Origin: Rubripirellula sp.
Lineage (GTDB): Bacteria > Planctomycetota > Planctomycetia > Pirellulales > Pirellulaceae
DNA length: 52,010 nt
Assembly: GCA_022425745.1 (NCBI GenBank)
Contig: JAKMEW010000107.1
Coordinates: 1-52,010 of the forward strand
Reading direction: 5' to 3'
The notes beneath the pieces are model-generated. The model searched no databases and was not told the origin of the DNA. It saw nothing but the letters and a program-made list of their open reading frames with translations. The position numbers were made by a program, and so were the translations under genes. Of the stretch, positions 1-52,010 are shown piece by piece (positions within the stretch are counted from its first letter, which is position 1; each line of letters opens with the position of its first letter).

Positions 1-1162
1 CATCCACGCCTCTCGCTCGAGCTCCATGTAAAGCAACAAGGGTGGATTCGTCAGGAATGAGATAAGGAGTGCAAACCCAAAGTCGTTCACGAGCCGAATT
101 TGCGATCTCAGCGAACATCATACTTGCCCTCGGTCGCATATCGGCGGGGCCGGTGGCGCAGATTGCCATTCGATGGGTCTCGAGAGATTCACTCGTCTGC
201 TTGAATGATTCCCGTGGTGAGAAAGCTTGGTGGGTTCTTGTCTGCGTCTTCTGCGGCAATCGATTAGGGAGCGATGTCCAGTCCGCTTCGCTCAGATCTT
301 TCCTGGCTGCCCAATAGTAGTCTCCCGCGAATACAGCCTGGATTTTCCGAGCTGCTTTTCCCCGAAAGAGTATTCCTGTGTCTCGCCAGCTTGGTAGGTT
401 CGCTGCAGTGCCGAGGTACTCATTTCCAATGTTGAGGCCACCAACTAACGCAGAGTCACCGTCAATGACAATGAGTTTGCGATGGTTTCTAAAGTTGATT
501 TGAAATCGATTCGTCCATCCTTGTTGTGTATGAAACGGACGAATGTCCACTCCAGCATCTCGCAAGTCCTGTAGGTAATTATCTGACAAACGAAGGCTGC
601 CTACTTCATCAAACACGACCCGAACTTGCAGTCCTTCGTTGGCTTTGGCGATCAACGCATCCGCAAATTGCCTACCCAGTTGGTCATCTCGGAGGATATA
701 GAAGGATGCATAGATATATCGCTTGGCCAGGCTGATTTCATCAAATGCTGTTTTAAAAAACTGTTGACCGTCTATTAGTAAGTGAGCTTCTTCTGTATCG
801 CTGATCGGTGTGTCGAGAGTATCTGCTAGACGATCGAGTGCGGTTTGTTGGCTAGTTGTTCGAGCATAGGTCGTCGTGTGTAACTCGTCCTGGACGTTCT
901 GCACCGATCGGCTGTGTTCGAGTCCAATTTCTCTTATGGCTTCGCGATATCCTGCGAATCGATTGCGGGAGAAAAGCCAATACAGTGGTAGAGTCAATAA
1001 TGGCAAGGTGATCAAGCCAACGGTCCATGCCACAGTCGCCTGAGAGCTTCTCACATGCTGCAAAGCATGAATGACAGAGAGCAAAGCAAATATTTCCAGA
1101 ATCAAGGCTGTTGTGGATAGCAGCGTGAGCATCCATGTGAACGCGTTAAGGTCTTCAAACAT
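1..1162 (-). CDS. cls: Cardiolipin synthase / phospholipase D family protein (partial, 3' end outside window)
   Basis: This frame is open from an ATG at 1162 to the window edge, giving 387 residues of a family usually about 480 long. Two hydrophobic N-terminal segments (about residues 10-35 and 43-62) are typical of membrane-bound cardiolipin synthases. The first HKD motif is clear: HRKLIVIDGD starts at His227 and is followed by GGLNIGNEY. The second HKD motif would lie beyond position 1. Family knowledge: these enzymes condense phosphatidylglycerol, or PG with another phospholipid, into cardiolipin at the cytoplasmic membrane. The sequence AGGATAGCCT precedes the ATG and supplies a weak ribosome site. 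It reads away from the aceEF operon, whose terminator lies between them. A related PLD-family phosphatidyltransferase is possible, but the TM-TM-HKD layout favours Cls. Confidence 0.85.
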   Translation of the reverse strand, partial: MFEDLNAFTWMLTLLSTTALILEIFALLSVIHALQHVRSSQATVAWTVGLITLPLLTLPLYWLFSRNRFAGYREAIREIGLEHSRSVQNVQDELHTTTYARTTSQQTALDRLADTLDTPISDTEEAHLLIDGQQFFKTAFDEISLAKRYIYASFYILRDDQLGRQFADALIAKANEGLQVRVVFDEVGSLRLSDNYLQDLRDAGVDIRPFHTQQGWTNRFQINFRNHRKLIVIDGDSALVGGLNIGNEYLGTAANLPSWRDTGILFRGKAARKIQAVFAGDYYWAARKDLSEADWTSLPNRLPQKTQTRTHQAFSPRESFKQTSESLETHRMAICATGPADMRPRASMMFAEIANSARERLWVCTPYLIPDESTLVALHGARARGVD

Positions 1163-1354
1163 TAGGCTATCCTGCCCTTAACCACTAGGGACACGTTTTT
1201 ATCGCTTCGCTAAAGATAACTGACTTCGTAGGTTTCCGCATGCAGCATGAATCGTGGTGGTGCCGCGTCGCCAAAACGATGTATTCGGTACGCGGTTCTC
1301 CATTGAACACCTGTGCCCTGTAAAAACCGTGTTCAGTAAAACAGCTCTGCTCAA

Positions 1355-1391
1355 TAAAAAACCTCTTGGCCCTAAGGGGTGACCAAGAGGT
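1355..1391 (-). terminator. Rho-independent terminator after aceF
   Basis: On the minus strand a perfect 9-bp stem (ACCTCTTGG / CCAAGAGGT, arms 1383-1391 and 1361-1369) with a 13-nt loop runs straight into a run of six T residues. It lies about 55 bases past the aceF stop, so it should end the aceEF transcript and insulate cls downstream. Confidence 0.88.
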
Positions 1392-1446
1392 GATATCAAT
1401 AGAAAGATCGTAAGTGGTTTCTTGCCAGCTCAATAAACCGTCGATT

Positions 1447-2910
1447 TTAGAGTGCAAGAAGAAGGCGACTCGGAGCTTCAAGGAACCCGATCACATCATT
1501 AAGGAATCGAGCAGCGGTCCCACCATCAACAAGGCGATGGTCATAGGACAAGCTCAGTGGCATCATTAGCCTTGGTTGGATCGAATCATCCGGCATCACA
1601 ACCGGAAGCTTTCGGCTGCGGCCAACCAGCAGGATCGCCACTTCGGGCACGTTAACGATTGGCGTAGAATATTGGCCGCCAATAGCTCCCAAGTTGCTGA
1701 TCGTAAAACTACCGCCGCGGAGATCGCTGACAGCAAAATTTCCTCCCCTCACTTTACCCGCCATCTCGGCAAGCGATCGAGTAATTTCAGGAATGCCCAT
1801 CATGTCAGCATTCTTCATCACGGGTACAACCAAGCCACGATCGGTATCTACTGCGATCCCAACATTCACGTAGTCTTTGTAAATGATTTGATCGTTCTCC
1901 TGATCGATCACTGCATTGATCGCTGGGTGGTGGCGAAGTGCAGTTGCAATTGCCTTAATCAGGAAAGGCATCGTGGTCAGTTTCAGGCCTTGAGCAGCGT
2001 AGTCTTCTTTGCTGCTTTGGCGTAGATGCTCCAGGTCAGTGATGTCCGCGTCGTCGAAGTTTGTGACTCTTGGAACCGCTGACCAGCTCGCATGCATTTG
2101 ATTTGCAATCGTTTTACGAATGCGATCCATTCTCTCGACCCTGATTGGGCCATGCTCATCTGAACCGTTGGGAGCCGGTTTGTTGGCCGATGCGGCTTCT
2201 GATCCGGTGGGTGGTGTCGGAGCTGCTGATTTGGTTGCTGATGGTGGTGTGGGTGCCGCGGTTGAGCTTTGATTTGAAGCTCGCACGACGGACAGAATGT
2301 CATCGCGAGTGATACGGCCTCCATCGCCCGATCCAGGGACACGACTGAGGTCGACACCAACTTCCCTTGCAAATCGTCGAATTGCAGGTCCAGCGGCGAT
2401 GACTTGATCTGAGTCAGTGGATTCACTCGCTGGCTGCGCAGCTGGGGATGGCGGTGCGGCAGCAACTGGGGTTTGTGATGCAGCTACGACTGGGGTGGTT
2501 GGTGCAGCAGCAACGGGGGTTGGTTGTGGGCTAACCGGTTGAGGCGTCACAGGTGGCGTCTCGGCAGCAGGTGCAGGTGCTGCAGGAGGAGGATCGGGTT
2601 CCGGGGATGGCGCTGGTTCGGGTGCTGCTGCCGTTTCAGGAGCAGGTGATGTCGCTGCGTCAACGCCCGCGGCGTCCGCATCGAGCTCAAGAATCGCGCC
2701 ATTGATTGCGACGGTGTCACCTTCGCTTATCAGGATTTTGGTAACCTTGCCGCCGGCGGAAGCCGGAACCGTGACAGTCGCCTTATCGGTTTCCATCTCA
2801 ACGATGTCTTGGCCCTTATCAATCGTGTCTCCCACAGCCACGAAGATTTCGAGGACGTCTCCGGATTCAATGCCATCACCGAGGTCGGGGAGTTTTACTT
2901 CGATAGTCAT
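1447..2910 (-). CDS. aceF: Dihydrolipoamide acetyltransferase, E2 of pyruvate dehydrogenase
   Basis: This 487-residue protein has the E2 domain order. A single lipoyl domain (1-77) carries the lipoylated lysine K43 in EMETDKATV. A Pro/Ala-rich swinging-arm linker (80-169) follows, then a peripheral-subunit-binding domain (about 170-206) and a second flexible linker. The catalytic acyltransferase core (about 255-487) ends with DHRLVDGG, where His458 is the expected catalytic residue. It transfers the acetyl group made by E1 to CoA. E. coli AceF has three lipoyl domains, so this is a short-arm version. It lies 125 bp downstream of aceE on the same strand and is followed by a strong terminator, so the two form an operon. 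No lpd (E3) gene is in the window. The assignment to PDH rather than another 2-oxoacid complex rests on the aceE neighbour. Confidence 0.93.
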   Translation of the reverse strand: MTIEVKLPDLGDGIESGDVLEIFVAVGDTIDKGQDIVEMETDKATVTVPASAGGKVTKILISEGDTVAINGAILELDADAAGVDAATSPAPETAAAPEPAPSPEPDPPPAAPAPAAETPPVTPQPVSPQPTPVAAAPTTPVVAASQTPVAAAPPSPAAQPASESTDSDQVIAAGPAIRRFAREVGVDLSRVPGSGDGGRITRDDILSVVRASNQSSTAAPTPPSATKSAAPTPPTGSEAASANKPAPNGSDEHGPIRVERMDRIRKTIANQMHASWSAVPRVTNFDDADITDLEHLRQSSKEDYAAQGLKLTTMPFLIKAIATALRHHPAINAVIDQENDQIIYKDYVNVGIAVDTDRGLVVPVMKNADMMGIPEITRSLAEMAGKVRGGNFAVSDLRGGSFTISNLGAIGGQYSTPIVNVPEVAILLVGRSRKLPVVMPDDSIQPRLMMPLSLSYDHRLVDGGTAARFLNDVIGFLEAPSRLLLAL

Positions 2911-3035
2911 TCAATGTTTTCGTTTTCAAAAGGCACGTGGATACAGGTTGTCTCGCTCGAAATGCAGCGATGAATCAACCCGGTGTCAAATTGATCAAGT
3001 TTGTTCTTATCAAGTGCGATGCTTCCAAAGCACTG

Positions 3036-5768
3036 TTAAGCGAAATAAGGATTTGGCTTTTCGGCATCATAGCCAAGCTGGCTGATGGCATCCTGAACAT
3101 CTTTGGGTTCCAGCACGTTCGCTTTGGCAAGGCGACTGAGAGCCGCGATGGTGATGGATTCAGAATCGACTTCAAAGTGACGGCGGAGGGATTCTCGCGT
3201 ATCACTTCGTCCCATGCCGTCGGTGCCGAGAACAAAGTAGTCACCCGGAACCCATGGCGTTAATTGTTCAGCAAGTGCACGCACGTAATCGCTCGCGGCG
3301 ATGAATGGTCCTTCTGCTCCATCCAGAGCTTCCTCCAAGTAGCTTTTCTTTGGAGTTTCTGTTGGGTGGAGCATATTCCAGCGGTCGCAGTCACCAGCCT
3401 CGCGACGGAGTTGGGTGTAGCTGGTAACGCTCCAAACATCACTCGCAATGCTGAACTGCTCCGCGAGCATTTCCTGGGCTTTCAGAACGCCATTGAGAAT
3501 CGCACCACTACCAAACAGTTGAACTCGAGCCTTTGCGTTTTCGACTTCGCGACTGCGGTAACGATACATCCCTTTGATGATGCCTTCTTCGCATCCTTCC
3601 GGCATTTCAGGGTGATCGTATGGTTCGTTCTCGCACATCAGATAGTAGATGCACTCTTCCCCGTCCTGATACATACGTTTCAAACCTTCCATGATGATCA
3701 CAACGGTCTCATAGGCGAAGGCAGGGTCGTATGATCGCACGGTTGGGAATGCGATTGCGTTGAGTAGGCTGTGGCCGTCTTGGTGTTGGAGTCCCTCGCC
3801 GTTTAGCGTGGTGCGACCCGCAGTCGCTCCAATCAAGAAGCCTTTGGCACGCATGTCAGCGGCCGCCCAAACGAGGTCACCGATTCGTTGGAAACCAAAC
3901 ATGCTGTAATAGATGAAAAACGGAATCATATTAATTCCGTGCAAGCTGTATGCGGTTCCAGCAGCATTAAAGCTACTCATCGAACCTGCTTCGGTGATCC
4001 CTTCTTCGAGGATTTGTCCGTCTTGAGCTTCCTTGTAGTAGGTGATCTGTTCGGAATCCACTGGTTCGTAGAGTTGGCCGGCGTGAGCGTAGATGCCGAA
4101 CTGGCGGAACATGCCTTCCATCCCAAACGTTCTCGATTCATCCGGAACGATTGGCACCATGTGTTTGCCGATTTTTTTATCTCGACAAAGAGCAATCAAC
4201 GTTTGCACGACAGCGAATGTCGTGCTGATATTTTTGTTCTCGAGTTTACCGATCAGCTTGCGGTATTCATCAAGCGTCGGAACCTCCATGGTGGGATGAG
4301 TCGTTGGACGACTGGGCACAGATCCACCTAAAGCGGCGCGGCGTTCTTTGAGGTACTTAATCTCTTGGCTGTTTTCAGGTGGTTTGTAGAACGGTGCTTT
4401 CCCTACTTCTTCGTCACTAATTGGGATTCCAAAGCGAGTTCGGAACTCCAGTAGCTCTTCCTCGTTCATCTTCTTTTGGTTGTGGGCAACGTTACGCCCT
4501 TCACCGGCTTCACCGAGCCCGTAGCCCTTGACGGTCTTCGCGAGGATGACAGTCGGTTTACCATTTTTCAGTTCGGTAGCCATCTTGTAGGCGGCATAGA
4601 CCTTCTCTGGGTCGTGTCCTCCACGTCGCATCTTCTCAAGCCGCTCATCACTGTAATTCTCGACGAGCTTCAGGAGTTCGGGGTACTTGCCGAAGAAGTG
4701 CTCTCGAATGTAGCTACCGGGCATCCCCGTATACTTCTGGAATTGCCCGTCAACGACCTCGCCCATTCGTTTTACGAGTAATCCAGAGGTGTCTTTTGCG
4801 AGTAGATGATCCCAGTCGTCACCCCAGACAACCTTGATCACGTTCCACCCCGCTCCACGGAAGATCGATTCAAGTTCTTGAATGATTTTTCCGTTACCAC
4901 GAACCGGCCCATCAAGTCTCTGGAGGTTACAGTTGATGACGAAGATGAGGTTGTCGAGCTTTTCCCTCGCAGCGAGGCCGATTGCACCGAGTGTTTCTGG
5001 TTCATCACACTCTCCGTCTCCGAGAAATGCCCAGACTCGTTGGCCAACGGTATCTTTCATACCGCGATCTCGCATGTATTCATTAAAGCGAGCTTGGTAG
5101 ATCGCCATGATGGGGCCTAGCCCCATTGAGACCGTTGGGTATTCCCAAAAGTCTGGCATTAGCCAAGGGTGCGGATAGCTTGAGAGCCCGCCGCCGGGTG
5201 ATAACTCGCGTCGGAAGTTCTCTAGGTCGCTTTCAGTGAGACGACCTTCAAGGTACGCGCGACTGTACATCCCAGGTGAAGCGTGACCTTGAAAGAAGAT
5301 GGTGTCGCCCGAGTATCCAGTTTCCCCTCTTCCTCGGAAGAAGTGATTGTTGGCGATTTCGTAAAGCGTTGCACTCGAGGCAAACGTACTGATGTGTCCA
5401 CCGACACCACCGCCGCGTTTGTTGGCGCGGACAACCATCGCCATGGCATTCCACCGCACGATTGATTTGATGCGACGTTCTAGTTCTCGATTACCTGGGA
5501 AGGGTGTCTGATCTTGAACTGGGATGGTATTGACGTAGGGAGTGCTGGTGTCTTCGGCAGACTGAATTCCTTCACTCGCGGCGCGATCACGCAGTTGCTC
5601 AATGAGGAATCGAACGCGATCGGCACCTTTGCTTTTGAGAACGTAGTCGAGTGAGGAGAGCCACTCTTGTGTTTCAGCAGCATCGATGTCGATGTCAGTG
5701 GTGCGTTGTTCTAATTCACCCAAGAAAGCATCGACTTCGGACTCCGCTGCAGCTTTCGATTCGGACAT
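3036..5768 (-). CDS. aceE: Pyruvate dehydrogenase E1 component, homodimeric type
   Basis: The 910-residue product matches the single-chain, homodimeric AceE type (E. coli about 887), not the split alpha/beta E1. It decarboxylates pyruvate with thiamine diphosphate and acetylates the lipoyl arm of AceF. The ThDP motif GDGECDEPETLG lies near residue 250, with the closing Asn in INCNLQRLDGP. Other typical segments are GHISTFASS, RTTLNGEGLQHQDGHS and VPGDYFVLGTDGMGRSDTR. The frame is open 24 codons further upstream, but I chose ATG 5768 because MSESKAAAES leads into AETQEWL, which aligns with the normal AceE N-terminus, and GAGAAAAGA precedes it. A perfect 8-bp inverted repeat lies 40-62 bases upstream of this start. 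Confidence 0.95.
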   Translation of the reverse strand: MSESKAAAESEVDAFLGELEQRTTDIDIDAAETQEWLSSLDYVLKSKGADRVRFLIEQLRDRAASEGIQSAEDTSTPYVNTIPVQDQTPFPGNRELERRIKSIVRWNAMAMVVRANKRGGGVGGHISTFASSATLYEIANNHFFRGRGETGYSGDTIFFQGHASPGMYSRAYLEGRLTESDLENFRRELSPGGGLSSYPHPWLMPDFWEYPTVSMGLGPIMAIYQARFNEYMRDRGMKDTVGQRVWAFLGDGECDEPETLGAIGLAAREKLDNLIFVINCNLQRLDGPVRGNGKIIQELESIFRGAGWNVIKVVWGDDWDHLLAKDTSGLLVKRMGEVVDGQFQKYTGMPGSYIREHFFGKYPELLKLVENYSDERLEKMRRGGHDPEKVYAAYKMATELKNGKPTVILAKTVKGYGLGEAGEGRNVAHNQKKMNEEELLEFRTRFGIPISDEEVGKAPFYKPPENSQEIKYLKERRAALGGSVPSRPTTHPTMEVPTLDEYRKLIGKLENKNISTTFAVVQTLIALCRDKKIGKHMVPIVPDESRTFGMEGMFRQFGIYAHAGQLYEPVDSEQITYYKEAQDGQILEEGITEAGSMSSFNAAGTAYSLHGINMIPFFIYYSMFGFQRIGDLVWAAADMRAKGFLIGATAGRTTLNGEGLQHQDGHSLLNAIAFPTVRSYDPAFAYETVVIIMEGLKRMYQDGEECIYYLMCENEPYDHPEMPEGCEEGIIKGMYRYRSREVENAKARVQLFGSGAILNGVLKAQEMLAEQFSIASDVWSVTSYTQLRREAGDCDRWNMLHPTETPKKSYLEEALDGAEGPFIAASDYVRALAEQLTPWVPGDYFVLGTDGMGRSDTRESLRRHFEVDSESITIAALSRLAKANVLEPKDVQDAISQLGYDAEKPNPYFA

Positions 5769-6365
5769 TCTTTTCTCGTTACTCGATAATGTGATGTCTT
5801 GCGTGTTTGCGATTCGATTTGGGAATCGCACGGATTTCAAATTTTTGGTTTTGGGTATTCCTAGCGGTTGTGCCCGGAATGTTGTTCGATGTTTACGTCA
5901 AGTTACGAAGATCGCACTCACCAGATCTTCTACACGTCTCGCTATTTTGCTTCATCGTCAAAGTCGCAGGCGACATTTCCCCCTGCACCCCTGCATACCA
6001 AGCTACGCGTGCGATGAGGTGGTCACAGCGAGTTAGGTCGTCGCCGTTGAGCTGTGAACTGCTTTTCAGGCGGCGATTACCGACAGATCTTGCTAGGATT
6101 CGACCCATGAAGAGTAGCCGGATTGGGTGCAAATCGGCAAGGGCGGACCTGTCTGGTGTAGGCTTTCTCGCTGGATTCGCACCTGTGTGGACTGCATTTG
6201 CCGCTGGTTTCCCCATGTGGGTGGTTTTGGTATGGTTCTTTTGGGCTGTCCTGCGGGCTTGTTGATCCATCCCAACCCCTGCTACTGTAGTCAAAACCGT
6301 CAAATCCTCTACAGCGTCACACGAAGATTTGAGGTGATAGGCATCGAACCAAGCGAGGTTTTTAC
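5769..6365. other. Non-coding divergent intergenic region between aceE and the ferritin-like gene
   Basis: This stretch of about 600 bases lies between divergently read genes. Open frames exist on both strands (for example 5807-6265 plus and 5893-6303 minus), but they overlap each other, lack recognisable domains and have no good ribosome site. I take it as promoter/leader sequence. It holds inverted repeats at 5808-5830 and 5907-5930, listed separately. I found no tRNA or recognisable riboswitch. Confidence 0.5.
5808..5830. promoter_or_regulatory. Perfect inverted repeat in the aceE leader (possible operator)
   Basis: TGCGATTC and GAATCGCA form a perfect 8-bp inverted repeat separated by seven bases, 40-62 bases upstream of the aceE ATG. 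The symmetry and position suit either a dimeric repressor operator or a leader hairpin. There is no T-run after it. A second perfect 7-bp repeat (GAAGATC / GATCTTC, 5907-5930) lies further upstream. The regulator is not identifiable from the sequence. Confidence 0.4.
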
Positions 6366-6839
6366 GTGAATGACTCAGATAAGAATTCCCTCATCGTCAA
6401 AGAACTAACCCGCTCCTATTGGATGGAGCTGGAGACGGTTCTGAATTATCTAGCCAATAGCACCAATCTTGATGGAGTTCGCGCCGAGGAGATTAAAAAG
6501 TCTCTCGCTGCGGATGTTCAAGAAGAGCTTAATCACGCGACCCAGATCGCGAATCGCATCAAGACGATCGATGGGCAGGTTCCAGGCAGCTTTGACTTTC
6601 AAGCGGTTCAGGCATCGATGCAGCCACCCGCGCAATCCACGGATGTCGTGCACGTCATTAAGGGGGTTATTGACGCCGAGGAGGCCGCGATCGAGCAATA
6701 CGAAAAGATCATTCGTCTTTGTGATGGGTATGATTACGTCACGCAGGACATGTGCATTACTCTGTTAGCTGATGAGCAGCAGCATCGAAGAGAATTTGTT
6801 GGTTTTCTAAAAGAGTACGAGAGTCATCAGTCAGCATAG
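6366..6839 (+). CDS. Ferritin-like / bacterioferritin-type four-helix protein
   Basis: The 157-residue protein starts at GTG 6366, with GAGG eight bases upstream. Its sequence reads as a ferritin-like helical bundle. Potential di-iron ligands are regularly spaced: Glu in WMELETVLNY (helix 1), Glu and His in QEELNHA (helix 2), Glu residues in DAEEAAIEQYEK (helix 3), and Glu-x-x-His in DEQQHRREF (helix 4). Such proteins oxidise and store iron or scavenge peroxide; which of these applies cannot be told here. The SDR gene follows after 10 bp and is probably cotranscribed. There is no signal peptide, so it should be cytoplasmic. Bacterioferritin, Dps-like and rubrerythrin-like families are alternatives; no rubredoxin CxxC is present. 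Confidence 0.8.
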   Translation: MNDSDKNSLIVKELTRSYWMELETVLNYLANSTNLDGVRAEEIKKSLAADVQEELNHATQIANRIKTIDGQVPGSFDFQAVQASMQPPAQSTDVVHVIKGVIDAEEAAIEQYEKIIRLCDGYDYVTQDMCITLLADEQQHRREFVGFLKEYESHQSA

Positions 6840-6849
6840 AAAGATCTCC

Positions 6850-7665
6850 ATGCCTGATCCGAGTAAGAACTCGCAAGACGGGTTTCCTGATAACTCTGTC
6901 ATCACCGGTGCATCGAGCGGGATTGGTCGAGCGATTGCGATTGAGATGGCTCGGCGTGGGGCTAAGCGTCTCTTGATTCATTACTGCTCAAACCAAACTG
7001 GTGCCGAGCAGACAGCTGCCGCTGTGAAGAATCTTGGCGCCGAGGCCTTGCTTTGTCAGGCAGATCTTTCAACGAGTGATGACCGGAAGCACCTCGTTGA
7101 AACGGCTTTCTCTGAACTGTTTACCATTGATGCCTGGGTGAATAATGCAGGGGTTGATGTACTCACCGGAGATGCCGCGAGCTTCGGATTTGAAGAGAAG
7201 CTTCAGCGTCTCGTCGCGGTCGATCTGTTGGGGACCATATCTTTATCGAGGTTAGTCGTTGATCACTGGCTTTCGCAAGCCGATTGTAAGGCGATGTCTT
7301 CAATGATCTTTATTGGATGGGATCAAGCTACACGGGGCATGGAAGGCGAAGCCGGCGAAATGTTTGGCCCGGTTAAAGCCGCGGTGATGGCCTACGCAAA
7401 GAATCTTGCACAGAGTGTTGCTCCAAAGATTCGAGTCAACACAGTCGCGCCCGGATGGATTAGAACGGCTTGGGGTTCTGAGGTTGGTGGTTACTGGGAT
7501 CGTCGAGCTAAGCAACAATCACTGATGGGGAGATGGGGCACGCCGGAAGATGTTGCCAAAGCGGTTGTATTCTTGAGCTCCCGAGAGAGTTCCTTCGTTA
7601 CTGGGCAGGTTATTGAAGTGAATGGTGGGTGGAATCGAAGGTACGAGCGAGAAGATGGCGGATGA
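6850..7665 (+). CDS. SDR-family protein with a degenerate active site
   Basis: The 271-residue protein has the Rossmann fold of short-chain dehydrogenase/reductases. TGASSGIGRAI (about residues 20-30) is the glycine-rich cofactor motif, NNAG (about 98-101) stabilises the central sheet, and RVNTVAPGW plus VTGQVIEVNGGW are typical C-terminal segments. The catalytic Tyr-x-x-x-Lys motif reads FGPVK, with Phe172 in the Tyr position and Lys176 kept. The preceding strand reads MIFIGWDQA, with no Ser at the usual position. Normal reductase chemistry is therefore doubtful. It lies 10 bp after the ferritin-like gene and probably shares its transcript. A FabG-like 3-oxoacyl reductase name would be misleading. 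The fold is certain; the function is unknown. Confidence 0.82.
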   Translation: MPDPSKNSQDGFPDNSVITGASSGIGRAIAIEMARRGAKRLLIHYCSNQTGAEQTAAAVKNLGAEALLCQADLSTSDDRKHLVETAFSELFTIDAWVNNAGVDVLTGDAASFGFEEKLQRLVAVDLLGTISLSRLVVDHWLSQADCKAMSSMIFIGWDQATRGMEGEAGEMFGPVKAAVMAYAKNLAQSVAPKIRVNTVAPGWIRTAWGSEVGGYWDRRAKQQSLMGRWGTPEDVAKAVVFLSSRESSFVTGQVIEVNGGWNRRYEREDGG

Positions 7666-7734
7666 GCATCAAATCGCGATCGTTTTTAACTTCCTCTGAT
7701 GAGTGTTAGGTTCTAATGTGTGTTAGGTGCGGGA

Positions 7735-9261
7735 TCAATCATTATCCGATTTCAGCCGCTGGATCGTCATTTCAATTGCTGAAATCAAGGCTCTCGATTT
7801 ATTAAGTGTCTCTTGATATTCCGCTGTGGGGTCGCTGTCAGCAACCACGCCACAACCAGCTTGCACGTGCACTTTGCCATCGCTAATCACCATGGTTCTC
7901 AACGCAATACATGTGTCCATGTTACCACGGTAATCGATGTAGCCGACCGCTCCAGCGTAGGGGCCTCGCCGATGTGGTTCAATGTCATCAATGATCTCCA
8001 TTGCACGAACTTTGGGCGCTCCTGAAACCGTTCCGGCAGGCAAGCAGGCTTTGAGTGCGTCAAAGGCATCAAGCTCTTTGCGAAGCGTACCTTGAACCTC
8101 ACTGCTTATGTGCATGACGTGGCTGTAGCGTTCAACAACCATGATTTCGGTTAGCTCAATTGATCCAAACTCTGCCACCCTGCCTATGTCGTTGCGACCT
8201 AGGTCAACAAGCATCACATGTTCTGCACGCTCTTTGGGGTCGGCTAAGAGTTCTGTCTCAAGCTGTTTGTCTTCTTTCTCTGTTCCTCCACGTGGCCTTG
8301 TTCCCGCGAGCGGCCGGACGGTGACGGTTCGATCAGCGACTCGGCACATGATCTCCGGCGAGCAGCCAACGAGTTCACAGTCGTGTGTGCGCAAGAAGAA
8401 CATAAAAGGACTGGGGTTCACGACGCGCAGCGAACGGTAGATTTCAAATGGGTCAACGTCTGTCTCCACTGTAAGACGCTGGCTCGGTACAACTTGAAAG
8501 ATATCGCCCGCTCGGATGTATTCGACGCATTTGATCACTGCTGCTTCAAAGTCGTCTTGTGTGAAATTCGATTTGATTTCTAGTGGTTGTTCTTTAGTGT
8601 TTGCCGACCATAGGTCCGGATTCCATTCAGAAGGGTTGGACGTTTCTTTGGCGGCGAGTTTTTTTCGTGTGCTTTGAAGTTCATTCACCGCATGGGAATA
8701 GGCGAGTGAGGCCTCGTCCGCGTTTGAAACTTCGCGGCAATCTGCCAAGTGGATAAGCGTTACCGTCTTGGCAACGTGATCAAAGACAACCAATGTGTGA
8801 TAGAAAGAGAAGTCAAGATCGGGAAGATTGCGATCGTCGTTGGGCGAATTCGGGAGATCTTCAACGTAGCGAACGACATCGTAGCCCGCGTAACCAATAG
8901 CTCCCCCAACAAAAGGTGGTAGGCCATCGACTTCCGCTACCCGGTAATGGAAGTTCGATCGAAAAGCGTCCAGTGGATCGCTCGCAACAGACTGTTGTTT
9001 CTCGCCACTGTGTAGCTCGGTGATCTCGACATTCTCGCGAGTCGCCGAAAACCTTCGGATTGGGGACGTTGCGAGAAAACTATATCTGCCGACCTTTTCT
9101 CCACCCACAACGCTTTCAAACAGGCAAGCAGGCCCTCCGTTATCGAGGAGCCGGAAGGCTGTCACGGGCGTCAACGCATCACTCAATAATTGGCTGTAGA
9201 CCGGAACGAAATCATTTTCGACCGCAAGATCGGTGAAACGTTGAGAGTCGGGAAGTTGCAT
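7735..9261 (-). CDS. trpE: Anthranilate synthase component I
   Basis: This 508-residue chorismate-utilising enzyme makes anthranilate from chorismate and ammonia, the first committed step of tryptophan synthesis. The N-terminal half has LFESVVGGEKVGRYSF, the region of the tryptophan feedback site (LLES-type motif). The C-terminal half has the chorismate-binding core: VPSQRL, PSPFMFFLR, RPLAGTRPRGG, DLGRNDIGRV, HVMHISSEVQG, PAGTVSGAPKVRAMEII and GAVGYIDYRGNMDTCIALR. TrpE is favoured over PabB by the N-terminal motif and overall length. No trpG or other trp gene adjoins it, so the operon is dispersed. The start at 9261 (MQLPDSQRF) resembles other TrpE N-termini. A 32-base palindrome lies 92-123 bases upstream. 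Confidence 0.93.
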   Translation of the reverse strand: MQLPDSQRFTDLAVENDFVPVYSQLLSDALTPVTAFRLLDNGGPACLFESVVGGEKVGRYSFLATSPIRRFSATRENVEITELHSGEKQQSVASDPLDAFRSNFHYRVAEVDGLPPFVGGAIGYAGYDVVRYVEDLPNSPNDDRNLPDLDFSFYHTLVVFDHVAKTVTLIHLADCREVSNADEASLAYSHAVNELQSTRKKLAAKETSNPSEWNPDLWSANTKEQPLEIKSNFTQDDFEAAVIKCVEYIRAGDIFQVVPSQRLTVETDVDPFEIYRSLRVVNPSPFMFFLRTHDCELVGCSPEIMCRVADRTVTVRPLAGTRPRGGTEKEDKQLETELLADPKERAEHVMLVDLGRNDIGRVAEFGSIELTEIMVVERYSHVMHISSEVQGTLRKELDAFDALKACLPAGTVSGAPKVRAMEIIDDIEPHRRGPYAGAVGYIDYRGNMDTCIALRTMVISDGKVHVQAGCGVVADSDPTAEYQETLNKSRALISAIEMTIQRLKSDND

Positions 9262-9352
9262 GACTTGATTAACGTGTTCAGGGGGCGATGTGTTTTACTC
9301 GAGGTGCTACGAGTTCCGCGTTCTAATCGAAACGGTTGTGGTCAGGCGAAAG

Positions 9353-9384
9353 TTTTGACGCCGCGGTTCAACCGCGTGTCAAAA
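9353..9384. promoter_or_regulatory. Long palindrome upstream of trpE
   Basis: TTTTGAC-GC-CGCGGTT-C-AACCGCG-T-GTCAAAA is an inverted repeat with two perfect 7-bp blocks, offset only by an internal GC versus T, around a single-base centre. Neither side is followed by a transcript-like T-run long enough for an ordinary terminator. It lies 92-123 bases upstream of the trpE ATG, so an operator or a structured 5' leader element is the more likely role. Confidence 0.5.
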
Positions 9385-9691
9385 TATGGCTAATTCAATT
9401 CCGAAGTCTTGAAATCGGATCACGAGACTTGACTGCTTTCCTCGTGTGACGCTCTCCCCTGGGAACCATTCGTTTTGGTTAGTTTCAAACGATATAGGAG
9501 TTGAGTGTAGGGGGGAACGGTAGGTTTTTCATTTCGGTGAGTCGTGTTCCGAGCCTGCGGTTTGAGAGGAGACAACCAAAAAAAAGCTGCTTGTTACCTC
9601 GCTTGTCGGCGCTTTTCTCGGTTTTGATTGGTAACATTCACGAGTTCCGCCTCGGATTGGTCGATGACACATCAGCTAGATACCACTTGCG

Positions 9692-9719
9692 TTGACACCG
9701 AATGGGTCAGCGATAGAAT
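9692..9719 (+). promoter_or_regulatory. Sigma-70-type promoter for mcsA-mcsB
   Basis: TTGACA (9692-9697), a 16-base spacer and TAGAAT (9714-9719) match the -35 (6/6) and -10 (5/6) housekeeping consensus. Transcription would start near 9726, leaving a leader of about 95 bases before the mcsA ATG. Confidence 0.6.
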
Positions 9720-9819
9720 CCCCTGTGAGTCTCCTTTGCCCCTCTTTCGACTGGTTTGACGGATCGACGTTGGCCCTATGTCAGCTTGATTAACGGTGGC
9801 TCCGGCCGGGAAATGCACC

Positions 9820-10335
9820 ATGAAATGTCAGTACTGCGAAAAGCCAGCGACCTTCCATATCACGGAGATTACCGAATCGACCGGGTCTCAAGTGATGCAT
9901 CTATGTGAGGAGCACGCAAAAGGTTTTTTGCAGAAGGAAGAAGCCGATCCGGTTGCTTCAATCGCGAGCGCGCTCGCGAAGCAATTAGATTTGGGGCAGA
10001 CCAAAAAAGATCTTGAGGAGCTTGATCGGAAGGCATGTCCAGTCTGCGGGATTAGTTTTTTTGAGTTCCGGAATTCTGGTCGTCTGGGCTGCCCATTTGA
10101 TTACACGCATTTCGCTACAGATCTATTGCCTCTGATGACCAATATCCATGACTCTATCGAGCATGTTGGTAAAAGACCAAGGAAGACCGCTGCAGCTGAT
10201 TCTCAAGCCGTGATCATTCAATTACGGCGTGAGATGGAGGAAGCGGTGGAACGCGAAGATTATGAGCGGGCGTCTGAGATTCGGGATGATCTGAGAAGGA
10301 TGGAGCAAGGCGAAGAAGGGATGGGTGACGCGTGA
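9820..10335 (+). CDS. mcsA: McsA-type zinc-finger activator with UvrB/UvrC motif
   Basis: The 171-residue product begins MKCQYCEKPATFH, matching the McsA N-terminus. It has Cys pairs CQYC, then CEEH, and later CPVC and GCPFDY, which are expected to bind zinc. The C-terminal RREMEEAVEREDYERASEIRD is a UvrB/UvrC-type coiled motif. McsA is known to activate the protein-arginine kinase McsB and to act as an adaptor for ClpC. The open frame extends to a GTG at 9796, but I chose ATG 9820 because the family starts just before the first CxxC. The stop overlaps the mcsB GTG by 4 bases (GTGA), indicating translational coupling. Firmicute loci also carry ctsR and clpC; neither is here. Confidence 0.88.
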   Translation: MKCQYCEKPATFHITEITESTGSQVMHLCEEHAKGFLQKEEADPVASIASALAKQLDLGQTKKDLEELDRKACPVCGISFFEFRNSGRLGCPFDYTHFATDLLPLMTNIHDSIEHVGKRPRKTAAADSQAVIIQLRREMEEAVEREDYERASEIRDDLRRMEQGEEGMGDA

Positions 10336-11408
10336 AGCGAAGTAGCGACTTTAATGAACTTGCCACTCGCAGTGGCGAATGGATGCGGGGTACAGGTCCC
10401 GAGTCAGATATCGTTGTTAGCAGCCGTATTCGTTTGGCAAGAAATCTGGCGGATTTTCCCTTCATCAAAAGGTGTAGTGACGAAGACCGAGTCAGCATAG
10501 AGCGAACGGTTCGAGCCAAAATGGAGCAGTTCGCCAATTGGGATGAAGTTCAGTACTACGATCTTGAGCAGTTGCCAGAGATCGATCGTCAGTTTCTGGT
10601 TGAGAGGCAACTGGTAAGCCGTGAGATCGCCGAGGCTGATGGCGCGAGAGGCGTCGCGGTGAGTGCAAATGAGCACTTCAGTGTGATGGTAAACGAAGAA
10701 GATCACTTGAGGATTCAAGTGATGCACAGTGGCTTGGACTTACAAACTGCTTGGAACCAAGTCAACGAACTCGACGACTTATTAGAGTCGGCAATCCTCT
10801 ACGCATTCCATCCTGATTTTGGTTACCTGACCTCATGCCCGACCAATGTGGGGACGGGGCTTCGAGTCAGCGTGATGCTGCATCTGCCAGCTTTGGTCAT
10901 CACTCGGCAAATTGAGAAAGTTTTTCGGAGCATGCAGCGAATCAACGTCACCGTGAGAGGGCTTTACGGCGAAGGTTCTCAGTACAGCGGAGATTTTTAT
11001 CAGGTAAGCAATCAAATTACCTTGGGTCGCTCCGAGACGGAGTTGGTTGAATTGGTGGGTGGTGATGTGGTTCCTCGCATCATCGAGTACGAGAGAAAAG
11101 CTCGAGACTACCTCGTTCGAGAAGGCCAGCAGGATTTGCATGATGATGTCAGCCGATCGCTTGGGATTCTGGGGACGGCTAAAAAAATCAGTTCTGAGGA
11201 AACCATGCATTACCTATCCAAGGTGAGGCTAGGGGTTAATCTTGGATTGATTGATGATTTAGCAGTGGGGACAATCAACAAGTTGTTCATGCAGACGCAG
11301 CCTGCACACCTACAGAAACTTCATGGAAGGCTACTGCGTTCCTCGGAGCGGAATGTGGAACGCGCTACCTACTTGCAGCGACATTTGAGCGATGCCTTTG
11401 AAAACTGA
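10332..11408 (+). CDS. mcsB: Protein-arginine kinase McsB
   Basis: This 358-residue protein is an ATP:guanido phosphotransferase. SSRIRLARNLADFPF (about residues 30-44) is the nucleotide-binding Arg-rich segment. SCPTNVGTGLR contains the family's conserved catalytic-loop cysteine at Cys169. RGLYGEGS and ITLGRSETELV are further family blocks. In Bacillus McsB phosphorylates arginines on proteins, marking them for ClpCP degradation. The length matches bacterial McsB rather than metazoan arginine or creatine kinases, and the coupled mcsA gene supports it. Translation starts at GTG within the mcsA stop. Substrates in this organism are unknown. Confidence 0.92.
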   Translation: MKRSSDFNELATRSGEWMRGTGPESDIVVSSRIRLARNLADFPFIKRCSDEDRVSIERTVRAKMEQFANWDEVQYYDLEQLPEIDRQFLVERQLVSREIAEADGARGVAVSANEHFSVMVNEEDHLRIQVMHSGLDLQTAWNQVNELDDLLESAILYAFHPDFGYLTSCPTNVGTGLRVSVMLHLPALVITRQIEKVFRSMQRINVTVRGLYGEGSQYSGDFYQVSNQITLGRSETELVELVGGDVVPRIIEYERKARDYLVREGQQDLHDDVSRSLGILGTAKKISSEETMHYLSKVRLGVNLGLIDDLAVGTINKLFMQTQPAHLQKLHGRLLRSSERNVERATYLQRHLSDAFEN

Positions 11409-11479
11409 TTAGAGCCCTCGGTAACGATTCAACGGATTCATCATTCTCTGAGTTGTCGTGATAGGCTCAGCGGTGTTTT

Positions 11480-11508
11480 TTGACGAGAGCTGCATCGATA
11501 GGTACGCT
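11480..11508 (+). promoter_or_regulatory. Possible promoter for the ECF sigma gene
   Basis: TTGACG (11480-11485), a 17-base spacer and TACGCT (11503-11508) give a good -35 but a poor -10. The site lies 65 bases before the sigma factor GTG. An ECF-type autoregulatory promoter could be used instead; no paired example was found in the window to confirm one. Confidence 0.3.
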
Positions 11509-11572
11509 GTACATAACATTCGACCCGATCGATCCATAAGACATCCATTCGTGCTCCGCGAGGGGGCCACCT

Positions 11573-12136
11573 GTGCATCTAGAAAGTCAGCTGATCGATT
11601 TAGCCGCGAAGGGTGATCACGCTGCTTTCACTTCACTCGTTGAGTTACATCAGGATCGCCTGTTTGCCTCCATGTTGCAGGTTACCGGTTCGCCAGATGA
11701 GGCGGAGGAAGTTGTTCAGGAGGCGTTCATTCGAGCTTTCGTAAAGTTGGAAACGTTTCAGGGTCAGAGCCAGTTTTTTACTTGGATCTATCGAATTGCA
11801 TTCAATGCAGCATTAAGCCGCAAGCGACGACAGCGTATCAAGGTTTCACTCGATCAATTGCGAGATTCGGGTGGTACTGAGTTGGTGATCGACCAGCAAG
11901 CGGCAGATGAGCCTTTGCTACAACGCGAGCGAGTCGATGCGGTTCGGCGAGCGCTGCGAGGACTATCCGAGGACCATCGGGCGATCCTCGTTTTGCGAGA
12001 AATGGAGGGTTTCTCATACGAGGAAATTGCTGCCATCGCCCAAATCTCGATCGGGACCGTCCGCAGTCGGATCAGTCGCGCCCGTGCTCAGCTCAAGATC
12101 TTACTTGAGTCGAGTGACGAATCTCCGGAAGACTGA
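11573..12136 (+). CDS. RNA polymerase sigma factor, ECF family
   Basis: The 187-residue protein has the two conserved sigma-70 regions only, as in ECF sigma factors. Region 2 (about 20-92) includes DEAEEVVQEAFIRAF and FFTWIYRIAFNAALSRKRR. Region 4 (about 125-180) includes ALRGLSEDHRAILVLREMEGFSYEEIAAI and the helix-turn-helix IGTVRSRISRARAQL. It recruits RNA polymerase to a stress- or signal-specific promoter set. The start is GTG 11573, preceded by GAGGGGGCCACCT, a good ribosome site. No anti-sigma gene follows on the same strand; the next gene is convergent. Regulation is therefore not evident locally. Confidence 0.92.
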   Translation: MHLESQLIDLAAKGDHAAFTSLVELHQDRLFASMLQVTGSPDEAEEVVQEAFIRAFVKLETFQGQSQFFTWIYRIAFNAALSRKRRQRIKVSLDQLRDSGGTELVIDQQAADEPLLQRERVDAVRRALRGLSEDHRAILVLREMEGFSYEEIAAIAQISIGTVRSRISRARAQLKILLESSDESPED

Positions 12137-12197
12137 GGTGAGCTGACGAGCTGGCGATTTTTGGAATTTAAAACCGTTTTTTTTGAGCTCGGTTGTT

Positions 12198-15100
12198 CTA
12201 TAAGCTTGGGCTTTTCCTAGGGCGAATCCAAATGTTTCTGTAGCTAACGCTAGTGTGATCACCTTGTAGATAAAGTGGCCCATCTCTTTGAACATCACCA
12301 AATAGAGCTCCACCTGTGCAGCCTTCGATCGGTTGATTGTCGATGATTAGCTTTCCGTTGAGTCGCACGGAAATATGGCGATCGACGAGTATGATGTCGT
12401 AGGTCTGCCATTGGCCCCCTGTAAGTCCTGCATTGAATTCGGGGCGAATGCGGCCAAAGATCGCGCCGGGACCATTGATTCCTTGCATCTTGCTATCTCG
12501 GTCAACGACTTGCGCTTCGTAAAGACCGTTGATGTAGATACCGCTGTTGCAATTTGATTCCACTTTGAATTCAACGTGGACTTGGCAATCTCCGAATTCA
12601 GCAATGGTTCGCAAGTTGCCGTGATCACCATAGGCGCCAAAGTCTGTTTTCGGTGTCGTGTTGACGAGGATGCCATTCTCAGCCCGCCAGCCATTTTTTG
12701 CGGCGCTGGGTTGAAGTTTCCAACCTGAAAGATCTTTCCCATTGAAAAGGTTAATGACTTCCCCGAATTGAACTTTCCCGAGATCAGGTTTTGGCGGCAT
12801 GGGGGGGCACCTTTTGCCGACAGCCTTTGTTGAAACCTGCGTCGTTTCGTGGATTTGAATGAGTCCAGATTCTTGTTCCGCCAAATAGGTTGTCTCACCA
12901 TTTTTGTTGCGGCGAGTCAGCTTGAGTTGATTGAATTGAGTGATCTCTGCGATTACTTCTCGAGGTGATCCAACACGCCAAAGGAGTTGAGCGGTGGTGG
13001 GTGATTCTTTGCGATAGCGAAGCCAACCTCCATAACCATCCGAGAAATCGAACCACCAGTCACCGTGCCAAGGAGATTGGGATCGCTGGTCTTGGGGACT
13101 TTGGGAGACGGGGATTGGATTGGGTGTATTGTTAACCGAGGTCGGGGTTTGGGGTGATGAGATGAAAGCGACAAGATCTCTTATCTCTCGATTGGAAAGA
13201 GGGTCGAGAAGGTTTTCCGGCATAAGTGAGGTGGTTGATTCTTTGCGTCTGACGATCTCTTCCGTTTTCAAAACCTCCTCTTTCCCTTCGGTATTTCGGT
13301 AGACTTCCCGCCCCCCGCCACCATCCCTCAGGAGGATTCCTGTAAACGTTGTCCCATCGTCTAGCAAAAGATTCCTTGCGTGGAATTGCGGGTCGATTCT
13401 TTGGCTTGGCTGTAGGAGTGATTGTAGGACTTCGTCACGGTTGGCGACGGCGGTTTGCGAAAGATCCGGACCCAGTTGATTGCCGCGGCCATTATGTCGA
13501 TGGCACTTACTGCAGTTGGTCGTCATGGAATGAAAAAATAGTCTGCGTCCCATATCAAGGTTTACGGGAGCTTTGACCGAATCAAGCAGTTTTCTCCAGC
13601 CATCAATGTTTGTTTTGGAAGGGCGTTTACCTTTTATCGAAGTGGGGGCGAGGATTGACTCAACAAGATCTTTGGATTCGGGGAACGCCACACTGATATC
13701 GGATAGTCTTTGTCGATCGGCAGCGGACAATTCAATGAACCGCATCGCTCTTATTGCTTCTTCTCGGATCGATTGATCGGGCGAGGATGTTAGTTCGGTT
13801 AGTACGCTTTTTTGAGCCTCGTTTATGACGCGAACGCCTGCTATTGCATCAGCTCTGATTGCAGAAGACGCCTGGTTTTTTTCTGCGATTTGAAACAGGA
13901 AATCGTTTGCCTCAGGGACGGTAGAGATCGCGACGGTTCTAACCAATTCGCGAATGAGATTTTCATTCTTGCTTTGTTGGAGTTGTTGCCATTTTTTCGG
14001 ACCGAACTGCTTATTGTCAGCAGTTAAAAGCGGTAGCAAGTTTGCTTTGAAGTTTTCACTGAACTGATCGCTGTCGATAAATTTGACCAGATTCGCTTGA
14101 TTGGAAATGCCTTCGGACGGTCTGCCTTCAAGGGTGTTAAGGGCTGCAAGTGTTGCTTCAAGGGCTTTGAAGTTGAGATCTTTCTTCGTGAGCTGACCAT
14201 TCACGTGTGGCAATAATTCCACCAGTTCTTGATCGGCGATCCAGCGGATGGCTTCGAATTGAATGTCGGATGATGGGTGTTTAAGGAATTCAACTACCTT
14301 TTCACTGTCAGACGGTCGAGCCATTTTCCACGCGAGTAATAATTCGACACACTCTGCTTCGTTGAGGCTTTCCATAGACGGAATGTCAGAGTTGTTTGAC
14401 TTTGTCTGTTGGCGGATTCGATGAGCAAGCGTTCGCGTCAAACTGTGGTGTGCAAATGGTTCGCGAGTCTTTGAAGCCATTTGCAGCAACTCATGGGTTG
14501 GTGCAGTTGTGTCGCGGGTGGGTTGTTTTGTTGCTTGCTTGGTTAAAGGGAGCGATGAGGTTTCTCCGACCCAATCTGCGATCTCTTTTGGATTGATTGT
14601 TAGTCGCCAGATCCGACCCTTTCCGTGAATTTCATATGATCCTTCAACCCAGTCGGTAAAAAAGAGTTCATTTTCTGAGGTCCGAGCGATGCACGTGGGA
14701 CGGAACTCACGACCACCGCGAACTAGAGTGACGCGATGGGTTGAATACGTATCACCCGATTCCTTCAATGGGTAGTAATCGACGCGGTGTTCCGTCCAAG
14801 AAGTAACTGCCAATCCATTATGCAGAGCGATAATTCCACAGGGGGCTTCTCCGAGTGCGTGCAGCATCGGCAGCGTACCTCTCAATTCGCCGTTCCAGCA
14901 AACAAATGGATGGTGGGATTCATTCCCGTACTTCCGCTGATAGCCATAGTCACCTTCCTCAACAACGTGCAGGAGTCGGCATGGTGGCCGTGAACCAGGG
15001 TCATTCTCGGCAGCAAAGAGTTCACCATCTCGATAGCACAGGCCGAAGGGATTCCAGAATCCGCGAGCGATTCTCCGGAGAGATGTTCCGTCAGGTGCAC

Positions 15101-15851
15101 ACGAAAAAATACCGCCTTCACCTGAACCCGTTAAAGTGGTGTTGTCAGAGCCGATCAGCTTCCACTGCTCAGCGAAGTTTTCACCGATTGAAAAGACAAG
15201 CTGTCCGTCCGGAGACCATGTCAAACCGCTCAGTCCATTGTGGGGGTAATTGGCTGCGGTCTCTAGTTTGACAATCGGCTGGCTTTCATCGCACTGCATA
15301 TTATGATCATGATCTAGCAATCTGAGGATGCGATCTCGTTGTGCGATGTAGAGGTCGTTTGCCGGGCCGCGTTCTAGATCCATCGTGTTTTCAGATGCGG
15401 AGTAAAAGACAGCCCGGCTACCGTCAGGTTTGAAGCAGATGATCTCATCTTTTTCCGGTCCCTGATAACCATCGGGCCTAAAGTGTGTGTGATTCGAAGC
15501 AACCCAAATCGATCCGTCCTGATCCACATCGATTCCGGTTGGGGTCGCCAGATCTGGATGCTCAGCGACTAATTCGAGTTGCACTCCACTCGCCAAAACC
15601 TCAGGGGATAGTTTTTGTTCTGCATCTGATTTACTTGTTTGATCTGCCGCCTGCGCAGCTTCGTTCGAGTGTTCATTGAGGTGAGCACCAATGATCAGAA
15701 AGGCGATCAACGTGATCTTTTGAGGGAAGCTACGGATAAGTCCTTGCTGATTGTCGAGTCGAGTGCGTTTGGTGGTCAATTGAGCCTCTTCGTTCATGAT
15801 CTTTTGCAAATGGGTAATGGAATGATTTAGAAGCGTTGCCGTGATCATCAT
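12198..15851 (-). CDS. PVC-type propeller / HEAT / cytochrome c / DUF1080 fusion protein
   Basis: This 1217-residue secreted protein combines four modules. The N-terminus has a hydrophobic export segment (ITLIAFLIIGAHL). Residues about 80-430 form a sugar-dehydrogenase-like beta-propeller of the planctomycete type (ATPTGIDVDQDGSIWVASN, NGLSGLTWSPDGQLVFSIG, GFWNPFGLCYRDGELF). Residues about 440-760 resemble HEAT repeats. A c-type haem site NCSKCHRHNGRGNQLGPDLS has CxxCH at 780-784. A C-terminal DUF1080 (3-keto-disaccharide hydrolase-like) domain runs from LFNGKDLSGWKL (about 1033) to near the end. The inferred role is extracytoplasmic carbohydrate oxidation/cleavage; the substrate is unknown. 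An internal ATG at 15797 (MNEEAQL) is an alternative start. It is divergent from a second DUF1080 gene. Confidence 0.88.
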   Translation of the reverse strand: MMITATLLNHSITHLQKIMNEEAQLTTKRTRLDNQQGLIRSFPQKITLIAFLIIGAHLNEHSNEAAQAADQTSKSDAEQKLSPEVLASGVQLELVAEHPDLATPTGIDVDQDGSIWVASNHTHFRPDGYQGPEKDEIICFKPDGSRAVFYSASENTMDLERGPANDLYIAQRDRILRLLDHDHNMQCDESQPIVKLETAANYPHNGLSGLTWSPDGQLVFSIGENFAEQWKLIGSDNTTLTGSGEGGIFSCAPDGTSLRRIARGFWNPFGLCYRDGELFAAENDPGSRPPCRLLHVVEEGDYGYQRKYGNESHHPFVCWNGELRGTLPMLHALGEAPCGIIALHNGLAVTSWTEHRVDYYPLKESGDTYSTHRVTLVRGGREFRPTCIARTSENELFFTDWVEGSYEIHGKGRIWRLTINPKEIADWVGETSSLPLTKQATKQPTRDTTAPTHELLQMASKTREPFAHHSLTRTLAHRIRQQTKSNNSDIPSMESLNEAECVELLLAWKMARPSDSEKVVEFLKHPSSDIQFEAIRWIADQELVELLPHVNGQLTKKDLNFKALEATLAALNTLEGRPSEGISNQANLVKFIDSDQFSENFKANLLPLLTADNKQFGPKKWQQLQQSKNENLIRELVRTVAISTVPEANDFLFQIAEKNQASSAIRADAIAGVRVINEAQKSVLTELTSSPDQSIREEAIRAMRFIELSAADRQRLSDISVAFPESKDLVESILAPTSIKGKRPSKTNIDGWRKLLDSVKAPVNLDMGRRLFFHSMTTNCSKCHRHNGRGNQLGPDLSQTAVANRDEVLQSLLQPSQRIDPQFHARNLLLDDGTTFTGILLRDGGGGREVYRNTEGKEEVLKTEEIVRRKESTTSLMPENLLDPLSNREIRDLVAFISSPQTPTSVNNTPNPIPVSQSPQDQRSQSPWHGDWWFDFSDGYGGWLRYRKESPTTAQLLWRVGSPREVIAEITQFNQLKLTRRNKNGETTYLAEQESGLIQIHETTQVSTKAVGKRCPPMPPKPDLGKVQFGEVINLFNGKDLSGWKLQPSAAKNGWRAENGILVNTTPKTDFGAYGDHGNLRTIAEFGDCQVHVEFKVESNCNSGIYINGLYEAQVVDRDSKMQGINGPGAIFGRIRPEFNAGLTGGQWQTYDIILVDRHISVRLNGKLIIDNQPIEGCTGGALFGDVQRDGPLYLQGDHTSVSYRNIWIRPRKSPSL

Positions 15852-16135
15852 CCTGAAATGCTGTTCGCATGGGATGACTCAGTGCTCTCGAGTTCACGAT
15901 TGTATCCTCCTCTGATGCTCGCAGAGTGCTTCGGCCAAAATTGCAATGTTTAACTTTGGTCCAAAGGGAACGTTCGCCCCCACGCATTGACTGACAAATA
16001 GGTTAGTTTTCATTGGCCTCGGTGCGTGTAGAATAGAGAGCGTCACATGTGTCTATCACCGATTTTGATCCCTCTGTGCGACTTGTCGTCGGTCGGGGGG
16101 CGGTCATGTCGCATGGGTTCTCCATTCACTAATTT

Positions 16136-16999
16136 ATGCGACTCATCCCCATGAAGAAGCCCGGCGGTTTAGTTCTTACTCGTCCTGTTTTTGTCTATGC
16201 TTTCGTGATCTTGTCTGGCTTATTGCACTGTGCTTTTACGAGGGCCGAGCAGTTTGTCTCCAAAACCGATGTTGCTGAATCGGAAGGTTGGATACAGCTA
16301 TTTAATGGAAAGGATTTGACCGGCTGGGTTCCCAAAATCCGTTACCACGAGTTGGGTGACAATTTCGGTAACACGTTTCGGGTTGAGGATGGCATTCTGA
16401 CCGTTGGTTATGAAGCCTATGATGAATTCAACGAAACCTTTGGTCATCTTTTTTACGAGAAACCTTTTTCGCATTATCGCTTGCGAGTTGAATACCGGTT
16501 TGTTGGCGAGCAGTGCAAAGGTGGTCCCGGGTGGGCTCTTCGTAACAGCGGATTGATGTTGCACGGTGAAGATCCGAAGACGATGAGTAAGGATCAAGAT
16601 TTTCCGGCTTCGATTGAAGTTCAATTGCTCGGTGGTAACGGGAAGGATAATCGCACCAACGCCAATCTTTGTACTCCGGGTACCAACGTCGTGATCAACG
16701 AAAAACTGATTCAAGCGCACTGCACTCAGTCGAAGTCAGACACCTACCACGGACCGCAATGGGTGACCGTAGAAGTTGAAGTTCTTGGCGACCAGGTGAT
16801 CCGCCACATCATCGACGGTGAGGTGGTTCTAGAATATGACAAACCGCAGATCGACCCTCGCGATGAGCACGCAAAATCACTGGTTGGTGATGACGGTAGT
16901 TTGCTCTTGAGCGGCGGAACCATTTCTCTGCAGTCAGAAAGCCATCCCGTTCATTTTCGCAAGGTGGAGTTACTTCCTCTCGATAAAGAAACAAAGTAG
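16136..16999 (+). CDS. Secreted DUF1080 (3-keto-disaccharide hydrolase-like) protein
   Basis: The 287-residue product has an export signal (VFVYAFVILSGLLHCAFTRA) and one DUF1080 domain. Diagnostic segments are WIQLFNGKDLTGW (about residues 52-64), FRVEDGILTVGY, LRVEYRF, NSGLMLHG and ASIEVQLLGG. The fold is a concanavalin-like jelly roll. Some members cleave 3-keto-glycosides, and planctomycetes carry many copies. ATG 16151 (MKKPGGL) is an equally plausible start and gives a cleaner signal peptide; neither has a clear ribosome site. It is divergent from the large fusion gene, whose C-terminal domain is of the same family, so the two may act on the same glycans. The substrate is unknown. Confidence 0.88.
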   Translation: MRLIPMKKPGGLVLTRPVFVYAFVILSGLLHCAFTRAEQFVSKTDVAESEGWIQLFNGKDLTGWVPKIRYHELGDNFGNTFRVEDGILTVGYEAYDEFNETFGHLFYEKPFSHYRLRVEYRFVGEQCKGGPGWALRNSGLMLHGEDPKTMSKDQDFPASIEVQLLGGNGKDNRTNANLCTPGTNVVINEKLIQAHCTQSKSDTYHGPQWVTVEVEVLGDQVIRHIIDGEVVLEYDKPQIDPRDEHAKSLVGDDGSLLLSGGTISLQSESHPVHFRKVELLPLDKETK

Positions 17000-17156
17000 C
17001 AGCCACACTGTACTGAGGTTATCGTTTGACCCGCACAGGAAATTCTATTTCCTCTGTTGAAGACGACGCTGGTTTTATTTGACCGGCGTTCAATTCAAGG
17101 GTCGCAGACGATATTTAATGTTTGTGCGGTCTGCTGCAAATGTTCGAGTTGGTGTC

Positions 17157-17993
17157 CTATTCTGAATCGGTACGATCCGCGGTCAGATCTGAGTAGAACG
17201 ACGGGCATCGATCGTTGAATCGATGTATCACATGCTTGCCCGGGACGCGTTCGATACGCTTGTTGCGGGCCTGTTCCAAGTCGACTTCGCCGTAGAGTAT
17301 CAGTTCGTTGTCTGAATCGGTAGAAGCGAGCACGACGCCATCAGGGCCGCAGATGGAACTGCATCCGCAGAAACCAAATCCGTTTTCTTCGCCAACTCGA
17401 TTAGCCGCCACAAAGAAGAGATGGTTTTCCATGCTTCTTGCCGGCGGAACGACTTCTGCGGTGCGGGACGCACCGTTCGGCCAGTTGGTTCCGAGAGCGA
17501 TGATATCCGCGCCATTGAGCGCAAGGATTCGCATTGGTTCGGGGAAAGAACTGTCGTAGCAGATAGCTAATCCAACTTTTGCTTGTCCGGCTTGATAGAT
17601 CGGGTAGCCGAGATCACCTCGATCCACGAAGCGGTCGATTCCGAGGTGCGGGAGGTGCGTTTTACGGTAGTGACCAACTAGCCCAGATGGTCCAATGAGG
17701 GCGGATGCATTGAATAATTGATCGTTTGTCTTTTCTAAGAACCCGAGAGTGAAGTGCAACTGATGCTTTGCGGCTAAGCTGCTGAGGTGGTTGAATCGTT
17801 CATCCTCGGTTGTCAACGCGTGTGGCAATGCTTCATCACGGCTATCGAATGCGTAGCCGCTAAGCATGCATTCTGGAAAGACAACAAATTCGGCGTTTGA
17901 GCTAGCGGCCTGTTCCAGCCACTGGGAAACTCGGTGAATATTTTCGTCGACGTTCGCAAAGCTCACATCGGTCTGGACGCAGGCGATTAACAT
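17157..17993 (-). CDS. Carbon-nitrogen hydrolase (nitrilase superfamily)
   Basis: This 278-residue protein carries the nitrilase-superfamily catalytic triad: Glu in VVFPECMLSGYAF (about residue 42), Lys in YRKTHLPHLG (about 113), and Cys in GLAICYDSSFPEP (about 147). These enzymes hydrolyse amides or carbamoyl groups through a Cys thioester. The GxAICYDxxFPE context and 270-280 residue length suit an omega-amidase or N-carbamoyl-type amidase, but the substrate cannot be read from sequence. It is monocistronic by layout: the upstream gene diverges and the downstream gene converges. There is no signal peptide. Confidence 0.88.
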   Translation of the reverse strand: MLIACVQTDVSFANVDENIHRVSQWLEQAASSNAEFVVFPECMLSGYAFDSRDEALPHALTTEDERFNHLSSLAAKHQLHFTLGFLEKTNDQLFNASALIGPSGLVGHYRKTHLPHLGIDRFVDRGDLGYPIYQAGQAKVGLAICYDSSFPEPMRILALNGADIIALGTNWPNGASRTAEVVPPARSMENHLFFVAANRVGEENGFGFCGCSSICGPDGVVLASTDSDNELILYGEVDLEQARNKRIERVPGKHVIHRFNDRCPSFYSDLTADRTDSE

Positions 17994-18041
17994 TGCAAAA
18001 ACAGTTGAGTGAGTCGGGAATGTATTTGAAACGGTAGATTG

Positions 18042-19436
18042 ATGATGAGCAATTCTAAATATGACTACGATCTCTTCGTCATCGGTACTGGCCCCGGTGG
18101 CGAGGGCGCCGCGATGCAGGCTGCTAAGGGTGGCTTAAAAGTTGCCGTAGCTGAGCGTTATCAGCAAATTGGTGGGGGGTGCACGCATTGGGGAACAATA
18201 CCTAGCAAAGCACTGCGCTACGCGATCACCAGCACCATGAACGTCCTCAATAGTCCCAGCTTTCGAGAAATGGGAATGACTGCTACTCCCACACTTGAGC
18301 AGTTGAAACAGGGCACGCAAGCGATCATTGGCCAGCAGGTCAGCATGAGGCAATCGTTTTACGATCGCAATCAGGTTCGTCTGTTCACTGGGCAAGTTCG
18401 CTTCCTCGATGAGCATAGCGTTTCGGTAGATGGCGGAGAACCAATTCGATCAAGATTTTTTGTGATCGCGACTGGTTCTCGGCCATTCCACCCGGATTCG
18501 GTTGATTTTAACCATCCCCGAATCTACGACAGCGATACGATTTTGGGTCTCAATGAGTTACCAACATCCCTGTGCGTCTACGGGGCCGGTGTGATCGGAG
18601 TTGAGTATGCCTCGATGTTTCGCAATCTTGGAGTCAAAGTTAATTTGATCAACACTCGATCTAAGCTGTTGGAGTTTCTTGATGACGAGATCATTGATGC
18701 TTTGTCATATCATCTACGTGATCAAGGAGTGGTCATTCGGCATGATGAGGTGATGGAAAAGATCGAAGGTGATGAAGATGGAGTGGTTTTACATTTAAAG
18801 AGTGGAAAGAGGGTCAAGACCGATGCTCTGCTGTGGGCCAACGGTAGAACTGGTAACACCGATGACTTAGGGATGGAGCAAATAGGTTTGGTTCCTAATA
18901 GCCGAGGACAGCTTGATGTTGGTGATCAGTTTCAGACGGAACTGAAGCATCTTCACGCTGTTGGTGACGTCATCGGCTTTCCGTCTCTCGCGAGTGCGGC
19001 GTATACGCAGGGCAGAGCTGCTGCGATGCATCTGATGGGGCAGGCAAAAGGGAACTTACGAATCCATGACATTCCGACTGGAATTTACACGAGTCCCGAG
19101 ATCAGCTCAGTGGGAAAAACAGAGCGGGAATTGACCGCCGCATGTGTTCCCTATGAAGTCGGTCAGGCTCAATTTAAGAGTCTCGCTCGTGCGCAGATAA
19201 CCGGTCAGACAGTTGGCATGCTCAAGATTCTCTTCCATCGGGATACTTTAGAAGTGTTGGGGGTTCACTGCTTTGGAGCCAATGCATCGGAAATCATTCA
19301 CATCGGCCAAGCCGTGATGCACCAACCGGGGACAAGCAATACGCTTGAGTACTTCATCGAGACCACCTTCAACTATCCGACCATGGCCGAGGCTTATCGG
19401 GTCGCTGCCTTGAACGGGATGAACAGGCTATTCTAG
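18042..19436 (+). CDS. sthA: Soluble pyridine nucleotide transhydrogenase
   Basis: The 464-residue flavoprotein transfers hydride between NADPH and NAD+. FAD-binding [14 protein letters not shown] is at residues 15-28. NAD-binding [13 protein letters not shown] lies mid-protein, and [16 protein letters not shown] binds FAD near residue 305. The segment [16 protein letters not shown] has only one of the two redox cysteines of dihydrolipoamide dehydrogenases: Cys47 is present and Thr52 replaces the second. This pattern and the length (about 466) are typical of SthA/UdhA and exclude an Lpd partner for the nearby aceEF. The frame opens at a TTG (18039), but tandem ATGs at 18042 and 18045 are better starts. 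Confidence 0.92.
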
Positions 19437-19475
19437 TTTTTTATCTGAACAAAGTGGGAGTTGAGGCGGCTGGGT

Positions 19476-20438
19476 TCATTTGAGTCCGCAAGCTTTTTGC
19501 GCTCGCGCAAGCACGTCACCCGCTACCTGTCTCGCTCGATCTGCGCCACGACGCAATGTTTCCTCAACATAATCCATGTTGGCTTCGAGTTCGGTACGTC
19601 GATCTCGTGCCGCTGAGAAGTATGCCTCACTGGCATCCGCAATCGCGGTTTTAACGTGGCCATACCCAAATCCGCCTCGCCGATACATTTCCGCCATTTC
19701 TTCGATTTCAGATTCTGACCCGAATAGCCGGAAAAGTTGGAATAGGTGATCCTCTTCTGGCTCCTTGGGATCTTCCATCGGTCGGCTATCGGTTGTAATT
19801 CGCATGATCTGTTTACGAATCGGTTTGACCTCGCCAAAGAGCGGAAGCGTGTTGTTGTAGCTCTTGCTCATCTTTTGACCATCGGTGCCAGGAACTTTCG
19901 CGCCATGATCAAGCGTCTTCGCTTTCGGTAAGACGAGTGTTTCACCGAAGGTGTGGTTGAAGCTACCCGCTAGGTCTCTACAGACTTCAATGTGCTGGAT
20001 TTGATCTTCACCAACCGGAACAATTTCAGAGTCGTAGGCGAGAATGTCAGCCGCCATTAACACGGGATAGGTGAATAGTCCGGCATCTGCGGAGATTCCC
20101 TTGGCTTTTTTTTCCTTGTACGCATGGCAGCGTTCCAGGAGCCCCATTGGGGTGCCGGTCATCAGTAGCCACGTGAGTTCGCTGACTTCCGGGATATCCG
20201 ATTGAACAAATAAGGTTGCTTTATCGGGATCCAATCCTAGTGCGAGGAGATCCAACGCTGCATCGAGCGTGTTCTGTCTTAATTGCTTGGCATCGCGGAC
20301 TGTCGTCAATGCGTGTAGATCAGCAATGAAGTAGAAGCCGTCGTTGTCCCCCTGAAGATCAATATATTGCTGAATTGCTCCAAAGAAATTTCCCCAGTGT
20401 GGGCGACCGGTGGGTTGAATTCCGGAGAGTACACGCAT
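19476..20438 (-). CDS. trpS: Tryptophan--tRNA ligase
   Basis: The 320-residue class I synthetase charges tRNA-Trp. The HIGH-type motif reads PHWGN at residues 13-17 (after [12 protein letters not shown]), and KMSKS is intact in [12 protein letters not shown]. Other family blocks are [23 protein letters not shown] and [16 protein letters not shown]. The length matches bacterial TrpRS. It lies 133 bp downstream of the CstA-like gene on the same strand and may share its transcript or have its own promoter. No T-box or other tRNA-sensing leader was recognised. Confidence 0.96.
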
Positions 20439-20571
20439 GAATCTTCTACTGGTTGGAGTTGCATAATCAAGAACACTTCGACGCCACTATTGTGGGTCAT
20501 TACCCGTTCTTCGCGAAGTACCCGTATGAATCGAAAACATAGCAATGAAATGGCATTTTATGATTTCGCTG

Positions 20572-22548
20572 CTAAGGGGTGGATGCCCGTGACCTCTTCT
20601 TTTCTTCGGCAAGATCATTTTCGGTAAGCTCCATAACGCCTTTGACTTTAGGCCACAGTAACCACGCTTCGATGATCATCCAGAGTTCCACCAGTAGTGT
20701 GATACTTCCGATGACGATAACGAGCCAATTGGGTTCGTCTGAGTTGATCCATCGAGGTATGTCTTTAATCATTGCCCATGCCGGAACCAGAAGCATAAAT
20801 AGCATTGGGATGACGATGAACCAGACCGGAACATTGCGACGCCACAGATAGAACGCGATGACGAGAAATGCGAGGCCGGCGAGCAATTGATTGGTTGCTC
20901 CAAAGAGCGGCCAAAGTAGCAGCCCACCCTTGCCGGTGAATTCATCCAGCCACCAAGTGATGCCCTCGAACCCCCCGGATCCTGCCGAGGGATTCGCAGC
21001 TAAGGCGGCTGCGGGAATCTCCCCGTTCCACGCCTCACCTAAGGAGACGTTAGGTGTGCCTTTCGGTAGACCTGCTATCACGAAGGCGAGTGTCACAGCG
21101 AAAATTGTCGCAGCATGCTTGTTGGTTAGGAATTTTAGTGGATTGAGCGATAAGCCTTGTCCGCCCCTGTTGTTTTGGTTTTGAGTGATCGTCGTGGCGA
21201 GTTCTTGAATGACATAGCGCTGTAAGCGACATGCGGTATCGAGCGTGGTGCCGGCGAAAGATGCAACCAGGACACCCATGATGGCGACAGCGATACCACT
21301 AGGGATCGACATGGCTTGTAGGAAATTGGAGGATCCATCAACAAAAGCTGCTACTTTAGCGCCCAAACCGGACGCGGAATCCCAAGAGCCATAGCGAGCT
21401 AGATACGCATCTTCGCCAGTGACCCATTGTCCAGCAGAATTTTCAATCCCCAGCCCTAGCCCCGCAACACACGCGAGAATCACCAGCGTTGCTAGGAAGC
21501 CTTCAGTGAGCATGGATCCATAACCAACGAATTGCGCATCGGTTTCGCACTTGATCTGCTTGCTGCTCGTTCCGGAAGAGACCAAGCAGTGAAAGCCGCT
21601 GCAGGCGCCGCAAGCGATCGTGATAAATAAAAACGGAATCACCGAGGGGGCATTACCCGGTGGATTCGGTCGGAACATCGGTGCACTGATTTCCAACGGC
21701 ATACGATTCCCCCCGTCGTGTGCTGCCCCGCCAGCTATTCCAGCCACGACAAGTCCCACAACCACCAGCCCAAGTGCAGTAATCAGTTGCAGTGAGTTGA
21801 TGTAGTCACGTGGTTGCAAAAGTGACCAAACGGGTAAAACTGAGGCGACGTAGGAGTAGATCAAGAGGAGAAGAACCCAAGTGATTACCGACCACGAAGC
21901 CATGGTCTGATTCACTTGTGCCAACACTCCGACATTGCCAAAAATAAGTGTTAGGTACATGGTGCCCAAGGCAAGGAGTGAAGGAACCAAAAGGCTTACG
22001 CTGTTTTTATGAAGCCAGATTCCGATTGCCAAGGCGATTGGGATCTGCACAAGGCAGGGAAAGATTGACGAGGGATACTGCTTGAAAACAGATGCAATAA
22101 CGAGCCCGAAAATGGCCAACACGATGGTTAGAGCCATGAAGAGTACGAAGAGAAAAAGAAATCGAACTCTTCGATTCAGGACTCGCCCAGCAACGTCGCC
22201 AACGGTCTGGCCTTGGCTTCTCATCGAAACCACTAAAGCTCCAAAGTCGTGCACGGCCCCGACGAGTATGGAACCGAGAAAAACCCAAATCAATGCCGGT
22301 AGCCAACCCCACATCACCGCAATTGCAGGGCCCACGATGGGGCCGGTGCCCGCAATCGAGGTAAAGTGATGCCCGAATAGAACGGATTTGTCCGTCGGAA
22401 CAAAGTCGCGGTCGTCGTTCAGTTCAATGCTGGGAACGGATGCAGATGGGTCGAGTGAGAAAATTTTTCGAGCAAGCCACCGTCCGTAGGTGTGGTAGGC
22501 GATGAGGTATCCAATCATCGTTCCTAGAGCGATCAGTAAGGTGGTCAT
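20572..22548 (-). CDS. cstA: Carbon starvation protein CstA-family transporter
   Basis: The 658-residue polytopic membrane protein shows CstA signatures: YGRWLARKIFSLD near the N-terminus, HHFTSIAGTGPIVGPA (about 60-75), ALIWVFLGSILVGAVHDFGAL and CGACSGFHCLVSSGTSSKQI (about 315-335). At least 14 hydrophobic segments are visible. The family includes CstA and BtsT of E. coli, peptide and pyruvate importers induced by carbon limitation. Pyruvate or peptide uptake is inferred only from the family. A hydrophilic tail follows the last helix. It is divergent from trxB across 245 bases. No catabolite-type operator was recognised. Confidence 0.9.
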   Translation of the reverse strand: MTTLLIALGTMIGYLIAYHTYGRWLARKIFSLDPSASVPSIELNDDRDFVPTDKSVLFGHHFTSIAGTGPIVGPAIAVMWGWLPALIWVFLGSILVGAVHDFGALVVSMRSQGQTVGDVAGRVLNRRVRFLFLFVLFMALTIVLAIFGLVIASVFKQYPSSIFPCLVQIPIALAIGIWLHKNSVSLLVPSLLALGTMYLTLIFGNVGVLAQVNQTMASWSVITWVLLLLIYSYVASVLPVWSLLQPRDYINSLQLITALGLVVVGLVVAGIAGGAAHDGGNRMPLEISAPMFRPNPPGNAPSVIPFLFITIACGACSGFHCLVSSGTSSKQIKCETDAQFVGYGSMLTEGFLATLVILACVAGLGLGIENSAGQWVTGEDAYLARYGSWDSASGLGAKVAAFVDGSSNFLQAMSIPSGIAVAIMGVLVASFAGTTLDTACRLQRYVIQELATTITQNQNNRGGQGLSLNPLKFLTNKHAATIFAVTLAFVIAGLPKGTPNVSLGEAWNGEIPAAALAANPSAGSGGFEGITWWLDEFTGKGGLLLWPLFGATNQLLAGLAFLVIAFYLWRRNVPVWFIVIPMLFMLLVPAWAMIKDIPRWINSDEPNWLVIVIGSITLLVELWMIIEAWLLWPKVKGVMELTENDLAEEKKRSRASTP

Positions 22549-22793
22549 TCTCGGGGATTCCTAAGTTAAAGTGCTACTCGCGCGGCCGTCGGCACGCCAT
22601 ATCGTGTTTCTGGGTTGCCTCGGTCTGTTGACGACAAAGGAAAATTAGTCGGCTCGCCGGTGCTGATGAAACGCTTCGGGGACTTTATACTATCGGTTTC
22701 GCCTTGCGGCTAGAAATGTTCTATGCAGCTTGTGCGTTAAATTACATTCATTGAGTTTATTCTCAGTTCATCCTTGTGCGGAGTACGGCTAAA

Positions 22794-23861
22794 GTGTCGG
22801 ACAGTATTGCGAAAACGATCATTATTGGCAGTGGACCGGCAGGCTGGTCAGCAGCGATCTATGCAGCTCGAGCTAACCTTAGCCCCATACTTTACGAGGG
22901 GACTTATAAGCCTGAAATGATTCCACTCGGTCAGCTTGCTTTTACCACCGAAGTTGAAAACTTTGCTGGTTTTCCAGCAGGGAATATCCGCGCCTTTGTC
23001 GAATCTGCTGTATCAAAAGATCGGCACTATAACTTGCCGCCGGCGCCAGAGGGGCATGAGAAAGATGGCCAGCCCCACTACGCGGTTCAGGGAACTGAGC
23101 TAATGGAGTTGATGAAACAACAGGCTCTGAATTTTGGAACTCAAGTCATCAGTGATGACATTGAAGGCGTTGATTTTTCTGGGGACGTTCACACGCTAAA
23201 GCCAGCGTCGGGTGAGCCCGTTCACGCTCATACAGTCATCATTGCAACTGGTGCACGTGCCAACTACTTGGGGCTGCCTTCAGAAGAAGAGTACAAGAAT
23301 AAAGGGGTAAGTGCCTGTGCGGTTTGCGATGGTGCGTTACCGATCTATCGCAGCAAGCCTCTGGCGGTCGTTGGTGGAGGGGATTCAGCGGTTGAAGAGG
23401 CAACGTACCTCGCAAATCTTGCCAATGCCGACACGATTTACATGATCGTCCGTAGAGACGAGATGCGAGCCTCGAAAGTCATGCAAGAGCGTGCCCTGAG
23501 TCATCCTAATATCAAAGTGCTCTGGAATAGTACTGTTGGGGAAGTTCGCGGTGACGGAAAGTTGGTCACAGGTCTCCGTATTGATAGTACCGTTGATGAT
23601 TCGACCAGTGATCTTGAGGTCGGAGGGATGTTCGTGGCAATTGGGCACACCCCGAATACCGCGTTCTTGAATAACGCAGTTGCAATGAACGAAAAAGGTT
23701 ATATCCAATGGGCCAAACCCTTCCGCACCAACACGAGCGTGGAGGGAGTATTCGCGGCGGGTGATGTTGCCGATGATTACTACCGGCAAGCGATTACCTC
23801 TGCTGGTACCGGGTGTATGGCAGCTTTGGATGCAGAGCGATATCTCGCTGAACGAGAGTGA
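22794..23861 (+). CDS. trxB: Thioredoxin reductase with an insertion in the FAD domain
   Basis: The 355-residue NADPH-dependent flavoprotein reduces thioredoxin. FAD motif [14 protein letters not shown] lies near residue 13, redox-active CAVC near residue 169 ([13 protein letters not shown]), NADPH motif [13 protein letters not shown] near 192, and the FAD-binding end [24 protein letters not shown]. coli TrxB is 321 residues. The excess is mainly about 34 residues (64-97) inserted between FPAG and VQGTELM, within the FAD domain. An upstream GTG (22776) is in frame, but GTG 22794 has GGAG about 11 bases before it and gives the normal N-terminus. Confidence 0.93.
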
Positions 23862-24037
23862 TGCGAGATTTGCAAAATGCGCTCATGAGCTTTGCCAATC
23901 CACTCATGCCTCTGAGCGTCTGATGCAGTATCATTCGGCTTCCCGGCGTAGTTGAGCCTGATTAAAAGTACCCTGCCCTACCCTCTACTTTTCTCCGCTA
24001 CCCTCCTCCTACAAAAAACACTTCGGATAATCCCAAG

Positions 24038-25744
24038 ATGAATGAAGAACAGTCTGCGGCATCGCGTGAAGAGACTTTATTGGATTCAGCGCAGGATGCT
24101 GGCCTGTTAGGTAAGGCTGCTATTTACACCCGTCTTTCGGGACCGGGATGGTTGCAAGGCGCGATTACCCTAGGTGGAGGATCGTTGGCCGGAGCACTTT
24201 ACCTCGGCGTTCTGATGGGAACCGAGATGATGTGGTTGCAACCACTGGCGATGGTCCTCGGTGTGATCATGCTTAGTGCAATCAGTTATGTAACACTATC
24301 CACCGGTGAGAGGCCATTTCAGACGATCAAGACGCAGATCAGTCCTGTGTTGGCGTGGGGATGGTTGATCGCAACCATGATGGCAAACATCGTTTGGTGT
24401 CTGCCGCAATTTGCACTGGGAACAGGTGCTGTCCAGCAGAACTTGGTGCCCGCACTGAAAAACGAAACCGGCACTTATGTTATCGCAATCACGTTGCTCA
24501 TCGTCGCATCGGTGGTGGTTTGGTTTTACAACTCCGGAAGCAAAGGGATCAAGCTCTTTGAGTTAATCCTGAAGGCGATGGTTGGTGTGGTGGTACTGTC
24601 CTTTTTTGGAGTGGTGATCGCTTTGACCAGTCAAGGAGCCGTCGACTGGGGCCAGATTTTTGCCGGCCTTGTCCCTGATTTCGGTTATCTGTTCAAACCT
24701 GTTCCTGCCCTTGCCGAAGAGATTGCAAAAACCGGAGATTACAGTGATTGGTGGACCGGTAAAGTTGCCGGTATGCAGAAGAACGTCATCATTGCCGCGT
24801 TTGCAACAGCTGTCGGTATCAACATGACATTTTTGCTTCCCTATTCGATGCTTCGCAAAGGTTGGGGGATCAAGCAAAGGGGGCTTGCGATCTTTGATCT
24901 TTCAATCGGTTTGATCGTGCCTTTTGTTCTGGCTACCAGTTGCGTTGTGATTGCCGCTGCAAGCCAATTTCACGGATCTGCCGCTGACGTGGTTGCAAAA
25001 CTAGAAGACCCAGAGCAGCAGGGAGCCGCTGAGGTTAAAGCGTACTACGGCTATTTGGACGACCGAATTGCTAAAGCCGACCCAGAGCTTGAACGTGGCG
25101 AGAAGGGTTCACCGGAGCACGTTGCTCTGTGTGCCAAGTTGCCTCAAGCAGACAGGAACATCGCGGCGATGTTAGTCAAACGAGACAACAACGCCTTGGC
25201 CGGTACCCTGCAGCCTTTGGTGGGTAGCACCGTGGCCCAAACGGTTTTCGGCGTTGGTGTCTTAGGTATGGCGGTTTCAACCATCATCATCCTGATGCTG
25301 ATTAACGGTTTTGCATTCTGTGAATTGCTCAATGTTCCTGCTGAGGGCACGATGCACCGAATTGGAAGTTTCATACCAGCAGTGGGAGTGCTCGGGCCAT
25401 TCATCTGGAAATCTGCTGCTCCGGCCCTTGCCGTGCCCACATCGGTGATCGGAGGGGCAATGCTTCCGATCGCCTATGTTTCTTTTCTGCTCTTGATGAA
25501 TTCTCGATCGGTTTTGGGTGATGCGATGCCAACCGGCGGACGCCGACTGGTTTGGAATATCCTGATGATCACCGGTACTGGCATTGCCTCGTTCGCGTCG
25601 GTGTGGGGGTTGTACGGCAGAACTTGGGGGCCCTTCAAAATTGGAACCGAAAACATTGTCATCCCTATTGGAACGATAGCACTTGCCACGCTTGCAATCA
25701 TGTTAGCAGTTGGTGTCTTTTCGTTCTTTAGAAAACAAAGATAG
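24038..25744 (+). CDS. Nramp-like (SLC11-related) membrane transporter lacking canonical metal-site motifs
   Basis: The 568-residue protein has about 11-12 hydrophobic segments in an Nramp-like order. The first helix begins GPGW (35-38), where metal-transporting Nramps have DPG(N). The helix-6 motif reads LPYS (267-270), where MPH is expected. The metal-coordinating Asp, Met and His are therefore absent. A hydrophilic stretch of about 90 residues (about 315-400) sits between two helices, larger than usual. Divergent Nramp relatives can carry other substrates, so a manganese or iron transporter name is not justified. Fold assignment is by motif context only. asnS follows after 11 bp, so the two are probably cotranscribed. 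Confidence 0.62.
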   Translation: MNEEQSAASREETLLDSAQDAGLLGKAAIYTRLSGPGWLQGAITLGGGSLAGALYLGVLMGTEMMWLQPLAMVLGVIMLSAISYVTLSTGERPFQTIKTQISPVLAWGWLIATMMANIVWCLPQFALGTGAVQQNLVPALKNETGTYVIAITLLIVASVVVWFYNSGSKGIKLFELILKAMVGVVVLSFFGVVIALTSQGAVDWGQIFAGLVPDFGYLFKPVPALAEEIAKTGDYSDWWTGKVAGMQKNVIIAAFATAVGINMTFLLPYSMLRKGWGIKQRGLAIFDLSIGLIVPFVLATSCVVIAAASQFHGSAADVVAKLEDPEQQGAAEVKAYYGYLDDRIAKADPELERGEKGSPEHVALCAKLPQADRNIAAMLVKRDNNALAGTLQPLVGSTVAQTVFGVGVLGMAVSTIIILMLINGFAFCELLNVPAEGTMHRIGSFIPAVGVLGPFIWKSAAPALAVPTSVIGGAMLPIAYVSFLLLMNSRSVLGDAMPTGGRRLVWNILMITGTGIASFASVWGLYGRTWGPFKIGTENIVIPIGTIALATLAIMLAVGVFSFFRKQR

Positions 25745-25755
25745 GCTAATTCAAT

Positions 25756-27150
25756 ATGAGCCATTGGATCTCCGTCAAAGTAGCTCGACAATCCGAATCG
25801 GTTGTGGGTGATTGTGAAGTCAGGGGCTGGGTGCGAACCCGTCGCGACAGCAAGGGCGGATTCAGCTTTCTTGAAATCAACGATGGAAGTTGTTTCGGGA
25901 ATCTACAGGTGATCGTACCGGCGGATCTGCATAATTACAGTTCCGAGGTCCAGCGTTTAACCGCGGGCTGTAGCGTGGTGGTGGTTGGTGCTCTACAGGA
26001 ATCTCCCGCGAAGGGGCAGGCTACTGAATTACACGCCACCTCGGTGCGTGTGGTTGGCTGGGCTGACCCCGAAACTTACCCACTGCAGAAAAAGCGGCAT
26101 ACATTCGAGAAACTCCGAGAGTGGGCACATCTGCGGCCTAGGACCAATACCTTCGGCGCAGTGACTCGGGTCCGACATCAAATTAGCCAATCCATTCATC
26201 AGTTTTATCACGAAGAGGGTTTCTACTACTGCAACACTCCGATCATCACCGCCAGCGACTGTGAGGGTGCCGGTGAAATGTTTCGGGTCACCACCATTGA
26301 CCTAGAAGGTTTAGCAGCACGTGGTGGGAAGGTTAATTATGGTTTTGATTTCTTCGAAAAACCTGCGTTTTTAACCGTTAGCGGTCAATTGGAGGCTGAG
26401 ACTTACGCGACCGCTCTAGGTCGTGTTTACACGTTTGGTCCGACTTTCCGCGCTGAGAATAGCAACACCAGTCGACATCTCGCTGAGTTCTGGATGGTGG
26501 AGCCGGAGGCGGCATTTTTTGATCTGCATGACAACATGCAGTTGGCTGAAAGATTCTTGAAGCGAATTTTTTCGGACTGCCTCAAGTATTGCTCGGAGGA
26601 TATGGAATTCTTTGACCAGCGAATTGAGAAGGGTAAAGTTGAGCAGTTGCAATCCGTAATTGAAAAGCCATTCACGCACTTAAGCTACACCAAGGCGATT
26701 GAGATCCTCACCACTTGCAATGAAACGTTCGAGTATCCCGTCTCTTGGGGTACCGATCTGCAGGCTGAACACGAGCGGTACCTGACGGAAAAATACGTCG
26801 ACGGCCCCGTCATTCTGACTGATTATCCCTCTTCGATCAAACCTTTCTACATGCGGCTCAGCGACGATGAAAAAACCGTGGCCGCGATGGATGTTTTGGT
26901 CCCCGGAGTGGGAGAGATTATCGGCGGAAGTCAGCGTGAAGAGCGACTTGATGTCTTGAAGAAGCGGATGGCGCAGTCCGAGCTTAATGAAGCCGATTAC
27001 TGGTGGTATCTCGACCTGCGCCGGTATGGTTCGGTTCCTCATGCTGGCTTTGGGTTGGGACTGGAGCGAGCGGTTCAATATGCGACAGGTATGGCAAATA
27101 TCCGAGATGTCATTCCATTCCCGAGAACCCCCGGCAACGCCGAATTTTAG
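25756..27150 (+). CDS. asnS: Asparagine--tRNA ligase
   Basis: The 464-residue class IIb synthetase has an N-terminal OB-fold anticodon-binding domain ([20 protein letters not shown], about residues 22-41). The catalytic domain carries motif 2 ([19 protein letters not shown]) and motif 3 ([14 protein letters not shown]) near the C-terminus. The [20 protein letters not shown] context is specific to AsnRS rather than AspRS. It charges tRNA-Asn directly. It follows the transporter by 11 bp and precedes the GluQ-type gene by 20 bp, so all three probably form one transcript. Confidence 0.96.
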
Positions 27151-27170
27151 ACAGGTTTGATTAAGTAAAA

Positions 27171-28112
27171 ATGGCTGGACGTTTCGCACCTTCCCCAACC
27201 GGCGCCCAGCACCTCGGCAACGCACGCACTTATCTCTTGGCCTACTGGTCGGCAAAGCAACGGGGTCAGCGTCTGATTTTTCGTGTCGAGGACGTTGACT
27301 CACCGCGAGTTAAGCCTTGGGCCGTGCAGCAATCCTTGGATGACTTATTGTGGTTGGGGCTCACGTGGGATGAGGGGCCTGATCGGGAAGGTGCGGTCGG
27401 ACCGTATCTGCAAACGCAAAGGATGTCGATTTACAAACGGGTCTTGCAGGACTTGATTGCAGAGAATCGAGTCTACCCATGTTGCTGCACGCGCAAAGAT
27501 ATTCAGAACGCGGGCTCCGCCCCGCATTTCGACCACGAGCCGGCTATCTATCCGGGAACCTGCGCAGGTTGGAAACACGGAATGCCGTTACCCGAAGCGG
27601 GTACGTATTGCTGGCGTTTTCGATCCTCGGAGAAGGTTTTCGAGTTCGATGATCGTGTACTTGGATTGCAGGTAACACGGCCGTCGGAAACGCTGGGGGA
27701 TTTTCCTGTAACGCAAAAAAATGGTGAACCGTCGTATCAGCTTGCCGTGACGGTAGATGACAGCGAGATGGGTATCACCGAGGTGGTTCGAGGTAACGAC
27801 CTTGTTGCCAGCACTTTTCGGCAGTTGCAGATTTTCGAATTTCTCAACGCAACTCCGCCCACTTACGCTCATGTTCCTTTAGTGTTGGGGAAGGACGGAC
27901 GAAGGCTCGCGAAGCGTCACGGTGATACCCGGTTGTCGACGCTTCGATCAAGTGGTGTTGCGCCGGAGCAAATCGTGACATGGGCTGCTCACTCCGCTGG
28001 CCTAATTGGCTCCGATAAGAAAGTAGCCCATGTGGATGAGGTTGTTCCGCGATTTAGCTGGTTGAATCTTCAACGCGACGACGTTGTCCTTGAGGATGAT
28101 TGGAGCAACTGA
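27171..28112 (+). CDS. gluQ: Glutamyl-Q tRNA(Asp) synthetase
   Basis: The 313-residue product is a truncated glutamyl-tRNA synthetase without an anticodon-binding domain. The N-terminus AGRFAPSPTGAQHLGNART holds the HIGH-like HLGN. The KMSKS-region reads GRRLAKRHGD, typical of GluQRS. A zinc site is suggested by YPCCCTRKDI and a later Cys in GTCAGW. The family glutamylates queuosine in tRNA-Asp rather than charging tRNA-Glu. It is last in the transporter-asnS-gluQ run and converges on the aldehyde dehydrogenase, with only 2 bp between the stops. Confidence 0.9.
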   Translation: MAGRFAPSPTGAQHLGNARTYLLAYWSAKQRGQRLIFRVEDVDSPRVKPWAVQQSLDDLLWLGLTWDEGPDREGAVGPYLQTQRMSIYKRVLQDLIAENRVYPCCCTRKDIQNAGSAPHFDHEPAIYPGTCAGWKHGMPLPEAGTYCWRFRSSEKVFEFDDRVLGLQVTRPSETLGDFPVTQKNGEPSYQLAVTVDDSEMGITEVVRGNDLVASTFRQLQIFEFLNATPPTYAHVPLVLGKDGRRLAKRHGDTRLSTLRSSGVAPEQIVTWAAHSAGLIGSDKKVAHVDEVVPRFSWLNLQRDDVVLEDDWSN

Positions 28113-28114
28113 TT

Positions 28115-29707
28115 CTAGCTGATCGCTTCAGTGGTCCACGTTCCATCGATTAACCGCCAAGCTGATCTTGGGTTTTCATCTTGAAGTAAATCAGGAAGCC
28201 GGTTGGGGCGAATGTTGTCATAAGAAGTTAACTTTGCAAATCGGAGAAGCGACCCCGGGACGCCAACTGCGGTGAAACCTGGGTGGCCTGTCGCTGGGTA
28301 CGGTCCGCCGTGGTTCATGGCTGAACTTACCGCAACACCGGTTGGCATTTTGTCGTTAAGAATCCTGCCGACCTTAGGTGTTAACTCTGACGCAATCTGC
28401 TCGCATGCAGCATCTTCACTGCCGTCGGTGTGGCTATAGATGCAACCGGTCAGATTGCCTTCGAGTTGGCTGATGGTTTTGCACAACTGTTCCACATCAT
28501 CGGCAACCACGACCAGTGATGCGTTGCCAAAGGCTTCGGTCTGAAACCCTTCAGGATTCCCAAGGAATGAAGTCCCTGATGTCGTCAACAGCGTGTTAGC
28601 GTAGGCGCATCGTCCTGCCTCCGGCTCGCCTCCACCGACGAGTAGCTCGGCACCAAAATCACAGAGGGTTTTGATGCTGGTAGCGAGATTGCTCGCCACC
28701 GACGGCGACAAAAGTGTTCCTGAGGCAGAATTGGCAAATCGATCCTTAACCGACGTGATGAACGCTTCGCTACTTTCGTCTTTGATCAGTAGCACCAAGC
28801 CTGGATTGGTGCAGAATTGTCCGGTTCCCATCAGAACACTCGTTATGAAGTCACCGACGATCTCTTCGCCTCGTTCCTGCAACGCTCCCGGTGTAATCAC
28901 GACGGGGTTGACGCTGGAAAGTTCTAAATAAATTGGCTTGCCTGCCTTGTCTGCGGCCGCTTTGAGTGCGAGGCCAGCATGGCGACTGCCGGTGTACCCC
29001 GTCGCACCTAATCTTGCATCGCTGACGAGCTTTTCGCCGTCGGCATGGTCTGTGCGGTAGATCAGTTGCACGATCGCTTTCGGCATTCCCGTCTCTTCGG
29101 CGGCGGCTAATGCGAGTTGAGCAAATAGTCGAGTCGTCTCTGGGTGTGAGCTGTTCGCTTTACCGATCACTGGGTTGCCCGCTGCAATCGCGGCGGCGAA
29201 GTCACCGCCCGAGACGCTTCCGAAAGCAAAGGGGAAATTGTTGGGGCCAAAAACACACACGGGTCCTAGCGCTTCGTAAGAAGATCGGATGCCCGCCTTC
29301 GTGTCGATAGTCGGCAACGCCCAAGAGCCGGAGCGACATGCAGCAGCAGCCGCTCTGAGTTGGTTACTGGTTCGAGGCAGCTCCACATCGGCCAGTCTTG
29401 GACTCTTGGCAAGTCCGGTTTCGCGGTATGCTGCGTCGACAAGGTTATCCTTGGCTTCTTCAATTTTATCAGCATAGCATTCCAAGAATTTTGCAATTGT
29501 CTCAGCAGGGATGGAACGCATTTGACGAGCTGCGTCAGTTGCCGCGTTGAGTGCTTCATCGCAGTCACTCCAAGCACTTACCGGGAAAACTTGGTCGATA
29601 CTCTGGTGATTTGACGGGTCGGTTGGACGAAAGGTCGATTGCTGGTTGGCTTGTCGCCATTGACCATTGATTAGAACGCGGCGTTCGTTGTCAGATGCTT
29701 GAGTCAT
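28115..29707 (-). CDS. 2-oxoglutarate semialdehyde dehydrogenase (NADP+), aldehyde dehydrogenase family
   Basis: The 530-residue protein has the catalytic Cys in GTGQFCTNPGL (about residue 292), Glu in YLELSSVNPV and Asn in FGPNNFPFAFG. The GQFCTNPG context and length (about 525) point to the ketoglutaric semialdehyde dehydrogenase subgroup used in oxidative pentose and glucarate breakdown. ATG 29707 is preferred to an in-frame TTG one codon upstream. It lies 158 bp downstream of an FAH-fold dehydratase-like gene on the same strand. Together they would convert a 2-keto-3-deoxy sugar acid to 2-oxoglutarate. The exact aldehyde substrate is inferred. Confidence 0.87.
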   Translation of the reverse strand: MTQASDNERRVLINGQWRQANQQSTFRPTDPSNHQSIDQVFPVSAWSDCDEALNAATDAARQMRSIPAETIAKFLECYADKIEEAKDNLVDAAYRETGLAKSPRLADVELPRTSNQLRAAAAACRSGSWALPTIDTKAGIRSSYEALGPVCVFGPNNFPFAFGSVSGGDFAAAIAAGNPVIGKANSSHPETTRLFAQLALAAAEETGMPKAIVQLIYRTDHADGEKLVSDARLGATGYTGSRHAGLALKAAADKAGKPIYLELSSVNPVVITPGALQERGEEIVGDFITSVLMGTGQFCTNPGLVLLIKDESSEAFITSVKDRFANSASGTLLSPSVASNLATSIKTLCDFGAELLVGGGEPEAGRCAYANTLLTTSGTSFLGNPEGFQTEAFGNASLVVVADDVEQLCKTISQLEGNLTGCIYSHTDGSEDAACEQIASELTPKVGRILNDKMPTGVAVSSAMNHGGPYPATGHPGFTAVGVPGSLLRFAKLTSYDNIRPNRLPDLLQDENPRSAWRLIDGTWTTEAIS

Positions 29708-29865
29708 CAATGCGCTTTGTAGTCAGAAGGTTGGATTAAATGGTTTAGGTGTCCGTTGATGAGCAACGAATCAGGTTTAGTTGGAATCAGGTTCGTTGAT
29801 GGTTTCAGGCGTTGTCTTCGCTTGATAGATACGGCTCTGAAATTTGCTCAGCTTTGAGTATTGGC

Positions 29866-30720
29866 TCAGCCCTGAACAATACGATTAGAAAGCGTTCCAA
29901 TCCCAGAAATGGAGATATGAACCATATCATCAGGCAGTAGGGTGAAGTCGTTGGATGGAACAATCCCCGTTCCGGTCATGAGAAAAGCTCCGTTGGGGAA
30001 ATGGTTGTCGCGTCCTAGCCAGTGAACAAGATCGTCAAAGGTTCGCGCCATCTGTGCTGCTGAGGTTTGTTGATCGAAGACGACTTCGCCCGTTCGCTCA
30101 ATTTTGAGATCCACCGCAATTTCAGCTACTGGAGGCAATTGTGAGTAAAGGCGAATGACGGGGCCAAGGCCGGCGCATTGGTCGTAACATTTCGCCTGAG
30201 GCAGATAGAGCGGATTTTCACCTTCAATATCTCGGGAGCTCATGTCATTACCCACCGTGAGACCCACGATCCGGAGGGATGGGGAAAGCACCAAGGTGAC
30301 CTCAGGTTCAGGAACATTCCAAGTGGCATCCTTTCGGATTCTCAGGGATTCCTTATGTCCACGCACTCGATTTGGAGTCGCCTTGAAGAAAATTTCCGGT
30401 CGATCCGCTTGGTAGACGCGGTCGTAGCAGGAGGCCGCTGCTTCAGACTCTTCCATTCTGGCGGTCTGGCTACGCTTGTAAGTGACTCCCGCCGCCCATA
30501 CCTCTTGATCATCAATGGGTGCCAGCCAACGAGTCGCCTCATTGATGGGGACCGGAGCATCCTGATCCAAGGCTTCGGCGGCAGCAATTGGATCCTCCGC
30601 AGCCAGTAGGTCGGCCAGCGTTCGGATGCTGCTGGTGGTTTTAAGGGGAATTATTTTGTCGGACTCGACGCGGCCGATACGAACCGTGTCGGTATGATCT
30701 AAAAATTTTGTTACTTTCAT
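29866..30720 (-). CDS. FAH-family sugar-acid dehydratase-like protein (AraD1 type)
   Basis: The 284-residue protein has a fumarylacetoacetate-hydrolase fold. The metal-binding acidic residues are in VPEPEVTLVL (E-x-E) and the Asp of GNDMSSRDIEGENPLY. AAGVTYKRSQTAR and KCYDQCAGLGPVI are typical of the subgroup that acts on 2-keto-3-deoxy-arabonate and related acids. The adjacent ketoglutaric semialdehyde dehydrogenase supports that role. The open frame runs to 30762, but ATG 30720 (MKVTKFLDH) gives the normal family start. The divergent FG-GAP gene then begins only 40 bases away, so the promoters must be compact or overlap. Confidence 0.78.
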   Translation of the reverse strand: MKVTKFLDHTDTVRIGRVESDKIIPLKTTSSIRTLADLLAAEDPIAAAEALDQDAPVPINEATRWLAPIDDQEVWAAGVTYKRSQTARMEESEAAASCYDRVYQADRPEIFFKATPNRVRGHKESLRIRKDATWNVPEPEVTLVLSPSLRIVGLTVGNDMSSRDIEGENPLYLPQAKCYDQCAGLGPVIRLYSQLPPVAEIAVDLKIERTGEVVFDQQTSAAQMARTFDDLVHWLGRDNHFPNGAFLMTGTGIVPSNDFTLLPDDMVHISISGIGTLSNRIVQG

Positions 30721-30760
30721 GGGCACAGGATATCGGATATTGGCCACTACGGGGAGCGAC

Positions 30761-33700
30761 ATGAGTCAATCAGAATCACCATCGCCGGATTCTACCGAGA
30801 ATGTTGAGGATCTTACCAAGTCACCGCTTTTCAAAAAGCTCTCGATTCTGCTTACCTTGGCAGTCTTGGGGATTTTCGTTGTTACTCAGTTATGGAGAAC
30901 CTCTGCTGAGAAAGAGGTGGATCCCGCACTCCAGAATCGTCTTGAGCTCACTCGCAGCGCGCTGGCCGCCACCGAGAATCTGGAGCCACTAGAGGCTGAT
31001 GCGGCTTGGCAACAGTTGTTCCAAGATGATTCCAGCAATCGATCGGTTGCCATGAATCGAGCAATCAATCGACTTCTTCGCGTCGACTCGTTGGCTTCCC
31101 AGGCCACCAATGCATCACTCAGTGATGACGAAAAGAAGATGGCTAGGGCTCAATTGCCCGATGCAATTGCTTCAGCAAGGCAAGCGATTGAGGATTTTCA
31201 GAAGGTTTCCAACGAGGAAGTTCTTTCGCTTTGGTTCAACGCAAGAATCGACCTCCACGAGGCTTCCCTACTTCCGGGATCCATGACCAAATCGCTGCGG
31301 CGGGAAGTCTATCAGAAGTTATCCAAGGAGCTGTCGGGTCCAATAGGTGAGCAGCCCACCAGCCGGGTTCTCGGTGGTGTGTTGATTCAGGTGATTGAAT
31401 TGCTTGAAGATCCGATTGATGGCCTGCCTGCGGAGCTGCTGCAAGATGCTAGTCGCGCTGTGGGACAACTTTCCGAGCAGCATGCTGACAATCTCTTTTT
31501 TGCGTTGAGAGCAGCTAGGCTTGGAATTGCAGTAGAAAGTTTGGAGGCGGTGAGGGCAGTACAGAGGGCCAGTGAGCTAGCCAAGGCGATTGAGCCATCC
31601 ATTCGTCGCGAGACCGAACCGATCGGCGTTACTCCGGACGAACTTGTCGCTCAAATCATCTCCGCGATTGAGTCGGGTAATTGGTCCGAGGCAGATAATC
31701 GAATGTTGCTTTGGTTCAATGTTCTCAATAGCACCGAGATTGTGAAAACTGACCGCCGTCGGGCCAATCCACACCCTCTAGATATCCTCAACTTCGATTC
31801 CTTGCGTGAGCTTTCGGCAGAGGTGGTACGGCAGGCACCGATTGATCCGATGAGCACTCTTGTCTCCTTCACCGAAGGCATCTTCTTGGATTCTGAAGAG
31901 TTTGTTGCAATGACGGTAATCGATGTTGATCTTGATTTGATTCCCGATCTTGTGACGCTAGATGAAAATAATCGTCTGGAGATTTGGCGAGGCGACGGGA
32001 TTGGAGGCCTGAGGTCCGAATCCGAATTGCAGTTGCCGATCGAATGCGAAGGGCTGATTGCAGCCGATCTTTTTTTGGTTGATAGCAGCAATCCGGCTAG
32101 GCTAAAGGCGACTCAAGGGGGTTCCGCTACCGGGGAGGGTGATTATTCAGCTGCGACGCGCCACGACACCCTGCTGAATCTGCTTGTTTACGGCAAAGGA
32201 GGCGTTCGAGTAGTGCAGGTTGATGGAAGGAGCGATACGCCTGATGCCGATCGCTTGATGCTGGTCGAGACGCCGACGGGTTTGGAGGAGGTTGACGAGG
32301 TGTTGTGCGTGATAGCGGGTGACTTGGAAGCTGATGGCGACTTGGACTTAGTCTTTTCGACTCAGGGCGATGGTGTTCGTTTGTTCGTCAACCGCGGGAA
32401 TCGAACCTTCTTTGAACTCGCTAACCCGATCAGTGGATTCGCATCTGATGATCCTCCGTCTGATTTTGCCATCGCAGATATTGATCGCGATCTCGATCTC
32501 GATCTTGTCACGGTGCATCGCCAAAGTGGGAAGGTAGGGCTAATCGAAAACCTTCTCCATCTTCAATTCCGAGGAAGGTATCTCGAAGAAATTGAATCAA
32601 TTGCTGGAGCCAATTCTGTTTCGGTCGAAGATATCGATGGCAATGTCTCGTGGGATCTGATTGTTGGCGGAACCGACGCTGCGGCGATCGTGTTCTCGCA
32701 GACGGCAGATGCGGGCGCGTGGGAAGTGGATCAAGTTGTGCGATCGAACCACGCAGCCGATCAGATTCTTGTGGACGACTTCGACAACGATTCTTGGGTT
32801 GACGTCATGGTCAAGACGGATGCAAGTATTGAACTGTGTCGTTTAGGTCCCTGGGGGTTCTCGGATTGGATCGGTGTTGATGTTGATCTCGAAGAGAAAC
32901 TTCAGCCCGGTTCTTGTTGGGTCGCTGCTGATTTCGATCGTGACGGTGCGATTGATCTTGTTGGCCATCCTCTGGCGAGTCTTACCGTTCTGTTAAATCA
33001 GAGTTTGAATTTAGGTCATCATCTTGACGTGCGGTTCAAGGGAATCGATGACAATGCAAGTGGAAGGGTTAACCATTACGCGATAGGCAGCGTTCTTGAA
33101 CTTCGCTTTGGTCCGCATTACCGCGCGAAGATTGTGGATTCACCTTTGACGCACTTCGGTCTCGGGCAGTACATCGCAGCAGGTAGTTTGCGTGCAATTT
33201 TGCCGAACGGATTAACACAGACAACTCGTAATCCCCGAGTTGATTCATTGGTTGAAGAAGAGCAAACCCTGAAAGGGTCATGTCCGTACTTGTACGCGTG
33301 GGACGGTGAGAAATTCGTCTTCAAGACAGATTGTTTGTGGGCGGCGCCACTTGGATTGCAGGTTGCTCACGGCGTGGTGGCAAAGGATCGTCCGTGGGAA
33401 TATCTCAAGATTGATGGCGAAGATATCGCACCACGTGGGGACCACTACGAATTTCGGATCACTGAAGAGTTATGGGAGGTCGCTTACTTTGATGAGATCG
33501 CCATGTCAGTGGTGGATCATCCTGCTGATGTTGAAGTTTGGACGAATGAAAAGGTTGGACCCGGTAATATTGCTACTCCAACAACCTTTGCTTTTGCCTC
33601 AGAGGATCGTCACCCTTTAGTGCGAGCACTGGACACGAGTGAGCGAGAAATCACGGAAGAACTTGAAGGGATTGATCAGAACTATGTCCAAGCGTTCGAT

Positions 33701-34606
33701 CAAAGGTTGCGGCAGGGGTTGTGCCCACCGCACTGGATCGATCTCGATTTCGGGTCTGATTGGACCACTCAATTGAATTCTTCGAACGGAGCGGTCTATC
33801 TTGTGCTAACCGGTTGGATCATGCCGACCGATACCTCTCTGAACATCCAAATTGATCAGAATCCTGACCTTGGACCACTGGAGTTCCCATCCGTTTGGGT
33901 GCCCGATTCTCAGGTGGAGGGTGGTTGGAAAAAAGCGTTACCCTACATGGGTTTTCCAGGTGGTAAAACCAAAACCATCGTTGTTGAAGTTACCGACATC
34001 CTGAATCTTCAGGATCCAAGATTTCGTGTTCGAACCTCTGCTCAGATCTATTGGGATCATGCCGAGTTAGTAGTGCAGGAGCAGCCTGCGCCTTTTAGAG
34101 AGCAAGTGTTGGGATTGAGAAGTGCTGAAGTAACTTTCCATGGTTTTTCACAGCGTTTGAGGGAGCATGAAACACATCCCGAAACCTACGATTACCAAAA
34201 CGCCAGTATTGATCCAAGGTGGCCACCGCTTCGCGGTGAATTGACACGGCGAGGACCATGTACCGAGGTCATCCAACGCTGGGATGACCGAATGGTTGTC
34301 ATCGGAGCGGGTGATGAAATTATCGTACGTTTCGAAATGCCCGCTGATGAACCTCCTTCAGGTTGGAAGCGAGATTTCATCATCCACAGTGTTGGATGGG
34401 ATAAGGACGCCGATCTCAATACGCTCGCGGGTCAGTCAATCGGTCCATTGCCGTATCGAGGCATGCAGCAGTACCCGCCTGCGGAGGGTGTTGAGGGGAG
34501 GGCTGAAACGGTCAATCAGCTCAATCGTGATCATTTATCGCGATCGCAATCATTTAGGTCATTTTGGTATCGCAGCAACGAAACTGAGCCGATTTCTCAG
34601 CAATAG
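30761..34606 (+). CDS. Membrane-anchored FG-GAP/VCBS repeat protein with ASPIC-like and unknown C-terminal domains
   Basis: The 1281-residue product has one N-terminal membrane helix (about 27-46, LSILLTLAVLGIFVVTQLW). A helical region, possibly TPR-like, covers about 50-360. FG-GAP/VCBS repeats with Ca-binding D-x-D-x-D motifs follow from about 395 to 745 (DVDLDLIPDL, DLEADGDLDLV, DIDRDLDLDLV, DFDNDSWVDVM, DFDRDGAIDLV). An ASPIC/UnbV-like segment follows (IGSVLELRFG ... HFGLGQY). The last about 450 residues start CPYLYAWDGEKFVFKTD and match nothing I can name. ATG 30761 is preceded by a strong GGGGAG site; the frame's first ATG at 30719 lacks one. It is first of a three-gene cluster with a pentahaem cytochrome and another FG-GAP protein. 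Confidence 0.85.
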   Translation: MSQSESPSPDSTENVEDLTKSPLFKKLSILLTLAVLGIFVVTQLWRTSAEKEVDPALQNRLELTRSALAATENLEPLEADAAWQQLFQDDSSNRSVAMNRAINRLLRVDSLASQATNASLSDDEKKMARAQLPDAIASARQAIEDFQKVSNEEVLSLWFNARIDLHEASLLPGSMTKSLRREVYQKLSKELSGPIGEQPTSRVLGGVLIQVIELLEDPIDGLPAELLQDASRAVGQLSEQHADNLFFALRAARLGIAVESLEAVRAVQRASELAKAIEPSIRRETEPIGVTPDELVAQIISAIESGNWSEADNRMLLWFNVLNSTEIVKTDRRRANPHPLDILNFDSLRELSAEVVRQAPIDPMSTLVSFTEGIFLDSEEFVAMTVIDVDLDLIPDLVTLDENNRLEIWRGDGIGGLRSESELQLPIECEGLIAADLFLVDSSNPARLKATQGGSATGEGDYSAATRHDTLLNLLVYGKGGVRVVQVDGRSDTPDADRLMLVETPTGLEEVDEVLCVIAGDLEADGDLDLVFSTQGDGVRLFVNRGNRTFFELANPISGFASDDPPSDFAIADIDRDLDLDLVTVHRQSGKVGLIENLLHLQFRGRYLEEIESIAGANSVSVEDIDGNVSWDLIVGGTDAAAIVFSQTADAGAWEVDQVVRSNHAADQILVDDFDNDSWVDVMVKTDASIELCRLGPWGFSDWIGVDVDLEEKLQPGSCWVAADFDRDGAIDLVGHPLASLTVLLNQSLNLGHHLDVRFKGIDDNASGRVNHYAIGSVLELRFGPHYRAKIVDSPLTHFGLGQYIAAGSLRAILPNGLTQTTRNPRVDSLVEEEQTLKGSCPYLYAWDGEKFVFKTDCLWAAPLGLQVAHGVVAKDRPWEYLKIDGEDIAPRGDHYEFRITEELWEVAYFDEIAMSVVDHPADVEVWTNEKVGPGNIATPTTFAFASEDRHPLVRALDTSEREITEELEGIDQNYVQAFDQRLRQGLCPPHWIDLDFGSDWTTQLNSSNGAVYLVLTGWIMPTDTSLNIQIDQNPDLGPLEFPSVWVPDSQVEGGWKKALPYMGFPGGKTKTIVVEVTDILNLQDPRFRVRTSAQIYWDHAELVVQEQPAPFREQVLGLRSAEVTFHGFSQRLREHETHPETYDYQNASIDPRWPPLRGELTRRGPCTEVIQRWDDRMVVIGAGDEIIVRFEMPADEPPSGWKRDFIIHSVGWDKDADLNTLAGQSIGPLPYRGMQQYPPAEGVEGRAETVNQLNRDHLSRSQSFRSFWYRSNETEPISQQ

Positions 34607-34851
34607 GCGTGTCGAATTGGTGAATCGCTCTTGTTGCCGTGTGCTGCGAGGCGATGGAGTTATCCAAAACGCGATTTCGGCGGGTTTTAAGAAGGGTCGA
34701 CAGGTTTTCTGTGAACAGACAATCTGTCGAGTTCGTCTTCATAGGTGGAGCGATTGAGGTAGCGCGCCACACTGATCGTCTGTCGCTGGAGTGTTTCAGG
34801 GCGGTGCGGTGATCGACTAACTGTCTTTGACCTCTTCCGTTGAAGTGAACC

Positions 34852-37752
34852 GTGTCCGCTATTGAAACAAGTCAAGCTAATCGACCCGAGTCTCCAAACG
34901 AGGAACGTAAGAAACCGGTTCGCCCCGTCACGCCCCGTCTTAGGAAAGTCCTTTACCTGGTCCTCACCCTCTTTGGCGTCTTATCAGCTAACGGTCTCTA
35001 TCTGACGAGTGTGACTTGGTTGCAATACTTCACGGGGGAAGTATTCGAGACACATTTTTATCAACTGATGTTTCTGGCGCATCTCGGACTCGGTTTATTG
35101 CTCATCGCTCCAGTGGTGGCATTTGGATTCATCCACATGTGGCGTAGCAAGGATCGAAGGAACCGTCGCGCGGTCAAAATTGGCTATGCTCTTCTCGGAA
35201 TTGCATTACTGATTTTGATTAGCGGCTTGTTGCTAACGCGAATTGGCTCATTCGCGGTTGTGAATCCGACGACTCGACGAGTTTTCTATTGGATGCATCT
35301 TTTAGCGCCGCTTGGAGCTGTGTGGCTTTACTGGTTGCATCGTTTGGTCGGCCCAAGAATCAAGTGGCACATTGGCCGCCGAGTCGGTATGGCAATTGCC
35401 TGTTTCGTTGCCCTGATGGTTGGTTTTCAAGCATCTGATCCGTCTCGAAGTGGAGACGAAGGTCCCCGAGATGGAAAACGTTATTTTGAGCCGTCGCTGG
35501 CGAAAACTTCTTCCGGGAAATTCATCGCGGCAGAGACGCTGATGAACGACGACTATTGCCTCAAGTGCCACGGTGATATCTACAATTCAGCGATCCATAG
35601 CGCTCACAAGCTGAGCAGTTTCAATAATCCAGCTTATCGAGCATCGGTGCGAGAGACCCGCCGAGTGGCGCAGGAACGCGCCGGTAGTGTTCAATCCTCG
35701 AGATGGTGCGCGGGTTGCCATGACCCGGTACCTTTCTTCTCGGGTAGGTTTGATGATCCTAACTACGACGATGTGAATGACCCAACGGCACATGCCGGCA
35801 TCAGTTGCTCGGTTTGCCATTCAATTCAATCAGTAGACAGTCATGTTGGTAATGCAGATTACACGATTGATGAGCCGAAGCATTATCCGTTTGCTTACAG
35901 TGATAATCCCGTCCTCTCAGGCTTGAACTCTTTGATGGTCAAAGCTAAGCCATCGTTCCATAAGCACGAGATGCTAAAGCCGTTCCATAAGACCGCTGAG
36001 TTTTGCTCCACATGCCACAAGGTATCACTTCCGAAAGAAGTGACTGAATACAAGGAGTTCTTGCGTGGGCAAAATCATTACGACAGCTACCTGCTCAGTG
36101 GTGTCTCAGGCCATGGCGCGAGGAGTTTTTACTATCCTGAGGTTGCACAGCAGAACTGTAACGAATGTCATATGCCGTCGATGGCTAGTAGCGACCTAGG
36201 TTCCAGATACATGGAAAAAATCGGGGAACTCGGCGTTCACTCGCATGCTTTCCCGAGTGCTAACACAGCACTAGCCCATTGGATGGGTGATCAAGAAAGC
36301 GTCGAGAGGCATCGGGAGTACCTGAAAGGCACTTTGCGAGTCGATTTGTTTGGCTTGCGAAAAGGTGGTTCCGTTGATGGGCCTCTGCGACCGGCCATTG
36401 AACAGTCAGCAGAGGTTGAGGCGGGGGAAACCTACCTGATCGAGACAGTGCTTCGAACGATGACACTCGGCCATCATTTTACGCAGGGCACAACCGATTC
36501 AAATCAAATTTGGATCGAGATAACGGCTAAGCAGGGCGAACGGTTACTTGGAGCAAGTGGGCATCGAGACGAACGAGAGCGAGTGGATTCATGGTCCCAT
36601 TTTGTAAATACCTTCATGCTGGATAGGAATGGTGAAAGAATCAATAGGCGAAACGCTCAGAATATTTTCACTCCACTCTACAGTCATCAGATACCGCCCG
36701 GCGCAGGGCAAACCGTTCATTACAGGTTGGAGATTCCTGAGCAAGACAGAACTCCGATCACGGTGACTGCTCGTTTGCTGTATCGAAAATTTGACACCGA
36801 ATATCTTGACTATATCCGAAGAGATCGAGATCCCTCGGTTGATCCGCTTTCACTAGGCGAGCCGGGTGACCCTAATGATTTACCGATTGTTGAGATCGCA
36901 ACGGATGAAATCCAGTTGATAATTGGCCCTGAAGGATCGACCGAAGTAAAGGGCGATGTAGTCCAATCAAACGAAGGTAGCGATGACTCGGAGATGGTGA
37001 CGGGCGCGGAAGCTGGATCTATGGTGGCAAACTCGCCACCCTTGTGGCAACGCTGGAATGATTACGGCATAGGCATGCTGCTCAAGGGGAAAGCAGAATT
37101 GAAGCAGGCAGCTGAGGCCTTCGCGGAAGTTGAGCAATTGGGTCGCTATGATGGTCCGATGAATTTAGCTCGGGTGCAGTTCGCAGAGGGTGATTTGGAT
37201 GCGGCGACCGAATCGCTAAAAAGAGCAGCTAAAATGGATCCACCACCTCCCTCGTGGACTCATAGTTGGCTCAGTGGTGTCGTCAATCGCCAGCAAGGAA
37301 ACTTGCGTGAGGCGGCCGACTCTCTTGCAGCAGTTTTGCAGACCAAAGTGCCGGATCGTGGGTTCGACTTCTCTCTTGATTACGTGGTTAGAAATGAGCT
37401 TGGTTTGACGCTCGCTGATTTGGCTCAACAGGCAGAGGTTCAAGGTAAAGAGGCTGATTATCTCGACTACCTCAATCAGGCCAAGCGAGAATTCGAGACG
37501 GTGCTCGAGACGGATTCTGAGAACGTTACCGCTCACGCCAACTTGGTTGAAATTTACTCTCTTTTGGGAGACCAAGAGAAAGAATCATTCCATCGAGAGT
37601 TGCATTCACGGTATAAGCCCGACGACAATGCTGCCGAGGTAGCTAGACCGGCGGCTCGCCGTCGATATCCAGCTGCGAACCACGCCGCAGAAGCACTCGT
37701 GATTTACGATCTGCATCAAAAATCGTCAATGACCGCCAAACCGACTGAATAG
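34852..37752 (+). CDS. Membrane pentahaem cytochrome c with TPR domain
   Basis: The 966-residue product joins three parts. Residues about 30-195 hold four or five membrane helices with several histidines (FLAHLGLG, FGFIHMW, FYWMHLLAP, LYWLHRLVG), resembling a b-type cytochrome. A periplasmic region has five CxxCH haem-c sites at 236 (CLKCH), 286 (CAGCH), 319 (CSVCH), 385 (CSTCH) and 436 (CNECH), spaced like cytochrome c554-type proteins. Residues about 720-920 are TPR-like (AEAFAEVEQLGRYDGPMNLA, DLDAATESLKRAAKMDP). The inferred role is electron transfer across or at the membrane; donor and acceptor are unknown. The start is GTG 34852 without a strong ribosome site. The next gene starts 11 bp after its stop. 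Confidence 0.87.
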   Translation: MSAIETSQANRPESPNEERKKPVRPVTPRLRKVLYLVLTLFGVLSANGLYLTSVTWLQYFTGEVFETHFYQLMFLAHLGLGLLLIAPVVAFGFIHMWRSKDRRNRRAVKIGYALLGIALLILISGLLLTRIGSFAVVNPTTRRVFYWMHLLAPLGAVWLYWLHRLVGPRIKWHIGRRVGMAIACFVALMVGFQASDPSRSGDEGPRDGKRYFEPSLAKTSSGKFIAAETLMNDDYCLKCHGDIYNSAIHSAHKLSSFNNPAYRASVRETRRVAQERAGSVQSSRWCAGCHDPVPFFSGRFDDPNYDDVNDPTAHAGISCSVCHSIQSVDSHVGNADYTIDEPKHYPFAYSDNPVLSGLNSLMVKAKPSFHKHEMLKPFHKTAEFCSTCHKVSLPKEVTEYKEFLRGQNHYDSYLLSGVSGHGARSFYYPEVAQQNCNECHMPSMASSDLGSRYMEKIGELGVHSHAFPSANTALAHWMGDQESVERHREYLKGTLRVDLFGLRKGGSVDGPLRPAIEQSAEVEAGETYLIETVLRTMTLGHHFTQGTTDSNQIWIEITAKQGERLLGASGHRDERERVDSWSHFVNTFMLDRNGERINRRNAQNIFTPLYSHQIPPGAGQTVHYRLEIPEQDRTPITVTARLLYRKFDTEYLDYIRRDRDPSVDPLSLGEPGDPNDLPIVEIATDEIQLIIGPEGSTEVKGDVVQSNEGSDDSEMVTGAEAGSMVANSPPLWQRWNDYGIGMLLKGKAELKQAAEAFAEVEQLGRYDGPMNLARVQFAEGDLDAATESLKRAAKMDPPPPSWTHSWLSGVVNRQQGNLREAADSLAAVLQTKVPDRGFDFSLDYVVRNELGLTLADLAQQAEVQGKEADYLDYLNQAKREFETVLETDSENVTAHANLVEIYSLLGDQEKESFHRELHSRYKPDDNAAEVARPAARRRYPAANHAAEALVIYDLHQKSSMTAKPTE

Positions 37753-37763
37753 ATAATCAACTC

Positions 37764-39635
37764 ATGGCAGAACCTAATCTCGAGAATGATGATCTCGATC
37801 AGGATATTGAAAATGACGCGGTGATCGGCTCTGCCCTTCGAGCATCCCTGCTCGTCTTTGTGATCTTGGCATTCCCGGTGATTCTGATTTTGCTTTACCT
37901 GGTGATTCAGAAAGAAGAGGAACAGGCGACTGAGACCGACGTGACATTGCCGGAAGTGCGGCAGACCAATGAGGAGCCGATACCCTCTTTACCCTTTGTG
38001 GATGTTACCAAAGAGAGTGGGATTCGTTTTACTCACGAATCGGGAAAGTATGGGGAGAAGCTACTGCCGGAAACCATGGGAAGTGGCGTTGCTGTTCTTG
38101 ATTACAACCAAGATGGGCACCTCGATCTTTTCTTCGTCAACTCCTGTCATTGGGAGTGGGACGTGCGGAATCAAACGCCTTCACCTTGCCAGCTATATCG
38201 TGGTGATGGGAATTTTCAGTTTGAAAACGTATCAGAGGAAGTGGGTCTGACCGAGAGCTTTTACGGTATGGGTGTTGCCGTTGGTGACTATGACAACGAC
38301 GGTGATAGCGATCTGTACATCACTGCGGTTGGTGAAAATCGCCTGCTGCGAAATGATGACGGTAAATTTGTCAACGTCACCGAAGATGCGGGCGTTGCGG
38401 GTTCCCAAGATCTTTGGGGGACCAGCTGTGGATTTGTCGACTATGACAACGACGGACTATTGGATCTTTTTGTTTGTAACTACGTTAGTTGGAGTAAAGA
38501 GAATGACCTAAGTCAGAACTTTACTCTCGATGGAGAGACTCGAGCGTACGGCCCGCCAAAGGCCTTCGCTGGATCTTTCTCGTTACTGTACAAGAACCTC
38601 GGGAGTGGCAAATTCGAGGATGTGTCAGAGTCGAGTGGGATTCAAGTTCGTAATGAAACCACCAATGTGCCTCTCGGAAAGGCCATGGGGATTGCACCCG
38701 TCGATTTTAACCGCGATGGCTGGATGGACTTTGTCATTGCCAATGACACGGTGCGGAATTTCTTGTTCGAGAATAATAAGGACGGGACTTTCTCTGAGAT
38801 CGGTCGCTTGGTTGGTATTGCCTTTGATCGATCTGGCAACGCTCGCGGAGCGATGGGTATTGATACCGCTATGTTCAGAGGGCGGGAGACGTTGGCGATT
38901 GGTATTGGTAACTTTGCTAACGAAGCAAGTGCTCTCTACATGGCCAAAAGCGGCAGGCGACAATTTGTTGACGCTGCCATGGCCACCGGATTTGGTCCGC
39001 CAACAAGGCAGGGATTAACCTTTGGCTTGTTTTTCTTTGATGTCGATCTTGACGGTCGCCTGGATCTTCTCGGTGCTAATGGTCACTTAGAAGAAGAGAT
39101 TTCCAAAACACAGCAGTCACAGCAATACGCTCAACCACCTCAGTTGTTCTGGAACGCGGGGCGAGAAGCTGCGAGTGAATTGGTTGCCGTTGGAGGTGAG
39201 AGCGTCGGTGATGAGTTCTTGGAGCCAATTGTTGGTCGCGGTGCCGCCTATGGTGACTTCGATGAAGATGGTGATCAGGATGTAGTTATGTCCGTCAGTC
39301 ACGGTCGACCTAGGCTCTTTCGCAATGATCAGACGCTCGCCAATCACTGGGTGCGTGTTCAGTTGCAGGGAGTCTCTTGTAACCGGGATGCCATCGGCGC
39401 TTCAGTCGAGTTGAGTGATGGTCAGCAAGTGATGGCTCGATCGATCATGCCGACCAAGAGTTATTTGAGCCAGTGTCAGAAAAGTATCACGTTCGGCTTA
39501 GGTCAAGAAACGCCAGAGAAGCTTAGCTACACTGTGATCTGGCCAGGGGGAGATCGCGAAGAATTCACAAGCGATGTGATCGACCAAGTCGTTATGTTTC
39601 GCCAAGGTGAGGGATCGGATCTTGTTTCTCCGTAA
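37764..39635 (+). CDS. Membrane-anchored FG-GAP / ASPIC-UnbV (CRTAC1-like) protein
   Basis: The 623-residue protein has an N-terminal membrane helix (about 24-48, LRASLLVFVILAFPVILILLY), then FG-GAP repeats with D-x-D/N-x-D-G-x-x-D motifs: DYNQDGHLDLFFVNS, DYDNDGDSDLYI, DYDNDGLLDLFVCNY, DFNRDGWMDFVIAND, DVDLDGRLDLLGANG and DFDEDGDQDVVMS. The C-terminal ASPIC/UnbV domain is clear (NHWVRVQLQGVSCNRDAIGASVE ... SYTVIWPGGDREEF). The repeats form a calcium-stabilised beta-propeller outside the cytoplasm. It lies 11 bp after the cytochrome-TPR gene and is almost certainly cotranscribed with it. It resembles the propeller part of the first gene of the cluster. Biochemical function is unknown. Confidence 0.9.
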   Translation: MAEPNLENDDLDQDIENDAVIGSALRASLLVFVILAFPVILILLYLVIQKEEEQATETDVTLPEVRQTNEEPIPSLPFVDVTKESGIRFTHESGKYGEKLLPETMGSGVAVLDYNQDGHLDLFFVNSCHWEWDVRNQTPSPCQLYRGDGNFQFENVSEEVGLTESFYGMGVAVGDYDNDGDSDLYITAVGENRLLRNDDGKFVNVTEDAGVAGSQDLWGTSCGFVDYDNDGLLDLFVCNYVSWSKENDLSQNFTLDGETRAYGPPKAFAGSFSLLYKNLGSGKFEDVSESSGIQVRNETTNVPLGKAMGIAPVDFNRDGWMDFVIANDTVRNFLFENNKDGTFSEIGRLVGIAFDRSGNARGAMGIDTAMFRGRETLAIGIGNFANEASALYMAKSGRRQFVDAAMATGFGPPTRQGLTFGLFFFDVDLDGRLDLLGANGHLEEEISKTQQSQQYAQPPQLFWNAGREAASELVAVGGESVGDEFLEPIVGRGAAYGDFDEDGDQDVVMSVSHGRPRLFRNDQTLANHWVRVQLQGVSCNRDAIGASVELSDGQQVMARSIMPTKSYLSQCQKSITFGLGQETPEKLSYTVIWPGGDREEFTSDVIDQVVMFRQGEGSDLVSP

Positions 39636-39697
39636 TCCTTGAATCCGATCGTAGCGATCTTGTTTTAGATAAAAAGACGCATCATTTGGTCGTGCGG

Positions 39698-39737
39698 CTT
39701 GGGCTCTACGTCGACTTGGGCTCTACGTCGACTTGGG
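39698..39737. repeat. 17-bp tandem repeat, 2.4 copies
   Basis: CTTGGGCTCTACGTCGA occurs at 39698-39714 and 39715-39731 with a third partial copy CTTGGG at 39732-39737. It sits in the convergent gap between the FG-GAP/ASPIC gene and the pseudo-dihydroorotase gene. No role is evident; the copies are identical, so the duplication is recent or maintained. Confidence 0.85.
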
Positions 39738-39742
39738 TTGTG

Positions 39743-41059
39743 TCAGTTTGGTACCGCTTGAGCTTGGTACTTAGTTTCACCCGCAATCAGCGTCATGATC
39801 ACCTGCCCGCTCAGTTCCTTGCTATCAAGTGGACTGCTATTGCATCGAGAAAGAAACTGGTTCCCGTTAACCGTCCATTTCTTATTCGGATCAATGATGA
39901 TTAAGTCGGCGTCTGAGCCAATTTGCAGCGTTCCGCCAGGGATGCCAGCGATTCGTGCTGGAGCGGTTGAGAGTCGGTCAATCGCCGTTGACCAGTCCAT
40001 GATTCCTGTCTGAATCAAGTACGTGTTGACTGAGGCAAGTGTGGTCTCAAGCGTCGCCGCGCCGAAAGGCGATAGGTCGAGATCATTCATCTTTTTTTCA
40101 CGACTTCGCGGCATGTGGCCACTTTGGATAACGTCGATGGTTCCATCGGCGACGGCTTGTTGCAGTGTTTCCACATGTCGCTCGCTGCGAAGTGGAGGAT
40201 GGACTTTGAACCTTGCATCAAAACTGCGGAGCTCCTGATCACTCAGGCAGAGGTTATGCGGGCAAACGGATGCACTCACTTCGATACCGCGAGATTTAAC
40301 CCGTCGGATCATGTCCACAGCACCCATCGTGCTTACGGGACCAACATGCAGCCGACCACCGGTTGCTTCCGCAAGACGAACATCTCGAGCCACCGCAAGA
40401 TCTTCTGCTTCGGTGGGTAAACCTTTGAGGCCTAGGATCAATGCTGTTTTGCCGTCGTGAACAATCCCCTGATTAGCGAGGTCTGGCACTTCGGGGCGAT
40501 CAAAGATCGGCAAATTGAACATGCGGCAATAATCCAATGCACGCTTGAGTAAAGCGTCATTAGGCACTGATCGCGGCGCGTCGCTGAACGCAACCGCACC
40601 TGCTTCGGCGAGTAATCCCAGTTCTGCCATTTGCTCCCCGTCGCGATTCTTGCTGAGGCAGCCGATGACGTGTACTCGCACCCCAGCGGCTCTCGCTGCT
40701 TTCTGGCGGACAAATTCCACTGCCCCCGGTGAGTCAATGCAGGGGGCTGTGTTGGAGGTGCAAAGAACGGAGCTGTATCCACCAGCAAGTGCTGCAAGTC
40801 CACCGGATTGAATCGTCTCATCCTCTTCAAATCCGGGTTCTCGCAATTCCACACCAAGGTCAACTAGGCCGGGTGCGACCACGTGATTCTTGGCATCTAA
40901 TCGCTCCGTTTCGGCTGGTAGGTCCCCGTCGCTCGGATCGATCGCGGTGATAACGCCATCAACAATCAAGAGTCGTCCGATACGATCAATCTGCTGCGAG
41001 GGATCGACCAAGTGTCCATTTTCAACCAGTAGTCGAGATGGGCATGGTTCCTGATTCAT
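39743..41059 (-). CDS. pyrC': Inactive dihydroorotase homologue (PyrC' type, ATCase partner)
   Basis: The 438-residue protein is a clear amidohydrolase-fold dihydroorotase homologue, but the metal site is gone. The usual DxHxHxREPG reads DLGVELREPG (Gly69, Glu71). The H-A-E-D His is Asp187 in FDRPE, the HVST His is Pro241 in GPVST, and the TDHAPH Asp is Gly314 in SGHMPR. Only Asp160 in AFSD is kept. Family knowledge: in Pseudomonas the pyrB-pyrC' pair makes an inactive DHOase that scaffolds aspartate transcarbamoylase. Here it follows pyrB by 29 bp on the same strand, which fits. ATG 41059 is preferred; the frame is open upstream into pyrB. An active DHOase must be encoded elsewhere. Confidence 0.88.
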   Translation of the reverse strand: MNQEPCPSRLLVENGHLVDPSQQIDRIGRLLIVDGVITAIDPSDGDLPAETERLDAKNHVVAPGLVDLGVELREPGFEEDETIQSGGLAALAGGYSSVLCTSNTAPCIDSPGAVEFVRQKAARAAGVRVHVIGCLSKNRDGEQMAELGLLAEAGAVAFSDAPRSVPNDALLKRALDYCRMFNLPIFDRPEVPDLANQGIVHDGKTALILGLKGLPTEAEDLAVARDVRLAEATGGRLHVGPVSTMGAVDMIRRVKSRGIEVSASVCPHNLCLSDQELRSFDARFKVHPPLRSERHVETLQQAVADGTIDVIQSGHMPRSREKKMNDLDLSPFGAATLETTLASVNTYLIQTGIMDWSTAIDRLSTAPARIAGIPGGTLQIGSDADLIIIDPNKKWTVNGNQFLSRCNSSPLDSKELSGQVIMTLIAGETKYQAQAVPN

Positions 41060-41088
41060 GATTTCGTGTGGGGTGCCAGGATCTTGGG

Positions 41089-42063
41089 TTAGTTCGACGG
41101 TTGAGCGCCAGCGAGCAGCCAAAGGGCTGCCATTCGAACGGCGATGCCGTTATTGACCTGCTCGAGAATCACCGAGTGGGGGCCATCCGCAACTTCTGGT
41201 GTGATTTCAACTCCGCGGTTGATTGGACCAGGTGCCATGATGAGGATGTCTTCTTTGGCCTTCTTCATTCGTTCACCATTCATGGCGTAGAGTGCAGCAT
41301 ATTCATGCACACTCGGGAAGGGTCTGGCCTTCTGCCTCTCAAACTGGATCCGCAGCAGGTTGAGAACGTCGCAGCGGGGAAGGATATCGTCGAGATGATG
41401 GGCGACTTCAAAACCGAGTTCCGTCCATCGAGGACTCACCAATGTCGGTGGGCCGCAAATGATGACGTGGGCTCCGAGTTTGCTGAGTCCCCAAATGTTG
41501 CTCCTCGCCGTTCGACTGTGAGCAATGTCACCCACCAAAGCAACGGTTAGACCCTCAATAGAACCGCGATGTTGCCGAATCGTCAGCATATCAAGGAGAC
41601 CCTGAGTCGGATGATCATGAGGTCCATCGCCTGCGTTCAAGACGCTACACCCGAGTTCTCGAGACAACAAATGCGGGGTGCCGGGTGTGCTGTGACGAGT
41701 GACTACCCAATCCACTCCCATCGCTTCGATGGTCTTGGCCGTGTCGACGAATGTTTCACCTTTCGCCACACTGCTACCGCTGCTACTGAATTCAACGGTA
41801 TCCGCGCCAAGTCTTTTTGCCGCAAGCGAGAAGCTGTTCCGCGTACGAGTACTATTCTCAAAGAAGAGGTTGGCGCAGGTTTTTCCCGTTAAGAGCGGTA
41901 CTTTTGTTTTACAGTTATTCGTGAGGCTTTTAAATTTCTGAGCGGTATCGAGAAGGATCGTGATTTCCTCTGCCGATAAACTCTCCAAATCTAGTAGATG
42001 ACGCCGTTTCCACTGCTGGGGAAAATCGATTGGGGGAGTTGTTTCGGGGTTCAATGAGGACAT
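41089..42063 (-). CDS. pyrB: Aspartate carbamoyltransferase catalytic chain
   Basis: The 324-residue enzyme makes carbamoyl-aspartate for pyrimidine synthesis. The carbamoyl-phosphate motif is [12 protein letters not shown] (about residues 68-79). Further ATCase blocks are [63 protein letters not shown] and [13 protein letters not shown]. There is no pyrI regulatory gene; the downstream neighbour is an inactive dihydroorotase homologue, pointing to the class A-type dodecameric ATCase. The 250-base region upstream shows no UTP-sensing attenuator that I could recognise. Confidence 0.95.
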
Positions 42064-42314
42064 ATCGATGAGAGATCGGTTAGCAGGATTGACGGGATAG
42101 CTAAGCCGTAAAAAAGTACCGATCTTGCCAAGTGGGGAAACTTGACCTCAGACATGTTCCACGACTTTCAACCGAGCTGATGCATGGCTGCTGCCGAGTC
42201 AGGATGACAGCCCCTGAAGCATCCCTGTCACGGTAAGCGATTCTGTTCTCATCGGGGAGGTGATGGAGCCATTTTTTGTGGCGATTTTTACAATCTCTTT
42301 CGGCGCGGATGCAA
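42064..42314. other. Spacer between the DUF423 gene and pyrB
   Basis: A frame overlapping this region (42199-42525 minus) runs into the DUF423 gene in another frame and has no recognisable domain, so it is rejected. The stretch probably contains the pyrB promoter. No convincing terminator or PyrR-type leader was seen. Confidence 0.4.
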
Positions 42315-42728
42315 TTATTCTTTGGTTTTCAATCCGAACGTTGAAAGGTAGATCCAGCCAGCAATCCAACTCAAGCCTCCCAAGGGAGTGATTGCCCCGA
42401 GGATCGGTAGATTTAAAAAGACGAGTAAATACAGGCTGCCACTGAATAACAGCAAACCCAAGACGAAGAGCCAAGAAGCTTTTCGTTTCGCCCGATCCTT
42501 TCCGAGCGGTAGTGCTGCCAAGCATAGCAGAACCAGCGAGTGGAACAGGTGGTAGCGAACTCCAGTTTCGAATTGCGCGAGTCGGCGAGTTTGAGTTTCG
42601 GGGGTTATGTCTGTCGACGCTAGGTAATTCTCTAGGCCGTGGGCGCTATAAGCACCCAAGAGGATTGCTAAGGCTCCCGATAGGCCGGCGACCAGAGTAA
42701 TTTTCTTTTGGATCGTCGAGTCTTTCAT
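42315..42728 (-). CDS. DUF423 family small membrane protein
   Basis: The 137-residue protein has four hydrophobic segments and DUF423 (YgdD/TMEM256-like) signatures: GLSGALAILLGAYSAHGLE at the N-terminus, FETGVRYHLFHSLVLL in the middle, and ITPLGGLSWIAGWIYL near the end. Family function is unknown. Its ATG overlaps the stop of the response-regulator gene by 4 bases, so the two are translationally coupled. There is no export signal beyond the first helix. Confidence 0.9.
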   Translation of the reverse strand: MKDSTIQKKITLVAGLSGALAILLGAYSAHGLENYLASTDITPETQTRRLAQFETGVRYHLFHSLVLLCLAALPLGKDRAKRKASWLFVLGLLLFSGSLYLLVFLNLPILGAITPLGGLSWIAGWIYLSTFGLKTKE

Positions 42729-43150
42729 GGAATGAGATTTTTGACCGCATTGAGTAGGCGGTCCATCGCGAAAGGCTTGTGGATATAGTCGCTCACTCCC
42801 AGCAACTCTGCGTACGCTTGGTGTCGGTTTCCTTCATTGCCGGTCACCATGATGACCGGAATCGGTACCTCTCGGTTACGCCGTAGATTCTCAAGTACGA
42901 GGAAGCCGCTGCGTTTGGGCATCATCATGTCGAGAATAATCAGGTCCGGAGATTCACTCTCGGCCAAAGCGATACCTTGGTTACCATCACGTGCAGTCAC
43001 AACCACGTATCCTGAAGTTTCTAACGCAAATTGCAAGGTCTCAACGATTTCGTTGTCATCGTCGATGATCAGTATTTTCTTTGCTTGGTCTCCACCTGTT
43101 TCTGCGGCAGGAACCTCTCTCTGATCCATCGAATCGTTGGGCAGGCTCAT
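42725..43150 (-). CDS. Single-domain response regulator (REC only)
   Basis: The 141-residue protein is a CheY-like receiver without an output domain. The acidic pocket is DDD at 30-32, the phospho-acceptor is Asp74 in LIILDMMMPKR, the Thr is in VIMVTGNEG (103) and the conserved Lys is K125 in IHKPF. An N-terminal tail of about 22 residues precedes the fold. No histidine kinase is adjacent. It is coupled to the DUF423 gene downstream and lies behind the dead hydrolase gene on the same strand. It probably acts by protein-protein contact; its target is unknown. Confidence 0.92.
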   Translation of the reverse strand: MSLPNDSMDQREVPAAETGGDQAKKILIIDDDNEIVETLQFALETSGYVVVTARDGNQGIALAESESPDLIILDMMMPKRSGFLVLENLRRNREVPIPVIMVTGNEGNRHQAYAELLGVSDYIHKPFAMDRLLNAVKNLIP

Positions 43151-43162
43151 TGATCGTAAATC

Positions 43163-43279
43163 TCAGGCTCGTCGGTGGTGGTTGGGACGTTCACAATTCT
43201 CTGGTGAATCATGGACGGACATTTGGGAATCATTGAGTTCACGAGCCAGTCCTCGCTCAATATCCAAACCGTCACTCAT
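43163..43279 (-). CDS. Possible 38-residue small ORF between hydrolase-like and response-regulator genes
   Basis: An ATG at 43279 starts two bases after the stop of the hydrolase-like gene and runs 38 codons (MSDGLDIERGLARELNDSQ...) to a TGA at 43163-43165, 12 bases before the response-regulator start. It fills the gap in the same strand and would let ribosomes pass from one gene to the next. The product is acidic to basic, soluble and unlike anything I recognise. It could be chance. Confidence 0.25.
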   Translation of the reverse strand: MSDGLDIERGLARELNDSQMSVHDSPENCERPNHHRRA

Positions 43280-43281
43280 GA

Positions 43282-44133
43282 TCAGTTAGCTGAGTATGCA
43301 ACTGACTTTGAGGACCATTGATTTGAGTCAGAGATGGAGGAACCTGCAATCACTTTACGCATGATCCATTCATTGGCGTCTCTAAGTGTAATCGTGTTCA
43401 TCTCGTCTTCGTCGGCGTACTGTCTAATTTCAAGATCTGCAGAGATCGACATGGCAAGCTGACAGTCCTCACGTATCTTCTGGTCATTGTACAGCGGGTT
43501 TTGCGAAGACCACTGCCAAAGCATTGGAAGCTTGCGTAGGCGGAGTTCATCAAAAAGCGCGAACTCGCCCTGCGGCAAAATCCCGCCCATCGAGATCACT
43601 CCGCTGATTTTTGAAGGAACGCGGAGAGCGATTCGTTGGGCCATCGTACCGCCATCTTGATAGCCAGCGAGAATCACCCGCTGAGGATGAATCGAAAATC
43701 TTGTCGATGCTTCCTCGATCGCTTCGAAAACCGCTTCCTGCGTTGCATCGACAGCAGCCGGACTGTCGTGCCAGTTAAAGCAGTGTCCGGCAGAATCAGC
43801 GGCTTGGTTACCGCGAATCCCGATACCAATATAGTTCCTCGTGCTCAGGTGAGGCATGATCTGATCGATCTGATGCTCGTTGAATCCATTGTGATGGAAC
43901 CAAACCACCGCGGGGTATTGGTACGTTTCCACGTAGTGTAGTGGTAGAAAATAGCTTCGTGGTTGCGGAGGGCTTGGCCACAAGTGAAAGCTGTCGTACG
44001 CCGAGTTCGCATCAGTGACGAAATCGGACGTGGACTGGACACCCATCGGATGATTTTGGGGACTGGAATCAATCGAAGCATCCAAAGGGCTGCATTCGGT
44101 CTGCCAGGGCGTCACTTTGTTGATACGATTCAC
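43282..44133 (-). CDS. Alpha/beta-hydrolase-fold protein lacking the catalytic serine
   Basis: The 283-residue protein resembles the phospholipase/carboxylesterase (YpfH, PHB-depolymerase-like) group: YPAVVWFHHNGFNEHQ, IGIGIRGNQ, and RVILAGYQDGGTMAQRIAL. In relatives the nucleophile elbow reads G-x-S-x-G-G; here it is GYQDGG, with Gln159 at the Ser position. The region of the catalytic His reads YADEDEMNTITLRDANEWI and has no His. Hydrolysis by the usual mechanism is therefore not expected. The fold assignment is good. A binding or regulatory role is inferred. It is first in a minus-strand run with the response regulator and DUF423 genes. Confidence 0.75.
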   Translation of the reverse strand: MNRINKVTPWQTECSPLDASIDSSPQNHPMGVQSTSDFVTDANSAYDSFHLWPSPPQPRSYFLPLHYVETYQYPAVVWFHHNGFNEHQIDQIMPHLSTRNYIGIGIRGNQAADSAGHCFNWHDSPAAVDATQEAVFEAIEEASTRFSIHPQRVILAGYQDGGTMAQRIALRVPSKISGVISMGGILPQGEFALFDELRLRKLPMLWQWSSQNPLYNDQKIREDCQLAMSISADLEIRQYADEDEMNTITLRDANEWIMRKVIAGSSISDSNQWSSKSVAYSAN

Positions 44134-44197
44134 GGCAACTCTCGATCGGACGTCATGGATAGATTGAACTGCTCGACACCATCAGCAAAATAAGATT

Positions 44198-44241
44198 GGC
44201 GGCGGTGCAGTGTCAACTGTGATGGCTGATGCACCGCCGCC
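44198..44241 (-). terminator. Strong hairpin after mdh, probable terminator
   Basis: A perfect 12-bp GC-rich stem (GGCGGCGGTGCA / TGCACCGCCGCC) encloses a 20-base loop. On the minus strand it lies about 50 bases past the mdh stop and is followed by AATCTTATTTTG. On the plus strand it is followed by TTTTATC. It can act on both strands, but only mdh lies upstream of it in a suitable direction. Confidence 0.7.
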
Positions 44242-44290
44242 TTTTATCGCTGCCTGAACGGGTCGAAGTAATTGCTATCGAATTCGCGAT

Positions 44291-45265
<975 letters not shown>

Positions 45266-45406
45266 TTAAATGGATTGGTTATCACTAACCCGATATCCTG
45301 CCCTCTACGCTTCGCAGGTCAAGTGGACACCCACAGGAAACCTCTAACAAAACAATCGATTCTCAAGACTTGCGAGCGTTGTCTCGCGATCCGTGGCAGT
45401 TTTTTT

Positions 45407-45484
45407 GCTCGCGCCCTAGAGCAAATGGAGGCTCGCGCCCTCGAGCAAATGGAGCTCGCGCCCTCGAGCAAATGGAGCTCGCGC
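45407..45484. repeat. 23/24-bp tandem repeat, 3.3 copies, each forming a hairpin
   Basis: Units of GCTCGCGCCCTCGAGCAAATGGA lie at 45407-45430 (24 bp, one substitution and one extra G), 45431-45453 and 45454-45476, with a partial copy GCTCGCGC at 45477-45484. Each unit contains GCTCG-CGCCCT-CGAGC, a 5-bp stem with a 6-base loop. A run of seven T residues precedes the first copy on the plus strand. The array lies between mdh and the gene ending at 45534, both on the minus strand. Confidence 0.88.
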
Positions 45485-45533
45485 TGGGAGGTGAATTGAA
45501 TTGCTGTTTACTTAGCTTGTCCTAAAAGGTCTC

Positions 45534-46961
45534 TCAGGGCGCTTCGTCTTGCGGTTCCTGATGCGGTCCTGAGTTGTGATCTGAATTCAGATTGGCGGGA
45601 AGGTCAAAGCTAACATTTTGTGCCTGCTGATTCATTCTCTTCCGCTTGGCTTGATCGTCATGTCGATTGGTAGATCTCTGCCAAAGCCAGATTCCGAGAA
45701 TGCCACAAATTATTGCTAAAGCGGCAAATGATCCAATTTTTTCAACGCCGATTGATCTGACTGCGTTTGGTTCCAGGTTTTCAACCACTGCTGCAATCAG
45801 CAGTGGTCCAAACTGATTCTTGGATCCCTTTTGCTGCATAAATTCAGACTCGTAAGACCAGAGGCGAAAAAAGAATCCCGTCATTAACAGCTTTCCACGT
45901 AGGGGACGAACGATCGATCCGTCGTACTCCCTAGAATCGGTTGCGTCTTTGGAGAGAAAGGCGGGCAGTTCTCGGACTGCAATGGAAACGGGATAACGAG
46001 TTTTGAATTCAACCGGTTCCTGTTCGTTCACGCCTTCGATTTTTACCACCACTTCACCCAAGTCACCGATTGCATCGATTTGGTAATAATGATCGCTTCC
46101 GAGTTGGGCCTGTCGCTCTGCGGAGCTAACCGCAATTTTTGTGATTTGCACTCCATCCACCTCCATTTGAACCCACTGGCCAATGGCGTCTTTTCCATCT
46201 CTGAGAAAGGTGACGGGGTCAGCGAAGGTTGGGTTGGGGAGCTCTTCAAGTGAAGCGATCTGGTTCGCTGTCGCTAGCATCGTGTAAAAAGCATCGCCAT
46301 CTGAAGGTGTCAGTGGGAGGCGATTTCGAGTTGCCAGCCCTGCCAACAGACTCATGTTGAAATTCTGAGATAGAAGTAATTTTTCACCGGAGCTCATGGG
46401 TCGATTAGCAAACCAGCCCACCTCGCCACAGGCTATCGCCTTCGTTTCCGAGTCCTCTGCTGATGAGAGAAGGATACCCGTGGCATCGATACGATCGCCC
46501 GACTGGGCTTCTGGCGGCACGCGTGATGTGATTACTAAAAAAGGCTTGCCGTCGCGTTCAATCTCAAGAAAGTAGATCGATTCAAAGCCAAGATATTCTC
46601 GCAACGTTGCCGGCACGAGAACTCGTTTCAGGTCAATTAGTTGTCCCGTGTCCTGAACGGCATCCCCGATGGTGCTGGCCGGAGATGCTGTAGCGATTCG
46701 CTGCAACCGGCTTTCATCTACGTTTCGAAGGCGATAGAGGAGTTTACAGAGTTCATTAAGCCCCTCGGGCTCTGTCGGTGGGTAGGACTTTTCAAGGCGG
46801 GTTTGATCAAAACCACTGATGAGGTCGATAGCGGAGTCGCCAGCGGCTGTGTTGGCACACAACATGAGTAAGCAGACGCATAAGGCGTGCATGCAGATTG
46901 CACCTGCTGTGTTCATAAGGATGCTGGTAGTTGTCCGATCTGTGTTCGGAGTGGTGTGCAT
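45534..46961 (-). CDS. Membrane protein of unknown function with N-terminal export signal and C-terminal TM
   Basis: I do not recognise this 475-residue protein. It has an N-terminal hydrophobic segment (AICMHALCVCLLMLCANTAAG) that looks like a cleavable signal, a large extracytoplasmic region, one C-terminal helix (IGSFAALAIICGILGIWLW, about 415-433) and a charged cytoplasmic tail. The middle contains OB-fold-like strands (GQWVQMEVDGVQITKIAV) and a segment MTGFFFRLWSYESEF...FGPLLIAAVVENL that resembles ITGRYLKRLSYQSG...APVVVGEIRL in the upstream gene product. The two are thus probably paralogues or share a domain. The gap to the upstream gene is about 80 bp. The frame opens at a TTG (46967); ATG 46961 or ATG 46916 are possible starts. 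Confidence 0.75.
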   Translation of the reverse strand: MHTTPNTDRTTTSILMNTAGAICMHALCVCLLMLCANTAAGDSAIDLISGFDQTRLEKSYPPTEPEGLNELCKLLYRLRNVDESRLQRIATASPASTIGDAVQDTGQLIDLKRVLVPATLREYLGFESIYFLEIERDGKPFLVITSRVPPEAQSGDRIDATGILLSSAEDSETKAIACGEVGWFANRPMSSGEKLLLSQNFNMSLLAGLATRNRLPLTPSDGDAFYTMLATANQIASLEELPNPTFADPVTFLRDGKDAIGQWVQMEVDGVQITKIAVSSAERQAQLGSDHYYQIDAIGDLGEVVVKIEGVNEQEPVEFKTRYPVSIAVRELPAFLSKDATDSREYDGSIVRPLRGKLLMTGFFFRLWSYESEFMQQKGSKNQFGPLLIAAVVENLEPNAVRSIGVEKIGSFAALAIICGILGIWLWQRSTNRHDDQAKRKRMNQQAQNVSFDLPANLNSDHNSGPHQEPQDEAP

Positions 46962-47043
46962 TAGCAAAGGCAGTGCTACTGTTGTTGATAGTCAGTTGGA
47001 TACGATCACTTCTCGCTCAAGCATGAACTTGATGGGGGTGAAA

Positions 47044-48420
47044 TCAATCGCGAGTGGATTGTGGTTCCCCTTGTGGAAGGCTGGTTGGGGATGGTTTCAG
47101 CGTCGCAAGCTCGTGAACATCAATTGTTTGTTTGGATTGACGTAGTTGACGCGAGCGTTCTGCCGCTTTGGATGTTGAACGCATGATGGCAAGGCTAGCT
47201 CCGATACCCAGGCCGATTGCCACTGCAATGGAGAGTAGCATGGAGCCATCTCCTGATGTTTCTGCTGCACTGACCTGTGGGATGTCAGTCGAGTCGGTGG
47301 GGGCGAGACGGATTTCCCCCACGACCACAGGAGCGAGATCAGCTCCGATTCCCGACTGATAGGATAGTCGCTTCAGGTAGCGACCTGTGATGCTAAGTTC
47401 TGGAGGATTGCTTCCGAGGTCATTCTGGTTTTCTAGGCCTTCAATGATACTTGGGACGGACGGGACAATTGCAACGAGGGGGCGATTGACACCGTCTAGA
47501 GGTTGGAGCCAGATCTGCCAATAGCTGGGAATCTGATACGGGTTATTCGGAGTTTCAATTCGATCGACCCTTGCCACCAACCCTCTGATTTGCACCCACT
47601 GATTCCGATAGACATCCGGCTGTTGCAGTAGCGGTAAAACGCCAATTTCAGGGATGTTTTTTCGAGGAGCTCCATTCGCTTGGTGCAGAAAGCTGTACAG
47701 GCTGTCAAAATCCCCCGATCGCCAGACACTGCCATCCACAACCCGGCTGTTTGCCTTGGTATCGAGAGCCTGAAGTAAGGCAAGTCGCTTTAAGTCGAGC
47801 GGGTTCCATCTGGGAGAGAGTTCCAACGAGGGCGGGGAGTGATCAGTGTTCAGATTGGCTTCATTGTTCAGGTCGTTGTCCTTCGGTTCGGTGACCGGCA
47901 AGGTGTCTATCGCAGATCGCCACAAAGGAATCACCTTTTGTCGTTCGCCACTGTTGTCGTTGGCAGCGATCTGCTTGAGTTGATCCCGTAGCAATTCGAC
48001 ACTCGATGGCACGGTCGCCGCAGTTTTCCCAGACTGCCAGTCCAGTAAGGCCTGAAGCCAGAGTTGCTGATCGCTTGCCAGCAAAGAGCTGGCTAATTCG
48101 CGGGCGATTTCTCGATCTTCTCCCGAGAAGTATTCCGAAGCGAGTAGGTAATGACGTTGTTCAGCTTGGTTTTTTGTAATTTGCAACGATTTGGCACTCG
48201 GCGAGCCAGTCGGGCCGTCATTGCTTTTTGCAGTTTCGGTCTGCGAGGGATCAAAGAAAGTTTGGTAGACTGTCGGCTTGGCGGCCTGTCGCATGACAAG
48301 CAGGACGAGTGCCAACCCTAAGCAGAGGCGAATGATGCGTCGAAAGTTCTCGGTCGATCGCTGACGCTGGTTTTTGGGTCGATAAAGACTTTCGCGATTT
48401 AGTTGTGAAGGGATTCGCAT
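47044..48420 (-). CDS. Membrane protein of unknown function, paired with its downstream neighbour
   Basis: I do not recognise this 458-residue protein. An N-terminal basic stretch precedes one helix (RLCLGLALVLLVM, about 31-43), an extracytoplasmic helical part follows to about 190, then an OB-fold-like domain (NQWVQIRGLVARVDRI, then YWQIWLQPLDGVNRPLVAIV). A motif ITGRYLKRLSYQSGIGADLAPVVV comes before a C-terminal helix (MLLSIAVAIGLGIGASLAIM) and a basic tail. The architecture matches the downstream gene product, with which it probably forms an operon and perhaps a complex. It diverges from a secreted TPR-like gene; the two share the short region 48421-48586. Confidence 0.75.
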   Translation of the reverse strand: MRIPSQLNRESLYRPKNQRQRSTENFRRIIRLCLGLALVLLVMRQAAKPTVYQTFFDPSQTETAKSNDGPTGSPSAKSLQITKNQAEQRHYLLASEYFSGEDREIARELASSLLASDQQLWLQALLDWQSGKTAATVPSSVELLRDQLKQIAANDNSGERQKVIPLWRSAIDTLPVTEPKDNDLNNEANLNTDHSPPSLELSPRWNPLDLKRLALLQALDTKANSRVVDGSVWRSGDFDSLYSFLHQANGAPRKNIPEIGVLPLLQQPDVYRNQWVQIRGLVARVDRIETPNNPYQIPSYWQIWLQPLDGVNRPLVAIVPSVPSIIEGLENQNDLGSNPPELSITGRYLKRLSYQSGIGADLAPVVVGEIRLAPTDSTDIPQVSAAETSGDGSMLLSIAVAIGLGIGASLAIMRSTSKAAERSRQLRQSKQTIDVHELATLKPSPTSLPQGEPQSTRD

Positions 48421-48586
48421 TGGAGGTCCGAAAGAATCAGCTATGCTTGAAGGGTGACTGATGCCGCTCTACTTTACTGCTACTCGGAGACCGAGCACAA
48501 CGCGTTCGCTTGTGTCTGTTCACCTGAGTAGTCTCGGAGAACGTTTCTTTTTGTCTTTTCTTATTCTTACTTACCGCCGACTTTCC

Positions 48587-51500
48587 ATGCTTAAGTTTTT
48601 CTCGTCTCTGCCGAGATTCCCGTACGGCTTATTCATGACAGCAACGGTGCTGGTCGTTTCGGGATCCAGTTTCCACGCGTGCTTTGCTGGCGAACCCGCC
48701 GCTGATTTTCTCAAAAGGTTGCGAGCGGCGGAATACTTTGACACTGCCATTACCTATTTGGACAGACTGGACCAATACGCAGGTGTTGAGCCAACGATGC
48801 TTGATGCGATCGCGTTGGAGAAGGCACAGACATTCATTGATGCTGCTGGTGCGACACGCAACGCAGAGAATCGAGATGAATTGTTGCGCAACGCGGAGAC
48901 CGCATTAACCGAATTTCTGAAGCAATCATCTCACCCCAGAGTTCCTGAGGCGAGAATGCAGCTTGGAAGACTTCAGATGGTGCGTGGCTTGCAGTTGATG
49001 GCGACAAAGCCGGATGAAGCAAAGCGAAGTATGGCCCGTGATTCTTTTATGGCGGCAGCAGGAACCTTTGACCTGATTGTTAATCAGCTGCGTGAGACTT
49101 TGAAGGACATGCAGGGTGCTAAGATCGATGCGGATCAGAATCCTGAACAGGCTGCACTTCGGGATCAGTACCGCGGTGAGTACTTGCAGGCGATGAGTAG
49201 TTCTGGTGATGCCCGATACGAGGCTGCCATGACTCATGCAGATCCTGCTAAGGACGGTAAGTCTTTGCTCGAAGAGTCACTTGCTACCTACATGGACCTT
49301 AGCGAGAAGTACGACTCCTACGTTCAGGGTGCGTTGGCGATGGTGCAGCGAGCCAAGGTGCAAAAGACGCTCGGGATGACAGAGCAAGCCTTGGACAGTT
49401 ACATGCGGATGCTTGAACAGCCAGAAGCCGAGCCCCTTCGAGTCGCAAAGTTTGAGGCGGGTGCTGGCATGATCGATTTGATGCTTTTGGAAGATCCTCC
49501 GCGTTATCAATCGGCGATCGATCGCGGGGAGCAGCTCAGCGAAGGTTCAAGGCCCAACGAAAGAAACTTGCCAGCATTGCAAGGCTTGCGATTGGAATTG
49601 GCAAAAGCCTATCTCGCCAAATCAAAAGATGGTGAAAAGCAGAAACCGGCGGATGCCAAGCGAGCCGAGTCCGATGGCCGTCAGCTGTTGATCCGTGTGA
49701 GCAAGGTTCCCGGTGAGTTTGCTGAAAAAGCCAACGCCATGCTATCTGACATGGGAATCAATCTTTCAGAAGTTGCTGATCTGCCGACTGCCGAAGATCC
49801 TGAAAGTCTCGTCTCTGCACTGGATGACGCGAGAGAGTTGCTATCTGTGTTGGACCAACTTGAGCAATCCATTGAACTTCTCAAGGGGCAGGCCAGTCCT
49901 TCGCAGGAGACGAAAGATCAGATCGCCCAAAATGAAAAGCAGCTTGCAGATTCACGCTCGCTCGCCATTCAATTATTACGGCGGGGATTGTCGCTCGTTT
50001 CCATCGACAGCGATAACGAGATGGTCAATCAAGCACGGCAGATGCTCGCCTACCTGCTCTACCAGCAAAAACAGTATCGAGATGCGTCGGTGGTGGGTTT
50101 GTTTTTAGCGTTGAATGCTCCCAGTTCAGATGCCGGGCTTCGAGGTGGTTTGGTTGCCTTGAATGCACTGCAGTTGCAACTTTCGGAGGACCCCGAGAAT
50201 CAACTGGCGCTTTCGCGGCTAGAAGAGCTAGGTGCGTTTCTGACAAAAACTTGGCCGGACGAACCCGATGCAGCGGCCGCGCAGGGTGTATTGATCAAAC
50301 TTGCTTTGCGTGCAGACCGATGGGGGGACGCTGGGAAGTTGATTGCCGCGATGCCTGCCGGTGGTGAAAAGGCTTCATTTCAGAGGCTCATGGGGCAACT
50401 GCTTTGGAATAAATCAATTCAAACTCGCCAGGATGGTGATGAGGAGGCAGCCGGTCGTTATCTCGATGATGCAGCAAATGAACTTCAGCAAGGTCTTGCT
50501 GGTGTCGCAGCAGGTTTGGCTGACGGTGAGGCGATGAAGGCGGCTCTAGTACTCGCAAAGGTTGCTTTGAAGCAGGGGCGTATCCAAGTTGCTTACGACA
50601 CACTTGAGAACGAGACATATGGACCGATTTCCCTTCTGGAACGCCAAGGCGCACCAGACGACAGTTTTCCGGCGGATTTATATAGTGTGCAGCTCCAGGT
50701 GCTTGTTCAGCAGATGACCGCTGAGGGAGAAGATACGACCGCACTGCTGAACGAAGCGACCGCCGTGATGGAGAAGCTTCGGGAAAGCATTCAAGGCCCA
50801 AATTCACAACAGGAATTGACTCGGATCTTTATCCTAATGGCGAGGGATATCCGAGATCAGTTGCAGGGTGCAGGACCCGCGCAAAAGGCAAAGCTGATTG
50901 ACGCATTTCGGGTCTTTTTGGACAGGATTACTGGAACCACGAAAGATGTTGCCACGCTTCAGTGGGTCGGGCAGACTCTGATGGACCTTGCCGAAGCATC
51001 AATGACTGCGAGCGGTCAGCAGGCAAAAGCACAGACCAAGAGTCTTCTTGAATCAGCAAGTGCGACCTTCCAAAGCCTAAAAGATCAGGAAGGTGGAGAC
51101 ACGTTAGTTGTCAGGTTTCAGGAAGGTAAGGCTCTTCGATTGTTGGGTGAATACTCCAAATCGCTCAAGGTCTTTGAGTCCTTGTTGAAGGAAAAAGCAT
51201 CCATGCTTGATGCTCAGGTTGAAGCGGCACTTGCTTACGAGCAGTGGGCGGCAACCGCGCCCCCCGCGGTTCAGTCACGTGTTTACCAAGCGGCTTTGGC
51301 TGGGGCGCGACCGGATGCGAACAAGAAAAACGTGATTTGGGGTTGGGGTAAAATCTCTCAGGAAACCAGTCGTAACCCTCGGTTCAAAGCACGGTTCTTT
51401 GAAGCAAGGTATCACGTTGCACTCTGCAGATTCTTGGCGGGCAAGGCTGAAGGAAATGCAGCGAATAAGAAGTTGCTCATGGAAAAGTCTGTCACTGACA

Positions 51501-51625
51501 TCACACGCGTTGCTGCTCTCTATCCGGACTTGGGGGGAGTTGAGCAGAAGAACCAATTTGACGCTCTGTTGAAGTTGATTCAAAAAGAACTTGGACAACC
51601 GCAGGTCGGCTTGGCTACCAAATAG
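48587..51625 (+). CDS. Large secreted TPR-like repeat protein
   Basis: The 1012-residue product has a signal peptide (FMTATVLVVSGSSFHACFAGEP) and is then almost entirely alpha-helical, with TPR-like repeats. Examples are FLKRLRAAEYFDTAITYLDRL, LLEESLATYMDLSEKYDSYV, RAKVQKTLGMTEQALDSYM and VRFQEGKALRLLGEYSKSLKVFE. Such proteins act as periplasmic or envelope scaffolds; no enzyme domain is visible. The frame is open from 48461, but ATG 48587 (MLKFFSSLP) gives a normal signal peptide. It diverges from the two unknown membrane proteins. A second secreted protein starts 125 bases after its stop, in the same direction. Its partner and role are unknown. Confidence 0.82.
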   Translation: MLKFFSSLPRFPYGLFMTATVLVVSGSSFHACFAGEPAADFLKRLRAAEYFDTAITYLDRLDQYAGVEPTMLDAIALEKAQTFIDAAGATRNAENRDELLRNAETALTEFLKQSSHPRVPEARMQLGRLQMVRGLQLMATKPDEAKRSMARDSFMAAAGTFDLIVNQLRETLKDMQGAKIDADQNPEQAALRDQYRGEYLQAMSSSGDARYEAAMTHADPAKDGKSLLEESLATYMDLSEKYDSYVQGALAMVQRAKVQKTLGMTEQALDSYMRMLEQPEAEPLRVAKFEAGAGMIDLMLLEDPPRYQSAIDRGEQLSEGSRPNERNLPALQGLRLELAKAYLAKSKDGEKQKPADAKRAESDGRQLLIRVSKVPGEFAEKANAMLSDMGINLSEVADLPTAEDPESLVSALDDARELLSVLDQLEQSIELLKGQASPSQETKDQIAQNEKQLADSRSLAIQLLRRGLSLVSIDSDNEMVNQARQMLAYLLYQQKQYRDASVVGLFLALNAPSSDAGLRGGLVALNALQLQLSEDPENQLALSRLEELGAFLTKTWPDEPDAAAAQGVLIKLALRADRWGDAGKLIAAMPAGGEKASFQRLMGQLLWNKSIQTRQDGDEEAAGRYLDDAANELQQGLAGVAAGLADGEAMKAALVLAKVALKQGRIQVAYDTLENETYGPISLLERQGAPDDSFPADLYSVQLQVLVQQMTAEGEDTTALLNEATAVMEKLRESIQGPNSQQELTRIFILMARDIRDQLQGAGPAQKAKLIDAFRVFLDRITGTTKDVATLQWVGQTLMDLAEASMTASGQQAKAQTKSLLESASATFQSLKDQEGGDTLVVRFQEGKALRLLGEYSKSLKVFESLLKEKASMLDAQVEAALAYEQWAATAPPAVQSRVYQAALAGARPDANKKNVIWGWGKISQETSRNPRFKARFFEARYHVALCRFLAGKAEGNAANKKLLMEKSVTDITRVAALYPDLGGVEQKNQFDALLKLIQKELGQPQVGLATK

Positions 51626-51750
51626 CGATTTGCATTAGAGAAATCGGTTAAGGAGTGATTCAAAGCAACAGCTGCAAGTCACTACCCCGTTTTCTTTGGA
51701 CCTATCCTTGATAATTCCCTTGGATTTTGAACCTGAAAAGATTGAGACAC

Positions 51751-52010
51751 ATGAACTCCTGCTTCAAACCCAACCTTTTTCGATTCTTGCCATTGATCTT
51801 GTTGTCCATGACAACTCAGGTCTTCGCGCAGCTCGATCGCGTGTATGACAAGGCGGAAGACAATGTCAGCGGCACTGTCGTAAATGTCTCTAAAGACGGC
51901 GTATCGCTTAAGCGGGGCGATAATAATCAAGAGTTTCAAGCGGGTCAGATCCTAAAGATCTTATTTGAAGGTGATCCGCCCGCGCTCACAAAGGGGCGTG
52001 AGTTTGCGTT
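51751..52010 (+). CDS. Secreted protein of unknown function (partial, 3' end outside window)
   Basis: An ATG at 51751 opens a frame that runs to the window edge (86 complete codons). It begins with a signal peptide (MNSCFKPNLFRFLPLILLSM, then TTQVFAQ with a likely cleavage after AQ or FA). A beta-rich stretch follows (NVSGTVVNVSKDGVSLKRG, then FQAGQILKILFEGDPPAL). AACCTGAAAAGA upstream is a weak ribosome site. It follows the TPR-like gene by 125 bases on the same strand and may be cotranscribed. Too little is present to assign a family. Confidence 0.7.
   Translation, partial: MNSCFKPNLFRFLPLILLSMTTQVFAQLDRVYDKAEDNVSGTVVNVSKDGVSLKRGDNNQEFQAGQILKILFEGDPPALTKGREFA

Follow-up and report, generated by a model that had tools for sequence, protein, structure and literature searches.

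A planctomycete gene trio encoding a membrane-bound pentahaem cytochrome and two anchored FG-GAP proteins, a possible electron-transfer complex

Do three long neighbouring genes in a planctomycete genome encode one electron-transfer complex, or a cytochrome beside unrelated proteins? To our knowledge, planctomycete electron transport outside anammox is little described. The genes, here named A, B and C, were found in a 52,010-nucleotide stretch of a Rubripirellula sp. genome (contig JAKMEW010000107.1, positions 1 to 52,010), referred to below as the window. All three and all their features lie on the + strand: gene A at 30761..34606 (1281 aa), gene B at 34852..37752 (966 aa) and gene C at 37764..39635 (623 aa). 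The initial annotation had noted three genes on one strand with 11 bp between the second and third, and the coordinates agree (gap 37753-37763). The longest frame of A opens at 30719, whereas the alignment with its homologues begins at 30761; B starts with GTG. A promoter and terminator scan gave no signal above that of shuffled sequences.

Protein B was composed of a di-haem-b-type membrane module, a pentahaem module and a TPR tail, which confirmed the earlier description of a membrane bundle followed by five CxxCH sites and TPRs. Five membrane helices were predicted between residues 28 and 194 (34933..35433), namely 28-61, 68-99, 105-128, 139-164 and 172-194; a plain hydropathy scan recovered only four. 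Arginine and lysine are enriched in the loops on the side opposite the haem c domain. Helices 2 and 4 carry two histidine pairs of matched depth, as judged from the helix ends: H77 (35080-35082) and H149 (35296-35298) lie 9-10 residues from the periplasmic end, and H95 (35134-35136) and H163 (35338-35340) lie 24-27 residues from it. Among the 67 aligned rows, the window included, H149 is found in all, H77 and H163 in 66 and H95 in 65, and the rows without the full set are a truncated sequence (L066) and a divergent second copy (L046). A separate alignment of 81 rows gave 80 for H77 and H95 and 81 for H149 and H163, the single missing row being a gap. Thus the paired histidines expected by the initial annotation are present at the sequence level, with the exception of L046 (43% identity), which has no H95 and whose helix-4 histidine is shifted by one residue.

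The membrane part of the window B had no Pfam family over the cut-off and no sequence match in the PDB, and PF01292 matched 2 of the 26 B members scanned (out of 81 long B), with a best E value of 0.063. In the fold comparison, TPR matches filled the match list, so that the membrane part was barely probed; neither MccSep nor cytochromes b were among the matches listed. The haem b assignment rests for this reason on the histidines, which suggest that the membrane part probably carries two haem b.

The pentahaem module covers residues 226-689, including a C-terminal beta domain (35527..36918). Its haem motifs are CLKCH at residue 236 (35557..35571), CAGCH at 286 (35707..35721), CSVCH at 319 (35806..35820), CSTCH at 385 (36004..36018) and CNECH at 436 (36157..36171); proteins A and C contain none. 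In 67/67 rows of the first alignment, window included, each of the five motifs keeps its cysteines and its histidine, and therefore the motifs in B do not arise by chance. The predicted model matched Thermochromatium tepidum cytochrome c552 (5ze8) with a Z of 14.9 and an rmsd of 3.8 over 345 of 385 residues (VIA-align), so that the periplasmic part of B, as modelled, is a pentahaem cytochrome c552/ExtKL fold. At the sequence level, MccSep and 5ze8 were also matched, though weakly. The ExtKL model NF040886 was matched by 28 of 28 B members scanned (of 81 long B); the window domain scored 22.2 bits, far below the curated cut-off of 250. The haem part has no cysteine outside the motifs and hence no counterpart of the selenocysteine/cysteine of ExtKL proper; the sole other cysteine of B, C184 in helix 5, occurs in 10% of rows. 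The TPR tail, residues 731-945 (37042..37686), passed Pfam TPR_19 with 28.1 bits (cut-off 25) and gave a structural match of Z 17.7.

This pentahaem family includes c552, Geobacter ExtKL, the cable-bacteria PHCs and, as its weak match suggests, MccSep. Its members share with B a set of five haem c motifs and, after it, a beta domain, which the accessible text of PMC11976967 describes as immunoglobulin-like. B differs in having the membrane module and the TPR tail in the same chain, and in its gene partners.

Such a fold raises the question of whether B might itself be a terminal enzyme, fed by quinone, in which one haem has no fixed sixth ligand and performs redox chemistry on a small periplasmic molecule, with A and C gating or binding the substrate. 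Only four histidines outside the motifs of the haem part (H252, H370, H465 and H541) are kept in 67/67 rows, for five haems, and the accessible text of PMC11976967 presents small and large pentahaem cytochromes as potentially catalytic, with at least one five-coordinate haem. Position 409 varies with the form of the protein, being His in all 81 closer long forms, Glu in four distant long forms (L100, L101, L104 and L112) and Gln in 13/13 short forms. Against this, His409 in long forms, or another residue, could close the site, and no conserved neighbouring enzyme gene hints at a substrate; we regard a terminal enzyme as rather unlikely.

The short form is an alternative version of B that is about 30% identical and lacks the TPR; it is represented by 13 sequences (L233, split over two frames, was left out). 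The four membrane histidines are kept in every one of them and a C-type gene follows in 13/13; in L236 the short B has A in front as well. The first haem motif is CX4CH in four of the five short forms of the 67-row alignment.

The two genes around B encode single-pass anchored FG-GAP proteins, as had been claimed for them, each with FG-GAP over the cut-off of 26.9 bits (A 50 bits, C 117.9 bits) and one N-terminal hydrophobic helix. For A, which is supported as a gene by its open reading frame, Pfam, hydropathy and orthologues, the helix covers residues 23-41 (30827..30883, hydropathy 2.22) and the best FG-GAP stretch residues 521-583 (32321..32509; PF13517, the 50 bits being for the whole protein). 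For C the helix covers residues 30-48 (37851..37907, hydropathy 3.27), and six DxDxDG-like sites were found. ASPIC/UnbV (PF07593, cut-off 23.4) was passed by C with 44.8 bits (39390..39590), in agreement with its earlier naming as an FG-GAP/ASPIC protein, and was not passed by A (17.4 bits). C is therefore like the CRTAC1/FG-GAP-ASPIC proteins in passing both Pfam cut-offs; it is distinguished from them by its N-terminal membrane helix and by its joint inheritance with a multihaem cytochrome.

At its C terminus A has, in addition, a conserved domain that no Pfam family covers (33308..34582). This region had no PDB sequence match and no Foldseek match at E 0.001; a second structural look gave Z values up to 9.0 to carbohydrate-binding, discoidin-like and other sandwiches, which are middling scores to common folds, and it points to a galactose-binding/CBM-like beta-sandwich at about 33599-34087. 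Across 23 members of the region, ASPIC appeared at the front edge in 19, and no other Pfam match was better than E 0.16.

FG-GAP/ASPIC proteins are rich in paralogues, with 15 ASPIC matches in the source genome, and where such genes are abundant chance neighbours are to be expected. B could accordingly be a cytochrome that acts alone, with A and C as unrelated neighbours, and A does lie distant from B and C in many genomes. However, the three genes are present or absent jointly even where they are unlinked. Among 60 relatives (own genome included), 35 contain all three, 21 none and 4 a mixture, three of these four being beside contig edges; this is the co-occurrence that the initial annotation had advised looking for. 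A sample of 36 genomes of the class gave 24 with all three and 12 with none; the two samples share two genomes, and the counts are without correction for kinship. Within a single genus or family, too, the three genes switch jointly (G308 against G235 and G304, G136 against G151, G052 against G326), and the trio status of G021 is opposite to that of nearly all of the own genus. We therefore consider that unrelated neighbours are highly improbable.

Carriers include strains of Rhodopirellula, Stieleria, Neorhodopirellula and Roseiconus. Of the 292 genomes sampled across the phylum, 102 contain relatives of B; in the phylum sample 23 genomes had A without B and 13 had B without A; these searches scored at most two candidates per genome for B, five for A and four for C, so misses are possible, and the Fisher tests on this sample ignore kinship. 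The thresholds were 1e-10 for A and B and 1e-100 for C, the latter being stricter because of the C paralogues. On viral contigs no match to B was obtained with patterns from one protein, which find close relatives only.

The expectation that the three genes would be neighbours in related genomes held for B and C; A is often elsewhere, far from B and C in class genomes, yet co-inherited. C lies close downstream of B on the same strand at 71 of 75 loci of one set (L031-L139; 72 with L137) and at 63 of 73 of a second (L140-L219); since the sets partly overlap (L054 and L141 are the same contig), these are not independent counts. Loci lacking enough flanking sequence and B matches below 200 bits were left out. 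In 11 genomes searched because C did not adjoin B, one clear C orthologue was present elsewhere in each. A was directly upstream of B at 17 of 63 and 15 of 55 loci having 4.5 kb upstream. No conserved neighbours beyond A and C were seen outside the own genus and nearest relatives, by a clustering whose small clusters were not inspected singly; pyrB/pyrC are neighbours in the own genus, and FAH with aldehyde dehydrogenase in the own genus and one near genus (L067).

That the trio is nearly always kept or lost jointly suggests an electron-transfer complex not yet described. The initial annotation had already proposed a complex of this sort in the membrane, with the propellers as partners; this reading fits the findings and is partly supported. 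We put at roughly 55% the probability that the three proteins work as one unit, namely a periplasm-facing electron-transfer complex of the cytoplasmic membrane. B would be anchored by its five helices, of which helices 2 and 4 would bind two haem b between them, close to opposite faces of the membrane. These haems may exchange electrons with the quinone pool and, by way of the five haem c in the c552/ExtKL-like module, with a periplasmic partner, in one direction or the other. A and C, each tethered by a single helix, would present an FG-GAP propeller next to the cytochrome; the likely docking surface is the TPR tail of B.

TPR and propeller domains serve as scaffolds. The same composition might thus supply or drain electrons for envelope building or remodelling, for example for other FG-GAP/multihaem pairs encoded in the same genome, with no respiratory role. 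Further ASPIC and multihaem genes do lie near each other on three contigs of the source genome (C187, C386 and C285), but no link was found between those pairs and the trio, and we think an envelope role of this kind quite unlikely.

Cytochrome bc1 and alternative complex III would likewise connect the quinone pool with haem c in the periplasm, whereas none of the three proteins matches PF00033 or NrfD. All 60 relatives encode a PF00033 cytochrome b or NrfD besides, so the A-B-C unit is not the sole candidate quinol oxidase, and replacement of complex III was rejected as the sole role of B.

Another comparison is the Geobacter ext cluster, in which, by the accessible text of PMC5877670, pentahaem ExtKL occurs with the inner-membrane b-type cytochrome ExtP and the Rieske protein ExtO. 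Like B, it brings a pentahaem cytochrome together with a b-type cytochrome; unlike the trio, it has these on separate genes, together with a porin and further multihaem proteins as partners, and the gene list in that text contains no FG-GAP protein. The hydrazine-synthase-like clusters of clades I-III have a CRTAC1/FG-GAP gene adjoining haem-enzyme genes (PMC12758564, in the accessible text), so the pairing of an FG-GAP gene with genes of multihaem enzymes is already in print in another setting. Compared by that description, these clusters differ from the trio in encoding proteins of the HZS alpha and beta-gamma types. No publication on the A-B-C trio was found among titles and abstract openings, with subscription literature covered in part. 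The earlier statement that no characterised system of this composition is known agrees with that result; what the initial annotation did not note is that the periplasmic half of B has, in its model, the known c552/ExtKL fold.

A bolder reading, somewhat less likely than not, is that of an undescribed planctomycete redox complex, quinone-linked and of respiratory or envelope function, in which one chain joins a new di-haem b domain, a c552/ExtKL-type pentahaem module and TPRs, with two anchored propellers, one bearing a new C-terminal domain; the sister form with a CX4CH haem site, and with Gln where the fifth distal histidine would be, could be its catalytic variant. Three co-travelling genes without an assigned function offer a concrete target, and the trio would give the FG-GAP/ASPIC proteins, which are numerous in the source genome, a candidate redox partner.

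Three genes proposed between 30761 and 39635 of the window were confirmed at these places, all on the forward strand. Gene A (30761-34606, +) encodes a protein with one membrane helix, FG-GAP repeats and a long C-terminal region. In the Pfam scan the ASPIC match of A was under the cut-off, and the long and conserved C-terminal region matched no Pfam family. Through structure comparison, a sandwich resembling galactose-binding and carbohydrate-binding domains (Z up to 9.0) was revealed in this region, a fold too common for reading a ligand from it. The product of gene C (37764-39635, +) combines a single membrane helix with FG-GAP repeats, in which six DxDxDG-like sites occur, and an ASPIC/UnbV domain. 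A crude scan of locus set 2 (stretches of named genomes) found an N-terminal hydrophobic helix in 61 of 62 C proteins and 15 of 19 A proteins. At 30720-30762, the listed starts of A and a divergent fumarylacetoacetate-hydrolase-like gene overlap by 2 bases, and homologues suggested a start 42 bases further in for the latter. The window also contains a 1,054-aa reading frame (48461-51625) with no Pfam family over the cut-off and only a weak TPR match.

Gene B (34852-37752, +) encodes five predicted membrane helices, five CxxCH motifs and a TPR tail. The membrane part of the window's B showed nothing over the cut-off in Pfam, and no solved (PDB) sequence was matched. In an alignment of 81 rows, H77 and H95 (numbering of the window's B) were kept in 80 of the 80 rows covering them and H149 and H163 in 81/81; a wider 67-row set departed from this only in L046 and one truncated row. 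The L046 protein (L046:6091-9408) is a second, divergent B copy of one genome (G044) with 43% identity, in which H95 is absent and the helix-4 histidine is displaced by one residue; it may carry one haem b fewer, and that would favour H95 and H163 as a pair. Helix 2 is predicted at residues 68-99 and helix 4 at residues 139-164, and if the N terminus is inside, both run in the same direction, so that H77/H149 and H95/H163 would lie at like depths. Arginine and lysine are abundant at the N terminus and in the loops joining helices 2 to 3 and 4 to 5; under the positive-inside rule this would place the haem c domain outside.

The haem c half of B resembles a known kind of cytochrome. In the predicted model, residues 226-689 matched 345 of the 385 residues of the pentahaem cytochrome c552 of Thermochromatium tepidum (Z 14.9, rmsd 3.8), and the sequence link was weak (E 0.0033). 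The ExtKL model was matched in 28/28 B members scanned (best E 4.3e-10), the window's B scoring 22.2 against the 250-bit cut-off. One paper places ExtKL and cable-bacteria cytochromes in one pentahaem family, which resembles c552, and lists members as possible catalysts in which at least one haem is five-coordinate (PMC11976967); in the ExtKL cluster, another describes a cytochrome of b type together with a Rieske protein (PMC5877670).

A second B form, which lacks TPR, was checked in 13 loci (L049, L106, L114, L116, L117, L118, L232, L235, L236, L238, L240, L241 and L243). The four membrane histidines were kept in all 13, as were H252, H370, H465 and H541, with a C-type gene behind each; the first haem motif was CX4CH in 12/13, and Gln stood in place of His409 in 13/13. 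Among the long forms, position 409 was His in 81/81 closer members and Glu in four distant ones. Since this position varies among His, Glu and Gln by form, the distal histidines common to all are only four, for five haems.

C was located close downstream of B on the same strand in 71 of the 75 set 1 loci with enough flank, and in one of the four exceptions (L137) a C part lies behind B in another frame. In set 2 the same was found in 63/73 loci; the ten others are from MAGs titled Planctomyces, Planctomycetaceae, Fuerstiella, Planctomycetota or Kuenenia. In each of them, and in G032, a single clear C orthologue is encoded elsewhere (11/11, 48-61% identity, the next by score at most 38%). A was directly upstream of B in 17/63 (set 1) and 15/55 (set 2) loci with 4.5 kb upstream, namely in most of its own genus and scattered others, with A elsewhere in G003 and G014 and downstream of C in a few loci. 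In G214, A and B-C are far apart on one contig (0.42 vs 1.31 Mb).

The own draft genome (5.06 Mb) gave one B match. B was present in 37 of 60 relatives and 102 of 292 phylum genomes (own genome counted in both), with more than 400 bits in 60 of the 291 others. At least 582 stretches, not genomes, of the named genome collection encode a B relative, and the best 80 were kept as the source of set 2; these included Rhodopirellula europaea, R. sallentina and R. maiorica, Stieleria, Neorhodopirellula, Roseiconus and Roseimaritima strains, and Gimesia MAGs. The closest named record among the matches listed was from an uncultured Rubripirellula MAG (92% identity), which probably places the window in or near that genus.

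The three genes are inherited jointly. Among 60 relatives, 35 contained all three, 21 none and four were mixed: G006 and G010, in both of which B adjoins a contig edge, lacked A; G007 (77% complete) lacked B, with C at contig base 196; and G026 contained A alone. Of the 291 phylum genomes other than the own, 111 had A and 101 had B; 88 had both, 23 A only and 13 B only. This sample has 36 members from the class of the window's genome, counting its family and order but not the genome itself; 24 of them had all three genes and 12 none. Where B scored more than 400 bits (60 genomes), A was present in 59 and C, under a strict threshold, in 57. Common descent accounts for part of this pattern. All three also switch together within single genera (G308 vs G235 and G304 in one; G136 vs G151 in one), within one family (G052 vs G326), and in G021 vs nearly all of the own genus, where G009 (66% complete) has none either. 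The noteworthy cluster of the initial annotation is real, and joint inheritance makes its case stronger than first stated. In another respect it is less novel, the haem c half resembling a known kind of cytochrome. No paper on the trio was found in the literature, judged by title and abstract start. One report describes an FG-GAP (CRTAC1) gene adjoining hydrazine-synthase-like protein genes in clades I-III (PMC12758564).

Other FG-GAP and haem loci were observed in the same genome. Contig C386 (L220, L221) contains an array of six FG-GAP/ASPIC proteins (935-1,080 aa from open frames, one incomplete at the stretch end). A multihaem cytochrome is encoded separately at a distance of about 2.6 kb, and the one FG-GAP/ASPIC protein scanned (L220:9821-12958) also has TPR. 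On contig C187 (L222:410-7696), a 477-aa multihaem cytochrome adjoins a 1,045-aa TPR-FG-GAP-ASPIC protein, with a protein judged sulfatase-like by eye near on the opposite strand. On contig C285 (L223:163-5628), a 625-aa protein with cytochrome C554-type motifs and TPR is encoded divergently from a 1,048-aa TPR-FG-GAP-ASPIC protein, a further case of haem and TPR parts fused next to a propeller gene.

In the own genus (G000-G021), NrfD was found in 21/22 genomes and PF00033 cytochrome b in 6/22, which suggests alternative complex III as the rule. A quinone-linked complex of A, B and C in the cytoplasmic membrane is our best reading of the trio. In such a complex A and C would be anchored propeller subunits, and B may connect quinone with a periplasmic partner, electrons passing through its five haem c and two putative haem b.
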